Below, in pieces: positions 1 to 64,000 of a stretch of DNA of 64,000 bases. The position numbers and the translations under genes are program-made. The notes beneath the pieces were generated by a model that worked only from the letters and a program-made list of their open reading frames with translations, had not been told where the DNA came from and ran no database searches. The stretch is from Pseudomonas karstica. Its GTDB lineage: Bacteria; Pseudomonadota; Gammaproteobacteria; Pseudomonadales; Pseudomonadaceae. The stretch lies in contig NZ_WLYI01000008.1 in NCBI RefSeq assembly GCF_009707515.1, positions 62,001-126,000 on the forward strand, in the 5' to 3' direction. How positions within the stretch are numbered: position 1 is the first letter of the stretch; every line of letters begins with the position of its first letter.

Positions 1-116
1 ACGAAGCCTTGATCGTCGGCACCCTGGATCGGCAAACGATGATCGACGCCCGCGCCACCAATCACTACCTGCAAGACCGTCGCCCCGAGCTGTACAGCAC
101 GCTGCACAAGCCCTGA
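1..116 (+). CDS. carbon-nitrogen hydrolase family protein, C-terminal end (partial)
   Basis: Only the last 37 codons are inside the window; the frame opens at base 3 and stops with TGA at 114-116. The peptide reads LIVGTLDRQTMIDAR followed by ATNHYLQDRRPELY, which resembles the end of nitrilase-superfamily amidohydrolases, where a last strand is followed by an R-x-x-N-x-Y-L-x-D-R-R-P-E-L-Y tail. A gene of this class commonly lies just upstream of pqqF in pseudomonads. The substrate cannot be told from this fragment. The family call rests on the tail motif and the context only. Confidence 0.6.
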   Translation, partial: EALIVGTLDRQTMIDARATNHYLQDRRPELYSTLHKP

Positions 117-140
117 CAGGCCGGCTTTGCGCTAGCATAG

Positions 141-164
141 GCACTTCCTACGTTTCGGAAGTGC
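141..164 (+). promoter_or_regulatory. perfect hairpin overlapping the pqqF ribosome binding site
   Basis: GCACTTCC at 141-148 and GGAAGTGC at 157-164 form a perfect 8-bp stem with an 8-nt loop. The 3' arm contains the GGAAG that serves as Shine-Dalgarno for the pqqF ATG at 167. It could lower pqqF translation when folded, or act as the 3' hairpin of the upstream gene. There is no T-run, so a simple intrinsic terminator is unlikely. Confidence 0.6.
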
Positions 165-166
165 CC

Positions 167-2596
167 ATGCCTGCGCCGGCCCACCCTCATCACCTTCAAA
201 TGACCCTGGCCAACGGCCTGCGGGTTTCCTTGCGCCATGCGCCGCGTTTAAAGCGCTGCGCCGCTGTCTTGCGGATGGCCGCCGGCAGCCATGACGTGCC
301 GATGGCCTGGCCGGGGCTGGCGCACTTCCTTGAGCACCTGTTGTTTCTCGGTACCGAGCGTTTTCCCACAGGCGAAGGGCTGATGGCCTATGTGCAGCGT
401 CACGGAGGCCAGGTCAACGCCAGCACCCGCGAGCGCACCACCGACTTCTTCTTTGAACTGCCTGCTTCGACCTTTGGTGATGCGCTGGAGCGTCTTGCGG
501 ACATGTTGGCTCATCCGCGCCTGACGCTGGAAGATCAGTTGCGTGAACGCGAAGTGTTGCACGCGGAGTTTGTCGCCTGGTCCCAGGATGCCACGGCGCA
601 GCAACAGGTAGCGCTGCTGGAAGGTCTGGCAGCCGCTCATCCATTAAGGGCTTTTCACGCGGGTAACCGCGACAGCCTGCCGGTAGAGCGTGAGTCCTTT
701 CAGCAAGCATTACGGGATTACTACGAACGTTTCTATCAGAGCGGGCAAATGACCTTGAACCTTGCCGGCCCGCAGCCCCTGGAAGAGCTGGAAGCACTGG
801 CGCAGCGATTCAGTGAGAAGCTGACGTCAGGAGCTCTGTTCCCACAAGAGGCTCCACCGGCATTGATGACCGGACATGAACGGCGTTATCAACACACCGA
901 CAAAGGCCACCTGCACCACGTCATCACCTGCGACGCACCCCGCGAGGCGCTGGACTTTCTCTGCACCTGGCTCAACGCTTCGGCACCCGGAGGGCTGCTC
1001 GCCGAATTGAAGACGCGACAACTCGCCACCGCACTGCAGGCGAGCGTGCTCTACCACTTTGATGGGCAGGCGGTGCTGGATATCGACTTTACCCTCGGCA
1101 CGCAATGCGAACCGACGACGCAAATCGAAGTACTTTTACACGACTGGCTGAGCTTTTTCGCACACGGCGACTGGACCTCACTGCAGGAAGAGTTCGCCCT
1201 GTTGATCGCTCGCCAACAACAGATTCAAGGTGCCCTGGCGTTGGCCAGACACGATAGCGAAGGTCTGGAGCCGCAACTGTCCGAACACAACGCCGCCGCC
1301 CTCAAAACCTGGCTGGGCTCACTGCACCTGGAGCCCGCCGGGCACACTTGGCAACTGCCGCCGAATAATCCATTCCTGCGCCCAGCCCCCAGGGAAGAAC
1401 GGGCCGGGCTGATTCGTGGCCAGACCAGCGCTCATCGCGGTTTGCGTACCTTTGCCCAGGATCGCTCACGCGGGCGAAAGGATCTGTCGGCATTGACCTT
1501 CAGTCCGGCCTTGCCGGACGACACCGGTGAAGGTGCCCTGTACCTGCGCTGGCGCATGGATTCAACGCCACGCACTGACCTTTTCCCACGCCTGGAAAGC
1601 AGGCTGCAGACACTGCGCGACGATGCTAGCCAAGCGGGTGTCAACCTGTTCTTTGAGACGGCGGGAAATGACTGGGTGCTGAAAATGAGCGGCCTGTACG
1701 ACCCCATACCTGCGGTGTTGGAACAACTATCGCGCAGCCTGACCCATCCAGATCAACACGCCTGGCAAGCAACGCTGCCAACTGCCGAGCCGCTGATCGC
1801 GATCCGCCAACTGCTCGCGTTATTACCGGCCTCTTGTGCCGACAGCCATCCTGCCACCGCATTACCCGCCGCAAGTCTTGCGGACCTGCAAGATACCTGG
1901 TCAACCGCACGCTGGGACGGGCTTGCAGCCGGCCTGCCCGCTGCCTGCGAGATGGCGATCAAAAGCCTGGCGGGGCGCTTACCGGGCCAGCCCACACACA
2001 GCCTCGATAAACCGGCATCGACCAAGGTTCAGTATCGCTGGCATTCGGTCGAAACTAATTCCAGCGAAGCGGCCTTGCTGCTGTTCTGCCCAGCTCCAAC
2101 GCAATCCCTGGCCGACGAAGCCGCCTGGCGACTGCTCGCGCACCTCGGGCAAGCACCGTTCTATCAGCGTCTGCGGGTCGAACTGCAATTGGGTTACGCC
2201 GTATTCAGCGGTGTCCGACAAATCAACGGGCAAACCGGCCTACTGTTTGGCGTGCAGTCCCCCAGCGCGTCATTGGAGGAAATACTCAGTCATCTCCGGG
2301 CATTTCTTCAACGCCTCCCGACGCTGATCGATGGATATGACGAACAGGAAACACTCACCCTGGCGAACCAGTTTTCTCCAGAGTCGTTGCCGACCGCCCA
2401 GGCCACCGAATTGCTGTGGCAGGCTCAACTGGCCGGCCATCCGTCGGATTATCTGGGTCAGTTACAGAGTTTCATCCGGAGCCGCACGCAAGAAGACTTA
2501 TTGCACGCCATCAAACAACTGAATCAAGCCGACGGTGGCTGGCGTTGCCTGGCCAGCGGACCTTGCCCTGGCCAGCCTTGGCTGCCGGTGGGATGA
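167..2596 (+). CDS. pqqF: PqqF, M16 (insulinase-family) zinc protease for PQQ biosynthesis
   Basis: Peptidase of about 809 aa proposed to cut the PqqA precursor and free the cross-linked Glu-Tyr. The inverted zinc motif HFLEH is at residues 53-57 (ATG numbering), and the third ligand is the Glu of VLHAEF about 76 residues later, as in the family. The N-terminal catalytic half is well conserved and the C-terminal half is a diverged inactive M16 repeat, as usual in PqqF. A GTG at 161 would add two residues; I prefer the ATG at 167, which has GGAAG five bases upstream. It leads the cluster and is followed by pqqA after about 160 bp. The ribosome binding site lies in a hairpin. Confidence 0.93.
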   Translation: MPAPAHPHHLQMTLANGLRVSLRHAPRLKRCAAVLRMAAGSHDVPMAWPGLAHFLEHLLFLGTERFPTGEGLMAYVQRHGGQVNASTRERTTDFFFELPASTFGDALERLADMLAHPRLTLEDQLREREVLHAEFVAWSQDATAQQQVALLEGLAAAHPLRAFHAGNRDSLPVERESFQQALRDYYERFYQSGQMTLNLAGPQPLEELEALAQRFSEKLTSGALFPQEAPPALMTGHERRYQHTDKGHLHHVITCDAPREALDFLCTWLNASAPGGLLAELKTRQLATALQASVLYHFDGQAVLDIDFTLGTQCEPTTQIEVLLHDWLSFFAHGDWTSLQEEFALLIARQQQIQGALALARHDSEGLEPQLSEHNAAALKTWLGSLHLEPAGHTWQLPPNNPFLRPAPREERAGLIRGQTSAHRGLRTFAQDRSRGRKDLSALTFSPALPDDTGEGALYLRWRMDSTPRTDLFPRLESRLQTLRDDASQAGVNLFFETAGNDWVLKMSGLYDPIPAVLEQLSRSLTHPDQHAWQATLPTAEPLIAIRQLLALLPASCADSHPATALPAASLADLQDTWSTARWDGLAAGLPAACEMAIKSLAGRLPGQPTHSLDKPASTKVQYRWHSVETNSSEAALLLFCPAPTQSLADEAAWRLLAHLGQAPFYQRLRVELQLGYAVFSGVRQINGQTGLLFGVQSPSASLEEILSHLRAFLQRLPTLIDGYDEQETLTLANQFSPESLPTAQATELLWQAQLAGHPSDYLGQLQSFIRSRTQEDLLHAIKQLNQADGGWRCLASGPCPGQPWLPVG

Positions 2597-2684
2597 TCAT
2601 TACCAACCCTGCAACGAGCTTTCTTCAAGAAGCCGAAGCAAGGTCGGTGAAAAATTGAGTAACATAGCTGCCTAAGCATCTGAA

Positions 2685-2702
2685 CATCTCCCGCTGGAGA
2701 TG
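2685..2702. promoter_or_regulatory. hairpin in the pqqF-pqqA gap
   Basis: CATCTCC and GGAGATG form a perfect 7-bp stem around a CGCT loop, 54 bp before the pqqA start. There is no T-run. It lies upstream of a TATATGTATAG stretch at about 2706-2716 that could be the -10 region of a pqqA promoter. It may be an operator or a 5'-UTR structure; the sequence does not decide which. Confidence 0.4.
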
Positions 2703-2755
2703 GACTATATGTATAGCTAGTAATAAACGTCCCACTCACCCACAGGATAATTCCC

Positions 2756-2830
2756 ATGACCTGGTCCAAACCTGCTTACACTGATCTGCGTATCGGCTTT
2801 GAAGTCACCATGTACTTCGCCAGCCGCTGA
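2756..2830 (+). CDS. pqqA: PqqA, precursor peptide of pyrroloquinoline quinone
   Basis: A 24-aa peptide that is the RiPP precursor of PQQ. It carries the invariant E-x-x-x-Y of PqqA in the stretch [11 protein letters not shown]; Glu16 and Tyr20 are cross-linked by the radical SAM enzyme PqqE on the chaperone PqqD. AGGA at 2743-2746 precedes the ATG. The gene is too short for usual ORF callers but its sequence is unmistakable. It is followed by a strong hairpin with a T-run before pqqB, fitting a precursor needed in large excess over the enzymes. Confidence 0.97.
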
Positions 2831-2850
2831 TTAGCTTTGTATCGCAACGC

Positions 2851-2880
2851 AACGCCTCGGCTCGCCGGGGCGTTTTTATT
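2851..2880 (+). terminator. intrinsic terminator/attenuator between pqqA and pqqB
   Basis: AACGCCTCGG at 2851-2860 pairs with CCGGGGCGTT at 2865-2874 (10 bp with one G-U pair, loop CTCG), followed by TTTTTATTTT. It lies 20 bp after the pqqA stop and 26 bp before pqqB, so most transcripts probably end here and some read through into pqqBCDE. Confidence 0.88.
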
Positions 2881-2905
2881 TTGAGTTTTGTGTGATGGAG
2901 CGAGC

Positions 2906-3817
2906 ATGTTCGTCCAGATTCTAGGTTCCGCCGCCGGCGGTGGTTTCCCGCAGTGGAACTGCAACTGCGTGAACTGCGCCGGTTTTCGCGCCGGTACGTT
3001 GCGGGCCAAGGCGCGCACTCAGTCATCCATCGCGATTTCCGACGATGGCGTAAACTGGGTGCTGTGCAATGCCTCGCCGGACATTCGCGCCCAGTTGCAA
3101 GGTTTCGCGCCGATGCAGCCGGGCCGTGCACTGCGCGATACCGGCATCAGCGCGATCATCCTGATGGACAGCCAGATCGACCACACCACCGGCCTGCTGA
3201 GCCTGCGCGAAGGTTGCCCGCATCAGGTCTGGTGCACTGACATGGTCCATGAAGACCTGAGCACCGGCTTCCCTCTGTTCACCATGTTGACCCACTGGAA
3301 CGGCGGCCTGAACTGGAACCGCATCGAACTGGACGCCAGCTTCACCATTCCCGCCTGCCCCAATCTGCGCTTCACCCCACTGCCCCTGCGCAGCGCCGCG
3401 CCGCCCTACTCGCCTCATCGCTTCGACCCGCATCCGGGTGACAACATCGGCTTGATCGTTGAAGACCTGCGCACCGGCGGCAAACTATTCTATGCACCAG
3501 GCCTGGGCAAAGTGGACGCACCGTTGCTGGACATCATGGCCAGCAGCAACTGCCTGTTGGTGGACGGCACGATGTGGGATGACGACGAAATGCAGCGCCG
3601 TGGCGTGGGCACCCGCACTGGTCGTGAGATGGGCCACCTGGCGCAGAACGGCCCCGGCGGCATGCTCGAAGTGTTGGAGCAACTGCCCGAGCAGCGCAAA
3701 GTGCTTATCCACATCAACAACACCAACCCGATTCTGGACGAGGACTCGCCCGAGCGAGCCGAGTTGGTGCGACGCAATGTGGAAGTGGCGTACGACGGCA
3801 TGAGCATTGAATTGTAG
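2906..3817 (+). CDS. pqqB: PqqB, metallo-beta-lactamase-fold PQQ biosynthesis oxygenase
   Basis: A 303-aa protein that begins [18 protein letters not shown], the diagnostic PqqB start, with paired Cys residues in CNCVNC. Metal-ligand motifs include [10 protein letters not shown]. In the pathway PqqB hydroxylates the tyrosine part of the Glu-Tyr intermediate before PqqC acts. The ATG at 2906 has GGAG at 2897-2900; an upstream in-frame start at 2888 has no ribosome binding site. Length is typical. pqqC follows after 11 bp. Confidence 0.95.
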
Positions 3818-3828
3818 GAGCAAGCCCA

Positions 3829-4581
3829 ATGACTGACACACCGCTGACCACCACCGAGTTCGAACAGGCCCTGCGGGCCAAGGGCGCCTTCTACCATATC
3901 CACCATCCGTATCACGTGGCGATGTATGAAGGCCGAGCCACCCGCGAGCAGATCCAGGGCTGGGTTGCCAATCGTTTCTACTATCAGGTGAACATTCCCC
4001 TGAAGGACGCCGCGATCCTGGCCAACTGCCCGGACCGGGAAATCCGTCGCGAGTGGATCCAGCGCCTGCTCGACCATGACGGCGCCCCCGGCGAAGACGG
4101 CGGCATCGAGGCCTGGTTGCGCCTGGGCCAGGCGGTCGGCCTCGACCCGGACCAACTACGCTCCCAGGAACTGGTACTGCCCGGCGTGCGCTTTGCCGTC
4201 GACGCCTATGTCAATTTTGCCCGCCGCGCCAGTTGGCAGGAAGCCGCCAGCAGTTCCTTGACCGAGTTGTTTGCCCCGCAGATCCATCAATCGCGCCTGG
4301 ACAGCTGGCCACAGCACTATCCGTGGATCGACCCGGCCGGCTATGAATATTTCCGCACGCGCCTGGGTCAGGCTCGCAGAGATGTCGAGCACGGCCTGGC
4401 GATCACGCTGCAGCACTACACCTCCCGCGAGGGCCAGGAACGCATGCTGGAAATTCTCCAGTTCAAACTGGACATCCTTTGGAGCATGCTCGATGCCATG
4501 AGCATGGCCTATGAACTGAACCGCCCGCCTTATCACAGCGTGACCGGGCAGCGAGTCTGGCATAAGGGAATCACCCTATGA
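3829..4581 (+). CDS. pqqC: PqqC, pyrroloquinoline-quinone synthase
   Basis: A 250-aa cofactorless oxidase that performs ring closure and the final eight-electron oxidation to PQQ. The whole chain matches the TenA/heme-oxygenase-like all-helical fold family, with the conserved stretches [14 protein letters not shown] and [20 protein letters not shown] that line the active site. GGAG at 3816-3819 precedes the ATG. The stop overlaps the pqqD start by four bases (ATGA), which indicates translational coupling. Confidence 0.97.
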
Positions 4582-4862
4582 GTATTGATCGCAGCAAGAT
4601 CCCCACCTGGCGCCCCGGCTACCGGTTCCAGTACGAGCCGGCACAAAAAGGCCATGTGCTGCTGTACCCGGAAGGCATGATCAAACTCAACGACAGCGCC
4701 GCGCTGATTGGTGGCTTGATTGATGGCGAGCGCGATATCACTGCCATCATTGGCGAGCTGGAAAAACAGTTCCCCGGCGTGCCCGAGCTTGGTGAAGACA
4801 TCGAGCAATTCATGGAGGTCGCCCGTGCAGAACACTGGATTGAACTTGCCACCAAAGCCTGA
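4578..4862 (+). CDS. pqqD: PqqD, peptide chaperone of PQQ biosynthesis
   Basis: A 94-aa RiPP recognition element protein that binds PqqA and presents it to PqqE. It shows the family features [10 protein letters not shown] near the N-terminus, [14 protein letters not shown] in the strand region and a C-terminal helical part ending HWIELATKA. It overlaps pqqC at its start and pqqE at its end, so pqqC, pqqD and pqqE look translationally coupled. Confidence 0.97.
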
Positions 4863-5976
4863 AACCGGCCTGCCACTATGGCTGCTGGCCGAGTTGACCT
4901 ATCGCTGCCCGCTGCAATGCCCATATTGCTCCAACCCGCTGGATTTCGCCGAGCAGGGCAAAGAGCTGAGCACCGAGCAGTGGATCAAGGTGTTTCGCGA
5001 AGCCCGGGAAATGGGCGCCGCGCAACTGGGTTTTTCCGGTGGTGAACCGTTGGTGCGCCAGGACCTCGCCGAACTGATCGGCGAGGCACGCAAGCTGGGG
5101 TTCTACACGAACCTGATCACCTCCGGCATTGGCCTGACCGAGCAGAAGATCAGCGACTTCAAGAAAGCTGGCCTGGACCATATCCAGATCAGCTTCCAGG
5201 CCAGCGACGAGCAAGTGAATAACCTGTTGGCGGGCTCGAAAAAAGCCTTCGCGCAGAAACTGGAAATGGCTCGTGCGGTGAAAGCCCACGGCTATCCGAT
5301 GGTGCTGAACTTCGTCACCCATCGGCACAATATCGACAAGATCGACCGCATCATCGAGCTGTGCATTGCCCTTGAAGCAGACTTTGTCGAACTCGCCACC
5401 TGCCAATTCTACGGCTGGGCCCAGCTCAACCGTGTCGGCCTGTTGCCGACCCAGGAACAGCTCACTCGCGCCGAACGCATCACCAACGAGTACCGCGCCA
5501 AACTGGAAGCCGAAGGCCACCCGTGCAAACTGATCTTCGTCACCCCGGATTACTACGAGGAGCGCCCGAAAGCCTGCATGAATGGCTGGGGCAGTATCTT
5601 CCTGACCGTGACGCCAGACGGAACCGCGTTGCCATGCCACGGCGCGAGGCAGATGCCGGTGCAGTTTCCCAACGTGCGCGACCACAGCATGCAGCACATC
5701 TGGTACGACTCATTCGGCTTCAACCGCTTTCGCGGTTATGACTGGATGCCCGAACCGTGTCGCTCCTGCGACGAGAAGGAAAAGGACTTCGGTGGCTGCC
5801 GCTGCCAGGCGTTCATGCTTACCGGAGACGCGAGTAACGCCGACCCGGTGTGCAGCAAATCCGAGCACCATGGGATGATCCTCAAGGCACGCGAAGAGGC
5901 AGAGCATGCCACCCAAACCATCGAACAACTGGCCTTTCGCAATGAGCGCAACTCACGACTGATCGCCAAAGGCTGA
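4825..5976 (+). CDS. pqqE: PqqE, radical SAM enzyme forming the Glu-Tyr cross-link in PqqA
   Basis: About 383 aa. The radical SAM cluster motif CPLQCPYC gives Cys28, Cys32 and Cys35 (GTG numbering), and [10 protein letters not shown] is the SAM-binding GGEP motif. The C-terminal SPASM region carries many Cys residues ([26 protein letters not shown]) for auxiliary Fe-S clusters. A longer reading frame is open to 4720, but the GTG at 4825 has GGAGG at 4814-4818 and yields the expected N-terminus, so I choose it; it overlaps the end of pqqD by 38 bp. pqqE ends the operon here. Confidence 0.95.
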
Positions 5977-5981
5977 GCGCT

Positions 5982-6140
5982 TCAGCGTTTGGCGATGATG
6001 TACACCGCATGCACGATGCCCGGGATATAACCGCACAAGGTCAGCAGGATATTCAGCCAGAACGCGCCGCCGAACCCCACTTGCAGGAACACACCCAAGG
6101 GTGGCAGCAGAATAGCGATGATGATACGAATGATGTCCAT
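5982..6140 (-). CDS. YqaE/Pmp3-family small membrane protein
   Basis: A 52-aa ORF (MDIIRIIIAILLPPLGVFLQ, then VGFGGAFWLNILLTLCGYIP, then GIVHAVYIIAKR). This is the complete Pmp3/YqaE pattern: two transmembrane helices separated by a short polar turn, with the LPPLGVFL and GYIPGIVHA signatures. Members are stress-inducible inner-membrane peptides linked to membrane potential in yeast and plants; the bacterial role is unclear. It is convergent with pqqE and ends six bases from the pqqE stop. Confidence 0.9.
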   Translation of the reverse strand: MDIIRIIIAILLPPLGVFLQVGFGGAFWLNILLTLCGYIPGIVHAVYIIAKR

Positions 6141-6237
6141 GGGTTCAGCTCCAAAAATCGGCTCGTGTGAGCCGTACAGCTAATCGACCATGGGCGTTCG
6201 GCAGGGTTCAGTGGGAACTGGCTTGTGGCCATCTTTC

Positions 6238-6405
6238 TCAGGCCAAAATTTCCAATCCATGCTTGTTCACGATACTCAACAACTTGAGCGCCATGCCGCT
6301 GGGCTGCTTTTCGCCCGACTCCCACTGCTTCACGGTGGAGGCGCTGGTGTTCAAGTAACGGGCAAACACAGGCTGGCTGACATGACGCAAAATCATCTTG
6401 CTCAC
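6238..6405 (-). pseudogene. truncated HTH antitoxin-like regulator (HigA/NadS type)
   Basis: The 55-residue product from GTG at 6405 is a complete helix-turn-helix core (SQPVFARYLNTSASTVKQWE, then SGEKQPSGMALKLLSIVNKH, then GLEILA), like the C-terminal half of ~100-aa HigA/NadS-type antitoxins. The N-terminal half is missing: the frame stays open to 6465 but the upstream residues do not look like the family, and no toxin gene is adjacent. AAGGA lies 9-10 bases before the GTG, so a short HTH protein could still be made. It may be a relic or a minimal DNA-binding protein. Confidence 0.55.
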
Positions 6406-6492
6406 GGCCGGCAGTCCTTGCCGATACCCGCTAAAAAGCCATTGTTTTCGTCGGCGCTCAAGCACACTTTGCGACGTGCAAATCGCCGAGAC

Positions 6493-6531
6493 AAAAAAAC
6501 GCCCCCAGCCAAAGGAATCAGGCTGGAGGCG
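6493..6531 (-). terminator. intrinsic terminator of the aminotransferase gene
   Basis: On the minus strand, GCCTCCAGCC pairs with GGCTGGGGGC around a 10-nt loop, followed by a run of seven T (6493-6499). It lies 37 bp after the aminotransferase stop and separates that gene from the HTH fragment. Confidence 0.88.
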
Positions 6532-6567
6532 CCGCGTATACCGCGAGACGGTTCAGGAAATAGGGAG

Positions 6568-7848
6568 CTAAACGGCGATACCCTTGCGGCATTGCAGCTG
6601 TGCGGTGTGCACTCGGGCGAAGGCCCGGGCCAGGCGCAGGAGCATTTCATCGATGTTGCTTTTGCTTAACGTCAGGGCCGGGGTGAAGCGCAGGCAGTTG
6701 GGCTGCGGGGCGTTGAGGATCAAGCCTTCGTAAAGCGCCGCTTTTATCACGGCATCGGCAGAATCATCCGACAAGGTCAGGCCCCATAGCAGGCCTTGGC
6801 CACGCAGTTCACCCTGGTCGTAGCGATAAGCCAGGCGGGCAAGCCCCTCCTTCAGGTAGTGACCTGTCTCGCGTACGTGTTCAAGAAAGCCACTGCCCAG
6901 CACACTGTCGAGCACCGCCACACCGGCCGTCGCCATCAGCGCGTTGCCGTGATGAGTGCCTTCCAGCTCGCCAGGTTCAAAACAACAAGCCTTGCCTCGG
7001 GCCAGCAAAGCCGCCAGGGGTACGCCACCGCCCAGGCCTTTTCCAAGGGTAATGATGTCGGCGCGTACGCCATAGTGTTGTTCAGCAAGCAAGGTGCCGC
7101 AGCGGCCAATACCGGTTTGCACTTCATCGAGAATCAGCAGGATCCCCAGCTCACGGCACAGGCGCTCGACGCCCTTGAGGTAATGCCCGGTTGCCGGGAT
7201 AACCCCGGCCTCACCCTGGATCGGTTCCAACATGATGGCCACCGTTTGCGCATCCACCGCCGCGTGCAGCGCCGGCAGATCGTTGAACGGGACGTGGCTG
7301 AAACCTGGTAACCGGGGTTCGAAACGGTTTTCGCGGGCATCGGCCGACGCTGACATCGCGGCAAAACTGCGACCGTGGCAACCGTTGCTGGCGGTGATGA
7401 TTCGATAGGCACCGCCGCGATATAACTGGCCCCATTTGCGCGCCAGCTTGATCGCCGCTTCACAGGCTTCGGCACCGCTATTGAGCAGGTAGGCCTGATC
7501 GCTGCCGGTGCTCTGGCACAGGCGATTGGCCAAGCTCAGTTGACTTCGATTGTGCAGGCCGCCGCCAGGGTTGATCAGCGCCTGCGCCTGTTCGGCCAGC
7601 GCTTTGGCCAAGACCTGAGGGCTGTGGCCAAGGCTATTGGCAGCACCACCCTGGGTGAAATCCAGGTAAGCACGGTCGTCGCTGTCCCACAACCAGGAAC
7701 CCTGGCCGCGCACAAACACTTGAGGCGGTCGGACGATGCTGGGCATCAGGCATTCACTGGAAAGTTCGTCACGCAACATTGGCGTTTCAGGCACCAGTAT
7801 CAGGTCATCGAGGCTGGGTGCAGGCCGACGCAGATTGAACAGGTTCAT
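6568..7848 (-). CDS. class III PLP-dependent aminotransferase (acetylornithine/ornithine aminotransferase-like)
   Basis: A 426-aa fold-type I aminotransferase. Asp241 in LILDEVQTG binds the pyridine nitrogen of PLP, and Lys270 in ITLGKGLGGG is the Schiff-base lysine. The region around NSGAEACEAAIKLAR binds PLP phosphate. The family includes ArgD, AruC and GabT; this copy has an extended N-terminus of about 45 residues and lies outside any arg cluster, so I treat it as an ArgD-like paralogue of unknown substrate. It is divergent from a LysR regulator across 209 bp, which suggests regulation by that protein. Confidence 0.85.
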   Translation of the reverse strand: MNLFNLRRPAPSLDDLILVPETPMLRDELSSECLMPSIVRPPQVFVRGQGSWLWDSDDRAYLDFTQGGAANSLGHSPQVLAKALAEQAQALINPGGGLHNRSQLSLANRLCQSTGSDQAYLLNSGAEACEAAIKLARKWGQLYRGGAYRIITASNGCHGRSFAAMSASADARENRFEPRLPGFSHVPFNDLPALHAAVDAQTVAIMLEPIQGEAGVIPATGHYLKGVERLCRELGILLILDEVQTGIGRCGTLLAEQHYGVRADIITLGKGLGGGVPLAALLARGKACCFEPGELEGTHHGNALMATAGVAVLDSVLGSGFLEHVRETGHYLKEGLARLAYRYDQGELRGQGLLWGLTLSDDSADAVIKAALYEGLILNAPQPNCLRFTPALTLSKSNIDEMLLRLARAFARVHTAQLQCRKGIAV

Positions 7849-8057
7849 GGGCGTAACCTTTTGGCAACCAGACGTTCGTCCGTATCGCCTCTCAATCTTG
7901 GCATGAGGTTTTTTGTATTGCCTATGTAAACAGCATCAACATAAACAGTGTTCATTATGCGTTCCGGCCCTGTAAGCCTCGTGAATAGGCGCTAGAATAG
8001 GCGCCTTGAGGGCATGCAGCCATTTCGATTTTCCAGCTTTTTCGATAAGAATTACTT

Positions 8058-8957
8058 ATGGATTTCAAGCAACTGCGTTATTTCGTCGCGGTGTACGAAG
8101 AAGGCCACGTAGGGCGTGCTGCGGAACGTCTGTCGATCTCGCAGCCGGCCTTGTCGCAGCAGATCCGCCAGCTTGAGCAGAACCTCGATGTGAGCCTGTT
8201 TGAACGCAGCAGCAAGCGCCTGCTGCCAACACTGGCCGCCCACACCTTATACAACCATGCCCTGCCCTTGCTCGACGGTATGCAGCAGGCGGTGGAGGCC
8301 CTGCGCAACTTCAAGGGCCAGGCGTTACGCACCCTGGCCATCGGTGTGTTGCAAACCGTGCACACCAGCCTGGTACCGCAGATGCTGGAACGAGTGCGCA
8401 AGGCCCAGCCGCATCTTGTCGTGCAAATCTACGAATTGACTGGCCTGGAGATCGAGCGGCGCCTGCTCAATGGCTCGCTGGACATTGGCATCAGCTACCT
8501 GCCGCCTCGCCAACCCGGTTTGCACGGAGTGCTGCTCTACGAAGATGAATTGAAGGTAGTGATTCCCTCTGACCACCCGCTGCGTGAATTCAAGAAAGTC
8601 TCTCTGAAGCAGGCCGCCGAATTGCCGATGTTGCTGCTGGGGGAAGAGTTTCAGGTGCGCCAGATCTGGCAAGGGCAGTTGGCCAACCTCGGTCGACGAC
8701 CTCAGGTGCAGGCGGAGCTGAATACCATGGTGGGGATCCTCGACAGCTTGCCCCATACCAAACTGGCCACGGTGCTGCCTGGGCGCTCCCAGGATGAACA
8801 CAACAGTAAAGCGCTGCTGTGGAAGCCCCTGAGCGAACCCCGGGTACCCTTGAAAGTGGGGTTGGTGTGTCGGGATGTACAGCGTCAGCAAGCCACGCTT
8901 GAGTTGCTGCGTGCACTGCTCGAAGACGTGATGAACGCCCCGGACGGAATGGCCTGA
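8058..8957 (+). CDS. LysR-family transcriptional regulator
   Basis: 299 aa. The N-terminal winged HTH has the standard LysR pattern (DFKQLRYFVAVYEEGHVGRA, then AERLSISQPALSQQIRQLEQ), followed by a linker helix and a two-lobed effector-binding domain from about residue 90. It is transcribed divergently from the class III aminotransferase gene, the classical arrangement for a LysR regulator and its target. An AT-rich stretch at 7910-7955 in the gap is the likely operator/promoter zone. The effector is unknown. Confidence 0.92.
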   Translation: MDFKQLRYFVAVYEEGHVGRAAERLSISQPALSQQIRQLEQNLDVSLFERSSKRLLPTLAAHTLYNHALPLLDGMQQAVEALRNFKGQALRTLAIGVLQTVHTSLVPQMLERVRKAQPHLVVQIYELTGLEIERRLLNGSLDIGISYLPPRQPGLHGVLLYEDELKVVIPSDHPLREFKKVSLKQAAELPMLLLGEEFQVRQIWQGQLANLGRRPQVQAELNTMVGILDSLPHTKLATVLPGRSQDEHNSKALLWKPLSEPRVPLKVGLVCRDVQRQQATLELLRALLEDVMNAPDGMA

Positions 8958-8978
8958 ACTTTTTCGCGGCCAAAAGAA

Positions 8979-9000
8979 AACCCCGCCGAAGCGGGGCTTT
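8979..9000 (+). terminator. terminator after the LysR gene
   Basis: CCCCGC at 8981-8986 pairs with GCGGGG at 8991-8996 around a CGAA tetraloop, with AAAA before and CTTT after. It follows the LysR stop by about 22 bp and could work in both directions, since the upstream A-run gives a T-run on the other strand. Confidence 0.78.
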
Positions 9001-9184
9001 GCAGACTGTTTCCCTGACATCCATTTCACTCCGCCATCCTGGCAGAATCCTACGTGTCCGTGTTGTTGCTTTGCGCTTCCTGCGCGACGTCCATGTGAAG
9101 TAGATTATCCATGGATCCAATCCAGCGATAGAGGACGATTAGCAGTACGTCATGTAAGAGAAAGCTTACATACCGATACCCTCG

Positions 9185-10972
9185 TCAGAACTGCGCTTCA
9201 TCCAGCAGATACAGCGACTCACTGCCGGCCTTGACCGACGCACTGAGGGACTTAATCCGCGGTAACAAGCGGGCGAAATAGAAGCGCGCCGTCCCCAGTT
9301 TGCTGGCGTAGAAATCTTCCTGCTGCTCTTTGCCCAATGCAGCCTTGGCCATCAAGGCCCACATATAGGCATACGCCATGTAACCGAACGCGTGCAGGTA
9401 CTCCACCGATGCCGCGCCGATTTCATTGGGATTGGATTTGGCGCGGTCCAGCACCCAGGCGGTCAGTTCATCAAGGTCATCCACCGCCGCATCCAGCGCC
9501 TGGGTGAACTCGGCCAACTCGGCCAACTCGGCGCCAGCGGTCGCGGTGAAATGGCGAATCTCATCGGCGAACACGGTATAGAACGCCCCGCCACTGCCAA
9601 CGATTTTGCGACCCACCAGGTCCAAGGCCTGGATGCCGTTAGTACCTTCGTAGATCTGGGTGATGCGCACGTCACGCACCAATTGCTCCTGGCCCCACTC
9701 ACGGATGTAGCCGTGGCCGCCGAAAACCTGCTGGCCGTGGACGGTGGTTTCCAGGCCCAAATCGGTCAGGAACGCCTTGGCCACTGGGGTCAGCAACGCC
9801 ACCAGGTCATCGGCGCGTTTGCGAGTCGCGGCGTCCTCGCTGAACTTGGCGGTATCCAACTGCATCGCCACGTAGGTGGAGAACGCACGACCTCCTTCGT
9901 TCGAGGCTTTCATGGTGAGCAGCATGCGCCGTACGTCCGGGTGGACGATGATCGGGTCAGCGACCTTATCCTTGGCCTTGGGGCCGGTGGGCGAACGGCT
10001 TTGCAGGCGATCACGGGCGTATTCGATAGCGTTCTGATAAGAGCGCTCGCCGGAGGCCAGGCCTTGGATACCAACCCCGAGGCGCTCGTAGTTCATCATG
10101 GTGAACATCGCGGCCAAACCACGGTTCGGTTCGCCCACCAGATAGCCCACGGCTTCGTCGAAATTCATCACGCAGGTGGCGGAAGCCTGGATGCCCATCT
10201 TGTGTTCGATGGAACCACAGGTTACCGGGTTACGTGCGCCCAGGCTGCCATCGGCATTGACCATGAACTTGGGCACCAGGAACAGCGAGATGCCCTTGGG
10301 ACCCGCCGGTGCGTCCGGCAACTTGGCCAGCACCAGGTGAATGATGTTTTCGGTAAGGTCGTGCTCCCCCCCGGTGATGAAGATCTTGGTGCCGCTGACC
10401 TTGTAGGAGCCGTCCGCTTGCGGCTCGGCCTTGGTCCGAATAATTCCCAGATCGGTCCCGGCATGGGACTCGGTCAGGCACATGGAACCGGCCCACACAC
10501 CGGAGTACATGTTCGGCAGGTAAGTCGCTTTGAGTTCTTCGCTGGCGTGGGTGTTGATCGACACGCAGGCCCCGGAAGTCAGCATCGGGTACAGGCCGAA
10601 GGCCAGGCCGGAGGAATTGATCATCTCCTCAACCTGGGCCGAAACCGCCTTGGGCATGCCCATGCCACCATAGACGGGATCACCGCCAACACCAACCCAA
10701 CCGCCTTCAGCGTAGGTTTTGTAAGCTTGCTGGAAACCGGCCGGGGTACTGACCGCGCCATTCTCCCAGCGGCAACCCTCTTCATCGCCACCACGACTGA
10801 GCGGGGCAATGCTTTTGGCGGTGACTTTACCGGCCTCCTCGAGAATCGCCTCGACGGTCTCGGCATCGACGGTGTCCGCCAGTGCCGGCAGTTGGGCCCA
10901 AAGTTTGGCAACCTCGAAAACCTCGTTGAGGACGAAGCGCATATCGCGCAGCGGCGCTTTGTAGTCAGCCAT
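9185..10972 (-). CDS. acyl-CoA dehydrogenase (first of three paralogues)
   Basis: A 595-aa FAD enzyme for the first step of beta-oxidation. It starts [19 protein letters not shown], followed by the ACAD middle domain (MCLTESHAGTDLG) and the helical C-terminal domain. The catalytic base is Glu442 in YEGTNGIQALDLVG. A further ~120-residue C-terminal extension is typical of the ~600-aa class. It is the most diverged of the three ACADs here, for example AGTDLG where the others have CGTDLG. A 214-bp gap with a REP-like sequence separates it from the next paralogue. Electrons would pass to ETF. Acyl-chain preference is unknown. Confidence 0.93.
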   Translation of the reverse strand: MADYKAPLRDMRFVLNEVFEVAKLWAQLPALADTVDAETVEAILEEAGKVTAKSIAPLSRGGDEEGCRWENGAVSTPAGFQQAYKTYAEGGWVGVGGDPVYGGMGMPKAVSAQVEEMINSSGLAFGLYPMLTSGACVSINTHASEELKATYLPNMYSGVWAGSMCLTESHAGTDLGIIRTKAEPQADGSYKVSGTKIFITGGEHDLTENIIHLVLAKLPDAPAGPKGISLFLVPKFMVNADGSLGARNPVTCGSIEHKMGIQASATCVMNFDEAVGYLVGEPNRGLAAMFTMMNYERLGVGIQGLASGERSYQNAIEYARDRLQSRSPTGPKAKDKVADPIIVHPDVRRMLLTMKASNEGGRAFSTYVAMQLDTAKFSEDAATRKRADDLVALLTPVAKAFLTDLGLETTVHGQQVFGGHGYIREWGQEQLVRDVRITQIYEGTNGIQALDLVGRKIVGSGGAFYTVFADEIRHFTATAGAELAELAEFTQALDAAVDDLDELTAWVLDRAKSNPNEIGAASVEYLHAFGYMAYAYMWALMAKAALGKEQQEDFYASKLGTARFYFARLLPRIKSLSASVKAGSESLYLLDEAQF

Positions 10973-11152
10973 GGCAAACCTCGTGAAACTTTAAAGTGAT
11001 TCGGTGGGGTCGGTTTTACAGACCCCGAGTGTACCCGAACAACTTTTGAGACACATAGGGTCCACTTGTGACCATAAGGTTTTTACTGGTCACAATAAGC
11101 TTCTGTCGCCGCAGTCGATGCCTGCGATAAGCCCCAAAGTCTTAAACCTCGC

Positions 11153-11194
11153 GCCTCTGCGGGGCGATCGCAGGCTTCGCCAGCGGCTACAAGG
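11153..11194. repeat. REP-like half element (GATCGCAGGC type)
   Basis: The segment GGGGCGATCGCAGGCTTCGC followed by CAGCGGCTACAAGG matches the sequences at 34182-34230 and 35831-35947. It lies between two acyl-CoA dehydrogenase genes and its right end reaches the 3' end of the second. It is an intergenic REP of the second REP family in this window. Confidence 0.6.
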
Positions 11195-12971
11195 CAAACA
11201 TCTGCGCCGGCAAACTCATCAGGCACTCGCTGCCCGCCTCCACCGCCGCTCGATGCGCAGCTGTACGCGGCAGCAAACGCTTGAAGTAGAACTCACAGGT
11301 TGCCAACTTGCCCCGGGCATAGTCGCCCTCGCTACTGCCGGTCTCCAGTTGGGCCTGAGCCACCAACGCCATGCGCAACCACAGGTAGGCAAGGATGATG
11401 TAACCGCTGTACATCAAGTAATCCAAGGCCGCCGCGCCCACTTCATCAGGGTTCTTCATGGCAGCCATGCCGACCTTGACGGTCAGTTCGCCCCACTGCT
11501 GGTTCAACTCGTTGAGCTGCGCCACATAAGCCTTGAGTTGCGGGTGGTCAACATTGGCGACACAGAACCTGTGGACGATTTTGGTAACCCCTCGCAGCAG
11601 CTTGCCCTGGCTCCCGAGGACCTTGCGCCCCAGCAAGTCCAGCGCCTGGATGCCATTGGTGCCTTCGTAAATCGGTGCAATCCGGCAATCCCGTACCAAC
11701 TGTTCCATGCCCCATTCGCGAATAAAACCGTGACCACCAAACACCTGCATGCCGTGGTTGGTCACCTCCAGCCCGGTTTCGGTCATAAAGGCCTTGCAGA
11801 TCGGCGTGAGGAACGCCAACAAGTATTCGGCCTCCTGGCGCTGGTTCTCATCACGGCCCAAGTGCGCGGTATCCAGCAGTTGCGCGGTGAAATACGTCAG
11901 CGCCCGGTTGCCTTCATTGAACGCTTTCATGGTCAACAGCATCCGTCGTACATCGGGGTGGACGATGATGGGGTCGGCGACCTTTTCCGGGGCCTTGGCG
12001 CCGGTCAGGGAGCGCATCTGCAAGCGCTCATTGGCATACTTGATCGCCCCCTGGAAGCTCGCCTCGCCCAGGCACAGCCCCTGCATCCCGGTGCCCAATC
12101 GCGCATGGTTCATCATGGTGAACATGCAGGCGAGACCCTTGTTGGCCTCGCCAATCAGAAAGCCACGGGCACCGTCGAAGTTCAGCACGCAGGTGGCCGA
12201 AGCCTTGATGCCCATTTTGTGTTCAATGGAGCCGCAACTGACAGCGTTGCGCTCGCCGGAACCGGCCAGGAACTTGGGCACGATAAACAGCGAAATACCT
12301 TTGGTGCCGGCGGGCGCATCCGGCAGCTTGGCCAGCACCAGGTGGATGATGTTTTCACTCATGTCGTGCTCGCCGGCCGAGATGAAAATCTTGCTGCCGG
12401 TGATTGCATGGCTGCCATCGGCCAGAGGCACGGCGCGCGTCTTGATGATGCCCAGGTCCGTGCCGCAATGGGCTTCAGTCAGGCACATGGTGCCGGTCCA
12501 TTGGCCAGCGGTGAGTTTGCTCAAGTAGGTATTTTTCTGCTCCTCGGTGCCGTGGGCATGGATCGCCGACATGGCACCGTGGGTCAGGCCCGGGTACATG
12601 CCCCATGAGGTGTTGCTGGAGCCAATCATCTCGCTCAGCATCAGCCCCAGAGACAGCGGCAAGCCTTGCCCGCCATAAGCGGGGTCCGCCGCCACGCCGT
12701 GCCAGCCACCTTCGACGTATTGGGCGAAGGCCTCCTTGAAACCTTTCGGGGTCGTCACCACGCCGTTGTCGAAATGGCAGCCTTCTTCATCCCCCGGGCG
12801 ATTCAGCGGCGCCAGGACGTTCTCGCAGAATTTCGCGCCTTCTTCGAGGATCGCGCTGACCATGTCCGGGCTGGCATCAGTCGCCCCCAGGGCTGCGTAG
12901 TGGCCATGAAAGTCAAAGACGTGATCGATCAGAAAGCGCATGTCGCGCAGGGGAGCTTTGTAGTCAGGCAT
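11187..12971 (-). CDS. acyl-CoA dehydrogenase (second of three paralogues)
   Basis: 594 aa, same architecture as its neighbours. It begins [20 protein letters not shown], has the substrate/FAD loop MCLTEAHCGTDLG, and the catalytic Glu in [16 protein letters not shown] about 440 residues in. An in-frame upstream start at 13028 exists, but the ATG at 12971 has GGAGA a few bases before it and matches the starts of both paralogues. It is much closer to the third copy than to the first. Its substrate is unknown. Confidence 0.93.
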   Translation of the reverse strand: MPDYKAPLRDMRFLIDHVFDFHGHYAALGATDASPDMVSAILEEGAKFCENVLAPLNRPGDEEGCHFDNGVVTTPKGFKEAFAQYVEGGWHGVAADPAYGGQGLPLSLGLMLSEMIGSSNTSWGMYPGLTHGAMSAIHAHGTEEQKNTYLSKLTAGQWTGTMCLTEAHCGTDLGIIKTRAVPLADGSHAITGSKIFISAGEHDMSENIIHLVLAKLPDAPAGTKGISLFIVPKFLAGSGERNAVSCGSIEHKMGIKASATCVLNFDGARGFLIGEANKGLACMFTMMNHARLGTGMQGLCLGEASFQGAIKYANERLQMRSLTGAKAPEKVADPIIVHPDVRRMLLTMKAFNEGNRALTYFTAQLLDTAHLGRDENQRQEAEYLLAFLTPICKAFMTETGLEVTNHGMQVFGGHGFIREWGMEQLVRDCRIAPIYEGTNGIQALDLLGRKVLGSQGKLLRGVTKIVHRFCVANVDHPQLKAYVAQLNELNQQWGELTVKVGMAAMKNPDEVGAAALDYLMYSGYIILAYLWLRMALVAQAQLETGSSEGDYARGKLATCEFYFKRLLPRTAAHRAAVEAGSECLMSLPAQMFAL

Positions 12972-13061
12972 GATGATTTCTCCGGCGGCAGATGGCTTCA
13001 AGCTACTGCCGCGCTGAGCCTCGGACAATCACTGTAGGGCCGCTGAATACACCGCCATCAC

Positions 13062-14354
13062 TCATCCGGCAGCGCCATTGAGGCGCACGGCACCTCGACG
13101 GTTCTGCCCCGATGCCACCACGCAGTTACGCCCGGCGCCCTTGGCGTTGTACAGCGCCTGGTCGGCGGCTTTGAGCACCTCTTCCGGGCTGCGCTGCTCG
13201 GCCAGGCGCTCGGCAACGCCGATGCTCACGGTCACCGAGACATTGGAGGCGCCATTGCCCGCCCGGCGCTGGCGCCCCTGCTGATCATCCTGGGGACGGT
13301 TATCCGGGTTGCGCAACTTAATATCGTAAGTGGCAATGATCTCGCGGATCTCTTCCAGGTGCGGCAGGCACTCCTCGAGGCTCTTGCCGGCAAACACCAC
13401 GGCAAACTCTTCGCCGCCATAGCGATAGGCCCGGCCGCCACCGCCGATCTTCGACAACTTGCTGGCGACCAGGCGCAACACTTGGTCCCCGACATCGTGG
13501 CCGTGGGTGTCATTGAACCGTTTGAAATGGTCCACATCGCTCATGGCCAACACATAATTACGCCCCAATCGTTGCAGGCGCTCATTGAGGGCACGACGCC
13601 CCGGCAACCCCGTCAGTTCATCGCGAAAAGCCATTTGATAGGCTTCGTGGGCAACACCAGCGGCGATCATCAACATGACCTGGCTGCACATGATGTTCAG
13701 GGTAAACGGCAGGATAAAGGTCTGGGGCAACATCCAGAACATCCCCAGCACCCCCACCAATTGCGCGGCATGCAAGGGTCGGGGCTGGCGCCAGTACTGC
13801 ACCGCCAGCGCGATAAAGCCAATGAGAAACATCGGGTAGGACAGTTGGATCAAACTCATCCAGGCGCCATGCAACGCTGGCCAGCGAATCTGCGCCAACC
13901 CGCTCAATAAAGCCTGGGAATAACGTTGTTCCAGAGCCAGGGCCACGCTGCCTAGGGCCAACAGCACCGCACAGCGGGCGACAAAATCGCGGAACAGATG
14001 GGTTTTTTCCTGCCAAAGCGCATAAATGCTGAACAGCAACGGTAATAACAGGCAACACAGATGAAACACTACCGCCGCATCGTCTCGGACGCGGCCGTGG
14101 TCGCGGTAGTAATCGGTCTGAGTGTCCAGCAGGAAATAAGCGACGTACACCGTGATCATCAGAAACAACTCACGCTGGCGACGGTACACCGCGCAATACG
14201 AGCCTCCCAACAACAGCACCAACGTGGGCAGGACGTTGAACAACGAGATGAAGAAAACGTTGAGGTCCTTGACATATGCAGCCGATAGCCCGGCCAGTAA
14301 CAACAGCAGCGAGGGGAGAAAGTGACTGAAACGTACAGCTGACACGCGTGACAA
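13062..14354 (-). CDS. membrane-bound GGDEF diguanylate cyclase
   Basis: About 430 aa. The N-terminal half holds several hydrophobic helices (for example FLPSLLLLLAGLSAAYV and VLPTLVLLLGGSYCAVY), a multi-pass membrane sensor without a recognisable named domain. The C-terminal half is a GGDEF domain with signature RYGGEEF and the metal/substrate segment DVDHFKRFNDTHGHDVGD, so c-di-GMP synthesis is likely. The residues before the signature (GGGGRAYRYGGEEF) lack an RxxD inhibitory site. The start is uncertain: TTG at 14354 has GGAG eight bases upstream, and the frame is open to TTG at 14426. It lies between two acyl-CoA dehydrogenase genes on the same strand. Confidence 0.85.
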   Translation of the reverse strand: MSRVSAVRFSHFLPSLLLLLAGLSAAYVKDLNVFFISLFNVLPTLVLLLGGSYCAVYRRQRELFLMITVYVAYFLLDTQTDYYRDHGRVRDDAAVVFHLCCLLLPLLFSIYALWQEKTHLFRDFVARCAVLLALGSVALALEQRYSQALLSGLAQIRWPALHGAWMSLIQLSYPMFLIGFIALAVQYWRQPRPLHAAQLVGVLGMFWMLPQTFILPFTLNIMCSQVMLMIAAGVAHEAYQMAFRDELTGLPGRRALNERLQRLGRNYVLAMSDVDHFKRFNDTHGHDVGDQVLRLVASKLSKIGGGGRAYRYGGEEFAVVFAGKSLEECLPHLEEIREIIATYDIKLRNPDNRPQDDQQGRQRRAGNGASNVSVTVSIGVAERLAEQRSPEEVLKAADQALYNAKGAGRNCVVASGQNRRGAVRLNGAAG

Positions 14355-14504
14355 GGAAAAAGCTCCGGGCCGACAGACAGATGGCACTGTGCCTTTATCA
14401 AGCCCAGTTAAGCACACCCGACGCAATAGATGTCATATTGATATCACTTTAACGGCAGCCTGAGCCAATCCCTGAGCGTTGCGCCAGGGTTTTTTATCAC
14501 CCAT

Positions 14505-14539
14505 GAAAAAGCCGCCGCTCCCGAAAGAGCGGCGGCTTT
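14505..14539 (-). terminator. terminator after the third acyl-CoA dehydrogenase
   Basis: GCCGCCGCTC at 14511-14520 pairs perfectly with GAGCGGCGGC at 14527-14536, loop CCGAAA. The minus strand continues with TTTTTC. It follows the minus-strand gene stop by about 20 bp. Confidence 0.9.
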
Positions 14540-14558
14540 GAAGTGGAGCCGGTAAGGC

Positions 14559-16364
14559 TTAGTAGCCCAGGTCGAAGTGCTCTTCTTTCATGTCCATCAG
14601 GTTGTTGGCGCCCGACAGCATGGTTGCAACGTGCGTACGGGTACGCGGCAAGATGCGCTGGAAGTAGAAGCGCGCAGTCTGCAGTTTGGCTGTGTAGAAC
14701 GCCTCTTCGCTGGTGCCGGCAGCCAGTTTCTCGGCAGCCAGGCGGGCCATGTCAGCCCAGAAATAAGCCAGGCAGGCGTAACCGGAGTACATCAGGTAGT
14801 CCACCGAAGCGGCACCGACTTCTTCACGGTCTTTCATGGCCGCCATGCCGACCTTCATGGTCAACTCGCCCCATTCCTTATTCAGCGCGGCCAGTGGTAC
14901 GACGAACTCGTTGACCGCTTCGTTGCCTTCGTTGGCCTGGCAGAACTTGTGGACAATCTTGGTGAAGCCCTTGAGCGCTTCGCCCTGTGTCATCAAGACT
15001 TTACGGCCCAGCAAGTCCAGGGCCTGGATGCCGGTGGTGCCTTCGTACAACATTGAGATACGGCTGTCGCGAACGTTCTGCTCCATGCCCCACTCGGCGA
15101 TAAAACCGTGGCCGCCGTAGATTTGCACACCGTGGTTGGCAGACTCAAAGCCGACTTCGGTCATGAACGCCTTGGCGATCGGAGTCATGAATGCCAGCAG
15201 CGCGTCAGCCTGTTTCTTGGCTTCGTCGTCGGTACCGTACTTGACGATATCGACCTGCTTGGCCGTGAAATACACCATCGCGCGGTTGCCTTCGGCAAAT
15301 GCCTTCATGGTCAACAGCATGCGGCGCACGTCGGGGTGCACGATGATCGGGTCAGCGGCCTTGTCTGGCGCTTTCGGACCAGTCAGGGAGCGCATTTGCA
15401 GGCGATCACGCGCATATTTCAGGCCGCCCTGGAAACCGATTTCGGCATGGGACAGGCCTTGCAGCGCAGTACCCAGGCGAGCGGTGTTCATAAAGGTGAA
15501 CATGCAGTTCAAGCCTTTGTTCGCCGGGCCGATCAGGAAACCGGTGGCCGCGTCGAAGTTCATCACGCAGGTGGCGTTACCGTGGATGCCCATCTTGTGT
15601 TCCAGGGAGCCACAGGACACGGCGTTGCGCCCGCCAATCGAGCCGTCGGCGTTCGGCAGGAACTTGGGCACGATAAACAACGAAATGCCTTTGGTGCCAG
15701 CCGGTGCGTCCGGCAGGCGAGCCAGCACGATATGAACGATGTTGTCGGCCATGTCGTGTTCACCGGCCGAGATGAAGATCTTGGTACCCGTGATTTTGTA
15801 GGAACCATCCGCTTGAGGTTCGGCCTTGGTGCGCAACATGCCCAGGTCGGTACCGCAGTGGGACTCGGTCAGGCACATGGTACCGGTCCACTCGCCCGAC
15901 ACCAGTTTGGTCAGGTAAGCGTCTTGCTGCTCTGGGGTACCGTGTTCGGAAATAGTATTCATCGCGCCATGGGACAGGCCTGGGTACATGCCCCACGACC
16001 AGTTGGCTTCGCCGACCATCTCGCTCACAGCCAGGCCGAGGGACTCCGGCAGGCCTTGGCCGCCGTGTGCCACGTCATGGGCCAGGCTTGGCCAGCCGCC
16101 TTCGACGAACTGTTTGTAGGCTTCTTTGAAACCCGTAGGGGTCTTAACGCCTGACTCACTCCAGGTGCAACCTTCGATGTCACCCACGCGGTTCAGCGGT
16201 GCCAGCACCTGCTCACAAAACTTGGCGCCTTCCTCGAGAATGGCGTCAACCATATCCGGGGTAGCGTCCTGGCATGCCGGCAGGCTCTGATAGTGCGCTT
16301 CGTAGCCGAGCAGTTCGTCACGAACGAAGCGAATATCACGCAAGGGGGCCTTGTAGTCAGGCAT
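14559..16364 (-). CDS. acyl-CoA dehydrogenase (third of three paralogues)
   Basis: 601 aa, starting [20 protein letters not shown]. The ACAD middle-domain motif is [13 protein letters not shown], and the catalytic Glu lies in [16 protein letters not shown]. The ~600-aa length with a C-terminal extension (ending KEEHFDLGY) places it in the same subclass as the two downstream paralogues. The ATG at 16364 has GAGG upstream; a longer frame to 16427 is unsupported. It ends in its own strong terminator, so the GGDEF gene beyond it needs its own promoter. Confidence 0.93.
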
Positions 16365-16568
16365 AGCGATAAACCTCTGCTGATGAATCTGGGATGAACA
16401 ACCGCGTGGAGTTGCAGTAGCGGTCAAACAGTTGTTTGAAACATACGTTTACGACCCTACCTTGTCAAGCGCGCGACCACTGCCGTTTGTCATGACGCCG
16501 GTAAACGCCAGGCACAGCAAGGCCTACAGCGAAATGCCGGATAAAATTCCAATGGGTAGATTCTTTAT

Positions 16569-16590
16569 GTAGGAACGAGCTTGCGACTAC
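16569..16590. repeat. single REP-like sequence (GTAGGAGCGAGC type)
   Basis: GTAGGAACGAGCTTGCGACTAC is a palindrome-like single REP related to the paired copies at 27997-28094 and 30727-30823. It lies downstream of the small rod-like gene. Confidence 0.6.
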
Positions 16591-16606
16591 AAGAGCACAG
16601 GGGAGT

Positions 16607-16879
16607 TCAGGCGTAGGTGTCGATCAGCGTCCCAAGCATTTCATCGGAGGCCTTGGCGATTTTCACACCCAGCTCCACTTGAAACTTACCGGCGGCGATT
16701 TCGAGCATATTGCTGGCCGAATTCGAAGAATCTGCCGACCGCAAACGGTCATTTTGCGCGTCCGAAGGCTGGCTGATGGCGGCGCTGGCAACCTTGCCGG
16801 CGGCCTGGTCGACGCGGTCCTGCCCGGACTGAATGCTGCTCAGCCCCGAATAAAACGCGCTGCTTCCAGAGATTTCCAT
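16607..16879 (-). CDS. small flagellar-rod-like protein of unknown function
   Basis: 90 aa, no signal peptide. The start (SGSSAFYSGLSSIQSGQDRV) resembles the N-terminal helix of rod/hook proteins such as FlgC or FlgG, and the end (IAKASDEMLGTLIDTYA) resembles their C-terminal helix, where K-x-x-D-E-M-L-G-T-L-L is typical. The middle is a short polar linker rich in Ser and Asn, so it looks like a rod protein reduced to its two coiled-coil ends. It is not in a flagellar cluster: it stands alone between bioD and an acyl-CoA dehydrogenase. A role in motility is inference. Confidence 0.7.
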   Translation of the reverse strand: MEISGSSAFYSGLSSIQSGQDRVDQAAGKVASAAISQPSDAQNDRLRSADSSNSASNMLEIAAGKFQVELGVKIAKASDEMLGTLIDTYA

Positions 16880-16985
16880 GGCTTTAACCTGCCTTCAGAG
16901 AACCGTGAACGGGCATTGAAGCAAACATCCTGGTAAAAGACCCGTCAAAAACGCTAATGGCACAATGCCTTATCCATAGAAAAAA

Positions 16986-17666
16986 CTAGTCAAGCAAGTC
17001 CAACTGCAAGTATTCAGCGACGGCTTCAGCACTCGGCTGCTTGAGTTTTGGCACCCTTCCCAGGCAGGGCGCAGGCAGTCGCTCAGCCAACGTGGCGAGG
17101 TTCTCCTCCAGGCGAGAGGTCTTGGGGTCGATGATATTGGCCACCCATCCTGCCAGAGACAAGCCGTCCCGGGCGATGGCCTCGGCGGTCAGCAAGGCGT
17201 GGCTGATGCAACCCAGGCGCACGCCCACCACCAGAATCACCGGCAGCTTCAATGCCTTGGCCAGGTCCGACAGGTTGGCCTGGTCGGCCAATGGCACGCG
17301 CCAGCCACCCGCGCCTTCAATCAAGGTGAAGTCTGCCTGGTTGGCAAGAAGCTGTTGCATGGGCGCGAGCAAGGATTGAACAGTCAACTCAACGCCGGCT
17401 TCACGGGCCGCCAGATGCGGCGCAATAGCTGGCTCGAACGCCACCGGATTGACCTGGGTATAACTCAGGGGCAACGAACACTCGGCCAGCAACGCCACGG
17501 CATCAGCGTTACGCAGGCCCTTGGGTGTCACCTCGCAACCCGAGGCCACCGGTTTGCCGGCCGCCGTGGTCTTGCCCAATTGCCGGGCGGCATAGAGTAA
17601 ACCGGTAGCAATGGTGGTCTTGCCAACATCGGTATCGGTACCCGTAATGAAATAAGCAGCGTTCAT
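16986..17666 (-). CDS. bioD: BioD, dethiobiotin synthase
   Basis: 226 aa. ATP-dependent carboxylation of 7,8-diaminopelargonate to form dethiobiotin, the penultimate step of biotin synthesis. The P-loop GTDTDVGKT is at residues 9-17 and the second conserved motif is [10 protein letters not shown]. The ATG overlaps the bioC stop by four bases (17663-17666), indicating coupling. Last gene of the bioBFHCD run. bioA (the aminotransferase step) is not in the cluster. Confidence 0.95.
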
Positions 17667-18475
17667 AGCGGTTTCTCCAGTACGGCATACACCACTTGAT
17701 AGGTGGCCGGCAGGCCTTGGGCCTGACGGAGCTGCTCATAAGCTTCAACCAGTGCAACAATTCGTGCCCGACCGGTAAGGCCTCCCGGGCGCCCGGGGTT
17801 CAGGTTGTGCGCCCCCAAAGCTTTCAGTTCGTGAGTCAGGCTGCGCACATCCGGGTAGTGCAGCACATGTGGGACTTGCTCCAGGTTCAGGACCCGCAAC
17901 CCACTGGCATCACATAACTGCTGATAAGTACTGAACGGCCGGAAGCGATTAACGTGAACCATGCCATCCGCCGCCCGCCAGCTTTCTCGCAGTTCATCCA
18001 GTGTCCCGACGCACAGGCTGGCAAACGCCAGCACGCCACCTGGCTGCAACACCCGACTCGCCTCGCTGAGCACCGCGGCGAAATCGGAGCACCACTGCAC
18101 CGCCAGGCTGGAGAAGATCAGCTCGCAATTGCCATCGCGCAACGGCAACCGCTCGGCATCACCGACGATAAAATGCTCGGCGCCGCCCAAAGGCCGGGCA
18201 TGTTTGAGCATACCCTCGGCGATATCCAGCGCTAAACCTTGGCTGGCTGGGAACGCCTGATCCAGCGCGCGGCAGAAATACCCGGTGCCGCAGCCCAGGT
18301 CCAGCCAGCGGCGTGGCGCAATCTTTTGTGGCAAGCGTCGCAACAACTCACCACCCACCGCGCGCTGCAGCTCGGCGACGCTGTCATAACTGGCTGCGGC
18401 ACGGGAAAAGGACGCCGCCACCTGGCGCTTGTCCGGCAAGGCGCCTGGCAGCGGGGGATGGGACAAGTCAGTCAT
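17663..18475 (-). CDS. bioC: BioC, malonyl-ACP O-methyltransferase
   Basis: 270 aa. SAM-dependent methylation of malonyl-ACP, which lets fatty-acid synthesis build the pimeloyl chain. The SAM motif [15 protein letters not shown] is near residue 55 and the post-II motif [13 protein letters not shown] is further on, as in BioC. The frame is open to 18559, but the ATG at 18475 fits family length and overlaps the bioH stop (18468-18470). An adjacent in-frame ATG at 18478 would add one residue. Confidence 0.93.
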
Positions 18476-19199
18476 CATGGCTCTCATGCAAAAAAGCCTG
18501 GATCGCCCCCGCCACACCGTGGGGGTCTTCCAGAAGAAAAGCGTGGCCGGCCTGTTCAATCAGGCCGATTTCAACATCCGGCAGTAGCCTCAGCAGGTCG
18601 CTGGCAGCCTCGGCGGGCACCAGGCCGTCCATCCCGGCAAACAGATGCAATTGCGGACCACGAAAAGCCTGCAAGGCTTCACGCGTATCCAGTTGGGCGA
18701 GTAGTTCAAGGCCGGCCATCAGCATTGAAGACGGTGTATTCGGCGCACCGCTGACCAGCAAGCGTGCCAAGCCTCGTGGATCTTGCGCACCCTTGGCACA
18801 CAGCAGGCCAAAGCGCTTGAGGGTCATTTGGGAATCGGCATGGCAGCCGGCAAGGAATGTGTCGAAGGTTTCGCCAGGCATCGCGCTTGGCCAATCGTCG
18901 CTGGCGACAAAACAGGGATTGCTGGCCAGGGTCAATAAGCCGCAGCAACGATCACCCCGGCGTGCCGCCAGTTCGGACGCAAGCATGCCCCCCAGGGACC
19001 AGCCGCCGAGCCAGGCGTTATCCGCCAGAGTGGCATCGAGTTCGTCGAGCCATTCATCAAGGTCGCTGGAAGCCAGCGTCGGCAATGGTTCGACCTGCAC
19101 CCGCAAGTGCTCGTCCAACCCTTGTAGCGCCGCCGCCAACGGTTCCATTGGCGATACACCCAGGCCCCAGCCGGGCAGTAATATCAGTCGATCACGCAT
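18468..19199 (-). CDS. bioH: BioH, pimeloyl-ACP methyl ester carboxylesterase
   Basis: 243-aa alpha/beta hydrolase that removes the methyl group from pimeloyl-ACP methyl ester. The nucleophile is Ser68 in GWSLGG. The acid and His lie near [10 protein letters not shown] and [11 protein letters not shown]. The start overlaps the end of bioF by eight bases. The Pseudomonas arrangement of bioH inside the bio operon differs from E. coli, where bioH is unlinked. Confidence 0.93.
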
Positions 19200-20370
19200 G
19201 GCCGGGCTCCTGGCCTAAAAGGCGCAAACACGCTTCCAATGCATTTAACAATAGCTGCACCTGGGCCTCACTGTGGGCCGCCGACAAGGTCACCCGCAGA
19301 CGGGCGCTTCCGGCGGGCACGGTAGGCGGGCGGATCGCCGTCACCATCAGCCCGTGCTCGCGCAGCATCTGTGACAAACGAATCGCCCGGGCGCTGTCGC
19401 CAATCATGATCGGCTGGATCGGCGTAAAGCTGTCCATCAACTCCAGCCCAATTTGCTCCGCGCCCTGGCGAAATTGACGGATCAAGCCATTGAGATGCTC
19501 ACGACGCCAGTGCTCGGTGCGCAGCAATTCCAGGCTTTTGAGCGTCGCGCAGGCCAGCGCCGGCGGCTGGCTGGTGGTGTAGATATAAGGCCGGGCGAAC
19601 TGGATCAGGCTTTCAACCAATTCTTCGCTGCCTGCGACAAAAGCCCCGGCGGTACCGAACGCCTTGCCCAGGGTACCCACCAGCACCGGTACGTCTTCCT
19701 GGCTCAAGCCAAAATGCTCGACAATCCCGCCACCGTTGGCGCCCAACGGGCCAAAGCCGTGAGCATCATCGACCATCAGCCAGGCGCCCCTGGCCCGGAC
19801 TTCACGGGCCAGGGCCGGCAAGTCGGCGAGGTTGCCATCCATGCTGAACACGCCGTCGGTGACCACCAGCGTATTGCCGGTGGCTTTCTCCAGGCGCTTG
19901 GCCAGGCTCGTGGCGTCGTTGTGCAGATAACGATTGAAGCGCGCGCCGGACAACAATCCGGCGTCCAGCAAGGAGGCGTGGTTGAGGCGATCTTCCAGCA
20001 CTGTATCGCCTTGCCCCACCAACGCCGTGACCGCGCCCAGGTTAGCCATGTAACCCGTGGTAAACAGCAAGGCGCGCGGACGGCCTGTCAGGTCGGCCAA
20101 CGCTTCTTCCAGCTCATGGTGCGGCGTGCTGTGGCCAATCACCAGGTGCGAAGCGCCACCGCCCACGCCCCAACGGGACGCGCCGGCGCGCCAGGCTTCA
20201 ATGACGTGTGGGTGATTGGCCAGGCCCAGGTAGTCGTTGTTGCAGAACGCCAGCAACGGCTGGCCATCCACAACCACTTCCGGGCCTTGGGGGCTTTGCA
20301 ACAGCGGGCGCTGGCGATAAAGGTTTTCTTTACTGCGGGCAGCGAGACGCGCGGCGAGATCAAAAGACAT
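19192..20370 (-). CDS. bioF: BioF, 8-amino-7-oxononanoate synthase
   Basis: 392-aa PLP enzyme that condenses pimeloyl-ACP with alanine. The Schiff-base Lys236 is in GTLGKAFGT, and other family motifs are [10 protein letters not shown] and [11 protein letters not shown]. It is 41 bp downstream of bioB and overlaps bioH by eight bases. Length is normal for the family. Nothing unusual is seen in its sequence. Confidence 0.96.
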
Positions 20371-20411
20371 GCAGGCCTCGGTAAATCAGAAATGAATCAA
20401 AACCTGTAGTC

Positions 20412-21467
20412 CTAAACCGCCGCGTTATAAAACTGCCCGCTGACCGATTGCTCCACCAACGCCTGCTCAATCGCCGCCTGGTGCACTTCATCGGCGTGCT
20501 CTTCGCGCGCCTCCGGCAGAATCCCCAGGCGTGAGAACAGTTGCATGTCCTTGTCAGCCTGCGGGTTGGCAGTGGTCAGCAATTTGTCGCCGTAGAAAAT
20601 CGAGTTGGCACCCGCGAAGAACGCCAGGGCCTGCATTTGCTCGTTCATCGCTTCGCGACCGGCAGACAGGCGAACGTGCGATTGCGGCATCAGGATGCGC
20701 GCCACGGCCAGCATGCGGATGAAGTCGAACGGGTCGATGTCCTCGGCATTTTCCAGCGGCGTGCCGGCGACCTTCACCAGCATGTTGATCGGCACCGACT
20801 CCGGATGCTCCGGCAGGTTGGCCAGTTGGATCAGCAAATTGGCGCGGTCGTCGAGGGACTCGCCCATGCCGAGGATACCGCCAGAGCAGATCTTCATCCC
20901 CGAATCACGCACATAGGCCAGGGTTTGCAGGCGCTCGCCGTAGGTACGGGTCGTGATGATGGAGCCGTAGAACTCCGGCGAGGTGTCGAGGTTGTGGTTG
21001 TAGTAGTCCAGGCCGGCCTGGGCCAGGGCTTCGGTCTGGTCTTGATCCAGGCGGCCAAGGGTCATGCAGGTTTCCAGGCCCATGGCCTTGACGCCTTGGA
21101 CCATCTGCAAGACGTAGGGCATGTCTTTGGCCGAAGGATGTTTCCACGCAGCGCCCATGCAAAAGCGGGTCGAACCGATGGCCTTGGCGCGAGCGGCCTC
21201 TTCAAGGACCTTCTGCACCTCCATCAGCTTCTCTTTTTCCAGGCCAGTGTTGTAGTGGCCCGATTGCGGACAATATTTGCAATCTTCCGGGCAGGCGCCG
21301 GTCTTGATCGACAGCAAGGTGGAAACCTGGACCCGATTGGCATCGAAATGCGCGCGGTGCACGGTCTGCGCCTGGAACAACAGGTCATTGAAGGGCTGGA
21401 CAAACAACGCTTTGACTTCGGCGAGAGACCAATCGTGACGCAGGTTGGCAGTGGTACTGGCGCTCAT
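20412..21467 (-). CDS. bioB: BioB, biotin synthase
   Basis: 351-aa radical SAM enzyme that inserts sulfur into dethiobiotin. The cluster motif CPEDCKYC places Cys59, Cys63 and Cys66 on the SAM-binding [4Fe-4S] cluster. Later Cys residues in [15 protein letters not shown] and the arginine of VRLSAGR fit the [2Fe-2S] sulfur-donor site. First gene of the operon; the promoter must lie in the 92-bp gap shared with the divergent comF-like gene. Confidence 0.97.
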
Positions 21468-21559
21468 GGGCGATTCCTTGTTTATGCTTGGGCAAGCGCT
21501 GCGGGAAAGGTAATACCCACAGGCACGACACGGATGCTCGGCATATTTAAGGAAGATTT

Positions 21560-22297
21560 ATGCGCTGTCAACCTGGTAACAAACACGAAGTCTACATCTG
21601 GTCAAAAAACAATCAACACTGTTTAATCTGTGATGAACCCACCGAAACAACCCAATCGATCTGCAACGCCTGCGAAACCGAGCTGCCATGGTTGATGGAT
21701 CAATGCGCAGTCTGCGCCCTCCCCTTGCCTATGGAGGGCTTGATCTGCGGCCAATGCCAGCAACGGCCCCCGGCATTTAAACAAGTGACAGCGCCCTGGA
21801 CCTACAGCTTTCCCATCGACAGTCTGATCAGCCGTTTCAAGCATCAAGCCAAATGGCCGCTGGGGCATTTGCTGGCTCATCTGTTGGGGCAGTTCCTGCA
21901 AGATCTCTTCGAGAACGCCGAACTTGACCGGCCCGATTACCTGCTGCCGGTGCCCATGGCCCGTAAACGCCTGCAAGAAAGAGGCTACAACCAGGCCTCG
22001 ATGCTTGCGCACTGGCTGAGCAAAGACCTGGGTATTCCCGTTGAGGAGCATCTGCTCCTGCGCCCTCACGAAACCCTGGCCCAGCAGGATCTGGACGCCA
22101 AGACCCGCAAACTCAACCTGCTCAAGGCCTTTGCCCTGAACGACAGCGATCAGGTCCAGGGCCGCCACCTGGCCCTGGTGGACGACGTGCTGACCACCGG
22201 CGCCACCGTCGACAGCCTGGCCCGCCTGTTAATCAATGCCGGCGCACGGCAGGTCGACGTGTACTGCCTGGCCCGTACACCTAAACCGGGCACGTGA
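21560..22297 (+). CDS. ComF-family phosphoribosyltransferase-like protein
   Basis: 245 aa. The N-terminus has a zinc-ribbon of paired cysteines (CLICDE, CNACE, CAVCALP, CGQCQ), and the C-terminus has the type I PRTase PRPP loop in LALVDDVLTTGATVDSLA. This is the ComFC/GntX architecture, tied to natural competence and DNA use in some bacteria; its enzymatic activity is not established. The gene is divergent from bioB, as is common in pseudomonads. GGAAG lies seven bases before the ATG. Confidence 0.88.
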   Translation: MRCQPGNKHEVYIWSKNNQHCLICDEPTETTQSICNACETELPWLMDQCAVCALPLPMEGLICGQCQQRPPAFKQVTAPWTYSFPIDSLISRFKHQAKWPLGHLLAHLLGQFLQDLFENAELDRPDYLLPVPMARKRLQERGYNQASMLAHWLSKDLGIPVEEHLLLRPHETLAQQDLDAKTRKLNLLKAFALNDSDQVQGRHLALVDDVLTTGATVDSLARLLINAGARQVDVYCLARTPKPGT

Positions 22298-22361
22298 CTT
22301 GACTCCGGCGCGCCCTACCCGCAACGTCCTGCCATTCCATCGAAGCGTGTAACCGTTCGCC

Positions 22362-23126
22362 ATGCCTTTACCGACCCTGCTGAGCCAGCACATCGTCCGT
22401 CGCCCCCAGCGCATTGCCTTGTTGCAACACATCGCCGAGCAGGGCTCCATCACACGGGCGGCAAAAAGCGCCGGGCTGAGCTACAAAGCCGCCTGGGATG
22501 CCATTGATGAGTTGAACAACCTGGCGCAAAAACCGCTGGTGGAACGCAGTGTCGGCGGCAAGGGAGGTGGGGGCGCGCGATTATCCGCTGAAGGCGAACG
22601 GGTGTTGCGTCTTTACCAACGCCTGCAAGTGCTGCAAGCCCAGGTACTGGACACCGCCGAAGACGCCAGCGACCTTGACCTGCTCGGCCGCCTGATGCTG
22701 CGCACCAGCGCCCGCAACCAGTTGCATGGCAAAGTCATCGCCCTGGACAACCATGGCCGCAATGACCTGATCCGCCTGGAACTGGCCGCCGGCCTGACCC
22801 TTGATGCACAGATCACCCATGACAGCACCCTGCGCCTGGAGTTGGAGGTTGGCACAGAGGTGGTGGCGTTGATCAAGGCGGGCTGGCTGGAAATCATCGC
22901 GGCCGAACACGCCGCACTACCTGGGCACAATTGCATGAGCGGCAACATCGAGGCCATTCTCGATGGGGACGACGGCCCCAGCGAGGTCCGGATCGTCCTG
23001 CCCAATGGTCAGGTTCTATGTGCCCTGGCGCAGCCCGACGAGCTCACGGCCCTGGGCGCTGGTGCCGGAAAAGCCATCCAGGTGCAGTTCGCGCCCAGCA
23101 ACGTATTACTGGGCATACCGGCATAA
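22362..23126 (+). CDS. modE: ModE-family molybdate-responsive regulator
   Basis: 254 aa. The N-terminal winged HTH reads IALLQHIAEQGSITRAAKSA followed by GLSYKAAWDAIDELNN, with the basic wing GGKGGGGARLSAEG typical of ModE. Two TOBE (molybdate-binding) domains follow at about residues 120-185 and 190-254, each with the SARNQLHGKV/SGNIEAIL type of start. No modABC transport genes are adjacent in this window, so targets lie elsewhere. Symbol given by family resemblance. Confidence 0.85.
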   Translation: MPLPTLLSQHIVRRPQRIALLQHIAEQGSITRAAKSAGLSYKAAWDAIDELNNLAQKPLVERSVGGKGGGGARLSAEGERVLRLYQRLQVLQAQVLDTAEDASDLDLLGRLMLRTSARNQLHGKVIALDNHGRNDLIRLELAAGLTLDAQITHDSTLRLELEVGTEVVALIKAGWLEIIAAEHAALPGHNCMSGNIEAILDGDDGPSEVRIVLPNGQVLCALAQPDELTALGAGAGKAIQVQFAPSNVLLGIPA

Positions 23127-23195
23127 ATTAAAACTGCAACAATTTCGTCATGGCCAGTCCTTAAGGTGTCTGCAAAACCCGCAGGGAACCTGACT

Positions 23196-25100
23196 ATGAG
23201 CCTATTAGAAGAAAACCAAGCCACCGACCTGGAACAGATGGCCGGCCTCAGCCGCCGCCGCTTTATCGGTGCCGGTGCCCTGTGCGGTGCCGCAATGTTC
23301 CTCGGTGGCAACCTGCTGACTCGTAGCGCCCTGGCCACCGGCGTCAGCAGCGCCTCCAATAGCCCATTGCTGGGCTTTGCCAGTATTGCCGCCGCCACTA
23401 GCGACACCCTTACCTTGCCACCGGGCTACACCTCATCGGTACTGATCAGTTGGGGCCAGCCCCTGCACAAGAACGCCCCGGCCTTCGATCCCAGCGGCAA
23501 CGGCACGGCCAAGGCCCAGGAACAGCAGTTCGGTGACAACAACGACGGTATGAGCCTGTTTCCATTCCCTGGCGACAACAACCGGGCGCTGATGGCAATC
23601 AACAACGAATACACCAATTACCACTACCTGTTCGCCCACGGCGGCGCGCCGCAATCGGCCGAAGACGTGCGCAAGGCCCTGGCCAGCGAAGGCGTATCGG
23701 TGATCGAAATCAAACGCCAGGGGGACAACTGGCAGTTCGTCCAGGACTCGCCCTACAACCGGCGTATCCACGGCAACTCGCCCCTGCGCCTGGGCGGACC
23801 GGCGGCCGGTCACGACTGGCTGAAAACCAATGCCGACAAGAGCGGGGAAAAGGTCCTGGGTACATTCCAGAACTGCGCCAACGGCAAGACCCCGTGGGGC
23901 ACTTACCTGACCTGCGAAGAAAACTTCACTGACTGCTTCGGCAGCAGCAACCCACAACAAGCCTTCGACGCCGGGCAAAAACGCTATGGTGTGGTGGCCG
24001 CCAGCAAAGAAATCAACTGGCACCTGCACGACCCGCGCTTTGACATGGCGAAGAACCCCAACGAACTCAACCGTCATGGCTGGGTGGTGGAAATCGACCC
24101 GTTCGACCCCCAGTCCACCCCGGTCAAGCGCACCGCCCTGGGCCGCTTCAAGCACGAAAACGCAGCCCTGGCCGAAACCCGCGATGGCCGCGCCGTGGTG
24201 TACATGGGCGACGACGAACGCGGTGAGTTCATCTACAAGTTCATCAGCCGCGACAAGATCAATCACCAGAACCCCAAGGCCAATAAAGACCTGCTGGACC
24301 ACGGCACTCTATACGTGGCGCTTTTCGACGCCGGCGATGGCAATGCCGAGCACCCTAAAGGCCAGGGCCAGTGGGTCGAGTTGACCTTCGGCAAGCACGG
24401 CATTGATGCCAGCAGCGGTTTTGCCAACCAGGCCGAAGTGCTGATCCACGCCCGCCTGGCCGCCAGCGTCGTGAAAGCCACGCGCATGGATCGCCCGGAA
24501 TGGATCGTGGTCAGCCCTACCGACGGCCAGGTGTATTGCACCCTGACCAACAACGCCAAACGCGGCGAAGAAGGCCAACCGGTGGGCGGGCCAAACCCGC
24601 GGGAGAAAAACCTCTACGGCCAGATCCTGCGCTGGAAGGCCAACGCCGATGATCACGGTGCTCTGGATTTTTCCTGGGACCTGTTTGTAGTGGCCGGTAA
24701 CCCGGGCGTACATGCCGGGTCGCCCAAGGCTGGTTCGTCCAACATCAATCCACAAAACATGTTCAACAGCCCCGATGGCCTGGGCTTCGACAAGGGCGGG
24801 CGGCTGTGGATTCTCACCGATGGCGACTACAGCAACAGTGGCGACTTTGCCGGCATGGGCAATAACCAGATGCTCTGCGCCGATCCGAGTACCGGTGAGA
24901 TTCGACGATTCATGGTTGGGCCGGTGTCGTGTGAAGTGACGGGGATCAGTTTTTCGCCGGACCAGAAAACCCTGTTTGTGGGGATTCAGCATCCGGGGGA
25001 AACGGGTGGTTCGACCTGGCCGGAGCATTTGCCCAATGGCAAGCCGCGGTCGTCGGTGATGGCGATTCGGCGTGAGGATGGCGGGATCGTCGGTGCTTGA
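23196..25100 (+). CDS. PhoX-family (DUF839) Tat-exported phosphatase-like protein
   Basis: 634 aa. The twin-arginine signal SRRRFIGAGALCGAAMF lies near residues 20-36, so it should be exported folded. The body matches PhoX: the Ca/Fe ligand segments TPWGTYLTCEENFTDCFG, GRFKHENAA, YMGDDERGEFIYKF and NSPDGLGFDKGGRLWILTDG. PhoX enzymes are Ca/Fe-dependent alkaline phosphatases, but this subgroup is often annotated only as DUF839. ATG at 23196 has AGGGAA upstream; a start at 23166 is less likely. No Pho box was evident. Confidence 0.87.
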   Translation: MSLLEENQATDLEQMAGLSRRRFIGAGALCGAAMFLGGNLLTRSALATGVSSASNSPLLGFASIAAATSDTLTLPPGYTSSVLISWGQPLHKNAPAFDPSGNGTAKAQEQQFGDNNDGMSLFPFPGDNNRALMAINNEYTNYHYLFAHGGAPQSAEDVRKALASEGVSVIEIKRQGDNWQFVQDSPYNRRIHGNSPLRLGGPAAGHDWLKTNADKSGEKVLGTFQNCANGKTPWGTYLTCEENFTDCFGSSNPQQAFDAGQKRYGVVAASKEINWHLHDPRFDMAKNPNELNRHGWVVEIDPFDPQSTPVKRTALGRFKHENAALAETRDGRAVVYMGDDERGEFIYKFISRDKINHQNPKANKDLLDHGTLYVALFDAGDGNAEHPKGQGQWVELTFGKHGIDASSGFANQAEVLIHARLAASVVKATRMDRPEWIVVSPTDGQVYCTLTNNAKRGEEGQPVGGPNPREKNLYGQILRWKANADDHGALDFSWDLFVVAGNPGVHAGSPKAGSSNINPQNMFNSPDGLGFDKGGRLWILTDGDYSNSGDFAGMGNNQMLCADPSTGEIRRFMVGPVSCEVTGISFSPDQKTLFVGIQHPGETGGSTWPEHLPNGKPRSSVMAIRREDGGIVGA

Positions 25101-25180
25101 TCCGGCCCCCCACCTATCTGGCCCGGTGTGCGCTACCATACCCGGTCGGACGCGGCGCCCTGCTGCGCGCAGGAGTTCGC

Positions 25181-26155
25181 ATGGCCCACCCGTTTGAAAC
25201 ACTTACCCCTGACCTGGTGCTCGACGCTGTCGAGAGCATCGGTTTTCTCAGTGACGCCCGCATCCTCGCGCTCAACAGCTACGAAAACCGTGTCTATCAG
25301 GTCGGCATCGAAGACAGCCAACCCTTGATCGCCAAGTTCTACCGGCCCCAGCGCTGGACCAACGAAGCGATCCTGGAAGAACATCGTTTCACCTTCGAGC
25401 TGGCCGAGTGCGACGTGCCGGTGGTAGCACCACTGATTCACAACGGCGAAAGCCTGTTCGAACACCAAGGTTTTCGCTTCACCCTGTTTCCCCGTCGCGG
25501 AGGCCGTGCGCCGGAACCGGGCAATCTCGATCAACTGTATCGCCTCGGGCAACTGCTGGGCCGCTTGCACGCGGTCGGTTCCACTCGTCCGTTTGAACAC
25601 CGCGAAGCCCTGGGGGTGAAGAACTTCGGACACGATTCCCTGAGCACCCTGCTGGAAGGCAACTTCATTCCCAAGAGCCTGCTGCCGGCCTACGAGTCCG
25701 TGGCCCGCGACCTGCTCAAGCGCGTGGAAGAGGTGTATCAGGCCACTCCCCACAAGAACATCCGCATGCACGGCGACTGCCATCCCGGCAACATGATGTG
25801 CCGCGACGAGATGTTTCACATCGTCGACCTCGACGACTGCCGCATGGGGCCAGCGGTGCAAGACCTGTGGATGATGCTCGCCGGTGATCGCCAGGAATGC
25901 CTGGGGCAGTTGTCGGAATTGATGGACGGCTATCAGGAGTTCCACGATTTCGACCCACGCGAGCTGGCGCTGATCGAACCCCTGCGCGCCCTTCGCCTGA
26001 TGCATTACAGCGCCTGGCTCGCACGCCGCTGGGACGACCCGGCGTTCCCCCATAGCTTCCCGTGGTTTGGCTCCGAGCGGTATTGGGGTGATCAGGTGCT
26101 GGCGTTGCGCGAACAGTTGTCGGCGCTCAACGAAGAACCGCTGAAATTGTTCTGA
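25181..26155 (+). CDS. SrkA/RdoA-type stress-response Ser/Thr protein kinase
   Basis: 324 aa, aminoglycoside-phosphotransferase fold. The catalytic loop is MHGDCHPGNMMC and the metal Asp lies in HIVDLDDCRMGP. The N-terminal LNSYENRVYQVG segment is the nucleotide-binding strand region of YihE/SrkA. In E. coli SrkA protects against stress-induced death. AGGAG sits nine bases before the ATG at 25181; the frame is open to 25097 but that start overlaps the PhoX gene. A REPIN follows the stop. Confidence 0.88.
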   Translation: MAHPFETLTPDLVLDAVESIGFLSDARILALNSYENRVYQVGIEDSQPLIAKFYRPQRWTNEAILEEHRFTFELAECDVPVVAPLIHNGESLFEHQGFRFTLFPRRGGRAPEPGNLDQLYRLGQLLGRLHAVGSTRPFEHREALGVKNFGHDSLSTLLEGNFIPKSLLPAYESVARDLLKRVEEVYQATPHKNIRMHGDCHPGNMMCRDEMFHIVDLDDCRMGPAVQDLWMMLAGDRQECLGQLSELMDGYQEFHDFDPRELALIEPLRALRLMHYSAWLARRWDDPAFPHSFPWFGSERYWGDQVLALREQLSALNEEPLKLF

Positions 26156-26159
26156 CCCC

Positions 26160-26293
26160 GCTCGTTCCCATGCTCCGCGTGGGAATGCCTCTTGGGACGC
26201 TCCGCGTCCCGCCATGCGCGCACGACTCAAGCCTTGTGCAAGGTGCGACGCAGAGCGTCACGGGCTGCATTCCCACGCAGAGCGTGGGAACAA
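26160..26293. repeat. 134-bp REPIN, same family as the array at 59.7 kb
   Basis: Reads CGCTCGTTCCCATGCTCCGC through GGCTGCATTCCCACGCAGAG and CGTGGGAAC. It is the reverse complement of the 160-bp unit repeated at 59651-60140, with a few differences, and has the same outer inverted repeats (GTTCCCA...TGGGAAC) and inner GACGCTCCGCGTCC hairpin. It sits between srkA-like and rarD-like genes. Confidence 0.8.
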
Positions 26294-26347
26294 TCACTAA
26301 ATCCATTTACAATCGCGCTTTGTTAGCTGCCTAAGCAAGGATTCTGC

Positions 26348-27232
26348 ATGCAAGCCGCCAATCCCCGTCGCGGATACATATTGGGCCTGAGTGCCTACAT
26401 CATTTGGGGCTTGTTCCCGCTCTATTTCAAAGCCATCGCCAGCGTTCCCGCCGTGGAAATCATCGTCCACCGCGTGCTTTGGTCGGCGCTGTTTGGCAGC
26501 CTGCTGTTGATGGTCTGGAAACACCCTGGCTGGTGGCGCGAACTGCGAGACAATCCCAAGCGCTTGGCAGTCCTGGCGCTAAGCGGCTCTTTGATCGCAG
26601 GCAACTGGCTGACCTATGTCTGGTCGGTCAACAGCGGCCGCATGCTGGAAGCCAGCCTCGGCTACTACATCAACCCACTGGTCAATGTGTTGCTGGGCAT
26701 GCTGATCCTGGGCGAACGCCTGCGCCGTCTGCAATGGGTGGCCGTCGGGCTCGCCGCCTTGGGTGTAGCGCAACAGGTGTGGCAGGTCGGCAGTTTGCCG
26801 TGGGTCTCCCTGGTGCTGGCGCTGTCATTCGGTTTCTATGGTTTGATCCGTAAACAGGCGCCGGTCAAGGCACTGCCGGGGCTGGTGGTGGAAACCTGGA
26901 TGTTGGTGCCGATTGCGGTGGCCTGGTTGCTGTTCAACCCCACAGCCCACAGTGCGCAAATGGAATTCTGGGGCACGTCCGAAGCCTGGTGGCTGATCGC
27001 CGCCGGCCCCATAACACTGGTCCCGCTGGTGTGCTTCAACGCTGCAGCACGGCACTTGCCCTACACCACCCTGGGCTTCCTGCAATACCTGGCGCCCACC
27101 TTGGTGCTGTTGCAAGCGGTGCTGTTGTTCGATGAGCACCTGACCTCCAGCAGCCTGATTGCCTTCCTGTTTATCTGGGCCGGCCTGGCGGTCTACAGCG
27201 TCGATGCCTGGCTGAGCCTGCGTAAACGCTGA
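26348..27232 (+). CDS. rarD: RarD-like EamA/DMT-superfamily permease
   Basis: 294 aa with about ten hydrophobic helices. It opens with RRGYILGLSAYIIWGLFPLY, the RarD signature (G-x-x-x-x-x-x-A-Y-x-x-W-G-x-x-P-x-Y), and continues to VEIIVHRVLWSALF. RarD in E. coli confers chloramphenicol resistance, but members are generic drug/metabolite transporters. AAGGA precedes the ATG. The name is by family, and the substrate is unknown. Confidence 0.85.
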   Translation: MQAANPRRGYILGLSAYIIWGLFPLYFKAIASVPAVEIIVHRVLWSALFGSLLLMVWKHPGWWRELRDNPKRLAVLALSGSLIAGNWLTYVWSVNSGRMLEASLGYYINPLVNVLLGMLILGERLRRLQWVAVGLAALGVAQQVWQVGSLPWVSLVLALSFGFYGLIRKQAPVKALPGLVVETWMLVPIAVAWLLFNPTAHSAQMEFWGTSEAWWLIAAGPITLVPLVCFNAAARHLPYTTLGFLQYLAPTLVLLQAVLLFDEHLTSSSLIAFLFIWAGLAVYSVDAWLSLRKR

Positions 27233-27251
27233 TCAAATAACATACAAACCT

Positions 27252-27280
27252 CTGCAAGCCACAGCTATCGTGGCTTGCAG
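27252..27280 (+). terminator. strong hairpin downstream of rarD-like gene
   Basis: CTGCAAGCCAC at 27252-27262 pairs perfectly with GTGGCTTGCAG at 27270-27280, loop AGCTATC. It is 20 bp after the rarD stop. There is no T-run, so termination is likely but not certain. Confidence 0.55.
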
Positions 27281-27295
27281 GCATCTACCCCAAGG

Positions 27296-27416
27296 TTATC
27301 CACATGCGGGTCCCCGGCGTTTGTGCACAACCCCTTGAAACTGCTCGTTTTTTGCCCAACCGAAGAAGAGCCCCGGCGGGTGTGGCCTGGCGCCGGATCT
27401 CTACAGGTTATCCACA
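27296..27416 (+). other. two perfect DnaA-box sequences in the rarD-gcvR gap
   Basis: TTATCCACA occurs at 27296-27304 and again at 27408-27416, both on the plus strand and 112 bp apart, in the 222-bp gap between convergent genes. A palindrome TTGTGCACAA lies between them (about 27319-27328). The nonamer matches the high-affinity E. coli DnaA box exactly. Confidence 0.5.
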
Positions 27417-27454
27417 GGCCCATGCAAGATTTCCATGAACAACGTTGTGGGCAG

Positions 27455-27973
27455 TTATTCCTCGCTGCGCAACTCCAGTTCCACCATCAAGTCGTCGGCC
27501 AAGGTTTCCAGCGCAGCTTGCAGCGTGTCCAGTGACAACGTCGATGGCACCGCCAATGAAGCTTCGGCATGAAACAGTGGGTCACCGCTCATAGGCGCCG
27601 GGCGCACATCGGTGGCCAGGCGTTCCAGGTTGACACCCTGCTTGCTCAGTAACGCGGTAATCTCGCGCACAATTCCCGGGCGGTCATTGCCGACCAACGT
27701 CATCGAGATCGGCTTGCTCTGCGAGGTTTGCCCAGCACTGCTCTCGCCGACCAATACCCGAATGCCGTGGGTTGAGAGATCCTCCAGCGCATCCACCAAC
27801 TCCTCACGGCTTTCAGCCGGCACACTCACCCGCAGGATCCCGGCAAACTGCCCGGCCATGTGCGCCATGCGGCTTTCCAGCCAGTTGCCACCGTGGACGG
27901 CGATGCATTGCGCGATACGTTCAACCAGGCCCGGCTTGTCCGCGGCGATGATAGTCAGTACGAGATGATCCAT
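27455..27973 (-). CDS. GcvR-like ACT-domain regulator
   Basis: 172 aa with two ACT domains: MDHLVLTIIAADKPGLVERI at the start and SMTLVGNDRPGIVREITALL near residue 92. This is the layout of GcvR, the glycine cleavage system repressor partner, and of related ACT proteins that bind amino acids. The window also holds glyA and sarcosine/glycine genes, but about 28 kb away. The start is the ATG at 27973. A REPIN lies just upstream. Confidence 0.82.
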   Translation of the reverse strand: MDHLVLTIIAADKPGLVERIAQCIAVHGGNWLESRMAHMAGQFAGILRVSVPAESREELVDALEDLSTHGIRVLVGESSAGQTSQSKPISMTLVGNDRPGIVREITALLSKQGVNLERLATDVRPAPMSGDPLFHAEASLAVPSTLSLDTLQAALETLADDLMVELELRSEE

Positions 27974-27996
27974 GACGCAGCCCTCTGGTGATTTTT

Positions 27997-28094
27997 GTAG
28001 GAGCGAGCTTGCTCGCGATAAACGTCAACGATAACGCGGGCATCCTGACGAAACACTATGCCTTGGGTTTTTCGCAAGCAAACTCGCTCCTACA
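27997..28094. repeat. REPIN (GTAGGAGCGAGC family)
   Basis: GTAGGAGCGAGCTTGCTCGC at the left end pairs with GCAAGCAAACTCGCTCCTAC at the right end around a ~57-bp centre containing GATAACGCGGGCAT. Two REPs in inverted orientation make a REPIN. A degenerate copy with the same centre lies at 30727-30823, on the other side of glcB and in the opposite orientation. Confidence 0.85.
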
Positions 28095-28488
28095 CAAGGT
28101 GGACGCAGGCGCCCATGAAAACAAATCGTGTACCATTTTTATTTTTATATGGAACAATCCAATAGTTTTTTGAGAACATCCTATACCCCGCCGTGACCAT
28201 ACGACCACAGCGGGTCGTTAAACGACGTATTTAGTCTAATTTTCACAACCGCAACTCATCATGTAGTATGCCAAACCGCGCACTACATAACGTTAAGTCG
28301 ATGTCCGCCAAGACGCCGTAGTAACCTCGAACACCCCGTCAGCAAGGCTTTGCCGTTGATTGGAACCACCCAGCCGCCATCTATGGCATGTACTGGTGCC
28401 CAGGGTTTGTGGTTTAAATGGCCAGAGGCTTCATTGGTAAATTGAAAAAGCTGAAAAGCGAATTAAGCTCCGCAGAGTGAGGCAAGCA
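28095..28488 (+). promoter_or_regulatory. 394-bp glcB upstream region with two palindromes
   Basis: No credible gene; a 20-codon ORF begins at the ATG at about 28384 but shows no conserved features. It holds ATGTAGT at 28261-28267 and ACTACAT at 28282-28288, a 7-bp inverted repeat with a 14-bp spacer, and GTCGTTAAACGAC at 28214-28226, a palindrome around one base. These are candidate operators for malate synthase control. GTGAGG at 28476-28481 is the glcB ribosome binding site. Confidence 0.45.
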
Positions 28489-30666
28489 ATGACTGAACAC
28501 GTTCAAGTCGGTGGCCTGCAGGTCGCCAAAGTCCTGTTCGACTTCGTGAACAACGAAGCCATTCCCGGTACCGGCCTCACCGCCGACCAGTTCTGGGCCG
28601 GTGCCGACAAGGTCATCCACGACCTGGCGCCGAAGAACAAAGCCCTACTCGCCAAACGCGACGATTTCCAAGCGCGAATCGACACCTGGCATCAGGCCCA
28701 CGCAGGCCAGGCTCATGATCCGGTGGCCTACAAGGCCTTCTTGCACGACATCGGATACCTGCTGCCAGAAGCTGCGGATTTCCAGGCCTCGACCGAAAAT
28801 GTCGATGATGAAATCGCACGCATGGCCGGCCCGCAACTGGTGGTACCGGTGATGAACGCCCGTTTCGCCCTCAATGCCTCCAATGCGCGCTGGGGTTCGC
28901 TGTACGACGCGCTGTATGGCACCGACGCCATCAGCGACGCCGACGGCGCCGAGAAAGGCCAGGGCTACAACAAGGTGCGTGGCGACAAGGTCATCGCCTT
29001 CGCCCGCGCCTTCCTCGATGAAGCCGCCCCCCTTACCGCCGGCAGCCACATTGACTCCACCGGCTACAAAATCGTCGACGCCAAGTTGGTGGTCAGCCTC
29101 AAGGGTGGCAGCAACAGCGGCCTGCGTAACGATGCCCAACTGATCGGCTACCAGGGCGATGCCGCCAAACCCATCGCGATCCTGCTGAAAAACCACGGCC
29201 TGCATTTCGAGATCCAGATCGACGCCAGCACCCCGGTCGGCCAGACCGATGCCGCCGGTGTCAAAGACATCCTGATGGAAGCCGCGCTGACCACCATCAT
29301 GGACTGCGAAGACTCCGTCGCCGCCGTCGATGCCGATGACAAAGTGGTGATCTACCGCAACTGGCTCGGCCTGATGAAAGGCAACCTGGCCGAAGAGGTG
29401 GCCAAGGGTGGCAAGACCTTCACCCGTACCATGAACGCCGACCGCAGCTACACCGGTGTCGATGGGCTGCCCGTGACGTTGCATGGCCGTTCGCTGCTGT
29501 TCGTGCGCAACGTCGGGCACCTGATGACCATCGACGCGATCCTCGACAAAGACGCCAACGAAGTGCCGGAAGGCATCCTCGATGGTCTGCTCACCAGCCT
29601 GGCGGCAGTCCACAGCCTCAATGGCAACAACAGCCGCAAGAACAGCCGCACCGGTTCGGTCTATATCGTTAAACCGAAAATGCACGGCCCTGAAGAAGCG
29701 GCATTTACCAACGAGCTGTTCGGCCGTATTGAAGAAGTGCTGAACCTGGCGCGTAACACCCTCAAGGTCGGGATCATGGACGAGGAGCGCCGTACCACGG
29801 TCAACCTCAAGGCTTGCATCAAGGCCGCCAGCGAGCGGGTGGTGTTTATCAACACCGGCTTCCTCGACCGCACCGGCGACGAAATCCACACCTCCATGGA
29901 AGCCGGCGCGATGGTGCGCAAGGCGGCAATGAAGACTGAAAAATGGATCGGCGCCTATGAAAACTGGAACGTCGATATCGGTTTGAGCACCGGCCTGCAA
30001 GGTCGTGCGCAGATTGGTAAAGGCATGTGGGCCATGCCCGACCTGATGGCCGCCATGCTCGAGCAGAAAATCGCTCACCCGCTGGCCGGCGCCAACACCG
30101 CCTGGGTGCCGTCGCCGACCGCCGCTGCGCTGCACGCACTGCACTATCACAAGGTCGACGTGTTCGCCCGCCAGGCCGAACTGGCCAAGCGCGAACGCGC
30201 GTCGGTGGACGACATCCTGACCATTCCCCTGGCCAGCAACACGGATTGGTCCGACGCCGAAGTCCGCAACGAACTGGACAACAACGCCCAGGGCATCCTC
30301 GGTTACGTGGTGCGCTGGATCGACCAGGGTGTTGGCTGTTCGAAAGTGCCGGACATCAATGACATTGGCCTGATGGAAGACCGCGCCACCCTGCGCATCT
30401 CCAGCCAGATGATCGCCAACTGGTTGCGCCATGGCATCGTCAACGAAGCCCAGGTGATGGAAAGCCTCAAGCGCATGGCGCCGGTGGTGGACCGTCAGAA
30501 CGCGGGTGACGCGCTGTACCGTCCGCTGGCCCCGGACTTCGACAGCAACATCGCCTTCCAGGCGGCAGTGGAGTTGGTGATTGAAGGGACCAAACAGCCT
30601 AACGGCTATACCGAGCCGGTGCTGCATCGTCGGCGTCGGGAGTTCAAGGCCAAGAATGGCCTGTGA
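28489..30666 (+). CDS. glcB: malate synthase G
   Basis: 725 aa. Condenses glyoxylate with acetyl-CoA to malate in the glyoxylate shunt. The G isoform is recognised by length and by motifs such as [44 protein letters not shown] (catalytic Arg/Glu region) and [10 protein letters not shown]. The ATG at 28489 has GTGAGG seven bases upstream. It stands alone, has a strong terminator, and is flanked by two REPINs of the same family. Confidence 0.97.
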
Positions 30667-30683
30667 GTAAACGCTGAAAACCA

Positions 30684-30716
30684 AAAAGCCCCCTGGATGA
30701 AAATCCAGGGGGCTTT
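30684..30716 (+). terminator. glcB terminator
   Basis: AAAGCCCCCTGGAT at 30685-30698 pairs perfectly with ATCCAGGGGGCTTT at 30703-30716 around a GAAA tetraloop. A 14-bp stem, 18 bp after the glcB stop. Confidence 0.93.
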
Positions 30717-30726
30717 GGCGTTTGTT

Positions 30727-30823
30727 GCAGGCGCCAGCTTGCTCGCGAAAAACCAGAGGTCACAGCGGTTATCCATAATGCCCGCGTTATCGTTGACGAT
30801 TTTCGTGGGCAAGCTCGCTCCTA
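30727..30823. repeat. degenerate REPIN (GTAGGAGCGAGC family)
   Basis: CAGGCGCCAGCTTGCTCGCG on the left and GGGCAAGCTCGCTCCTAC on the right flank a centre with ATAATGCCCGCGTTATCGTT, the reverse complement of the centre at 27997-28094. The left end has drifted from the consensus. Confidence 0.75.
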
Positions 30824-30824
30824 C

Positions 30825-31274
30825 CTACGGGACCATCCCCAACTCGCGCTTCACCATCCTCGCCAGCTTCTCGCTATCAAGCGGCTTGAGCAAAAAATCC
30901 ACCACGTCCATATGCATGGCGTCGATCACGTCTGGCGCCTCGGCATCGCCGGACATAACGATGATCGGCAAGGCCGCTCGGGGGGAACTGCGCACCTGAC
31001 GAATTAATTCCAAACCATTGCTGGGCTCCATGCGCAGGTCGGTGATCAACAAACCGATGGAGCTACTGCTGGACTTCAACAACGCCCACGCGGCCTCGCC
31101 GCTGGCGGCGGTCATGCAGCGAATACCGTCCTGGCTCAGGATTTCCGCCAACAGTTCGCGCGCGTCCTGGTCGTCATCCACGATCAAAACCCGTTGCGGC
31201 GGTAAATCAGGCTCGAGCATCACAGCGCTTAGCGCTTCGCGCTCGGCATCACTCAAAATATCGTGGTCAGGCAT
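30825..31274 (-). CDS. single-domain (REC-only) response regulator
   Basis: 149 aa. After a polar N-terminal extension of about 27 residues comes one receiver domain: acidic pocket DDD near residues 33-35 (VLIVDDDQDARELL), phospho-acceptor Asp79 in LLITDLRMEPSNG, switch Ser in IIVMSGDAEA and Lys in FLLKPLDSEKL. There is no output domain and no adjacent kinase. It is divergent from the cNMP/CBS/DUF294 signalling protein across about 209 bp, so the two could share control. Confidence 0.9.
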   Translation of the reverse strand: MPDHDILSDAEREALSAVMLEPDLPPQRVLIVDDDQDARELLAEILSQDGIRCMTAASGEAAWALLKSSSSSIGLLITDLRMEPSNGLELIRQVRSSPRAALPIIVMSGDAEAPDVIDAMHMDVVDFLLKPLDSEKLARMVKRELGMVP

Positions 31275-31483
31275 ACGGTTCTCTAATAACTCTCAACAAT
31301 CTCCCAGCTTCAGAAATAAGACATCGCCAGAAGGGCGCTCAATGTGCACTTCGTCGGAAAATTTTCCTAGGGCGGTTTTGCAGGACTTAGACGATATTCA
31401 CGTAAGGTTTTTCCCTGGTTTTTGGCGATTGCATCACCACCTAGACTTACGTCCAATGGGCACCCATCGCGCAGGAGTCGACC

Positions 31484-31528
31484 ATGCAGAACGACAACGA
31501 CAAAAACTGCGGTCATGGTTATGAGTAA
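31484..31528 (+). CDS. 14-codon leader ORF coupled to the DUF294 gene
   Basis: Reads MQNDNDKNCGHGYE and stops at 31526-31528. It has AGGAG at 31472-31476, seven bases before its ATG, a far better ribosome binding site than any before the next gene. Its last codons overlap the ATG at 31521 (ATGAGTAA), so ribosomes finishing here could re-initiate on the large gene. No homology is recognised. A leader peptide is inferred from position only. Confidence 0.4.
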   Translation: MQNDNDKNCGHGYE

Positions 31529-33455
31529 AGCTGATGCTTTCGCACAAGCGGGGAAAACCGCTGTGCTGCAGAACATCCAAGGTACCCTGCAACTCCTGCA
31601 ACGCTTCCCGCCGTTCAACCAAATGGAAAATGCCCACTTGGCGTTTCTGGTGGAACAGTGCCAATTACGCTTCTACGGGCCAGGCGAGAGCATTCTCAAA
31701 CCCTCGGGTGGGCCGGTAGAACACTTCTACATCGTCAAACAGGGGCGCGTGGTGGGCGAGCGCCCACACACGGCCAAGGGCGGGACCGAAACCACCTTTG
31801 AAATCACCGCGGGTGAATGTTTCCCCCTGGCGGCACTGTTGGGGGAGCGGGCAACCCGCACCGAACACAAGGCCGCCGAAGACACCTTCTGCCTGCAGTT
31901 GAACAAGCCGGCGTTTATCAAGTTGTTCGCCCTCTCCAGCCCGTTCCGCGACTTCGCTTTGCGCGGAGTGAGCAGCTTGTTGGATCAGGTCAACCAGCAA
32001 GTCCAGCAAAAAGCCGTGGAAACCCTCGGCACTCAATATTCCTTGAACACTCGCCTGGGTGACCTGGCCATGCGCCATCCGGTGGCCTGCAGTCCGCAGA
32101 CCCCCTTGCGCGAAGCCGTGACGCTGATGCATGAACAGCAAGTGGGCAGCATTGTGGTGGTGGACGAGCATAAAACGCCCCTGGGGATTTTCACCCTGCG
32201 CGACCTGCGCCAGGTGGTGGCCGACGGCACCAGTGATTTCAACCAAGACATTGAGCGCCATATGACCCAGGCGCCGTTCTTCCTCAGCCCGGACCACAGT
32301 GCGTTCGATGCGGCCATCGCCATGACCGAGCGGCATATCGCCCACGTCTGCCTGGTCAAGGACCAGCGCCTGTGCGGCGTGGTCTCCGAGCGTGACCTGT
32401 TTTCCCTGCAGCGGGTGGACCTGGTGCACCTGTCCCGGACCATCCGCAACGCGCCCCGGGTGGAAAACCTGGTGGCGATCCGTGGCGAAATCGGCCAACT
32501 GGTGGAACGCATGCTGGCCCATGGTGCGTCGTCGACCCAGATCACCCACATCATCACCCTGCTCAACGACCACACGGTATGCCGAGTTATCGAGCTGACC
32601 CTGGCAGACAAGGGCAACCCCGGCGTGCCTTTCAGTTGGTTGTGTTTTGGCAGCGAAGGCCGTCGCGAACAAACGCTGTACACCGATCAGGATAACGGCA
32701 TCCTGTTCGACGCCAAGGACGCCGCGCAAGCCGCCGAGATTCGCAGCCGCTTGCTGCCGTTGGCGCAGCAGATCAACCAAAGCCTGGCGCTGTGTGGCTT
32801 TACCCTGTGCAAGGGCAACATCATGGCCGGTAACCCGCAGCTATGCCTGTCCCGCGCCGAATGGGCACGGCGTTTTGCCGGGTTCATTCGCGAAGCAACT
32901 CCGGAAAATGTGTTGGGTTCAAGTATCTACTTCGATTTGCGGGTGGTCTGGGGCGATGAGCAAGGGTGCGAGCAATTGCGCGCAGGGATTCTCGATCAAG
33001 TGGCAGATAATCGTTTGTTCCAGCGCATGATGGCCGAGAACGCCTTACGCCAGCGGCCACCGGTGGGGCGTTTCCGTGACTTTGTGCTGACGCGCAAGGG
33101 TCCGGAAAAGGCCACACTCGACCTCAAGGTCCAAGGCCTGACCCCCTTCGTCGACGGTGCCCGCCTGCTGGCCCTGGCCAACGGCATCAGCGCCAACAAC
33201 ACCCTGGAGCGCCTGCGCCAGTTGGTGGCCAAGGAGGTCATCGAACCCTTGGACGGCGCGGCCTATGAAGAGGCCTATCACTTTATCCAGCAAACCCGCA
33301 TGCAACAGCACCAACTGCAAACCCGGGAAAACCAGCCCTATTCCAACCGTGTCGACCCCGACAGCCTCAACCACCTGGACCGACGCATCCTGCGTGAGTC
33401 CCTGCGCCAGGCCCAACGCCTGCAAAGCAGCCTGAGTTTTCGGTATCAGTTGTGA
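31521..33455 (+). CDS. cNMP-binding / CBS / DUF294 nucleotidyltransferase-like signalling protein
   Basis: 644 aa from the ATG at 31521. Order of domains: cyclic-nucleotide-binding-like beta barrel (about 20-120), two CBS motifs (about 165-285, with TPLREAVTLMHEQQVGSIVV and HSAFDAAIAMTERHIAHVCL), DUF294 nucleotidyltransferase core with CFGSEGRREQTLYTDQDNG (GS...D-x-D), then the DUF294 C-terminal helical domain. Family proteins sit next to acetate/solute symporters and a DnaQ-like nuclease in many pseudomonads, but their reaction is unknown. An in-frame ATG at 31515 is also possible. Overlaps the next gene by four bases. Confidence 0.88.
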   Translation: MSKADAFAQAGKTAVLQNIQGTLQLLQRFPPFNQMENAHLAFLVEQCQLRFYGPGESILKPSGGPVEHFYIVKQGRVVGERPHTAKGGTETTFEITAGECFPLAALLGERATRTEHKAAEDTFCLQLNKPAFIKLFALSSPFRDFALRGVSSLLDQVNQQVQQKAVETLGTQYSLNTRLGDLAMRHPVACSPQTPLREAVTLMHEQQVGSIVVVDEHKTPLGIFTLRDLRQVVADGTSDFNQDIERHMTQAPFFLSPDHSAFDAAIAMTERHIAHVCLVKDQRLCGVVSERDLFSLQRVDLVHLSRTIRNAPRVENLVAIRGEIGQLVERMLAHGASSTQITHIITLLNDHTVCRVIELTLADKGNPGVPFSWLCFGSEGRREQTLYTDQDNGILFDAKDAAQAAEIRSRLLPLAQQINQSLALCGFTLCKGNIMAGNPQLCLSRAEWARRFAGFIREATPENVLGSSIYFDLRVVWGDEQGCEQLRAGILDQVADNRLFQRMMAENALRQRPPVGRFRDFVLTRKGPEKATLDLKVQGLTPFVDGARLLALANGISANNTLERLRQLVAKEVIEPLDGAAYEEAYHFIQQTRMQQHQLQTRENQPYSNRVDPDSLNHLDRRILRESLRQAQRLQSSLSFRYQL

Positions 33456-34159
33456 GCCTGTTCAGTTGGCTGCGCAAACCCAAGCCTGGCCTGGACCCGA
33501 CGCTACAGCGGCGTGTCGAGCAATTGCCCACGCCAGGGGAGCTGGGAACATGCTCACTGCGGGACCAGCGCTGGGTGGTAGTGGACCTGGAAACCAGCGG
33601 CCTGAACCTCAACCGGGATCAGGTGCTGTCCATCGGCGCGGTGGTGATCGAGGACGGCGCCGTCGACTTTTCCCAACTGTTCGAACGCACCCTCCATCGA
33701 GCCGACAACAAGCTCAACCCCAGCGTGCTGATCCACGGCCTGGGGCCCAGCGCCATCGCCGCCGGTTGCGACCCCGCCAAGGCGTTGCTGGACTTCATGG
33801 AGTTCGTCGGCGACAGCCCGTTGCTGGCCTTTCATGCGCCGTTCGATCAACACATGCTGGGGCGGGCGCTCAAGGACAGTTTGAACTACCGCCTGGGCCA
33901 TCCGTTTTTGGACGTAGCCGACATCGCCCCTCTGCTGTGTCCCGAGGCCACGATTCGCGAAGCCGGGCTGGATAACTGGATCGGGCATTTCAACCTGCAG
34001 GTGGGCGAGCGCCACCACGCCAGCGCCGATGCTTTGGCCACGGCAGAGCTGATGTTGATTTTGTTCAGCCGGGCACGGCAGCAGCAAATGGACAGTCCAT
34101 TGGCGTTACAGCAGCGGTTGAGCCAGTGGAAGCGCCGACAGCAATCACCCTCCTTCTGA
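33452..34159 (+). CDS. DnaQ-like 3'-5' exonuclease
   Basis: 235 aa, DEDDh family. ExoI motif VVVDLETSGLNLNRD (the DxE pair), ExoII around LLAFHAPFDQHML, and ExoIII HHASADALATAEL with the final catalytic His and Asp. It resembles the proofreading epsilon subunit but is an extra copy of unknown cellular role. GTG start overlaps the DUF294 stop (GTGA), so the two are co-translated. A REP-like sequence follows. Confidence 0.9.
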   Translation: MSLFSWLRKPKPGLDPTLQRRVEQLPTPGELGTCSLRDQRWVVVDLETSGLNLNRDQVLSIGAVVIEDGAVDFSQLFERTLHRADNKLNPSVLIHGLGPSAIAAGCDPAKALLDFMEFVGDSPLLAFHAPFDQHMLGRALKDSLNYRLGHPFLDVADIAPLLCPEATIREAGLDNWIGHFNLQVGERHHASADALATAELMLILFSRARQQQMDSPLALQQRLSQWKRRQQSPSF

Positions 34160-34181
34160 ATCAGAAGGGCGACGGTGCCGG

Positions 34182-34230
34182 GATTACGGCCGCTGCGCGC
34201 CCGATCGCAGGCTGCGCCAGCGGCTACAGG
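34182..34230. repeat. REP-like half element (GATCGCAGGC type)
   Basis: CGGCCGCTGCGCGCCCGATC followed by GCAGGCTGCGCCAGCGGCTACAGG (shown in two parts) belongs to the same family as 11153-11194 and 35831-35947. It lies after the exonuclease gene. Confidence 0.65.
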
Positions 34231-34292
34231 TGGCGACAAGTGCCATCACCCGACCAACGCCAATTGCCACCACCTTCCGCCTCTGACACAAT

Positions 34293-34312
34293 CGCGAATA
34301 ATTCTCGTTAGT
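34293..34312. promoter_or_regulatory. candidate Fur box upstream of the ECF sigma gene
   Basis: CGCGAATAATTCTCGTTAGT at 34293-34312, about 25 bp before the sigma-factor start, resembles Pseudomonas Fur sites of the GAATAATTCTCATT kind. It fits iron repression of the sigma/FecR pair. Judged by eye. Confidence 0.5.
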
Positions 34313-34335
34313 TTAAATTTTCGATCGGTGATGCC

Positions 34336-34854
34336 TTGTCGTCAGCCCAAAGTCCCCACAGTGAGCTTGTTGGCACGTTGTACCGTGACCATCGCGGCTG
34401 GCTGCTGGCGTGGCTGCGACGCAATGTGGCCTGCCCCAGCCGTGCCGAAGACCTGAGCCAGGACACCTTCATGCGCCTGCTGGGCCGTGAAGAACTACGC
34501 GAACCCCGCGAACCCCGGGCATTCCTGGTGGCCATCGCCAAGGGCCTGCTGTTCGATTATTTTCGTCGCGCCGCCCTGGAACAAGCCTACCTCACCGAAC
34601 TGATGCTGATCCCGGAAAGCGAACATCCGTCTCCGGAAGAGCAGCAACTGATCCTCGAAGACCTCAAGGCCATCGATCGCCTGCTGGGCAAACTCTCCAG
34701 CAAGGCCCGCGCCGCCTTCCTTTATAACCGCCTCGACGGTATGGGCCATGCCGAAATCGCCCAACGCCTCGGCGTGTCGGTACCCCGGGTGCGGCAGTAC
34801 CTGGCCCAGGGTATTCGCCAGTGCTATGTCGCGCTGTATGGCGAGCCGCTATGA
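34336..34854 (+). CDS. FecI-like ECF sigma factor (iron-starvation type)
   Basis: 172 aa with region 2 (LYRDHRGWLLAWLRRNVACP, then EDLSQDTFMRLL) and region 4 (ALEQAYLTELM linker, then GMGHAEIAQRLGVSVPRVRQ, a clear HTH). It is followed by fecR with a 4-bp overlap and then a TonB-dependent receptor with a signalling domain, the classic cell-surface signalling trio. The start is a TTG at 34336; no ATG in frame fits. A Fur-like sequence precedes it. Confidence 0.92.
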   Translation: MSSAQSPHSELVGTLYRDHRGWLLAWLRRNVACPSRAEDLSQDTFMRLLGREELREPREPRAFLVAIAKGLLFDYFRRAALEQAYLTELMLIPESEHPSPEEQQLILEDLKAIDRLLGKLSSKARAAFLYNRLDGMGHAEIAQRLGVSVPRVRQYLAQGIRQCYVALYGEPL

Positions 34855-35819
34855 GCCAGGTCAGTTCCAAACCAGTCTCGGCCCGGGTGCTGGACGCCGC
34901 GATCGCCTGGCAACTGTCCCTGGGCTCGGGTGACGACAGCGCCGTGGAGCGTGAGGAATTCGCCAAATGGCTGGCCAGTGACAAGGAGCACGCCCGCGCC
35001 TGGCGCCAGTTGGGCATGCTAGATCAGCGCGTGGGTGTGGCCTCGGGCCCGGCGCGCGCCGCCTTGTTGCAGTCGCGCGCAGGCATCCGCCGACGAGTGC
35101 GCAAGCTCGGCAACGGCCTGGCCAGTGTGGTTCTAGTCGTCGGCCTGGGGTTGTTTGCGGGCCAGCGGTATGTGCCGATCAACTATTGGCTGGCCGACCA
35201 ACGCACCGCCACCGGCGAACAGCGCACGCTGAAACTGGCAGACGGCACGGTGATCAGCCTCAACACCCACAGCGCCATCGACGTGCGCTTTGACGAAAAG
35301 CGCCGGCTGATCGTGTTGCAGGCAGGCGAGATGCTTGTCGAGACCGGCCACAACGATGCCCGACCCTTCATTGTCGAAACCCGCGAAGGCCGCCTGCGGC
35401 CTTTGGGCACGCGGTTTATCGTCAAGCGCGAAGACGCCGGCACGCGGCTCAGCGTGTTGCAATCCGCCGTCGCCGCCCAACCCCTGGCGTTGCATCAGGA
35501 ACAGGTTTTCAAGGAAGGCCAACAAGTGCTGATGCGCAGCGACGGCCTCGGCCCGCTGCTGGCCGTCACCCCAGGCACCGATGCCTGGACCCGCGGCATG
35601 TTGGTGGTGGACAACGCACGGCTGGGCGATGTGGTGGAGGAACTGGGCCGCTATCGCACCGGGCATCTGGGGGTCGACAAGCATGTAGCCGACCTGAGGA
35701 TTACCGGCAGCTTCCCACTGCACGATACCGACCTGGCACTCAATGCGCTGCTACCGACGTTGCCGGTGCAGATCCAGCAGCACACACCGTGGTGGGTGAC
35801 AGTGACGAGCAGGCCTTGA
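34851..35819 (+). CDS. FecR-family anti-sigma/sigma-regulator
   Basis: 322 aa. N-terminal DUF4880 helical domain (AIAWQLSLGSGDDSAVEREE, then FAKWLASDKEHARAWRQLG), one transmembrane helix near residues 85-105, and the periplasmic FecR domain (TLKLADGTVISLNTHSAIDV and RPFIVETREGRLRPLGTRF), with an STN-like tail after about 240. It transfers the signal from the receptor to the sigma factor. The ATG overlaps the sigma stop (ATGA). Confidence 0.92.
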   Translation: MSQVSSKPVSARVLDAAIAWQLSLGSGDDSAVEREEFAKWLASDKEHARAWRQLGMLDQRVGVASGPARAALLQSRAGIRRRVRKLGNGLASVVLVVGLGLFAGQRYVPINYWLADQRTATGEQRTLKLADGTVISLNTHSAIDVRFDEKRRLIVLQAGEMLVETGHNDARPFIVETREGRLRPLGTRFIVKREDAGTRLSVLQSAVAAQPLALHQEQVFKEGQQVLMRSDGLGPLLAVTPGTDAWTRGMLVVDNARLGDVVEELGRYRTGHLGVDKHVADLRITGSFPLHDTDLALNALLPTLPVQIQQHTPWWVTVTSRP

Positions 35820-35830
35820 GATAAGTGACT

Positions 35831-35947
35831 CCTGTAGCCGCTGGCGCAGCCTGCGATCGGCTGCGCAGCAGTCGTTTGGGCTGCCTTGAAACCGCTGAAG
35901 GTCCTGCGGCCCTTATCGCAGCCTCGTGCCTCGACAGCGGCTACAGG
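35831..35947. repeat. REPIN (CCTGTAGCCGCTG family)
   Basis: CCTGTAGCCGCTGGCGCAGC at the left end pairs with CGACAGCGGCTACAGG at the right end; GATCGGCTGCGCAGCAG and AAGGTCCTGCGGCCC lie inside. It sits between fecR and the receptor gene, where read-through would otherwise occur. Confidence 0.75.
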
Positions 35948-36067
35948 GATCGCCGATCACTTGTTCACGCTTACTAAATCGAAATTATTTTCATCCCCCC
36001 CTATCACTTTTTGAATCTCGCTCGGCACATAGGCAATTGAGAAATATTTTCATTCAGGAGCCGCTCC

Positions 36068-38497
36068 ATGTCCCGCTCGCTCGACACTTTGTTGCGCCCC
36101 AGCCTGTTGGCCGTGGCCATTGCCCTCGGCGCCCCACTGGCCAGCACACCACTGATCGCCGCCGAACAAGCGTCCAGCGTGCGGGCCTACAACCTGCCCG
36201 CCGCACCGTTGTCCAGCACCCTGAACCAGATTGCCAGCCAGGCGGGCCTGGCGCTGACGCTGAATCCGGCGCTGGCATCGGGCAAGACCTCGGCTCCCGT
36301 CCAAGGCCAGTTCGATGCGCCGGGTGCATTGCGCGAAGCGTTGCGTGGCACCGGGTTGCAGTTGGAACAGAGCAGTGCGGGTACGTTCAGCCTGGTTGAG
36401 ATTCCCGATGGAGTCGTGGCGTTGCCGCAAACCAGCATTATTGGCCAGGGCAACTATGAAAGCGCTTGGGGACCGGTGGAGGGGTATGTTGCTACGCGTA
36501 CGGCGGCGGGTACGAAGACAGATACCGCACTGGTCGAAGCCCCGCGATCAATTTCCGTCGCCACCCGCAAGCAAATGCAGGACCGCAACGTCCAGAATCT
36601 CGATGACGCCGTCAAGTACATGCCCGGCATCGTTTCCGCCAGCTACGGCAGTGATACTCGCTACGACTGGATGCGCGTGCGCGGCTTCGAACCCACGCAG
36701 TTCCTCGATGGCCTGCCATTGCCAAGAGGCGTGTACGCCAACCCGAAAGCAGAGACCTGGAACCTCGACCGCATTGCTCTACTGCGTGGCCCGGCCTCCT
36801 CGGTCTATGGTCAAACCCCACCAGGCGGCCTCCTGGATATCGTCAGCCGGCGTCCCAGCGCTGAGTCGAGCAGTGCCATTCAGGTGCAATATGGCAGTGA
36901 CAATTACCGTCAAATCAATTTCGCCAGCACTGGCAAGATCGATGATGAAGGTCAGTTTCTCTACGGTGTCAGCGGCGTAGTGCGTGATGCCGGCACCCAG
37001 GTCGATCACATCGACAACAAGCGCTACAACATCGCCCCCAGCCTGACCTGGAATATCGACACCGACACCAAGCTGACCCTGCTCTCGCAGTTCACTCGCG
37101 ACGATACTGGGGCCACTAGTCAGTTCCTGCCGATAGTAGGCACCAAGATCAAATCGCCATTGGGTGAGGTGTCGCATCACAAGAACCTGGGCGACCCGGA
37201 CTACGAGTTCTACGACCGCACCTACTACGCACTGGGCTATGCCTTCGAACATCGCTTCAACGATACCTGGCAGTTCAAGCAGAACCTGCGTTACACCAAG
37301 TCGGAGCTGTCCTTCCAGCAACTGACCGTGGGCTCCTATGCTTACTCACCGGTTGACGCTGCGGGCAATATCAGCCGCTCGTCTACCAACGTCGACGAAA
37401 ACATTGGTCAATTCGCGGTCGACAATAACTTCCAGGCCGACTTCGCCACAGGTGACATCACCCACACCCTACTGCTCGGCCTGGATCATCAACGCACCGA
37501 CACCTCGTACCTGTCGATTTACGGTACCGCAGGGACCGTCAACATCTTCAACCCGGTCAACACCCAACCGGTGGTGCGCCCGGCACGCTCAACTGCGTAC
37601 TACGACTACAACCAGAAAACCGTGCAAACTGGTCTCTACGTGCAAGATCAGATGGCCCTGGACAAGTGGCGCCTAACGCTGGGCGGTCGTGAAGACTGGG
37701 TGCATCAAGGCACCACTTACTTCAACAAAAACGACGCGACCAACACTGACCGCAGCAAGAACTTCAGTGGCAACGCAGCGCTGAGCTACGTATTCGACTC
37801 GGGCTTTGTACCGTACATCTCCTACGCCGAATCGTTCCAGCCAGCGAGTAACGCTAGCGTCTCGCCGACCGAGTCGTACAAACCCACCGAAGGCAAGCAA
37901 TGGGAACTGGGGATCAAGTACCAGCCGCCCGGCTCAAACACCCTGCTCAGTGCTGCGGTCTACGACCTGACCCAGAAGAACGTGCTGGTCACCAGCTTCG
38001 GGGCCGGTGGCCAGTCGGTCACCAACCAAACCGGTGAAGTGAAGGTAAAAGGCCTGGAACTGGAAGCGGTATCTGACGTGACCGAGAACCTCAAGGTCAT
38101 CGCCGCTTACACCCTCGCTAAGTCCGAGGTGCAAAAAGGCCAATACAAAGGCAACCGCCTGCAACTGATGCCAAACCAGCAAGCCTCCCTGTGGACTGAC
38201 TACACTTGGCACACTGGCGTGCTCGACGGTTTCGGCATTGGCGCGGGTGCGCGCTACACCGGTAATACTTATGGCGACCAAGGCAATACCTGGCTGGGTA
38301 AGGCCAACGCCTACACGGTGTTCGATGCCGCTGTGCATTACGACCTCGGCCGCCTGGACAACAGTCTCAAAGGTGCATCCTTGAAGTTGAACGCCACCAA
38401 TTTGTTCGACAAGGACTACATTTCCACTTGTGATGCTTCCTATTGCTACTACGGCGACCAACGCAGCGTAGTAGCCAGCGCCACCTACCAATGGTAA
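36068..38497 (+). CDS. TonB-dependent siderophore receptor with N-terminal signalling (STN) domain
   Basis: 809 aa. Signal peptide at 1-32 (LLAVAIALGAPLASTPLIAA), STN/secretin-like signalling domain at about 38-115, TonB-box/plug from about 145 (VEAPRSISVATRKQMQDRN and PQFLDG region), then a 22-strand barrel ending in the aromatic YQW. The plug and barrel resemble FoxA/FiuA-type hydroxamate receptors, but the siderophore cannot be named. The STN domain and the adjacent sigma/FecR pair show it also signals. An AT-rich segment at 35970-36055 holds its promoter. Confidence 0.93.
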   Translation: MSRSLDTLLRPSLLAVAIALGAPLASTPLIAAEQASSVRAYNLPAAPLSSTLNQIASQAGLALTLNPALASGKTSAPVQGQFDAPGALREALRGTGLQLEQSSAGTFSLVEIPDGVVALPQTSIIGQGNYESAWGPVEGYVATRTAAGTKTDTALVEAPRSISVATRKQMQDRNVQNLDDAVKYMPGIVSASYGSDTRYDWMRVRGFEPTQFLDGLPLPRGVYANPKAETWNLDRIALLRGPASSVYGQTPPGGLLDIVSRRPSAESSSAIQVQYGSDNYRQINFASTGKIDDEGQFLYGVSGVVRDAGTQVDHIDNKRYNIAPSLTWNIDTDTKLTLLSQFTRDDTGATSQFLPIVGTKIKSPLGEVSHHKNLGDPDYEFYDRTYYALGYAFEHRFNDTWQFKQNLRYTKSELSFQQLTVGSYAYSPVDAAGNISRSSTNVDENIGQFAVDNNFQADFATGDITHTLLLGLDHQRTDTSYLSIYGTAGTVNIFNPVNTQPVVRPARSTAYYDYNQKTVQTGLYVQDQMALDKWRLTLGGREDWVHQGTTYFNKNDATNTDRSKNFSGNAALSYVFDSGFVPYISYAESFQPASNASVSPTESYKPTEGKQWELGIKYQPPGSNTLLSAAVYDLTQKNVLVTSFGAGGQSVTNQTGEVKVKGLELEAVSDVTENLKVIAAYTLAKSEVQKGQYKGNRLQLMPNQQASLWTDYTWHTGVLDGFGIGAGARYTGNTYGDQGNTWLGKANAYTVFDAAVHYDLGRLDNSLKGASLKLNATNLFDKDYISTCDASYCYYGDQRSVVASATYQW

Positions 38498-38515
38498 TCG
38501 GCTGAGTTAACAACC

Positions 38516-38545
38516 AAGCCGTCCCAAGAGGACGGCTTTTGGTTT
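38516..38545 (+). terminator. terminator after the receptor gene
   Basis: AAGCCGTCC at 38516-38524 pairs with GGACGGCTT at 38530-38538 around CAAGA, followed by TTGGTTT. It is 19 bp after the receptor stop. Confidence 0.8.
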
Positions 38546-38561
38546 GTCTGAAGGCTATGAA

Positions 38562-39665
38562 ATGAAAAGCAAAACCATCCGCCGCTGGTCCTTCATCCAC
38601 ACCTGGACCAGCCTCGTCTGCACCGTATTCCTGCTGATGCTCGCACTGACCGGCCTGCCGCTGATCTTTCACCATGAGATCGATCACCTGCTGGGCAACG
38701 AACCCGAGCTCAAGCAGATGCCGGCCGGTACCCCGCAACTGAACCTGGAGCAGCTTGTGGCCAAGGCCCAGGCCCATCGCCCGGGCGAGGCCATGCAATA
38801 CCTGGCCTGGGACGAGGATGACAAAAACGGTGTGATCGCGATCATGGCCGCCACGGCCGGCACCGAGCCCAATTCGTCCCACACCTTCATGCTCGACGCA
38901 CGCACCGGCGAGGCGGTGGAAACACCTTCAGCCAATGGCGGGCTGACCCTGTTCCTGCTGCGCCTGCATGTGGATATGTTCGCCGGTTTGCCCGGCAAGC
39001 TGCTGCTGGCGTTCATGGGCATTCTGTTTGTGCTGGCGATTGTTTCCGGCACGGTGCTGTACCTGCCATTCATGCGCCGCTTGAAGTTCGCCACCGTGCG
39101 TCAGGACAAATCCACTCGGCTGCGCTGGCTCGACCTGCACAATCTGCTCGGCGTGGTCACTCTGACCTGGGCCCTGGTGGTGGGTGTGACCGGTGTTATC
39201 AGCGCCTGTGCCGACTTGATCATCGCCGCCTGGCGCACAGACAGCCTGAGCGCAATGATCGAACCCTACAAAGGTGCGCCACCCCTGACGCTGCGCGCGC
39301 CGGCCACGGACTTGCTGAAGATCGCCGAAAAAGCCGCCCCCGGCATGGAGCCCGACTTTATCGCCTTCCCCGGCACGCGGTTTTCCAGCGAGCACCATTA
39401 CGCCGTGTTTATGAAAGGCAGCACCCACCTGACCTCGCACCTGCTCACGCCGGTGCTGATCGACGCCAGCAACCTGTCTGTCACCGCCATCGCCGAACGG
39501 CCGTGGTACATGGACGCCATGGGCATGTCCCAGCCGCTGCACTTTGGCGACTACGGCGGCATGCCGATGAAGATCCTCTGGGCGGTGCTGGATGTGCTGA
39601 CCATCATCGTGCTGGGCAGTGGCGTGTATCTGTGGCTGGTACGGCGCAAGGCGGGCAAGTCATGA
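38562..39665 (+). CDS. PepSY-associated transmembrane protein (siderophore reductase-like)
   Basis: 367 aa with four transmembrane segments; the first is WSFIHTWTSLVCTVFLLMLA, ending in the ALTGLPL motif. The His residues in the helices (IHTW, LRLHVD, DLHNLLG) resemble haem-binding pairs. PepSY-TM proteins next to receptors, such as FoxB, PiuB and FegB, are linked to reductive release of iron from siderophores in the inner membrane. The ATG at 38562 has GAAGG upstream; TTG at 38544 is less likely. It overlaps a 58-aa membrane gene by four bases. Confidence 0.87.
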   Translation: MKSKTIRRWSFIHTWTSLVCTVFLLMLALTGLPLIFHHEIDHLLGNEPELKQMPAGTPQLNLEQLVAKAQAHRPGEAMQYLAWDEDDKNGVIAIMAATAGTEPNSSHTFMLDARTGEAVETPSANGGLTLFLLRLHVDMFAGLPGKLLLAFMGILFVLAIVSGTVLYLPFMRRLKFATVRQDKSTRLRWLDLHNLLGVVTLTWALVVGVTGVISACADLIIAAWRTDSLSAMIEPYKGAPPLTLRAPATDLLKIAEKAAPGMEPDFIAFPGTRFSSEHHYAVFMKGSTHLTSHLLTPVLIDASNLSVTAIAERPWYMDAMGMSQPLHFGDYGGMPMKILWAVLDVLTIIVLGSGVYLWLVRRKAGKS

Positions 39666-39838
39666 GGCCAAGGCAGTCGAACTTCTGGAAGGTGTTCAGT
39701 ATTCCCCTGGGGATTGGCCTGCTCAGCGCGGCCGGGTTGTTTGCCGCGCTGCTGGGGGATGGCGTGTGGGATTCATGGAGCTGGGTCGGGCTGGGCATAC
39801 CGTCGGTGATTGGCAGTTGGGCGTTGCTCAAGCGTTGA
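39662..39838 (+). CDS. 58-aa membrane protein coupled to the PepSY gene
   Basis: Begins MRPRQSNFWKVFSIPLGIGL and ends SVIGSWALLKR. Two hydrophobic helices (residues about 10-30 and 40-55) with a short polar loop. Its ATG overlaps the PepSY stop (ATGA), so the two are co-translated. Small membrane partners of this kind are frequent downstream of PepSY reductases, which suggests an assembly or electron-transfer role, but no domain name can be given. Confidence 0.75.
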   Translation: MRPRQSNFWKVFSIPLGIGLLSAAGLFAALLGDGVWDSWSWVGLGIPSVIGSWALLKR

Positions 39839-39868
39839 GCTAGGCTAGGCCTTTTCCGAGGATTCTTC

Positions 39869-40498
39869 ATGTCAGCTCCCAGCATGACGTTGTTCCACAA
39901 TCCCGCTTCGCCCTTCGTGCGCAAAGTCCTGGTGCTGCTCCATGAGACCGGCCAGCAGGACCGGGTTGCCCTGCAGACCGTCCTGGTCACGCCGATCAAC
40001 CCGATCGAGCAGTTGAACGACGGTAACCCGCTGGGCAAGATCCCGGCGCTGCGCCTGGCTGACGGCAACATGCTGCACGACAGTCGGGTGATCTTCGATT
40101 ACTTCGATCACCAGCACGTCGGCAACCCGTTGATTCCCCGTGACGGCTCGGCCCGCTGGCGGCGCCTGACCCTGGCCTCGACCGCCGACGGAATCATGGA
40201 TGCGGCAGTGGTGGTGCGTTATGAAACCGCCCTGCGCCCGGCGGAAAAACACTGGGAACAATGGCTGGAGGAACAGCGCAACAAGATCCGTCGCGCCCTC
40301 GGCATGCTGGAACAGGACGCCATCGCCGAACTGACCAGCCATTTTGACGTTGCCGCCATCAGCGTGGCCTGTGCCTTGGGCTACCTGGACTACCGCCACC
40401 CGGATATGCAATGGCGGTCCAGCCATCCGCAGTTGGCCGCCTGGTACACCGAAGTCAGCCTGCGGCCGTCGATGATGGCGACCCAACCGCCGGTTTGA
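39869..40498 (+). CDS. glutathione S-transferase family protein
   Basis: 209 aa. The thioredoxin-like N-terminal domain reads MTLFHNPASPFVRKVLVLLH with the S-x-x-V-R-K start of the cis-proline region, GKIPALRLADG, and HDSRVIFDYFD. The all-helical C-terminal domain follows from about residue 90. The catalytic residue is probably Ser12 or Ser15 near the start. GAGGA lies six to ten bases before the ATG. No partner operon. Confidence 0.9.
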   Translation: MSAPSMTLFHNPASPFVRKVLVLLHETGQQDRVALQTVLVTPINPIEQLNDGNPLGKIPALRLADGNMLHDSRVIFDYFDHQHVGNPLIPRDGSARWRRLTLASTADGIMDAAVVVRYETALRPAEKHWEQWLEEQRNKIRRALGMLEQDAIAELTSHFDVAAISVACALGYLDYRHPDMQWRSSHPQLAAWYTEVSLRPSMMATQPPV

Positions 40499-40595
40499 TC
40501 ACCGGCTTGTGCGGCGCAGGGAACAACGCGGTAATCCTCGCCACCAACTGCTCCCTTACGCGCTGATCCTCGCGCAACCCCAACGACCTACTCAT
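40455..40595 (-). CDS. possible 46-aa protein overlapping the creD stop
   Basis: MSRSLGLREDQRVREQLVAR followed by ITALFPAPHKPVIKPAVGSP and SSTAAG. Its ATG overlaps the last codons of creD by eight bases, but its 3' part lies antisense to the end of the glutathione transferase gene (40455-40498). No recognised family. It could be a coupled accessory of creBCD or a chance ORF. Confidence 0.3.
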   Translation of the reverse strand: MSRSLGLREDQRVREQLVARITALFPAPHKPVIKPAVGSPSSTAAG

Positions 40596-41964
40596 GCGCC
40601 GCCTCCAGGTCAAACACCATGGGCTCGGCGCCCTTGCGCTTGCCCACGCCATACCAGTCCAGTTTGCGCGTCAGTACCATCACGGTTCCCAGCAGGCCGA
40701 ACAGCAACAGCGAGCCCATCAACAGCGCGTAATCCTCGGCACTCAACAGCCCGTACAGCAAGCCATACAATGCCGCCAATCCCGCCGAAAACCCCAGGCC
40801 ATGGGCCAGGCTGCGCAGCACGTGGCAGACATAAAAACCGATCAGCACCACGCAGGCACTGGCCGACAACAGGTACGCCAGGGCAAAGCCGATATGCTCG
40901 GACAGTGACAATAACAGCAGGTAGAAAAACGCCAGGGCCACCCCCACCAATGCGTACTGAATCGGGTGCACCGCCAGGCTCTTGAGTACCTCGAACAGAA
41001 AGAAACCGGCAAAGGTCAGGGCGATAAACAGCAACGCATATTTGATCGCCCGGTCGCTCTTGAGGTACTGATCCACCGGGTCGATAAAGCTCACGCCGAA
41101 GCTGCGGCCGTTGAAATCTTCACAGCCGCGTTCCGACAGGCAGCCGCGCAGGACCTCTTCAAGGTTGGTGGAAAAAAACGAGGCCTGCCAATTGGCGGTG
41201 AAGCCTTTGTCGGTGATCTCTCGCTGGGCTGGCAGGAAGTTGCCGATAAAACTGGGATGCGGCCAGTTGGACGCAAGTTTCACCTGGCTGGTCTTGCCCA
41301 CCGGCACCACTTGCAGTTGCTCGGTGCCTTGCAGGCGCAGGTCAAAAGCAAAGTCCAGCGGCGCAGGTTTTTGACGGTTTTGCTCGGGCAGCATCACGTG
41401 CACGCCCTCCCCCAGCCAATCCACTTGGGTTCCCGGCGAGAACTCCAGGCGCTGGCTGCCCAGCTCCAGTTTCAGCGCATTCTCGATGCCGCGAATATCG
41501 CTGATGCCCACCGCCAGAAACGCCTGGTCAAACTGGTAATCGGCAAAATTTTCACGGATGCCCAACTGCGCCGGCAAAACAAAACGCCCGCTGATGCGGT
41601 TATCGGCATGGAACAGCCGCGCCTGGTAGATGCCCCGGGCCCGCAGTTCGGTTTGCACCTGGCCGTCGAGTTCAAAGTGCTCCGGCAGGAAATACAGACG
41701 ACCGCGCACTTCCCGGGTTTGCTCGTAGCGCTTGTTGAGTTTTTCATTGAGCTTCCACTCACGAAGGGTCTTGCGATAAGGCACCACCATCACTGGCCCA
41801 CTCAAGCGCTGGCTGTAGCTGGAACTGCGGGCAATATCCATCAACACGCCGTCGCGCAACTGCTGGCGGTCATTGATGATGCCGTCGATCATCAGCAACG
41901 GAATCAGCAACAGCAGGATCAGTAGTGCGATGGCACCGAGTTTGAATAGCAGGCTGCGGTTCAT
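40588..41964 (-). CDS. creD: CreD, inner-membrane protein of the Cre regulon
   Basis: 458 aa. N-terminal transmembrane helix (residues 8-26), a long periplasmic domain (ILMDIARSSSYSQRLSGPVM region), and at least six C-terminal transmembrane helices, for example YALLFIALTFAGFFLFEVL and YALLMGSLLLFGLL. CreD is a CreBC-controlled membrane protein tied to envelope integrity and beta-lactam response; its biochemical role is unknown. The frame is open to 42000, but ATG at 41964 has AGGGAGAG just upstream. That ribosome binding site lies in a perfect hairpin. Third gene of creB-creC-creD. Confidence 0.93.
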   Translation of the reverse strand: MNRSLLFKLGAIALLILLLLIPLLMIDGIINDRQQLRDGVLMDIARSSSYSQRLSGPVMVVPYRKTLREWKLNEKLNKRYEQTREVRGRLYFLPEHFELDGQVQTELRARGIYQARLFHADNRISGRFVLPAQLGIRENFADYQFDQAFLAVGISDIRGIENALKLELGSQRLEFSPGTQVDWLGEGVHVMLPEQNRQKPAPLDFAFDLRLQGTEQLQVVPVGKTSQVKLASNWPHPSFIGNFLPAQREITDKGFTANWQASFFSTNLEEVLRGCLSERGCEDFNGRSFGVSFIDPVDQYLKSDRAIKYALLFIALTFAGFFLFEVLKSLAVHPIQYALVGVALAFFYLLLLSLSEHIGFALAYLLSASACVVLIGFYVCHVLRSLAHGLGFSAGLAALYGLLYGLLSAEDYALLMGSLLLFGLLGTVMVLTRKLDWYGVGKRKGAEPMVFDLEAAHE

Positions 41965-41968
41965 GGAT

Positions 41969-41993
41969 CTCTCCCTGTTTGAATGAGGGAGAG
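41969..41993 (-). promoter_or_regulatory. hairpin sequestering the creD ribosome binding site
   Basis: On the minus strand, CTCTCCCT at 41993-41986 and AGGGAGAG at 41976-41969 form a perfect 8-bp stem with a 9-nt loop. The 3' arm is the creD Shine-Dalgarno. It lies between the creC stop (42017) and the creD ATG (41964). Confidence 0.6.
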
Positions 41994-42016
41994 TCTGCAA
42001 GCGCTGTGTGGGGGAT

Positions 42017-43456
42017 TTATGTGGGGAGTGTGGAGACTGTGTGGAGATGCAGCACCACCTGCACGCCGCCCGGCACGTTACCGATCTGCAACGTGCCGCC
42101 GTGCAGCTTCATCACCTCCTCGACAAAGTTGAGGCCCAGGCCAGTGCTTTTGCGACCGCTGGCCGGGCGCGGCAGGGAATAGAAACGCTCGCTCAAGCGC
42201 GGCAAGGCGTACTCCGGGATGGGCTCGGCCTGGTTGAACAGATACAAGAGCACATCAGCGTTACGCACTTGGGCAGTGAAGCGCAGTGCACCACCCGGCG
42301 GAGTGAAATCCAGGGTGTTTTCCAGCAAGTTACCCAAGGCTTGGCGCAACAGGAACGGCTCACCGAACACCCGCACATCCGCTGCAATCGACTGTTCAAC
42401 CTGCAAACCTGCCCCTTCGATTCGCGCGCACTGGGCCTGGAGCACTTCGTCCACCAGCGCGGCCAACGACACGCTGGCCTGATCTTCCAGGCCTTGGCGC
42501 TGCTCAACCTGGGCCAGGTTCAACAGCCGTTCGATCAACTGCTGCAAGCGCGCACTTTCACTGTCGATATTGCTGACGAAACGCTGCTGCTGAGCATGAG
42601 ACATATCGCCCTGCAACAGCTCTGCCGCACCACGAATCGCCGCCAGCGGACTTTTCAGTTCATGAGTCAGGGTGTGCACATAACGCTCGACATAGGCTTT
42701 GCCTTCCAGTTGAGTGCGCATGTGCTCGACCGCGCTCGACAACTGCTCCAGTTCGCCACCCCGGTAATGCGGCAACTCGGCGCGACGCCCCTCGCTCACC
42801 GCCTGGGCGTAAACCGTCAGCCGGCGCAACGCGACACTCAGCCACCACGACAGCAACGCCCCGAACAGCAGGCCCAGGCCCACCAGTCCGGCGCCGTACC
42901 ACAGCAGGCGGTTCTCGGTGCGGTCGACATAAGGTTGCAGCGAACTGTTGGGCTTGGCCACGGTGACCACGCCAATGACCTGCCCGTTATCGCGGATCGG
43001 CGCACCAACGTGCATCACCGATGACGCCGGGTTATCGATCTCGCTGCGGGTCGAACGGGCGCCGTATTCGCCCCGCAGGGTCAGGTAGACATCGTTCCAT
43101 TTCGAATAATCCTGCCCCACTGCTTCGCCCGTGGAGTCCAGCAACACAATGCCCTTGGCGTCGGTGACATAGATACGGTGGTTGACCTGATTCTTCGGCA
43201 AGCCCCAGATGGTGGCGCCCGGCCGACGGCTGCCGTAAGCCTTGAGCAACTGCGGCCAGTGGCTCTGGCCGAGGGTGCCGTGCTTGACGTCTTCGCGCAG
43301 GACTTCTGCCAACAGGTTGGCGGTGTCCACCAGGGTTTCTTCGGTGGATTGGCGCACCCCTGGGCGGATTTCCTTCATGACCGTGTTGAGCACGAAGTAA
43401 CCCGTCAGGCCGATAAACAGCGCATAGACCAGGAAAAATCGAACCCCCAGGCGCAT
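42017..43456 (-). CDS. creC: CreC, sensor histidine kinase
   Basis: 479 aa. Two transmembrane helices at about 7-27 and 185-207 flank a periplasmic sensor domain; HAMP follows to about 255. Phospho-acceptor His265 is in HTLTHELKSP. N-box QALGNLLENTLDF, G-boxes in GLGLNFV. It pairs with CreB and responds to cell-wall perturbation or carbon state. Its start overlaps the creB stop (TGATG). Confidence 0.95.
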   Translation of the reverse strand: MRLGVRFFLVYALFIGLTGYFVLNTVMKEIRPGVRQSTEETLVDTANLLAEVLREDVKHGTLGQSHWPQLLKAYGSRRPGATIWGLPKNQVNHRIYVTDAKGIVLLDSTGEAVGQDYSKWNDVYLTLRGEYGARSTRSEIDNPASSVMHVGAPIRDNGQVIGVVTVAKPNSSLQPYVDRTENRLLWYGAGLVGLGLLFGALLSWWLSVALRRLTVYAQAVSEGRRAELPHYRGGELEQLSSAVEHMRTQLEGKAYVERYVHTLTHELKSPLAAIRGAAELLQGDMSHAQQQRFVSNIDSESARLQQLIERLLNLAQVEQRQGLEDQASVSLAALVDEVLQAQCARIEGAGLQVEQSIAADVRVFGEPFLLRQALGNLLENTLDFTPPGGALRFTAQVRNADVLLYLFNQAEPIPEYALPRLSERFYSLPRPASGRKSTGLGLNFVEEVMKLHGGTLQIGNVPGGVQVVLHLHTVSTLPT

Positions 43457-44124
43457 CAGCTGTGGCCCGGGCTGTAGCTGTAGCCAAGGCCGCGGTGGGT
43501 CTGGATCGGCTCGGCATCGGGCGCCACAGTGCGTAACTTGCTGCGCAGGCTTTTGATATGGCTGTCGATATTGCGTTCGTAGCCGACATCGACGGCGACA
43601 CCCACGGCATCCAACAGCTGCTCGCGGCTGAACACCCGTTCGGGCTGCTCCAACAGACAGTTCAGCAGCCGGAACTCGTGACGGGTCAGGCTCAACGATT
43701 GCCCGCGATAGTTGATCTGCATGCGTTGCAGGTCCACCTGGAATACGCTCAGCGCAACACCCGGTACCACTCGCTTGAGAATCGCCCGCACCCGCGCCGC
43801 GACTTCCCGAGGGCTGAAGGGCTTGACCACATAATCGTCGGCGCCAATCTCCAGGCCCACCACCCGATCAATCTCGCCGTCCCGGGCACTGAGGAACATC
43901 ACCGGCACTTCGCTGAAGCGGCGCAATTGCTTGCAGGTTTCAAAACCGCTGATGTCTGGCAGGCCGATGTCGAGAATGATCAGGTCTGCCGGGCTCTGGC
44001 GCTGATGCTCAAGCGCGGCCTGGCCAAGACTCAGCCAGGTGGTGGTGAAACCTTCGCCTTGCAGGGCAAAAACCAGCGTGTCGGCTATCGCCGCTTCGTC
44101 TTCGACAATCAGGATATGAGGCAT
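43456..44124 (-). CDS. creB: CreB, response regulator (OmpR/PhoB class)
   Basis: 222 aa. Receiver domain with phospho-acceptor Asp52 in LIILDIGLPDISG, Lys in VVKPFSPREVAAR, then a winged-helix DNA-binding domain (INYRGQSLSLTRHEFRLLNC, GVAVDVGYERNIDSHIKSL) from about residue 125. The frame extends to 44172, but the ATG at 44124 gives the canonical MPHILIVEDE start. Known CreB sites are TTCAC direct repeats. First gene of the creBCD operon. Confidence 0.95.
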   Translation of the reverse strand: MPHILIVEDEAAIADTLVFALQGEGFTTTWLSLGQAALEHQRQSPADLIILDIGLPDISGFETCKQLRRFSEVPVMFLSARDGEIDRVVGLEIGADDYVVKPFSPREVAARVRAILKRVVPGVALSVFQVDLQRMQINYRGQSLSLTRHEFRLLNCLLEQPERVFSREQLLDAVGVAVDVGYERNIDSHIKSLRSKLRTVAPDAEPIQTHRGLGYSYSPGHS

Positions 44125-44182
44125 GGCATCCGAGCACAGGGAGGCAAAGGTGAACGGTGCCCCATGCCTCATGCCGCGTCAA

Positions 44183-44683
44183 TCAGCAGTCGGGCTTGTC
44201 AGCCGTGTAGCGACGGGCCGGGTTCACGGCAGCGCCGAACTCACGCAGCGCCTTGGCGCCAATCAACAGCGGATAGTTGAAGCTGCTGCGGTCGGTGAGG
44301 TTGACCTCCACCGTACGCTTGACGTTGCCCAGGCACATTTCCAGGTCAATCACCGGGCGTTTGGCGACGCTGGCGTCATCCTTGTCTTCGTCCTCGTCGG
44401 CACGGCTCTTGATCTTGCTGATCCGCGCGACTTTATGCTCGTAGACCTTGTTACTGGTGTCCTTGCCGTTCAGACGAAAACGCACCCAATCGTCGCCGTC
44501 ACGGGTAAAGGTCTCGATATCCTTGGCCGACAACGAGGCGGTCAATGCACCGGTGTCCATCTTGGCTTTGAACGTTTCACCGATTTCCGGCAGTTGGATG
44601 TACTCGTAGCGCCCGTACAGGGTCGGTTCGGCGGCCATGACCGGAAGCGTCACGAGGGCTAGCAAGGCAAGGATCGATTTCAC
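44183..44683 (-). CDS. retropepsin-like (Zn-protease/DUF785) periplasmic protein
   Basis: 166 aa from GTG at 44683. Signal peptide (KSILALLALVTLPVMA-A), then the ATP-dependent Zn-protease/DUF785 fold: aspartic-protease-like motif KMDTGALTASL, and LLIGAKALREF near the end. An acidic loop (ADEDEDKDDAS) lies in the middle. In E. coli RimB/YccK-like members the enzymatic role is uncertain. An AAGGAA precedes the GTG by about 11 bases; a longer TTG start at 44713 is not favoured. It lies upstream of creB on the same strand. Confidence 0.83.
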   Translation of the reverse strand: MKSILALLALVTLPVMAAEPTLYGRYEYIQLPEIGETFKAKMDTGALTASLSAKDIETFTRDGDDWVRFRLNGKDTSNKVYEHKVARISKIKSRADEDEDKDDASVAKRPVIDLEMCLGNVKRTVEVNLTDRSSFNYPLLIGAKALREFGAAVNPARRYTADKPDC

Positions 44684-44858
44684 GTAGGTGGTTTCCTTGA
44701 AATAGGTGGACAAATTCTAGACCGCATAAACAGGCCTTAGTTGAATCAACGAGCATACCCAACGCAAAGTGAAACATTTGTCGTGGGGGACTTGCGATTT
44801 GGCCTCTAGACTGAAGTCTGCTTATCATGAGCTGCCCAAAGATTACCAAGAGTTGCTT

Positions 44859-45752
44859 ATGCGCCGCCTGCTCACCGGCTGTTTCGTCACCTCACTGCTA
44901 TTGCTCAACACCCTTGTCCTGTTCGGACCGCTGATGGTGTTTGCCCTGCTCAAACTGGTGGCCCCCGGCCGCTTCCGCGACTATGCATCAACGGCAGTGA
45001 TGTGGATTGCCGAAACCTGGGCCGAGATCGACAAATTGATTTTCGCCCTGTGCATCCCCACCCAATGGGATATTCGCGGCGGTGATGAGCTGCGTGGTGA
45101 CACCTCCTACCTGGTGATCAGCAACCATCAATCGTGGGTCGACATTCCGGCGCTGATCCAGGCCCTCAATCGCCGTACGCCATTCTTCAAGTTCTTCCTG
45201 AAAAAGGAGCTGATCTGGGTGCCGCTCCTGGGCCTGGCCTGGTGGGCGCTGGATTACCCGTTCATGAAGCGCTACACCAAGGCATTCCTGGCCAAGCATC
45301 CGGAACTGGCGGGCCAGGACCTGAAGATCACCCAGCAGGCGTGCGAGCTGTTCAAGCGCCAGCCGGTGACGGTGGTCAATTACCTGGAAGGCACGCGCTT
45401 CAGCCAGGCCAAGCACCAACAGCAGGCCTCACCCTTCAAGCGCCTGCTCAAGCCCAAGGCCGGTGGTGTGGCGTTCGTGCTGGCCGCCATGGGTGAACAG
45501 CTCGACGCGGTCCTTGACGTGACCGTGGTCTATCCGCAGGAGAAAATTCCGGGTTTTTGGGATTTGATCAGCGGCTCGGTGCCGAAAGTGATCATAGATA
45601 TCCGCACCCACGAGCTGGATCCAGCCTTGTGGCAGGGGGATTACGAGAACGATCCGGCATTTCGCCAGACCGTCCAGAACTGGGTCAACCGGCTCTGGAT
45701 GGAAAAGGATGCGCAGATTCGGCAACTGCTTAACCGTAACGATCCGGCATAA
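44859..45752 (+). CDS. 1-acyl-sn-glycerol-3-phosphate acyltransferase-like enzyme
   Basis: 297 aa. N-terminal transmembrane helix (residues 5-30). PlsC motif I NHQSWVDIPAL, motif II around FFLKKEL, and motif III EGTRFSQAKHQQ. This layout belongs to the YihG/PlsC-like acyltransferases in phospholipid synthesis, acylating at the sn-2 position. The frame is open upstream to 44769; the ATG at 44859 gives the expected start although the ribosome binding site (AGAG) is weak. Divergent from the DUF785 gene. Confidence 0.88.
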   Translation: MRRLLTGCFVTSLLLLNTLVLFGPLMVFALLKLVAPGRFRDYASTAVMWIAETWAEIDKLIFALCIPTQWDIRGGDELRGDTSYLVISNHQSWVDIPALIQALNRRTPFFKFFLKKELIWVPLLGLAWWALDYPFMKRYTKAFLAKHPELAGQDLKITQQACELFKRQPVTVVNYLEGTRFSQAKHQQQASPFKRLLKPKAGGVAFVLAAMGEQLDAVLDVTVVYPQEKIPGFWDLISGSVPKVIIDIRTHELDPALWQGDYENDPAFRQTVQNWVNRLWMEKDAQIRQLLNRNDPA

Positions 45753-46133
45753 GGTCGGCAAGAGCCGGCGTGCCCAGACAACTTAGCCGGAATACCGCTC
45801 TCCCGACAGGGCGTTGAAGTCGATCCGCTCTCGCATCGGGATCCGAGGATCGTCAGCACCCGACTTCAGTTGATCTCCTCCCTCAGGAGATAACCCAGGG
45901 AGTTGGTTCCCATACGAAGGAAAGTGGCCATTACCGATTGTGCTCATATAAATGCATCCGCTAGTAAGGTAGAGAGTTTCTCCCTGGCACTCTGGCCGGG
46001 AGCCCTCTGATCAGTGGCAAAGGCAACCCAGCCGTTCCTTAAAAAGTGTTACCGCATTTACCTAGCCCAATCAGCCCAAGCGAATAACCGAAGCCAGGTT
46101 CAACACATCCAGTGATGCACCAGCCTCACAGCA
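45753..46133. other. 381-bp gap with hairpins but no gene
   Basis: No ORF of convincing quality. TCTCCT at 45874-45879 and AGGAGA at 45885-45890 form a 6-bp hairpin, with GGGAGTTGGTTCCC just after it. The gap lies between two convergent genes, so a small RNA or simply the 3' ends of both transcripts would fit. No known RNA family was recognised. Confidence 0.35.
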
Positions 46134-46697
46134 TCAAGCGCCCCAAATACCTCCCAGGTTCTGGAGCAGCGAACCGCCAACGCCCTGGTCACCCAGATAC
46201 TTGAGAATCACCGGGGCAAACTTGCCGACCATGCTGTCATCCATGCCCAACGCGCTGAACGCGGTATTCAGGTCACTGGTGTTTTTCACGTTACCCAGCA
46301 CACTGTCCAGGCCCGAAGTCTTGCTGCCACCGTTCTGGCCCAGCATGCCGCTCAACGCACCCAGGCTGCCCAGCGAATTGCTGCCGGAGAGTTTATCCAG
46401 GCCCGGCACGCTTTGGCTCAACTGCGAGTAGTCACCACCACCCAGTTGGTTCTTGGCCAACCCCAGCATAGCGCCAGTACCACCAACGGCCTGTTCCGGC
46501 GTCACGTTCAATTGCGAAGTCAGGGCGCTCAGCAAACCGGCGGTTTGAGAGCTCGGCGCGGCGGCGGCCGCCTTATTTGCGCCTTGCGAACCGGAAACCG
46601 CATTAGCCACGTCACCCAGGCTGAAACCCGCCGCGAACACCGGGCTGGCTGCCACGGTCAGCAGGCAGGACAGGGCAAAACCGCGTGAAATTTTCAT
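46134..46697 (-). CDS. DUF2780 exported protein
   Basis: 187 aa with a Sec signal (ALSCLLTVAASPVFA-A). The mature part is rich in Gly, Ser, Ala and Leu, with low-complexity LSGSNSLGSLGALSGMLGQN in the middle. The C-terminus LNTAFSALGMDDSMVGKFAP followed by VILKYLGDQGVGGSLLQNLG is the DUF2780/VcgC-like pattern. Function unknown; it probably lies in the periplasm or outer envelope. The ATG at 46697 is chosen because the signal peptide starts there (46718 is also in frame). Confidence 0.82.
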   Translation of the reverse strand: MKISRGFALSCLLTVAASPVFAAGFSLGDVANAVSGSQGANKAAAAAPSSQTAGLLSALTSQLNVTPEQAVGGTGAMLGLAKNQLGGGDYSQLSQSVPGLDKLSGSNSLGSLGALSGMLGQNGGSKTSGLDSVLGNVKNTSDLNTAFSALGMDDSMVGKFAPVILKYLGDQGVGGSLLQNLGGIWGA

Positions 46698-47012
46698 CGA
46701 GACAACCTCTTGATTCATGAACCCGCCGGCCTACACCGGCTGGGCTGGGACAAAGCAGCTGTTGGACCAAGGCGCCTGGAGAATTGTTCCGCCCTGCAGA
46801 TTAGTTCAGAAACCCTGTATCCAGCCGTTGCCCGAGCAATAAGGCGACGGACTGAACGGTTATCTCAGGAACCCATCACCTCTTTTAAGGTCAATGCCTG
46901 TATTGGAAAACCCGAACAGCCTGCCGGCAAATAGCCACCAATGGCAGAGCTGGCCTGCCGCGAGTCCCTTGACCGCCACGCACCGCACTCAACCACTGTC
47001 AGGAACAACCTA
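46698..47012. other. 315-bp divergent promoter region
   Basis: No gene. It lies between divergently transcribed DUF2780 and RskA-like genes and must hold both promoters. A short GCCGG...CCGGC hairpin occurs at about 46728-46742. No operator could be assigned by eye. Confidence 0.35.
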
Positions 47013-47471
47013 ATGAATTCGCCCCAACCTCACGTGATTGAGCACAAGCCTTCATTCTGGAGCCGTCCTCGTCTGTTCATCGCAACGTGCGTCGTTGTGG
47101 TCGCAGGCCTCGGTGGCGCGATTTATACCCAAGATGACGTCAAGTCCGCCGCGACCCTGGTCACCACCAACCAACAACCGGCAACCCAGATCAGGGCGCA
47201 CAAGGATTATCTGGAAGTGGAGCCAATTGCCTCTACCGCCCCTGAGCCTGACCGCAGCCTGGAGCTATGGGCGATGCCCGCAGGTAGCGCTCCCGTCTCC
47301 CTGGGACTGCTGCCCGAAGATGGCAAAGGCATCATTGGCCTCAACCCACGCCAGCAAGAAACCATCAGCCAGCCGGTAGAGCTGCTGGTCAGCTCGGAAA
47401 CCAAGGGCGGCTCGCTGAGCAAGCAACCCACTGGGCCGACGGTGTATCAAGGTGCGCTGGCACGGCGCTAA
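47013..47471 (+). CDS. orphan RskA-like (anti-sigma-K C-terminal) membrane protein
   Basis: 152 aa from ATG at 47013 (AGGAA eight bases before). A short N-terminus of about 20 residues is followed by one transmembrane helix (LFIATCVVVVAGLGGAIY) and an extracytoplasmic RskA-type domain: RSLELWAMPAGSAPVSLGLL, then PEDGKGIIGLNPR, ending in VYQGALARR. The N-terminal sigma-binding zinc domain of normal anti-sigma-K proteins is absent, and no sigma gene is adjacent. It might be a remnant or a standalone periplasmic domain. A terminator follows. Confidence 0.78.
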   Translation: MNSPQPHVIEHKPSFWSRPRLFIATCVVVVAGLGGAIYTQDDVKSAATLVTTNQQPATQIRAHKDYLEVEPIASTAPEPDRSLELWAMPAGSAPVSLGLLPEDGKGIIGLNPRQQETISQPVELLVSSETKGGSLSKQPTGPTVYQGALARR

Positions 47472-47482
47472 GCCCCAGACGC

Positions 47483-47516
47483 AAAAAGGGCGACCCCAGG
47501 GTCGCCCTTTTCTTTG
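47483..47516. terminator. bidirectional terminator between RskA-like gene and fdhA
   Basis: AAAAAGGGCGACCC pairs with GGGTCGCCCTTTT around CA, with T-rich flanks on both sides. It separates the convergent RskA-like gene and the fdhA operon end. Confidence 0.9.
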
Positions 47517-47524
47517 CCTGGCGT

Positions 47525-48724
47525 TTACGCCGCACTGAACAACTTGTGCGGATCAATCACAAACTTCTTCGGTACACCCGCATCGAACTCGCCATACCCA
47601 CGCGGCGCGTCATCCAGGCTGATCACTTCTACGCCCACAATGTCGGCGATCTTGATCCGGTCCCACATGATTGCCTGCATCAGTTGGCGGTTGTATTTCA
47701 TTACCGGGGTCTGGCCGGTGTGGAAGCTGTGGGACTTGGCCCAACCCAGCCCGAAGCGGATGCTCAGGCTGCCCATTTTCGCGGCGGCATCCACGGCACC
47801 TGGATCTTCGGTGACGTACAGGCCGGGAATACCAATTTTGCCGGCCACGCGCACCACACCCATCAACGAGTTGAGCACCGTGGCAGGCGCTTCGTGCTTG
47901 ACGCCGTCATGGCCGTGGCCACGGGCTTCAAAGCCCACCGCATCCACCGCACAATCGACTTCCGGTTCGCCCAGCAACGCAGCGATTTGTTCGTGCAGCG
48001 GCGTGTCCTTGGACAGGTCGGCAATTTCAAAACCCTGAGCCTTGGCGTGAGCCAGGCGGATCGGGTTGACGTCGCCGATGATCACCACCGCGGCGCCCAA
48101 CAGGCGCGCAGAAGCAGCAGCGGCCAGGCCAACAGGACCGGCACCGGCCACATAGACAGTGCTACCTGGGCCAACACCGGCGGTTACGGCACCGTGATAA
48201 CCGGTTGGCAGAATGTCGGAAAGGCAAGTCAGGTCACGGATCTTTTCCATGGCCCGGTCGCGGTCCGGCAGTTTCAGCAGGTTGAAGTCGGCGTAAGGCA
48301 CCAGCGCGTATTCGGCTTGGCCACCGGTCCAGTCGCCCATGTCGACATAGCCATAGGCGCCGCCCGGACGAGCCGGGTTTACGCTCAGGCACACGCCGGT
48401 GTGCATTTCCTTGCAAGAGCGGCAACGACCGCAGGCGACGTTGAACGGTACGGAAACCAGGTCGCCGATTTTCAGGTTTTCGACGTCGCTGCCTTTCTCG
48501 ATGACTTCACCCGTGATCTCGTGCCCCAGCACCAGGCCGGTCTGGGCAGTGGTACGGCCGCGCACCATGTGTTGGTCGGAGCCGCAGATATTGGTGGAGA
48601 CCACGCGCAGGATGACGCCGTGCTCAATCTTCCTGCCACGGGGGTCCTGCATTTTGGGATAGTCGATTTTCTGTACTTCGACCTTGCCGTTGCCGAGATA
48701 TACGACGCCACGATTACCAGACAT
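47525..48724 (-). CDS. fdhA: glutathione-independent formaldehyde dehydrogenase
   Basis: 399-aa zinc-dependent medium-chain dehydrogenase that oxidises formaldehyde released by sarcosine oxidase, using tightly bound NAD. Catalytic zinc ligand Cys in STNICGSDQHMV and His in LGHEITGEV; structural zinc cysteines in CGRCRSCKEMHTGVC; Rossmann motif VYVAGAGPVGLAAAASA. The ATG at 48724 gives the known N-terminus SGNRGVVYLGNGKVEV. Last gene of the glyA-soxBDAG-purU-fdhA run, preceded by a REP-like hairpin. Confidence 0.96.
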   Translation of the reverse strand: MSGNRGVVYLGNGKVEVQKIDYPKMQDPRGRKIEHGVILRVVSTNICGSDQHMVRGRTTAQTGLVLGHEITGEVIEKGSDVENLKIGDLVSVPFNVACGRCRSCKEMHTGVCLSVNPARPGGAYGYVDMGDWTGGQAEYALVPYADFNLLKLPDRDRAMEKIRDLTCLSDILPTGYHGAVTAGVGPGSTVYVAGAGPVGLAAAASARLLGAAVVIIGDVNPIRLAHAKAQGFEIADLSKDTPLHEQIAALLGEPEVDCAVDAVGFEARGHGHDGVKHEAPATVLNSLMGVVRVAGKIGIPGLYVTEDPGAVDAAAKMGSLSIRFGLGWAKSHSFHTGQTPVMKYNRQLMQAIMWDRIKIADIVGVEVISLDDAPRGYGEFDAGVPKKFVIDPHKLFSAA

Positions 48725-48763
48725 GTGAGTCACCTCTATCTTTGTTGTTGTGGAGAATGGAGT

Positions 48764-48842
48764 GAGCTTCAAGCGGCAAGCTATAAGCCGCAAGAAGTGT
48801 GCATACCGCCTTTTCTTGCGGCTTGAAGCTTGCAACTTGCCT
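48764..48842. repeat. inverted-repeat element between purU and fdhA
   Basis: GAGCTTCAAGCGGCAAGCTA, then TAAGCCGCAAGAAG on the left; TTCTTGCGGCTTGAAGCTTG, then CAACTTGCCTC on the right. A third REP-like family (GCTTCAAGCGGCAAG) in this window. It could slow or partly terminate transcription into fdhA. Confidence 0.7.
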
Positions 48843-49700
48843 CTAAAGAACGACCGTCCTGTTAGCGTTCAAAAACACCCGTCTTTCGATGTGATAACCC
48901 ACGGCTCGGGCCAGTGTCAGCCCCTCGATATCCCGCCCCTTGGCAATCAGATCCTCGGGATAGTGACTGTGATCCACCACCTCCACGCCCTGGGCGATGA
49001 TCGGGCCTTCGTCCAGGTCGTTGTTGATGTAGTGCGCGGTGGCACCCACCAGTTTCACGCCCTTGTTGTAGGCCTGGTGGTAAGGCTTGGCACCCTTGAA
49101 CCCCGGCAGCAGGGAGTGGTGGATATTGATGGCCTTGCCATCGAGCTTGCGACACAGCTCCGGTGACAGCACTTGCATATAGCGGGCAAGGATCACCAGT
49201 TCGGCGCCAGTGTCTTCCACCACTTGCCACACCTGACGCTCCTGGGACGGTTTGTCGTTGGGGTCGAGGGGGAAATGGTAGTAGGGAATCTGGTGCCAGT
49301 CGGCCAACGGTTTGAGGTCGGGGTGGTTGGACACCACCGCGACCACGTCCATCGACAATTGACCGATGCGCTGGCGGTACAGCAGGTCATTCAGGCAGTG
49401 ATCGGCCTTGGAGACCATGATCACCACTTTTGGCCGGTAGTTCGGCGCCGTCAGTTCGAAGATCATGCCGAAGGCCTCGCCACGCGCGGCCAGGCCATCA
49501 CGGAAAGCCTGTTCGTCGAAGCCGTCGGGCTGGCGAAACTCCACACGGATGAAAAAGCGGCCCGAGAGCCGATCATCGAACGAGTGGTGTTCGGTGACGT
49601 AGCAGCCCTGCTCGAACAGATAGCGGGTGACCGCATCCACCGTGCCGAGCACGCTGGGGCAGTCGGCAGTCAAAATCCATGTATCGGGTGCGCGGCTCAT
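48843..49700 (-). CDS. purU: formyltetrahydrofolate deformylase
   Basis: 285 aa. Hydrolyses 10-formyl-THF to formate and THF, recycling folate when C1 units pile up during sarcosine oxidation. N-terminal ACT domain (TWILTADCPSVLGTVDAVTR), then a formyltransferase domain with HHSLLPGFKGAKPYHQAY. The ATG at 49700 has AAGGAG upstream (a start at 49727 is unlikely). It lies between soxG and fdhA in the sarcosine operon. Confidence 0.95.
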   Translation of the reverse strand: MSRAPDTWILTADCPSVLGTVDAVTRYLFEQGCYVTEHHSFDDRLSGRFFIRVEFRQPDGFDEQAFRDGLAARGEAFGMIFELTAPNYRPKVVIMVSKADHCLNDLLYRQRIGQLSMDVVAVVSNHPDLKPLADWHQIPYYHFPLDPNDKPSQERQVWQVVEDTGAELVILARYMQVLSPELCRKLDGKAINIHHSLLPGFKGAKPYHQAYNKGVKLVGATAHYINNDLDEGPIIAQGVEVVDHSHYPEDLIAKGRDIEGLTLARAVGYHIERRVFLNANRTVVL

Positions 49701-49715
49701 TGTTGGTGACTCCTT

Positions 49716-49822
49716 GATCGTTCCCACGCTCTGCGTGGGAACGCCGCCATGGACGCTCTGCGTCCGCTCTTGGGACGCGGAGCGTCCCGGGATGCATTCC
49801 CACGCAGAGCGTGGGAACGATC
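49716..49822. repeat. REPIN of the GTTCCCACGC family
   Basis: GATCGTTCCCACGCTCTGCG at the left and CGCAGAGCGTGGGAACGATC at the right are perfect inverted ends; GACGCTCTGCGTCC and GGACGCGGAGCGTCC lie inside. Same family as 26160-26293 and the array at 59651. It fills the gap between purU and soxG. Confidence 0.85.
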
Positions 49823-49823
49823 A

Positions 49824-50456
49824 TTACGCTTGGACGCTCAGGCCAAATTCGGCCGATGCATCCTGCAACCACAGCCACCAGTAATCCGAGAAACTGCGAC
49901 GAATCACCAGTTCCCAGGTGTCTTCAGCCGTGTGGCGAATCACCAATTGCGACTTGGCAAATACCGTCCCCACTGCCTTGCCCACCGGGAAGTTGTTGGG
50001 GTGCACGTCGTAGCTGGTGGACTTCATTAGCACGTCGCGCACATTCGGGCCGCTCAGTTCCAGGATCTGTTGGCCGCCGCTGACGTTGACGATCTGGATA
50101 TGCAGGTCGCCCAGCGCCTCACGCAGACTTTTCTCGGCGCCAAGTTCCTCACCGCTCGGTACCACCAGCAGCCACTCGTCCGGGCCCAGCCATTGCAGGC
50201 TGGTTTCGCCCTTGACGATGACAGCCAAGGCGCCCGGCAACTCAATGCCCAAGGCCTTGTGTACGCCGGCGGCAAAGGCCGCGTCATGGCCATCGCCACG
50301 AATGGTCAGGTGGCCGAGGAGTTTCTTTTCGCGCACGGTCACACCGGCGTTTTTGCGGCCCTTGCCCACCAGGCTGGCGAGGTCGGCATGGTGCAGCGAC
50401 GACTCGGCCCTGGCCCCGGTGGTAGGGCGTTGTTCATATACATTGACTGCGGTCAT
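49824..50456 (-). CDS. soxG: sarcosine oxidase, gamma subunit
   Basis: 210 aa. Structural subunit of the heterotetrameric sarcosine oxidase, with the GcvT-like fold of the family (IVNVSGGQQILELSGPNVRD, LVIRHTAEDTWELVIRRSFS). Start ATG at 50456 (the frame extends to 50465). REP elements flank it on both sides within the operon: a REPIN after its stop and half a REPIN before its start. Confidence 0.94.
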   Translation of the reverse strand: MTAVNVYEQRPTTGARAESSLHHADLASLVGKGRKNAGVTVREKKLLGHLTIRGDGHDAAFAAGVHKALGIELPGALAVIVKGETSLQWLGPDEWLLVVPSGEELGAEKSLREALGDLHIQIVNVSGGQQILELSGPNVRDVLMKSTSYDVHPNNFPVGKAVGTVFAKSQLVIRHTAEDTWELVIRRSFSDYWWLWLQDASAEFGLSVQA

Positions 50457-50479
50457 ATGGAGCACCTTTGTCTTAAATT

Positions 50480-50534
50480 GATCGTTCCCGCGCTCTGCGT
50501 GGGAATGCCGCCATGGACGCTCTGCGCCCGATCA
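50480..50534. repeat. half REPIN between soxA and soxG
   Basis: GATCGTTCCCGCGCTCTGCG, TGGGAATGCCGCCATGGACG, CTCTGCGCCCGATC: the left half of the 49716-49822 element, drifted at several positions. Located in the 82-bp gap between soxA and soxG. Confidence 0.7.
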
Positions 50535-50538
50535 GGTG

Positions 50539-53500
50539 TCAGATGTTCTGCTGCTCGCCTTTCGGGTCGAAGAACACCGAGGAAACAATCTCGGCCTCGA
50601 TCACGCTGCCATCCGCCAGCGGTGCAAATACCCGCTCGCCGATGCGCTTCAAGCCGCCCTTGACCACGCCCATGGCAAACGAATAACCGAGGGAGTTATG
50701 GGCATAACTTGAGGTGACGTGGCCGACCATCTTCATCGGGATCGCCTGCTTGGTGTCGAACACCAACTGCGCGCCTTCCGGCAGCCACACGTTCGGATCA
50801 ATCGGCTTGAGGCCCACCAGCTGTTTGCGCTCTTCGCGCACGCAATCTTCACGGTTCATCCCGCGCCAGCCAATCCATGAGAACGGCTTGGTACGGCCGA
50901 CACACCAGCCCATGTTCAGGTCGTCCGGGGTCATCGAGCCGTCAGTGTCCTGGCCGACAATGATGAAGCCCTTCTCGGCCCGCAGCACGTGCATGGTTTC
51001 AGTGCCATACGGCGTCAGGTTGTACTGCTTGCCGGCCTCGACGATTTGTTCCAGCACGCCCATGGCGTAGTCGGCCTGCACGTTGACTTCATAGGACAAC
51101 TCGCCGGTAAACGAGATCCGGAACACCCGGGCCGGCACACCACCTACCAAACCTTCTTTCCAGGTCATGAACGGGAAGCCGTCCTTGTCCAGGTCGATGT
51201 CGGTGACTTCTGCCAGCAGCTTGCGGCTGTTGGGGCCCGACAGGGTCATGGTCGCCCAATGGTCGGTGACCGAGGTGAAGTACACCTTGAGATCCGGCCA
51301 TTCGGTCTGCTGGTAGATTTCCAGCCACTGCAACACACGGGCCGCACCGCCGGTGGTGGTGGTCATCAGGAAGTGATTGTCGGCCAGACAGGCGGTGACG
51401 CCGTCGTCGAAGACCATGCCGTCTTCCTTGCACATCAAGCCGTAGCGGGCCTTGCCCACGTCGAGCTTGGTCCAGGCGTTGCTGTAGATGCGGTTGAGGA
51501 ACTCACGGGCATCCGGACCCTGAATGTCGATCTTGCCGAGGGTGGACGCGTCCAGCAGGCCAACGCTGTCGCGTACCGCCAGGCATTCGCGCTTCACGGC
51601 GGCGTGCAGGTCTTCACCGTTGCGCGGGAAGTACCAGGGGCGTTTCCACTGGCCGACGTCTTCAAACTCGGCGCCGTTCTTCACGTGCCAAGCGTGCAGC
51701 GCGGTGTAACGCACCGGCTCGAAGATATGCCCACAGTGCCGGCCCGCTATCGCGCCGAAAGTCACTGGCGTGTAGTTGGGGCGGAACATGGTGGTGCCCA
51801 TTTGCGGGATGGTCACGTTCAGGGAGCGGGCGGCAATGGCCAGGCCGTTGACGTTACCCAGCTTACCCTGGTCAGTGCCGAAACCCAGCGCGGTGTAGCG
51901 CTTGACGTGTTCCACCGACTCGAAACCTTCACGGGTCGCCAATTCGATAGCGGCGGCGGTCACGTCGTTTTGCAGGTCGACAAATTGCTTCGGCGCCCGT
52001 GCCGTGGCTTTTTCGTGAGGCACCTGGAACAGCGCCAGGGTTGGCTCTTCCAGGCGGCTCAGGGCTTTGGGCAATACGCCTTCCACTGGTTGGAAACCGG
52101 CTTCGCTGGCTGCGCGCACGCCGCCTTCAAAACCGTCCGCCAGGGAATCACCGAGGCCGTACACGCCGTTGATACCACCGACACACACGCGTTTTTGCGG
52201 TGCTTCGCCCGGAACAAAACCGAGGATGTCTTCACGCCAGGTCGGTTTGCCACCCAGGTGCGAAGCCAGGTGAACCACAGGGCTGTAGCCGCCGGAGCTG
52301 GCCACCAGGTCGCAATCCAGCCATTCACCGGGGCTGGTGACTTTATGCGCTTTGACGTCAATCGCCGCCACGCGGGCACCGGTCACGTGCTTGCTCCCGC
52401 GGACCTCGATCACGGCGCTGCCGGTGAGGATGCGAATACCTTTGGCGCGCGCTTCTTCAACCAATGCGCCGCGTGGGTTGTGGCGCGCATCGGCCACGGC
52501 CACGACTGAAAGGCCTGCGTCAAACCAGTCCAGCGCCACACGGTAGGCGTGGTCGTTGTTGGTCGACAGCAGCAGCTTCTTGCCCGGTGCCACGCCGTAA
52601 CGGCGCACATAAGTGGAGACCGCACCGGCCAACATGTTGCCCGGCACGTCGTTGTTGCCATATACCAGCGGACGCTCACACGCGCCGGTGGCCAGCACCA
52701 CGCGCTTGGCGCGGACACGGTGGATGCGTTGGCGCACTTGGCCAATCGGTGCACGGTCACCGAGGTGATCGGTAAGGCGCTCGTGAATGGTCAGGAAGTT
52801 GTGGTCGTGGTAGCCATTGACGGTAGCGCGAGGCAGCAGCAGCACATCCGGCAGGGAGTTGAGTTCGGCAATAACGCTGGCAACCCATTCGGTAGCCGGC
52901 TTGCCGTCGAGGCTTTCGCGAGAGTCCAGCAGCGTACCGCCAAACTCTTCCTGCTCATCGGCAAGAATCACCCGGGCGCCGCTGCGGGCAGCTGCCAGTG
53001 CAGCAGACAAACCCGCAGGGCCGGCGCCGACAATCAGCACGTCGCAATGACGGTTCATGTAGTCGTAGGTATCCGGGTCATTCTCGGTCGGCGAACGGCC
53101 AAGCCCGGCAGCCTTGCGAATGTACTTCTCGTAAGTCATCCAGAACGATTGCGGGTACATGAAGGTTTTGTAGTAGAAACCCGGCGGCATCAGCTTGCCG
53201 CCAACCTTGCCGAGAATGCCCATCATGTCGTTGTTGACGCTCGGCCAGCCGTTGGTGCTGGTGGCGACGAGCCCCTGATACAACGCCTGTTGCGTGGCGC
53301 GCACGTTGGGAATCTGGGTGGCTTCGGTGGCACCGATCTGCAGCACCGCGTTCGGCTCTTCGGCGCCGGCAGCAAAGATGCCCCGCGGGCGCGAGTACTT
53401 GAAGCTGCGACCGATGACATCGACGCCATTGGCCAGTAAGGCGGCGGCCAGGGTGTCACCTTCAAAGCCTTTGTAGCTCTGGCCGTTGAAGGTGAAGCTC

Positions 53501-53556
53501 AAGACTTTGTTGCGGTCGATCCGGCCACCGTTGGACAGGCGATTGATCTGGCTCAT
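50539..53556 (-). CDS. soxA: sarcosine oxidase, alpha subunit
   Basis: 1005 aa. N-terminal 2Fe-2S-ferredoxin-like region (FTFNGQSYKGFEGDTLAAAL), FAD/NAD Rossmann motif VLIVGAGPAGLSAALAA near residue 173, then a folate-binding GcvT half (MTLSGPNSRKLLAEVTDID). It carries NAD and folate sites, where formaldehyde is captured as 5,10-methylene-THF. Its start overlaps soxD by four bases. Confidence 0.96.
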   Translation of the reverse strand: MSQINRLSNGGRIDRNKVLSFTFNGQSYKGFEGDTLAAALLANGVDVIGRSFKYSRPRGIFAAGAEEPNAVLQIGATEATQIPNVRATQQALYQGLVATSTNGWPSVNNDMMGILGKVGGKLMPPGFYYKTFMYPQSFWMTYEKYIRKAAGLGRSPTENDPDTYDYMNRHCDVLIVGAGPAGLSAALAAARSGARVILADEQEEFGGTLLDSRESLDGKPATEWVASVIAELNSLPDVLLLPRATVNGYHDHNFLTIHERLTDHLGDRAPIGQVRQRIHRVRAKRVVLATGACERPLVYGNNDVPGNMLAGAVSTYVRRYGVAPGKKLLLSTNNDHAYRVALDWFDAGLSVVAVADARHNPRGALVEEARAKGIRILTGSAVIEVRGSKHVTGARVAAIDVKAHKVTSPGEWLDCDLVASSGGYSPVVHLASHLGGKPTWREDILGFVPGEAPQKRVCVGGINGVYGLGDSLADGFEGGVRAASEAGFQPVEGVLPKALSRLEEPTLALFQVPHEKATARAPKQFVDLQNDVTAAAIELATREGFESVEHVKRYTALGFGTDQGKLGNVNGLAIAARSLNVTIPQMGTTMFRPNYTPVTFGAIAGRHCGHIFEPVRYTALHAWHVKNGAEFEDVGQWKRPWYFPRNGEDLHAAVKRECLAVRDSVGLLDASTLGKIDIQGPDAREFLNRIYSNAWTKLDVGKARYGLMCKEDGMVFDDGVTACLADNHFLMTTTTGGAARVLQWLEIYQQTEWPDLKVYFTSVTDHWATMTLSGPNSRKLLAEVTDIDLDKDGFPFMTWKEGLVGGVPARVFRISFTGELSYEVNVQADYAMGVLEQIVEAGKQYNLTPYGTETMHVLRAEKGFIIVGQDTDGSMTPDDLNMGWCVGRTKPFSWIGWRGMNREDCVREERKQLVGLKPIDPNVWLPEGAQLVFDTKQAIPMKMVGHVTSSYAHNSLGYSFAMGVVKGGLKRIGERVFAPLADGSVIEAEIVSSVFFDPKGEQQNI

Positions 53557-53855
53557 ACCTTCTCTCCAGAAGCCTTGGCGGTGAATTGCGGCTGGCTGCC
53601 AATCTTGTAGGTTTCAAGAATTTCGTAGGTGACAGTGTCGCGGGTGGCGTTGAAGTACTGACGGCAACCGGCGGCGTGAATCCACAGTTCGTGGTGCAAG
53701 CCGCGCGGGTTATCGCGAAAGAACATGTAGTCGCCCCACTGCTCGTCGGTGCAGGTATTCGGGTCCAGCGGGCGCGGGATATGCGCTTGGCCGGACGCAT
53801 GGAATTCCTCTTCGGAGCGCAGTTCGCCACAGTGAGGACAGAAGATATGCAACAT
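53553..53855 (-). CDS. soxD: sarcosine oxidase, delta subunit
   Basis: 100 aa, zinc-binding subunit. Cys6 and Cys9 in FCPHCG and the His60/Cys64 pair in HAAGCRQYF fit the zinc ligands known from the heterotetramer. The rest is the compact conserved PNTCTDEQWGDYMFFRDNPR type. Overlaps soxA by four bases. Confidence 0.96.
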   Translation of the reverse strand: MLHIFCPHCGELRSEEEFHASGQAHIPRPLDPNTCTDEQWGDYMFFRDNPRGLHHELWIHAAGCRQYFNATRDTVTYEILETYKIGSQPQFTAKASGEKV

Positions 53856-53871
53856 AGGGAGTTTCTCCTCT

Positions 53872-54010
53872 CAAGCGCCGTGAAAACGTAGCGAGCTAAG
53901 GCAAGACAAGGCAAAAACAGGGGAGAAAGCGGAGCTTAGTTTACTAAGTGAGCATTTCGAGCCTGTTTTTAACGCAGTATTGCCGAGCGCAGTAGTTTTC
54001 ATGGCGCTTT
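53872..54010. repeat. 139-bp inverted-repeat element between soxB and soxD
   Basis: CAAGCGCCGTGAAAAC at the left end and GTTTTCATGGCGCTTG-like sequence at the right end match with one mismatch, and GCAAAAACAGG/CCTGTTTTTAACGC form a second inner inverted repeat. It fills the whole gap between the soxB stop and soxD. It looks like a small non-autonomous repeated element, or a long structured leader of soxD. Confidence 0.7.
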
Positions 54011-54011
54011 G

Positions 54012-55262
54012 TTAGTGGGCGACGGCTGCAGCGCCATGTTCATCGATCAACGCACCGTTGTGGAAACGGTCGATGGAGAAAGGCGCGGCCAACGGGTGCA
54101 TTTCACCCTTGGCGAGGCTGGCGGCAAACACGTTGCCGGAGCCTGGGGTGGCCTTGAAACCACCGGTGCCCCAACCGCAGTTGAAGAACATGTTCGGTAC
54201 CGGCGTCTTGGAGATGATCGGGCAGGCGTCCGGCGTGGTGTCGACGATGCCGCCCCACTGGCGGTTCATGCGCACACGGGACAACACCGGGAACATCTCG
54301 ACGATGGCCTGGATGGTGTGTTCGATCACCGGGTACGAACCGCGCTGGCCGTAGCCGTTGTAGCCGTCGATACCGGCGCCGATCACCAGGTCGCCCTTGT
54401 CGGACTGGCTGATGTAACCGTGCACAGCGTTGGACATGATCACGCTGTCGATAATCGGCTTGATCGGCTCCGACACCAACGCTTGCAGCGGGTGGGATTC
54501 GATCGGCAGGCGAAAGCCCGCAAGGCCAGCCATATGCCCGGAGTTACCGGCGGTTACTACACCGACGCGCTTGGCGCCGATAAAACCCTTGTTGGTTTCG
54601 ACGCCGATGCACACGCCGTTTTCCTTGCGAAAACCGATCACTTCGGTCTGCTGGATCAGGTCCACGCCCAATGCGTCAGCAGCCCGGGCAAAGCCCCAGG
54701 CCACGGCATCGTGACGGGCCACGCCGCCGCGACGCTGCACGGTGGCGCCCAGTACCGGGTAGCGGGTGTTTTTTGAGCAGTCGAGGTACGGAATCTCATC
54801 GGCCACTTGCTGGGCATTGAGCAGTTCGCCGTCCACCCCGTTGAGGCGGTTGGCACTGACCCGGCGCTCGGAATCACGGATGTCCTGCAAGGTATGGCAC
54901 AGGTTGTAGACGCCACGCTGGGAGAACATCACGTTGTAGTTGAGATCCTGTGACAGGCCTTCCCACAGCTTCATCGCGTGTTCGTAGAGGTGCGCGGATT
55001 CATCCCACAGGTAGTTGGAACGCACAATGGTGGTGTTGCGCGCGGTGTTGCCGCCCCCCAGCCAGCCCTTCTCGACCACGGCCACGTTGGTGATGCCGTG
55101 CTCCTTGGCCAGGTAGTAGGCGGTCGCCAGACCATGCCCGCCGCCGCCGACGATGACCACGTCATACACCTTTTTAGGGGTCGGCGTGCGCCACATCTTC
55201 TGCCAGTTTTCGTGGTGGCTGAGTGAGTGCTTGAAGAGGCCGAAGCCCGAGTAGCGTTGCAT
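54012..55262 (-). CDS. soxB: sarcosine oxidase, beta subunit
   Basis: 416-aa FAD- and FMN-binding subunit that oxidises sarcosine. The Rossmann motif [18 protein letters not shown] is near residue 38, and the start [20 protein letters not shown] is typical. [20 protein letters not shown] lies near the end. The ATG at 55262 is chosen because it yields this known start; the frame is open to 55361 over the glyA stop. It follows glyA after 22 bp. Confidence 0.95.
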
Positions 55263-55284
55263 AGTCATTACTCCAAAACCGCGC

Positions 55285-56538
55285 TCAGCGATAAACCGGG
55301 AAATCAGCGCACAGGGCGGACACATGCTTGGCCACATTGGCCTCGACGTCGGCATCGCCAAGGTTGTCGAGGATGTCGCAGATCCAGCCGGCCAGTTCGA
55401 TGCACTGCGCTACTTTGAAGCCGCGGGTGGTTACCGCCGGCGTTCCGATGCGCAGGCCCGAGGTCACGAACGGCGACTGTGGATCATTTGGCACGGCGTT
55501 CTTGTTGACGGTGATGTGAGCGCGACCGAGGGCAGCGTCTGCCTCTTTGCCGGTGAGGCCCTGACGGATCAGGCTGACCAGGAACAGGTGGTTATCGGTG
55601 CCACCGGACACTACATCGTAGCCGCGTTTGATAAACACGCTGGCCATGGCTTGGGCGTTTTCGATCACTTGCTGCTGGTAGACTTTGAAGCCTGACTCCT
55701 GGGCTTCCTTGAAGCACACGGCCTTGCCGGCAATCACGTGCATCAGCGGGCCGCCCTGGGCACCGGGGAACACGGCAGCGTTGAGTTTCTTTTCAATGGC
55801 TTCGTTGGACTTGGCCAGGATCAACCCGCCACGCGGACCGCGCAGGGTCTTATGGGTGGTGGTGGTGACCACATCGGCGTAAGGCAGCGGGTTCGGATAC
55901 AGGCCAGCGGCAACCAGGCCAGCCACGTGGGCCATGTCGACGAACAGCAACGCACCAACCTTGTCGGCGATCGCGCGAAAACGCGGAAAATCCAGGGTCT
56001 TGGAGTAGGCGGAGAAACCGGCCACCACCATCTTCGGCTTGTGCTCCACGGCCAGGCGCTCGACTTCGTCGTAGTCGATCAGGCCCGTGTCGGTGTTGAT
56101 GCCGTACTGCACCGCGTTGTAGAGCTTGCCCGAAGACGACACTTTGGCGCCGTGGGTCAGGTGACCGCCGTGGGCCAGGCTCATACCCAGGATAGTGTCA
56201 CCGGCTTGCAGCAGGGCCAGGTACACGGCGCTGTTGGCCGACGAACCGGAGTGCGGCTGCACGTTGGCATAATCGGCGCCAAACAGCTGCTTGGCGCGCT
56301 CGATGGCCAGGACCTCAACCTTGTCCACGTGCTCGCAGCCACCGTAGTAGCGCTTGCCTGGGTAGCCTTCGGCGTATTTGTTGGTCAGGCCGCTGCCTTG
56401 GGCTTCCATGACCCGCTTGCTGGTGTAGTTCTCTGACGCGATCAGCTCGATATGATCTTCCTGACGCTGCTCCTCGGCATTCATGGCCGCCAGCAGTGCA
56501 TCGTCATAACCCTGGATCTGGTCTTGCTTGCTGAACAT
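55285..56538 (-). CDS. glyA: serine hydroxymethyltransferase
   Basis: 417 aa. PLP enzyme that converts glycine plus 5,10-methylene-THF to serine, removing both products of sarcosine oxidation. The Schiff-base Lys230 is in [15 protein letters not shown]; other motifs are [10 protein letters not shown] and YPGKRYYGG. First gene of the glyA-soxBDAG-purU-fdhA run, so probably the catabolic isozyme rather than the housekeeping one. A REP-like palindrome lies 150 bp upstream. Confidence 0.96.
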
Positions 56539-56691
56539 CGCGTCTCTCCCAGCCTTTCGTATTGTTGAGGCCTGTGCAGGGCCCTTTGATGCGATGGTAG
56601 GGCTGGCTTCAAGAGGTCAAATGCCTACGGACGCCACGCAAAGGTGCGTTTACGACATGGCTTGGGCAAATGACATTGGGCGGCCGGCATT

Positions 56692-56711
56692 TGTAGGAGC
56701 TCGCGCCTACA
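56692..56711. repeat. single REP-like palindrome
   Basis: GTAGGAGCTCGCGCCTAC at 56693-56710, an imperfect palindrome of the first REP family, near the TraX-family stop. Confidence 0.55.
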
Positions 56712-57444
56712 TGGGACCGGCAACAATCTGACGGACAAATAGGAGCAACAGAAAATGCAGGGGATAAAGAGCATATGCCCAGCGCCGCATGGCCGGTGGT
56801 GAGACGTGTTTGGCATGTCGCAACAAGACCCATCCGGCCAATGGCGCAATCAGGCACATCGCCAATCCCGACAGCGCGACGACACTGGCACTACTGAGCA
56901 GAACCTGCCATTGATTGGCGGCGACGCACACCAGCCCCGGCACCACGCTGAAATACCAGGGCCGACGAAACACCAGCAGCATCGCCAGCGGCAACAGCAC
57001 CCCAAAAAAGCCGAACATCAGGTGCGTCGAGAATATCGCCGCCAATAGCACAGCGATCAGCGCCAAACCTCGATCAACAGCCGTCTTTTGCTGCCATCCT
57101 CTGGCAATCAGCATACCCAGAGCCAAGGTAGGCAGCACATTGAGGCTGTGGGCATCGGCGATAAACATTCGATACGGCACCTCGCTGATCACGCTGAACA
57201 ACAGCAGCCAGCCCAGGTAACGCCATTGAAAGGTCGCGGGCACATCCTTGACCCGCTGCACATTCGCCGCAATCACCAGGCAAAACCACGGGAACGCCAG
57301 GCGCCCCGGCACATACAGCCCATCCAGGCTCAAACCGACATAACGCAGGTGGTCCAGCACCATGCTCAATAGCGCCAGCCACTTGAGCAAATCGAGGGCG
57401 CCATCGCGGACGCGGCTGACAGGAATCGTTTCAATACCGTGCAT
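56707..57444 (-). CDS. TraX-family membrane protein
   Basis: 245 aa with about eight hydrophobic helices. It shows the TraX features DLLKWLALLSMVLDHLRYVG, LAFPWFCLVIAANVQRVKD and LFSVISEVPYRMFI. TraX acetylates F pilin in conjugative plasmids; chromosomal copies next to ltaE are common in pseudomonads and their substrate is unknown. The ATG at 57444 has GGGGA five bases upstream; the open frame continues to 57660. Divergent from ltaE. Confidence 0.85.
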   Translation of the reverse strand: MHGIETIPVSRVRDGALDLLKWLALLSMVLDHLRYVGLSLDGLYVPGRLAFPWFCLVIAANVQRVKDVPATFQWRYLGWLLLFSVISEVPYRMFIADAHSLNVLPTLALGMLIARGWQQKTAVDRGLALIAVLLAAIFSTHLMFGFFGVLLPLAMLLVFRRPWYFSVVPGLVCVAANQWQVLLSSASVVALSGLAMCLIAPLAGWVLLRHAKHVSPPAMRRWAYALYPLHFLLLLFVRQIVAGPM

Positions 57445-57534
57445 AATTCCCCAGAGACTTTGCATTAACAGTGCGTGCGTACGCCCGACAATCTTGGGTA
57501 AAGTGCGCACCAACATCGACCACAGGAATAGGCC

Positions 57535-58575
57535 ATGACCGACAAGAGCCAACAATTCGCCAGTGACAACTATTCCGGCATCTGCCCTGAAGCCTGGGCT
57601 GCCATGGAACTGGCCAACCAGGGCCATCAGCGCGCCTACGGTGATGATGAGTGGACCCACCGCGCCGCCGACGGTTTCCGCAGCCTGTTCGAAACCGACT
57701 GCGAAGTATTTTTCGCCTTCAACGGCACGGCCGCCAACTCCCTGGCGCTTTCATCACTGTGCCAGAGCTACCATAGCGTGATTTGCTCGGAAACTGCCCA
57801 CGTCGAAACCGACGAATGCGGCGCACCGGAGTTTTTCTCCAATGGCTCCAAGTTGCTCACCGCCCGTACTGAAAACGGCAAACTGACGCCGGAATCGATC
57901 CGCGAGATCGCCCTCAAGCGCCAGGACATCCACTATCCAAAACCCCGTGTGGTCACCCTCACCCAGGCCACCGAAGTGGGCAGCGTCTACACGCCGGAAG
58001 AAATCCGCGCCATCAGCGTCACCTGCAAGGAGCTGGGGCTGAACCTGCACATGGACGGCGCGCGCTTCTCCAATGCCTGCGCGTTCCTCGGCTGCTCGCC
58101 TGCGGACCTGACCTGGAAGGCCGGCGTCGACGTACTGTGCTTTGGCGGGACCAAGAACGGCATGGCAGTGGGGGAAGCGATTTTGTTCTTCAACCACAAG
58201 CTGGCTGAAGACTTCGACTACCGTTGCAAGCAGGCCGGGCAACTGGCTTCAAAAATGCGCTTCCTCTCGGCGCCATGGGTAGGCCTGCTGGAGAATGACG
58301 CCTGGCTCAAGCACGCCCGTCACGCCAATCATTGCGCGCAATTGCTCAGCAGCCTGGTGGCGGACATTCCCGGCGTGGAACTGATGTTCCCGGTGCAGGC
58401 CAATGGCGTATTCCTGCAACTCTCGGAACCCGCTATCGAGGCACTCACTGCCAAGGGCTGGCGTTTTTATACCTTCATCGGCAAAGGCGGCGCACGGTTC
58501 ATGTGTGCGTGGGATACCGAGGAAGAGCGTGTAAGAGAATTGGCAGCAGATATTCGGAAAGTGATGGGGGCCTGA
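57535..58575 (+). CDS. ltaE: low-specificity L-threonine aldolase
   Basis: 346-aa PLP enzyme that splits threonine or allo-threonine to glycine and acetaldehyde. Lys207 in LCFGGTKNGMAVGEA is the Schiff-base lysine, and DNYSGICPEAW is the conserved start motif. GTAANSLAL contacts PLP. It sits beside the glycine/sarcosine cluster, fitting glycine metabolism. An AGGAATAGG stretch precedes the ATG. Confidence 0.94.
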   Translation: MTDKSQQFASDNYSGICPEAWAAMELANQGHQRAYGDDEWTHRAADGFRSLFETDCEVFFAFNGTAANSLALSSLCQSYHSVICSETAHVETDECGAPEFFSNGSKLLTARTENGKLTPESIREIALKRQDIHYPKPRVVTLTQATEVGSVYTPEEIRAISVTCKELGLNLHMDGARFSNACAFLGCSPADLTWKAGVDVLCFGGTKNGMAVGEAILFFNHKLAEDFDYRCKQAGQLASKMRFLSAPWVGLLENDAWLKHARHANHCAQLLSSLVADIPGVELMFPVQANGVFLQLSEPAIEALTAKGWRFYTFIGKGGARFMCAWDTEEERVRELAADIRKVMGA

Positions 58576-58758
58576 AAGTAGCGAATACTGGCGCAATGCC
58601 GAGTCTGTTATTTGATATTTCTGACAGCATCGTGTTCCGTTTTGATTGACTAGCCTCTTGGAACCCGAAAGGAAAAAGCCGCTGCGGAGGCCACCTTTCG
58701 GGAAAACTGCCTGCCGAACAATCGGCCGGAAACGGAAATCCAGCAGAGGGCTATACCC

Positions 58759-58959
58759 ATGGAATATCAAAGCAACAGCGACGGCCTGCAAAGCGATGGC
58801 ACTGTCAGCACCACGGTCATTGACTGGGATGAGTTCAGGAAATACGCAAAAGTCGGTGACACTATCCAAGAGCCATCAAGGACGCTGAAGATTTACGAAA
58901 AAGTCTATGAATTGACAGCATCAGGCCAGCACTTCGTAGTCCATATCTACGCCCAGTAA
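58759..58959 (+). CDS. 66-aa protein of unknown function
   Basis: MEYQSNSDGLQSDGTVSTTV followed by IDWDEFRKYAKVGDTIQEPS and RTLKIYEKVYELTASGQHFV, ending VHIYAQ. No signal peptide or membrane helix; it looks like a small soluble alpha/beta domain. AGAGGG lies about 10 bases before the ATG. It has a 183-bp leader after ltaE and precedes the REP transposase. Its GC content is lower than its neighbours, so recent arrival is possible. Confidence 0.6.
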   Translation: MEYQSNSDGLQSDGTVSTTVIDWDEFRKYAKVGDTIQEPSRTLKIYEKVYELTASGQHFVVHIYAQ

Positions 58960-59022
58960 CCTTAACGCCCAAAGCCCGCGCCGCAAGCTCATGAGCTCCG
59001 GCGCGGACTGGTCCGCGCATTG

Positions 59023-59068
59023 ATCGTTTCCACGCGTGGGCATGCATCCCCGGACGCTTCGCGTCCAG
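59023..59068. repeat. degenerate REP next to the transposase start
   Basis: TGATCGTTTCCACGCGTGGG, CATGCATCCCCGGACGCTTC, GCGTCC: a drifted half of the GTTCCCACGC element, ending about 28 bp before the transposase ATG. RAYT genes are typically flanked by their own REPs. Confidence 0.65.
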
Positions 59069-59095
59069 GCCACACCCCAATTCAAGGATGAATCC

Positions 59096-59629
59096 ATGGG
59101 TAGAAGCCGCTACGTCATCACCGAACCCGAAAAGCCGCACTTCCTGACGTGTACCGTCATGGAGTGGCTACCGCTGTTTACCCGCGACTACATCGTGGGC
59201 CGTCTCCTGGATTGTTGGCGATATCAACAACGCCATGAGGCTCTAAACCTTTACGGCTATGTCGTCCTCGAAAACCATCTGCACTTTGTCGCCCAGGCGC
59301 CAGACCTGGGCAAATGCGTCAGCCAATTCAAATCCTTTACCGCCCGCACCATCATCAACGACCTGCAAGACAAAGGTGCAGAGCGAGTCTTGAGTCGCCT
59401 GCGTTTCAGCAAGCGCGCTCACAAGGCGGATCGGGCTTATCAACTTTGGCAGGAAGGCTCACACGCCGAGTTGGTGTATAGCGAAGCAGTGATGCGCCAG
59501 AAGCTTGATTACATCCACCACAACCCAGTGAAGCGGGGATATGTGGATCTGGCCGAACACTGGCGGTATTCCAGCGCCCGTAACTATGCGGGAATGGAAG
59601 GGCTGATCGAGATACAGCGCTGGCTCTAA
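59096..59629 (+). CDS. REP-associated tyrosine transposase (RAYT, TnpA_REP)
   Basis: 177 aa of the IS200/IS605-related Y1 family. The HUH-like pair lies in VLENHLHFVAQAPDLG, and the catalytic Tyr-containing helix in MRQKLDYIHHNPVKRGYV. The start RSRYVITEPEKPHFLTCTVM fits. AAGGA precedes the ATG at 59096 (frame open to 59036). It is flanked by a REP-like sequence on its 5' side and by a large REPIN array on its 3' side, the expected context for a RAYT that mobilises these repeats. Confidence 0.92.
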   Translation: MGRSRYVITEPEKPHFLTCTVMEWLPLFTRDYIVGRLLDCWRYQQRHEALNLYGYVVLENHLHFVAQAPDLGKCVSQFKSFTARTIINDLQDKGAERVLSRLRFSKRAHKADRAYQLWQEGSHAELVYSEAVMRQKLDYIHHNPVKRGYVDLAEHWRYSSARNYAGMEGLIEIQRWL

Positions 59630-59650
59630 AGATCGCAATGATCGCTCCCC

Positions 59651-60140
59651 CGCTCTGCGTCACACCTTGCACAAAGCTTGAGTCGTGCGCGCATGGCGGG
59701 ACGCGGAGCGTCCCAAGAAGCATTCCCACGCGGAGCATGGGAACGAGCGGAGGCCGCAAGATATGGATCGTGGATCGTTCCCACGCTCGGCGTGGGAATG
59801 CAGCCCGTGACGCTCTGCGTCACACCTTGCACAAAGCTTGAGCCGTGCGCGCATGGCGGGACGCGGAGCGTCCCAAGAAGCATTCCCACGCGGAGCATGG
59901 GAACGAGCGAAGACCGCAAGATATGGATCGTGGATCGTTCCCACGCTCTGCGTGGGAATGCAGCCCGTGACGCTCTGCGTCACACCTTGCACAAAACTTG
60001 AGCCGTGCGCGCATGGCGGGACGCGGAGCGTCCCAAGAAGCATTCCCACGCGGAGCATGGGAACGAGCGGAGACCGCAAGATATGGATCGTGGATCGTTC
60101 CCACGCTCGGCGTGGGAATGCAGCCCGTGACGCTCTGCGT
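59651..60140. repeat. tandem array of a 160-bp REPIN unit, three copies plus 10 bp
   Basis: The unit begins CGCTCTGCGTCACACCTTGC at 59651, 59811 and 59971, with a 10-bp start of a fourth at 60131, a period of exactly 160 bp. Copies differ at only a few positions. Each unit contains two hairpins (GTTCCCACGC...GCGTGGGAA and GACGCGGAGCGTCC). Reading frames through it (such as SRARMAGRGASQEAFPRGAW) are by-products of the repeat. Confidence 0.95.
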
Positions 60141-60150
60141 CGCCAAGAGG

Positions 60151-61251
60151 TTAGAACTCGATGCGCACGTCGCCCTTCGGCACGCTGCAGCATGACAGGA
60201 TGTAGCCTTCGGCTTCGTCTTCCTCGGTGATCCCGCCGTTGTGCTCCATTTCGACTTCGCCGCCCAGTTTCATCACCTTGCAGGTCCCGCAAATCCCCAT
60301 GCCGCAGGCTTTGGGGATCAGCAGGCCAAGCTTGGCCGCAGCAGCATGGACGGTTTCGCCGGGCGCCACACGAATGCTTTTGCCTGACGAAATGAACTCC
60401 ACCTGATGCAAATCCGCCAGGTCGACTTCCGGGGCATCCGCGGCTTGTTCGGCTTGCTCCACTGCATCGGCACGGGCTTCTGGTGGCGTCTGGCCAAAAG
60501 ATTCCTCGTGGTAGCGGCTCATGTCGAAGCCATTGGCTTCCAGCAAGCGCTTGACCGCGTTCATGTACGGCGTGGGGCCGCAGCAGAAGACTTCACGCTC
60601 AAGGAAATCCGGCACCATCAGTTCGAGCATTTTCTGGTTGAGGTAACCGCGGTAACCGGCCCACGGCTCACCGAGCCCGTGTTTCTCACAGATCAGGTGC
60701 AGGCTGAAGTTGTCGATCCGCGACGCCATGTGCTCCAACTCACGGTGGTAGATGATGTCTTTCGGCGAGCGGGCGCTGTGGACAAATACCATGTCGACAT
60801 TGGCGTTGGTGTCGTAATACCAGCGCGCCATGGACATCACCGGCGTGATACCGACGCCACCACTGAGGTACAGCACTTTCGGGTTGGTGTAGTCGATGGC
60901 GTTGAACAGCCCGACCGGGCCGTGCACCGCCAATTCTTGCCCTTCATGAAGAGTGTCGTGCAGCCAGTTGGAGACACGGCCGCCCGGCACGCGTTTGATG
61001 GTCACCGAGAAGCTGTAGGGCACCGATGGCGAACTGGAAATGGTGTAGGAGCGCATGATCGGTTGGCCGTCGATTTCCAGCTCCAGGGTGACAAATTGCC
61101 CCGGCTTGAAAAAGAACAGGATTGGCTGGTCGGCCATGAAACAGAAGGTGCGCACGTCCCAGGTTTCCTGGATGACTTTGACGCAACGGACGGTGTGCCG
61201 GCCGTTGGCCCAGGTCTGGGTGGTTACCGGGTTCAGGAAGCTGTTGGACAT
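60151..61251 (-). CDS. gbcB: GbcB, glycine betaine monooxygenase reductase component
   Basis: 366 aa. Ferredoxin-reductase FAD/NAD part (PGQFVTLELEIDGQPIMRSY, GGVGITPVMSMARWYYDT) and a C-terminal 2Fe-2S domain with the cysteines of CGMGICGTCKVMK and CC near the end. It feeds electrons to the Rieske oxygenase GbcA, which removes a methyl group from glycine betaine as formaldehyde. ATG at 61251 has GGAG upstream (61263 is alternative). Divergent from gbcA across 282 bp, with a shared promoter region where a GbdR-type regulator would bind. Confidence 0.94.
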   Translation of the reverse strand: MSNSFLNPVTTQTWANGRHTVRCVKVIQETWDVRTFCFMADQPILFFFKPGQFVTLELEIDGQPIMRSYTISSSPSVPYSFSVTIKRVPGGRVSNWLHDTLHEGQELAVHGPVGLFNAIDYTNPKVLYLSGGVGITPVMSMARWYYDTNANVDMVFVHSARSPKDIIYHRELEHMASRIDNFSLHLICEKHGLGEPWAGYRGYLNQKMLELMVPDFLEREVFCCGPTPYMNAVKRLLEANGFDMSRYHEESFGQTPPEARADAVEQAEQAADAPEVDLADLHQVEFISSGKSIRVAPGETVHAAAAKLGLLIPKACGMGICGTCKVMKLGGEVEMEHNGGITEEDEAEGYILSCCSVPKGDVRIEF

Positions 61252-61533
61252 GCTGTTCTCCACCGCCGATGGTCGGCCTTATGGTGGCGATTCTGCGTAA
61301 CGCGAGAATCACCCATTTGTCTATCTGCGACATTCACATACTTATCGCAACCAGCCCCCGTACCATGGGAGTTGCGCGTCGGGAACAGAGTGGGCCATGT
61401 CGCTCATGGATAAGGTTCGAGGCAACGCCGGCCCCACACTCGCTCCACACAAAGACGCTTTCTGTACGCCTTGCATAGCACTAACCGTAGCCACTTATCT
61501 CGGCCACACAGAATGGCCATGAGGACACACACG

Positions 61534-62829
61534 ATGGACGTCACCGCAACTTTAAGCTTGGGCGATCCGCTGGACCCCGCACGCAAGGCCACCGCGCAAA
61601 TGCTGCAAGAACGCGAGCGCACCTTTTCGTTGCCGCAGCCGTTTTACTCTGATGAACGGCTGTTTGATATCGACATGCAGGAAATTTTCCAGAAAGAGTG
61701 GCTGATCGCCGGCATGACCTGCGAAATCCCCAGCAAGGGCAACTACCTGACCCTGCAAGTGGGCAAGAACCCGATCATCGTCATTCGCGGCGCCGATGGC
61801 GTGGTGCATGCCTTTCACAACGTCTGCCGCCATCGTGGTTCACGCTTGTGCACCAGCGACAAGGGCAAGGTGGCCAAGCTGGTCTGCCACTACCATCAGT
61901 GGACCTACGAGCTAGACGGCCGCCTGCTGTTCGCCGGCACCGAGATGGGGGCCGACTTCGACATGCAGCAGTATGGTCTCAAACCGGTGAACGTGAAGAC
62001 CGCCGGCGGCTACATTTTTATCAGCCTGGCTGAGTCCCCACCGGCCATCGACGACTTCCTGTCGACGCTGAACCACTACATGGAACCCTACGACATGGAG
62101 AACACCAAGGTGGCGATTCAAACCACCTTGTTCGAAAAAGCCAACTGGAAGCTGGTGCTGGAAAACAACCGCGAATGCTATCACTGCAACGCATCGCACC
62201 CTGAGTTGTTGAAAACCTTGCTGGAATGGGACGACGTCACCGACCCACGGGCCGACCAGGCCTTCAAGGACCATGTGGCCGCGTCCGCCGCTGCCTGGGA
62301 CGCCGAAAAGATCCCTTATGCCCACGCCAGCTTCGGCCTGCGTAACCGTATCGTGCGCATGCCTCTGCTCAAGGGCACCGTGTCCATGACCCTGGACGGC
62401 AAGCAAGGCTGCAAAAAGCTGATGGGCCGGATCAAGAACCCGGAACTGGGTTCCATGCGTATCCTGCACTTGCCTCACTCATGGAATCACTGCATGGGCG
62501 ATCACATCATCGTTTTCACCGTGTGGCCGATCAGTGCCCAGGAAACCATGGTCACCACCAAATGGGTCGTCCACAAGGACGCCGTGGAAGGCGAGGATTA
62601 CGACGTCGAGCGCATGCGCCAGGTATGGGACGCCACCAACAACCAGGACCGCCGCCTGGCTGAAGAGAATCAGCGCGGGATCAACTCCACCGCGTACCAG
62701 CCTGGGCCATATTCCAAGACCTATGAATTTGGCGTGGTGAATTTTGTGGATTGGTACAGCGAGCGGATGCTGAACAACCTCGGGGCTGAGCCTGCGGCGT
62801 ATCTCAAAGGCGTGGCGGCACACGAATAA
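61534..62829 (+). CDS. gbcA: GbcA, glycine betaine monooxygenase Rieske component
   Basis: 431 aa. Rieske 2Fe-2S site Cys98-x-His100 and Cys118-x-x-His121 (VCRHRGS and VCHYHQW). The catalytic iron site is in the segment ENNRECYHCNASHPELL. It demethylates glycine betaine to dimethylglycine. GAGGA lies seven to eleven bases before the ATG at 61534; the open frame to 61471 has no good start. Divergent from gbcB. Confidence 0.95.
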   Translation: MDVTATLSLGDPLDPARKATAQMLQERERTFSLPQPFYSDERLFDIDMQEIFQKEWLIAGMTCEIPSKGNYLTLQVGKNPIIVIRGADGVVHAFHNVCRHRGSRLCTSDKGKVAKLVCHYHQWTYELDGRLLFAGTEMGADFDMQQYGLKPVNVKTAGGYIFISLAESPPAIDDFLSTLNHYMEPYDMENTKVAIQTTLFEKANWKLVLENNRECYHCNASHPELLKTLLEWDDVTDPRADQAFKDHVAASAAAWDAEKIPYAHASFGLRNRIVRMPLLKGTVSMTLDGKQGCKKLMGRIKNPELGSMRILHLPHSWNHCMGDHIIVFTVWPISAQETMVTTKWVVHKDAVEGEDYDVERMRQVWDATNNQDRRLAEENQRGINSTAYQPGPYSKTYEFGVVNFVDWYSERMLNNLGAEPAAYLKGVAAHE

Positions 62830-62837
62830 CCACTGCC

Positions 62838-62886
62838 TGCAGGAGCGGGCAAGAACTGGGCGTCCCCCTCGCTCCTACAGGGGGAC
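62838..62886. repeat. degenerate REP pair after gbcA
   Basis: GCAGGAGCGGGCAAGAAC on the left and CCCTCGCTCCTACAGGG on the right, inverted halves of the GTAGGAGCGAGC family with a very short centre. Confidence 0.6.
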
Positions 62887-62914
62887 GCGTTGTACAAAAT
62901 TCTTCCTGCCCAAC

Positions 62915-63464
62915 TTATCCACAAAGCCACCCACAGCAATTGTGGGCAACTGCCCTTTCCTATCGAAACAAAACCAAGAAAATCCGTGACTTATTCAAAT
63001 CCACGGATTTAGACCCTCACTGATCATTTTTTAACCTAAAGCCTGCAAGCCACGATCTGCATGGCCTACAGAGGAGCGCAAACACCTTATCCACAGAAGC
63101 ACCAACAGACTTTGGGGGCAACTTCGGGTTATCTGTGGAAAACCCGCTAAAGCCAAGCAGAATCGAGGCTTTGAAGGGATTTACGGGCTGAAATAGCGAC
63201 ATTGATCATATTTTGATCAAACCCATGAATCCCTCTGTTTACATGGCCTGTAGCGGATAGCAAACAACTTATCCACAGAAACACCAACAGACTTTGGGGG
63301 CAAGTCCAGGCCCGGAACTTTCTTAATCCACAAAAAAACCCAAGGAAAACCGTTGGTTAGATTGGTTGTTTTTCGTACAAAAGGCTGCAGAGCTTGATTT
63401 GTATGGGATGTGGGCAGCAGCGAACAGGTTATCCACAGGCAGGCCAACCGAGACTGTGGGTAAA
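62915..63464 (+). repeat. four degenerate ~170-bp repeats, each with a perfect DnaA box
   Basis: TTATCCACA occurs at 62915-62923, 63087-63095, 63269-63277 and 63429-63437, all on the plus strand, 172, 182 and 160 bp apart. The middle two units share a longer stretch (GCAAACA-CTTATCCACAGAA then CACCAACAGACTTTGGGGGC), and the flanks align weakly in all four (ATGGCCT before; a TGATCAT-like block between). TGTGGAAAA at 63134 and TAATCCACA at 63324 are one-mismatch boxes. No gene lies in 62830-63489. Confidence 0.75.
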
Positions 63465-63489
63465 GCCTACCTCGCCGCTCCTACAGGAC

Positions 63490-64000
63490 TTAGCGAACCA
63501 CGCCTTCCTCAATCAACAGTTTGAGAATGGCTTGGGCACCGTCTTGCGGGCTGACACCCTTGAGCACTTGCCCGCCACCGCCACTGGCCTTGGCCGTAGC
63601 TGCTTTCATCCGGTCGGCGCCGCTCTTGGCCTTGATCACCTTGAGGCGCTTGGGCCGGGGTTTGGCCGGTTGCAACACAGCGCCTGTGAATAACTCATCC
63701 TCCAACACCTCTACGTCATGAGCTTCCAATAACCCACGCTGGGCCGGCCCGTAGGCACTTTGTCGAGGCTTGGGTGCGGCGTTATCCACCGTGGCGAGAA
63801 ACGGCAGGCGTACCTTCAGGCGCCGCCGCTGCCCACGGGGCAAGGCTTGCAGCACATGAGCCACGCCGCGCTCGATGGACTCCACCTGGGCCAGGCCAAC
63901 AATCAGCGGCCAGCCCAGTTGTTCGGCCAACAGGAACGGCAGCATCCCCGAGCCTTCACCGGTTTCGGCCTGGCTGCCGGTGAGCACCACCTCAGCGCCG
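63490..64000 (-). CDS. electron-transfer flavoprotein beta subunit-like protein, C-terminal part (partial)
   Basis: At least 169 aa, open at the window end. ETF-beta features: TGSQAETGEGSGMLPFLLAE, near the AMP-binding loop, GWPLIVGLAQVE, and the C-terminal Lys-rich tail. It is diverged from the main EtfB and matches the extra ETF pair linked to dimethylglycine and betaine catabolism in pseudomonads, which would pass electrons from dimethylglycine dehydrogenase to the quinone pool. The N-terminus is outside the window. Confidence 0.85.
   Translation of the reverse strand, partial: GAEVVLTGSQAETGEGSGMLPFLLAEQLGWPLIVGLAQVESIERGVAHVLQALPRGQRRRLKVRLPFLATVDNAAPKPRQSAYGPAQRGLLEAHDVEVLEDELFTGAVLQPAKPRPKRLKVIKAKSGADRMKAATAKASGGGGQVLKGVSPQDGAQAILKLLIEEGVVR

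Follow-up and report, generated by a model that had tools for sequence, protein, structure and literature searches.

What does a cluster of perfect DnaA boxes do in the gap between two convergent genes? The question is raised by a stretch of 64 000 nucleotides from Pseudomonas karstica (the window), in which 660 bp separate the 3′ ends of gbcA (forward strand, ending at 62829; NCBIfam NF058607, 803 bits versus a cut-off of 670) and etfB, the electron-transfer flavoprotein beta subunit (reverse strand, ending at 63490; NF051844, 276.5 bits versus a cut-off of 350, a score that comes from a partial gene as the window holds only part of etfB). The gap contains four exact copies of TTATCCACA, described as the high-affinity DnaA box of Pseudomonas putida (PMC4285127), at 62915, 63087, 63269 and 63429, all on the forward strand and spaced by 172, 182 and 160 bp. 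The original prediction had reported these boxes and spacings, near-matches beside them and repeat homology around them. All are present: the near-matches are TTTTCCACA (63134, reverse strand), TAATCCACA (63324, forward strand) and TTACCCACA (63455, reverse strand), and the homology is stronger than had been proposed, with 77% identity over 111 nt between 63018–63128 and 63200–63310 and a 41-nt unit present at all four boxes (61–78% identity). Elsewhere in the window we found the RsmY regulatory RNA (8977–9094, reverse strand, 126.5 bits) and a REP-associated tyrosine transposase (59036–60292, NF047646); the open reading frames beyond the latter encode recurring stretches of peptide, a hint of REP-like repeats in tandem array.

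The four-box cluster is not due to chance. The window holds 24 box matches with at most one mismatch versus 6.8 expected, a number reached by none of 100 shuffles, and genome-wide the exact box occurs 118 times versus 18 for the reversed control word. If boxes were evenly spread, a genome would have four on one strand within 523 bp ∼ 3e-6 times, a value that serves only as a guide because they are unevenly spread (in the relative G165, see below). Clusters of this kind are not expected by chance.

In a blastn search with 62600–63760 against 199 genomes of the genus, many of the genomes listed showed a block at query positions 312–864, separate from the flanking genes. We call this 553-bp block, which begins and stops sharply close to the first box and the last reverse box, respectively, and carries four tandem DnaA modules, the element (62911–63463, forward strand). 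Searched alone, it has a match in 156 of the 199 genomes (own genome counted, E ≤ 0.001), and on recount 89 of the 199 match over one stretch of at least 440 bp; many of the remaining genomes match single modules only, and 43 of the 199 show no match at E ≤ 0.001. The P. karstica genome has one place that matches at this threshold. Eighty named loci were also found by way of GbcA: 51 have an element match (E ≤ 1e-4), and the other 29 have none within the DNA examined, up to 8 kb on either side. The latter include Stutzerimonas, P. otitidis, P. nitroreducens and other Pseudomonas, as well as three loci that we take to be from Halomonadaceae. In some species the element is several kilobases away from gbcA or etf.

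We aligned matches that covered more than 440 bases of the query and whose core measured at least 480 bp, identical cores being used once, which gave 92 relatives plus the window (93 rows); partial and diverged elements were left out of all counts on these rows. The strong boxes 1–4 are exact in 92, 92, 91 and 91 of the 93 rows, so the boxes are not absent from close relatives, the outcome that would have spoken against the original prediction. Mean identity to the window is 0.998 for the strong boxes, 0.936 for the reverse boxes 26 bp downstream of them, 0.812 for the weak boxes at +12, 0.796 for the Fis-type sites described below, 0.621 for the rest of the element and 0.346 for the flanking intergenic bases; since the rows are relatives of one another, selected because they resemble the window, these figures do not represent independent events. 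We regard the contrast between parts inside the same 93 rows, rather than absolute identity, as the telling point. Selection on the nonamers, suspected in the original prediction, is supported by this contrast.

In the alignment every module has the same layout, the strong box (position 0) being followed by a weak forward box at +12 and a reverse box at +26, positions that correspond to boxes III, II and I of a DARS (see below); best-match offsets were taken from the five commonest outcomes per module. Module 1 consists of the strong box TTATCCACA (62915–62923, forward, exact in 92/93 rows), a weak box (62927–62935, forward, best forward match at +12 in 93/93) and the reverse box TTGCCCACA (62941–62949, reverse), which is the best reverse match at +26 in 72/93 rows, with +36 in 21; in its own genome this module fits the triad pattern used in our searches. 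So does module 2, with its strong box (63087–63095, forward, exact in 92/93), the weak box GCACCAACA (63099–63107, forward) and the reverse box TTGCCCCCA (63113–63121, reverse, best reverse match at +26 in 90/93), followed by the extra reverse box TTTTCCACA (63134–63142, reverse, exact in 92/93). Module 3, which also fits the pattern, has its strong box at 63269–63277 (forward, exact in 91/93), the weak box ACACCAACA at 63281–63289 (forward) and a second copy of TTGCCCCCA at 63295–63303 (reverse, best reverse match at +26 in at least 83/93). Beyond it lies an optional box (63324–63332, forward), TAATCCACA here and TTATCCACA in 26/93 rows. Module 4 comprises a strong box (63429–63437, forward, exact in 91/93), the weak box AGGCCAACC (63441–63449, forward) and the reverse box TTACCCACA (63455–63463, reverse; TGTGGGTAA in 79/93 rows, best reverse match at +26 in 91/92); the triad pattern misses it in this genome because its weak box is poor here. 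Fit to the consensus thus differs by position: perfect at III, mostly 6–8 of 9 at I and about 6 of 9 at II in module 1. Box II is weak by sequence in modules 2–4, since the rows listed with their best forward match at +12 number only 36/93, 12/93 and 43/92. In modules 2 and 3 this box lies in a conserved block, and its CCAACAG is conserved despite the weak overall match.

How does this layout compare with that of E. coli? We take the stretch after bioD to be DARS1 and the stretch upstream of mutH to be DARS2, based on their locations. The former (L210) has boxes at 2108 (forward), 2122 (reverse) and 2134 (reverse), the latter (L211) at 2636 (forward), 2650 (reverse) and 2662 (reverse), i.e. 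0/14/26 in both cases, box I being on the other strand from II and III. When reverse-complemented, the 0/+12/+26 unit of Pseudomonas likewise gives 0/14/26, identical to both E. coli cores. Equal spacing in DARS1 and DARS2, with box I opposite to boxes II and III, is described as a common DARS feature (PMC5742627), and the head-to-head boxes I and II are reported to be essential (PMC10380432). The Pseudomonas modules share the fixed spacing and the opposed orientation at positions I and III, box II being weak in modules 2–4. All of these loci are non-coding. The differences are that E. coli DARS1 and DARS2 have one core each versus four in tandem here, that the gene neighbourhood is another one, and that box III is the strongest in the Pseudomonas modules versus box II in DARS1. 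The E. coli datA stretch that we examined has no such triad in its box list.

The module is found well beyond this locus. Two boxes on one strand, 149–179 bp apart start to start, occur in 98 of 198 genomes of the family (reversed control, 0), and the triad pattern itself occurs in 119 of the 198, in 12 of 19 genera and up to 10 times per genome; the reversed control again gave 0, as did a triad with its reverse box slid by 3 bp (0/198). Twenty box-pair places and 15 stretches picked by triad alone were chosen by hand from the listings, mostly from genomes with few contigs, and because many are the same locus in related species, the number of independent cases is below the number of rows. For the 58 boxes found in the twenty box-pair places, the top reverse offset is +26 (mean 5.05 of 9 versus 2.04 over all offsets; at least 7 in 23/58) and the top forward offset is +12 (mean 4.28 versus 2.10). 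Three of these places adjoin dnaA and the other 17 lie 0.4–1.24 Mb from it. A class-wide search recovered the triad in 16 of 369 genomes, 14 of them outside the family. Five genomes of other gammaproteobacterial families (G456, G397, G471, G620 and G704) carry three perfect TTATCCACA boxes in triad geometry, which are possibly parts of origins.

Arrays of one to five modules were found. One genome (G376:C13:590400-593500) has five modules at a spacing of 257–258 bp and another (G323:C1:6025500-6028000) has three; all eight of these modules have a Fis-type site 65 bp upstream of the strong box (see below). The window itself contains a second element (27231–27465), which likewise sits where two genes converge, in this case those of an EamA-type transporter and an ACT-domain protein. 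Its forward boxes lie at 27296 and 27408, a spacing of 112 bp; the reverse boxes at +26 match 7 and 5 of the 9 positions, and Fis-type sites are present at −65. The stretch 27235–27465 has a match in 161 of the 199 genus genomes. Two further triads, one in the P. karstica genome (C40:85142) and one in a relative (G168:C1:3375612), are identical over 35 bases and have a Fis-type match at −53 and not at −65; the G168 copy is about 2.6 Mb from dnaA. At C17:87372-87394 of the P. karstica genome there is a perfect inverted pair of TTATCCACA boxes 14 bp apart, which is the spacing of DARS boxes I and II, with no clear third box by eye; a pair of the same spacing occurs in G165 at 2126948/2126962. 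Just past the window, exact boxes at C103:126732 (reverse) and 126991 (forward) are 259 bp apart, a reverse/forward pair and spacing also seen in many named relatives.

A Fis-type palindrome is a candidate further component of the modules. We scanned the 93 rows with GNNYRNNWNNYRNNC, which we take to be a degenerate form of the Fis consensus. It matches at 63022–63036 (GATCATTTTTTAACC), 63204–63218 (GATCATATTTTGATC) and 63364–63378 (GGTTGTTTTTCGTAC) in 93, 92 and 91 of the 93 rows, each site being 65 bp upstream of boxes 2, 3 and 4, respectively; for box 2 this distance holds in 93/93 rows. Of all 840 palindromic patterns of the same form, the Fis consensus alone has three places outside the boxes that at least 97% of rows conserve; two such places are seen for one pattern, one for 12 and none for 826. 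A candidate site for module 1 (62847–62861) is tentative: it falls outside the conserved block, precedes box 1 by 68 bp here (66 bp in 87/93 rows), and is G+C-rich and unconvincing in this genome. The stricter published consensus GnnYAnnnnnTRnnC (PMC10380432) fits the first two sites in 58/93 and 53/93 rows and does not fit the third.

The −65 offset was first noticed on the 93 rows and then tested on other loci, where triads were accepted at a cut of 6 of 9 at +26. Among triads of the twenty box-pair places the degenerate consensus lies at −65 in 26/38, with one match at any other offset from −110 to −15. In the 15 stretches picked by triad alone the site is present in 21/28 triads, versus a background of 0.0032 per position, and boxes without a triad in those stretches have none at −65. 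The second element and its relatives, essentially one locus in related genomes, have it at 38/46 boxes. Triads that lack the site number 12/38 and 7/28 in the first two sets; of the own-genome triads in the triad-picked set, the one on C70 has it and the one on C40 does not. Not every DnaA box belongs to such a module: 32 boxes from the first 30 own-genome box loci show no +26 peak, and 31 of them have no Fis-type match at the −65 offset.

In E. coli, DARS2 has a match to the Fis consensus on the box-III side as well, 110 bp from box III and with IHF-like sites between, versus 50 bp from box III in Pseudomonas. We had predicted a Fis site at the equivalent position in both E. coli loci, but neither DARS1 nor DARS2 has one there. 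IHF sites between the boxes, which the original prediction had suggested looking for, did not emerge as a conserved feature: at most 12/93 rows have a match within one mismatch, and within two mismatches 61/93 rows have one at 62981, with nothing well conserved, the Fis-type site being conserved instead. In this respect the element differs from DARS2, which has IHF sites, and from datA, which has a perfect IHF consensus between its boxes. A nearly invariant CGTGACTTAT in the first interval (62985–62994, forward), as conserved as the DnaA boxes, is at best an IHF site with two mismatches.

Box-to-box distances in the 93 rows cluster near 150, 161, 172, 182 and 193 bp, and of the periods tried the 14 distinct distances phase best at 10.5–11 bp (R 0.87, 0.85), with R 0.73 at 10, 0.53 at 12 and 0.24 at 8 bp. 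Judged from these distances, inter-module spacing varies in steps of about one helical turn. In the 12 genomes of exact length the element lies 514 ± 36 kb from dnaA, always on the same side and strand. Twenty more genomes with rounded lengths include 17 that agree in side and strand (one at 1.1 Mb) and three that are mirrored to the other side; the latter fit an inversion around the origin, as such an inversion leaves the distance nearly unchanged. In E. coli the distances of datA and DARS from oriC are described as conserved (PMC4585315).

In the relative G165 exact boxes are unevenly spread, being strongly clustered near dnaA and scarce in the distant half of the chromosome: 31 of 135 lie within 35 kb of dnaA versus 1.5 expected, and 8 of 135 lie between 1.5 and 4.98 Mb versus 77 expected. 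These counts rest on 100 of the 135 places, listed in order; the remaining 35 come after the last of these, no more than about 1 Mb upstream of dnaA. The same trend, a DnaA-box density highest near the origin, is reported for E. coli and Salmonella (PMC12371093); that enrichment concerns genome-wide density, whereas the Pseudomonas element is a discrete conserved element.

The original prediction had called the locus datA/DARS-like. The DARS half of this label agrees with the box geometry; the single direction of the strong boxes and the distance of ∼ 0.5 Mb from dnaA also resemble datA. On balance we favour the reading that the element is a tandem DARS-type locus of four modules, predicted to recharge ADP-DnaA, and it probably helps to time replication. 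Sites, geometry, spacing, conservation and position of the modules can be read directly from the sequences; from them we infer the following mechanism. DnaA would bind the strong box and recruit DnaA to the two weaker boxes. Head-to-head contact of the molecules at boxes I and II would then cause release of ADP, and the resulting apo-DnaA would reload ATP, as at E. coli DARS1 and DARS2. Fis, bound 50 bp away, would bend the DNA and switch the module on in fast growth, which would couple the element to growth; repetition of modules, their phasing and their placement near the origin would provide a higher dosage early in the cycle. Some titration of DnaA would be an unavoidable side effect. Several points stand against the DARS reading: box II is weak, the strong box is III and not II, there is no well conserved IHF site, the stricter Fis consensus fits only in part, neither E. 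coli DARS has a Fis match at the Pseudomonas offset, some triads have no −65 site, and the element has no match in 43 of the 199 genus genomes.

The main rival, which we judge rather unlikely, is a datA-like locus that soaks up DnaA, and perhaps promotes ATP hydrolysis, and whose early duplication near the origin blocks re-initiation. Like E. coli datA, the element is non-coding, lies near the origin and has several strong same-direction boxes 150–190 bp apart; boxes in one direction are a described feature of datA (PMC5742627), which the four forward strong boxes share, although conserved reverse boxes are also present here. One pair of same-strand boxes in E. coli datA is 162 bp apart, and the gap between boxes 3 and 4 here is 161 bp in 48/93 rows. 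The distance to dnaA, about 0.5 Mb in 12 of 12 genomes and about 8% of the genome, is near that of E. coli datA (94.7 versus 84.6 min; PMC5742627), and the density of G165 boxes near dnaA and their rarity in the far half are what titration would favour. However, nothing in the datA stretch that we examined corresponds to the conserved triad, and fixed reverse boxes would be needless for a plain titration site. In addition, datA has its perfect IHF consensus between the boxes, whereas the element has no well conserved IHF site there and has a conserved Fis-type site.

A site of nucleoid or chromosome architecture, at which DnaA and Fis form a looped complex that leaves the nucleotide state of DnaA unaffected, would account for the helical phasing of the modules and for the Fis-type sites; since it leaves the exact DARS box geometry unexplained, we consider it improbable. 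Still less credible is a DnaA-responsive regulator of the gbcA or etf genes, which the original prediction had offered on the basis of adjacency. We reject this proposal, since both genes end ahead of the element here, so that it lies downstream of each, and in some species kilobases separate it from one of the two. A promoter role is conceivable at two loci of other genera (L189 and L191), where two genes on one strand flank the modules and the gene downstream of them encodes a short-chain dehydrogenase. However, the neighbours tested at four other loci are not gbcA or etf: they are the short-chain dehydrogenase and an ornithine cyclodeaminase-type protein at L189 and L191, a lysine-decarboxylase-like protein and DUF2726 at L194, and HupE/UreJ and a lysine-decarboxylase-like protein at L204.

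The tandem DnaA boxes with their AT-rich tracts might also recall a cryptic or relic replication origin, but this is very doubtful: the element is not next to dnaA, which in P. karstica has its own four-box cluster (C26:207 kb; the element is on C103) and in complete relatives is about 0.5 Mb away, the flanking genes searched are not replication genes, and the strong conservation argues against a relic. We give equally little credence to a structured non-coding RNA or a short gene. The block is conserved and intergenic, and at least one row is open over its full length in one frame (184 amino acids), but an Rfam search gave no match at the element, and covariation support for an RNA is absent (12 sequences; covariation term +1.56, 2 of 74 pairs changed on both sides). 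As for a short gene, the longest stop-free stretch ranges from 56 to 184 amino acids (median 90), spacing changes of 10–11 bp break the frames, and no consistent open frame is found across rows. A neutral decaying repeat with chance boxes, or a dispersed mobile repeat, is next to inconceivable even though the units are recognisable tandem duplicates, since the neutral reading is already contradicted by the conservation data, the element has a single place in its own genome at E ≤ 0.001, and the slid and reversed controls gave zero.

The DARS-type reading connects to what is described elsewhere. According to a review, many species of proteobacteria have conserved sequences that resemble DARS1 and DARS2 (PMC10380432), and the DARS2 core is reported to be conserved among gamma-proteobacteria related to E. 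coli (PMC4245941). In Bacillus subtilis and Streptomyces coelicolor, chromosomal DnaA-box clusters are said to repress untimely initiation (PMC5742627); the element is comparable to these, by description, as a DnaA-box cluster. Among the matches listed in a literature search on datA, DARS and DnaA-box clusters together with Pseudomonas, no title or abstract start describes such a locus; the primary DARS paper may mention Pseudomonas. By sequence, the element appears to be set apart from known DARS by its tandem arrays, by its strong box III and by a Fis-type site at a fixed 50-bp linker.

For the Pseudomonadaceae as a whole we would tentatively suggest, without putting it above an even chance, that distributed composite modules, in each of which a 50-bp linker joins a Fis-type site to a DARS-type triad, and which are present singly or in tandem arrays of up to five, replace the single DARS1 and DARS2 cores of E. 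coli. Module number, phasing and distance from oriC may then set the rate of DnaA-ATP recharging and so couple initiation to Fis, i.e. to growth rate. As the module specifies concrete sites, bases and spacings, it makes DnaA recharging outside the enteric bacteria directly testable, and the arrays of one to five modules would provide a natural series in which to see how module number and position set the timing of initiation.
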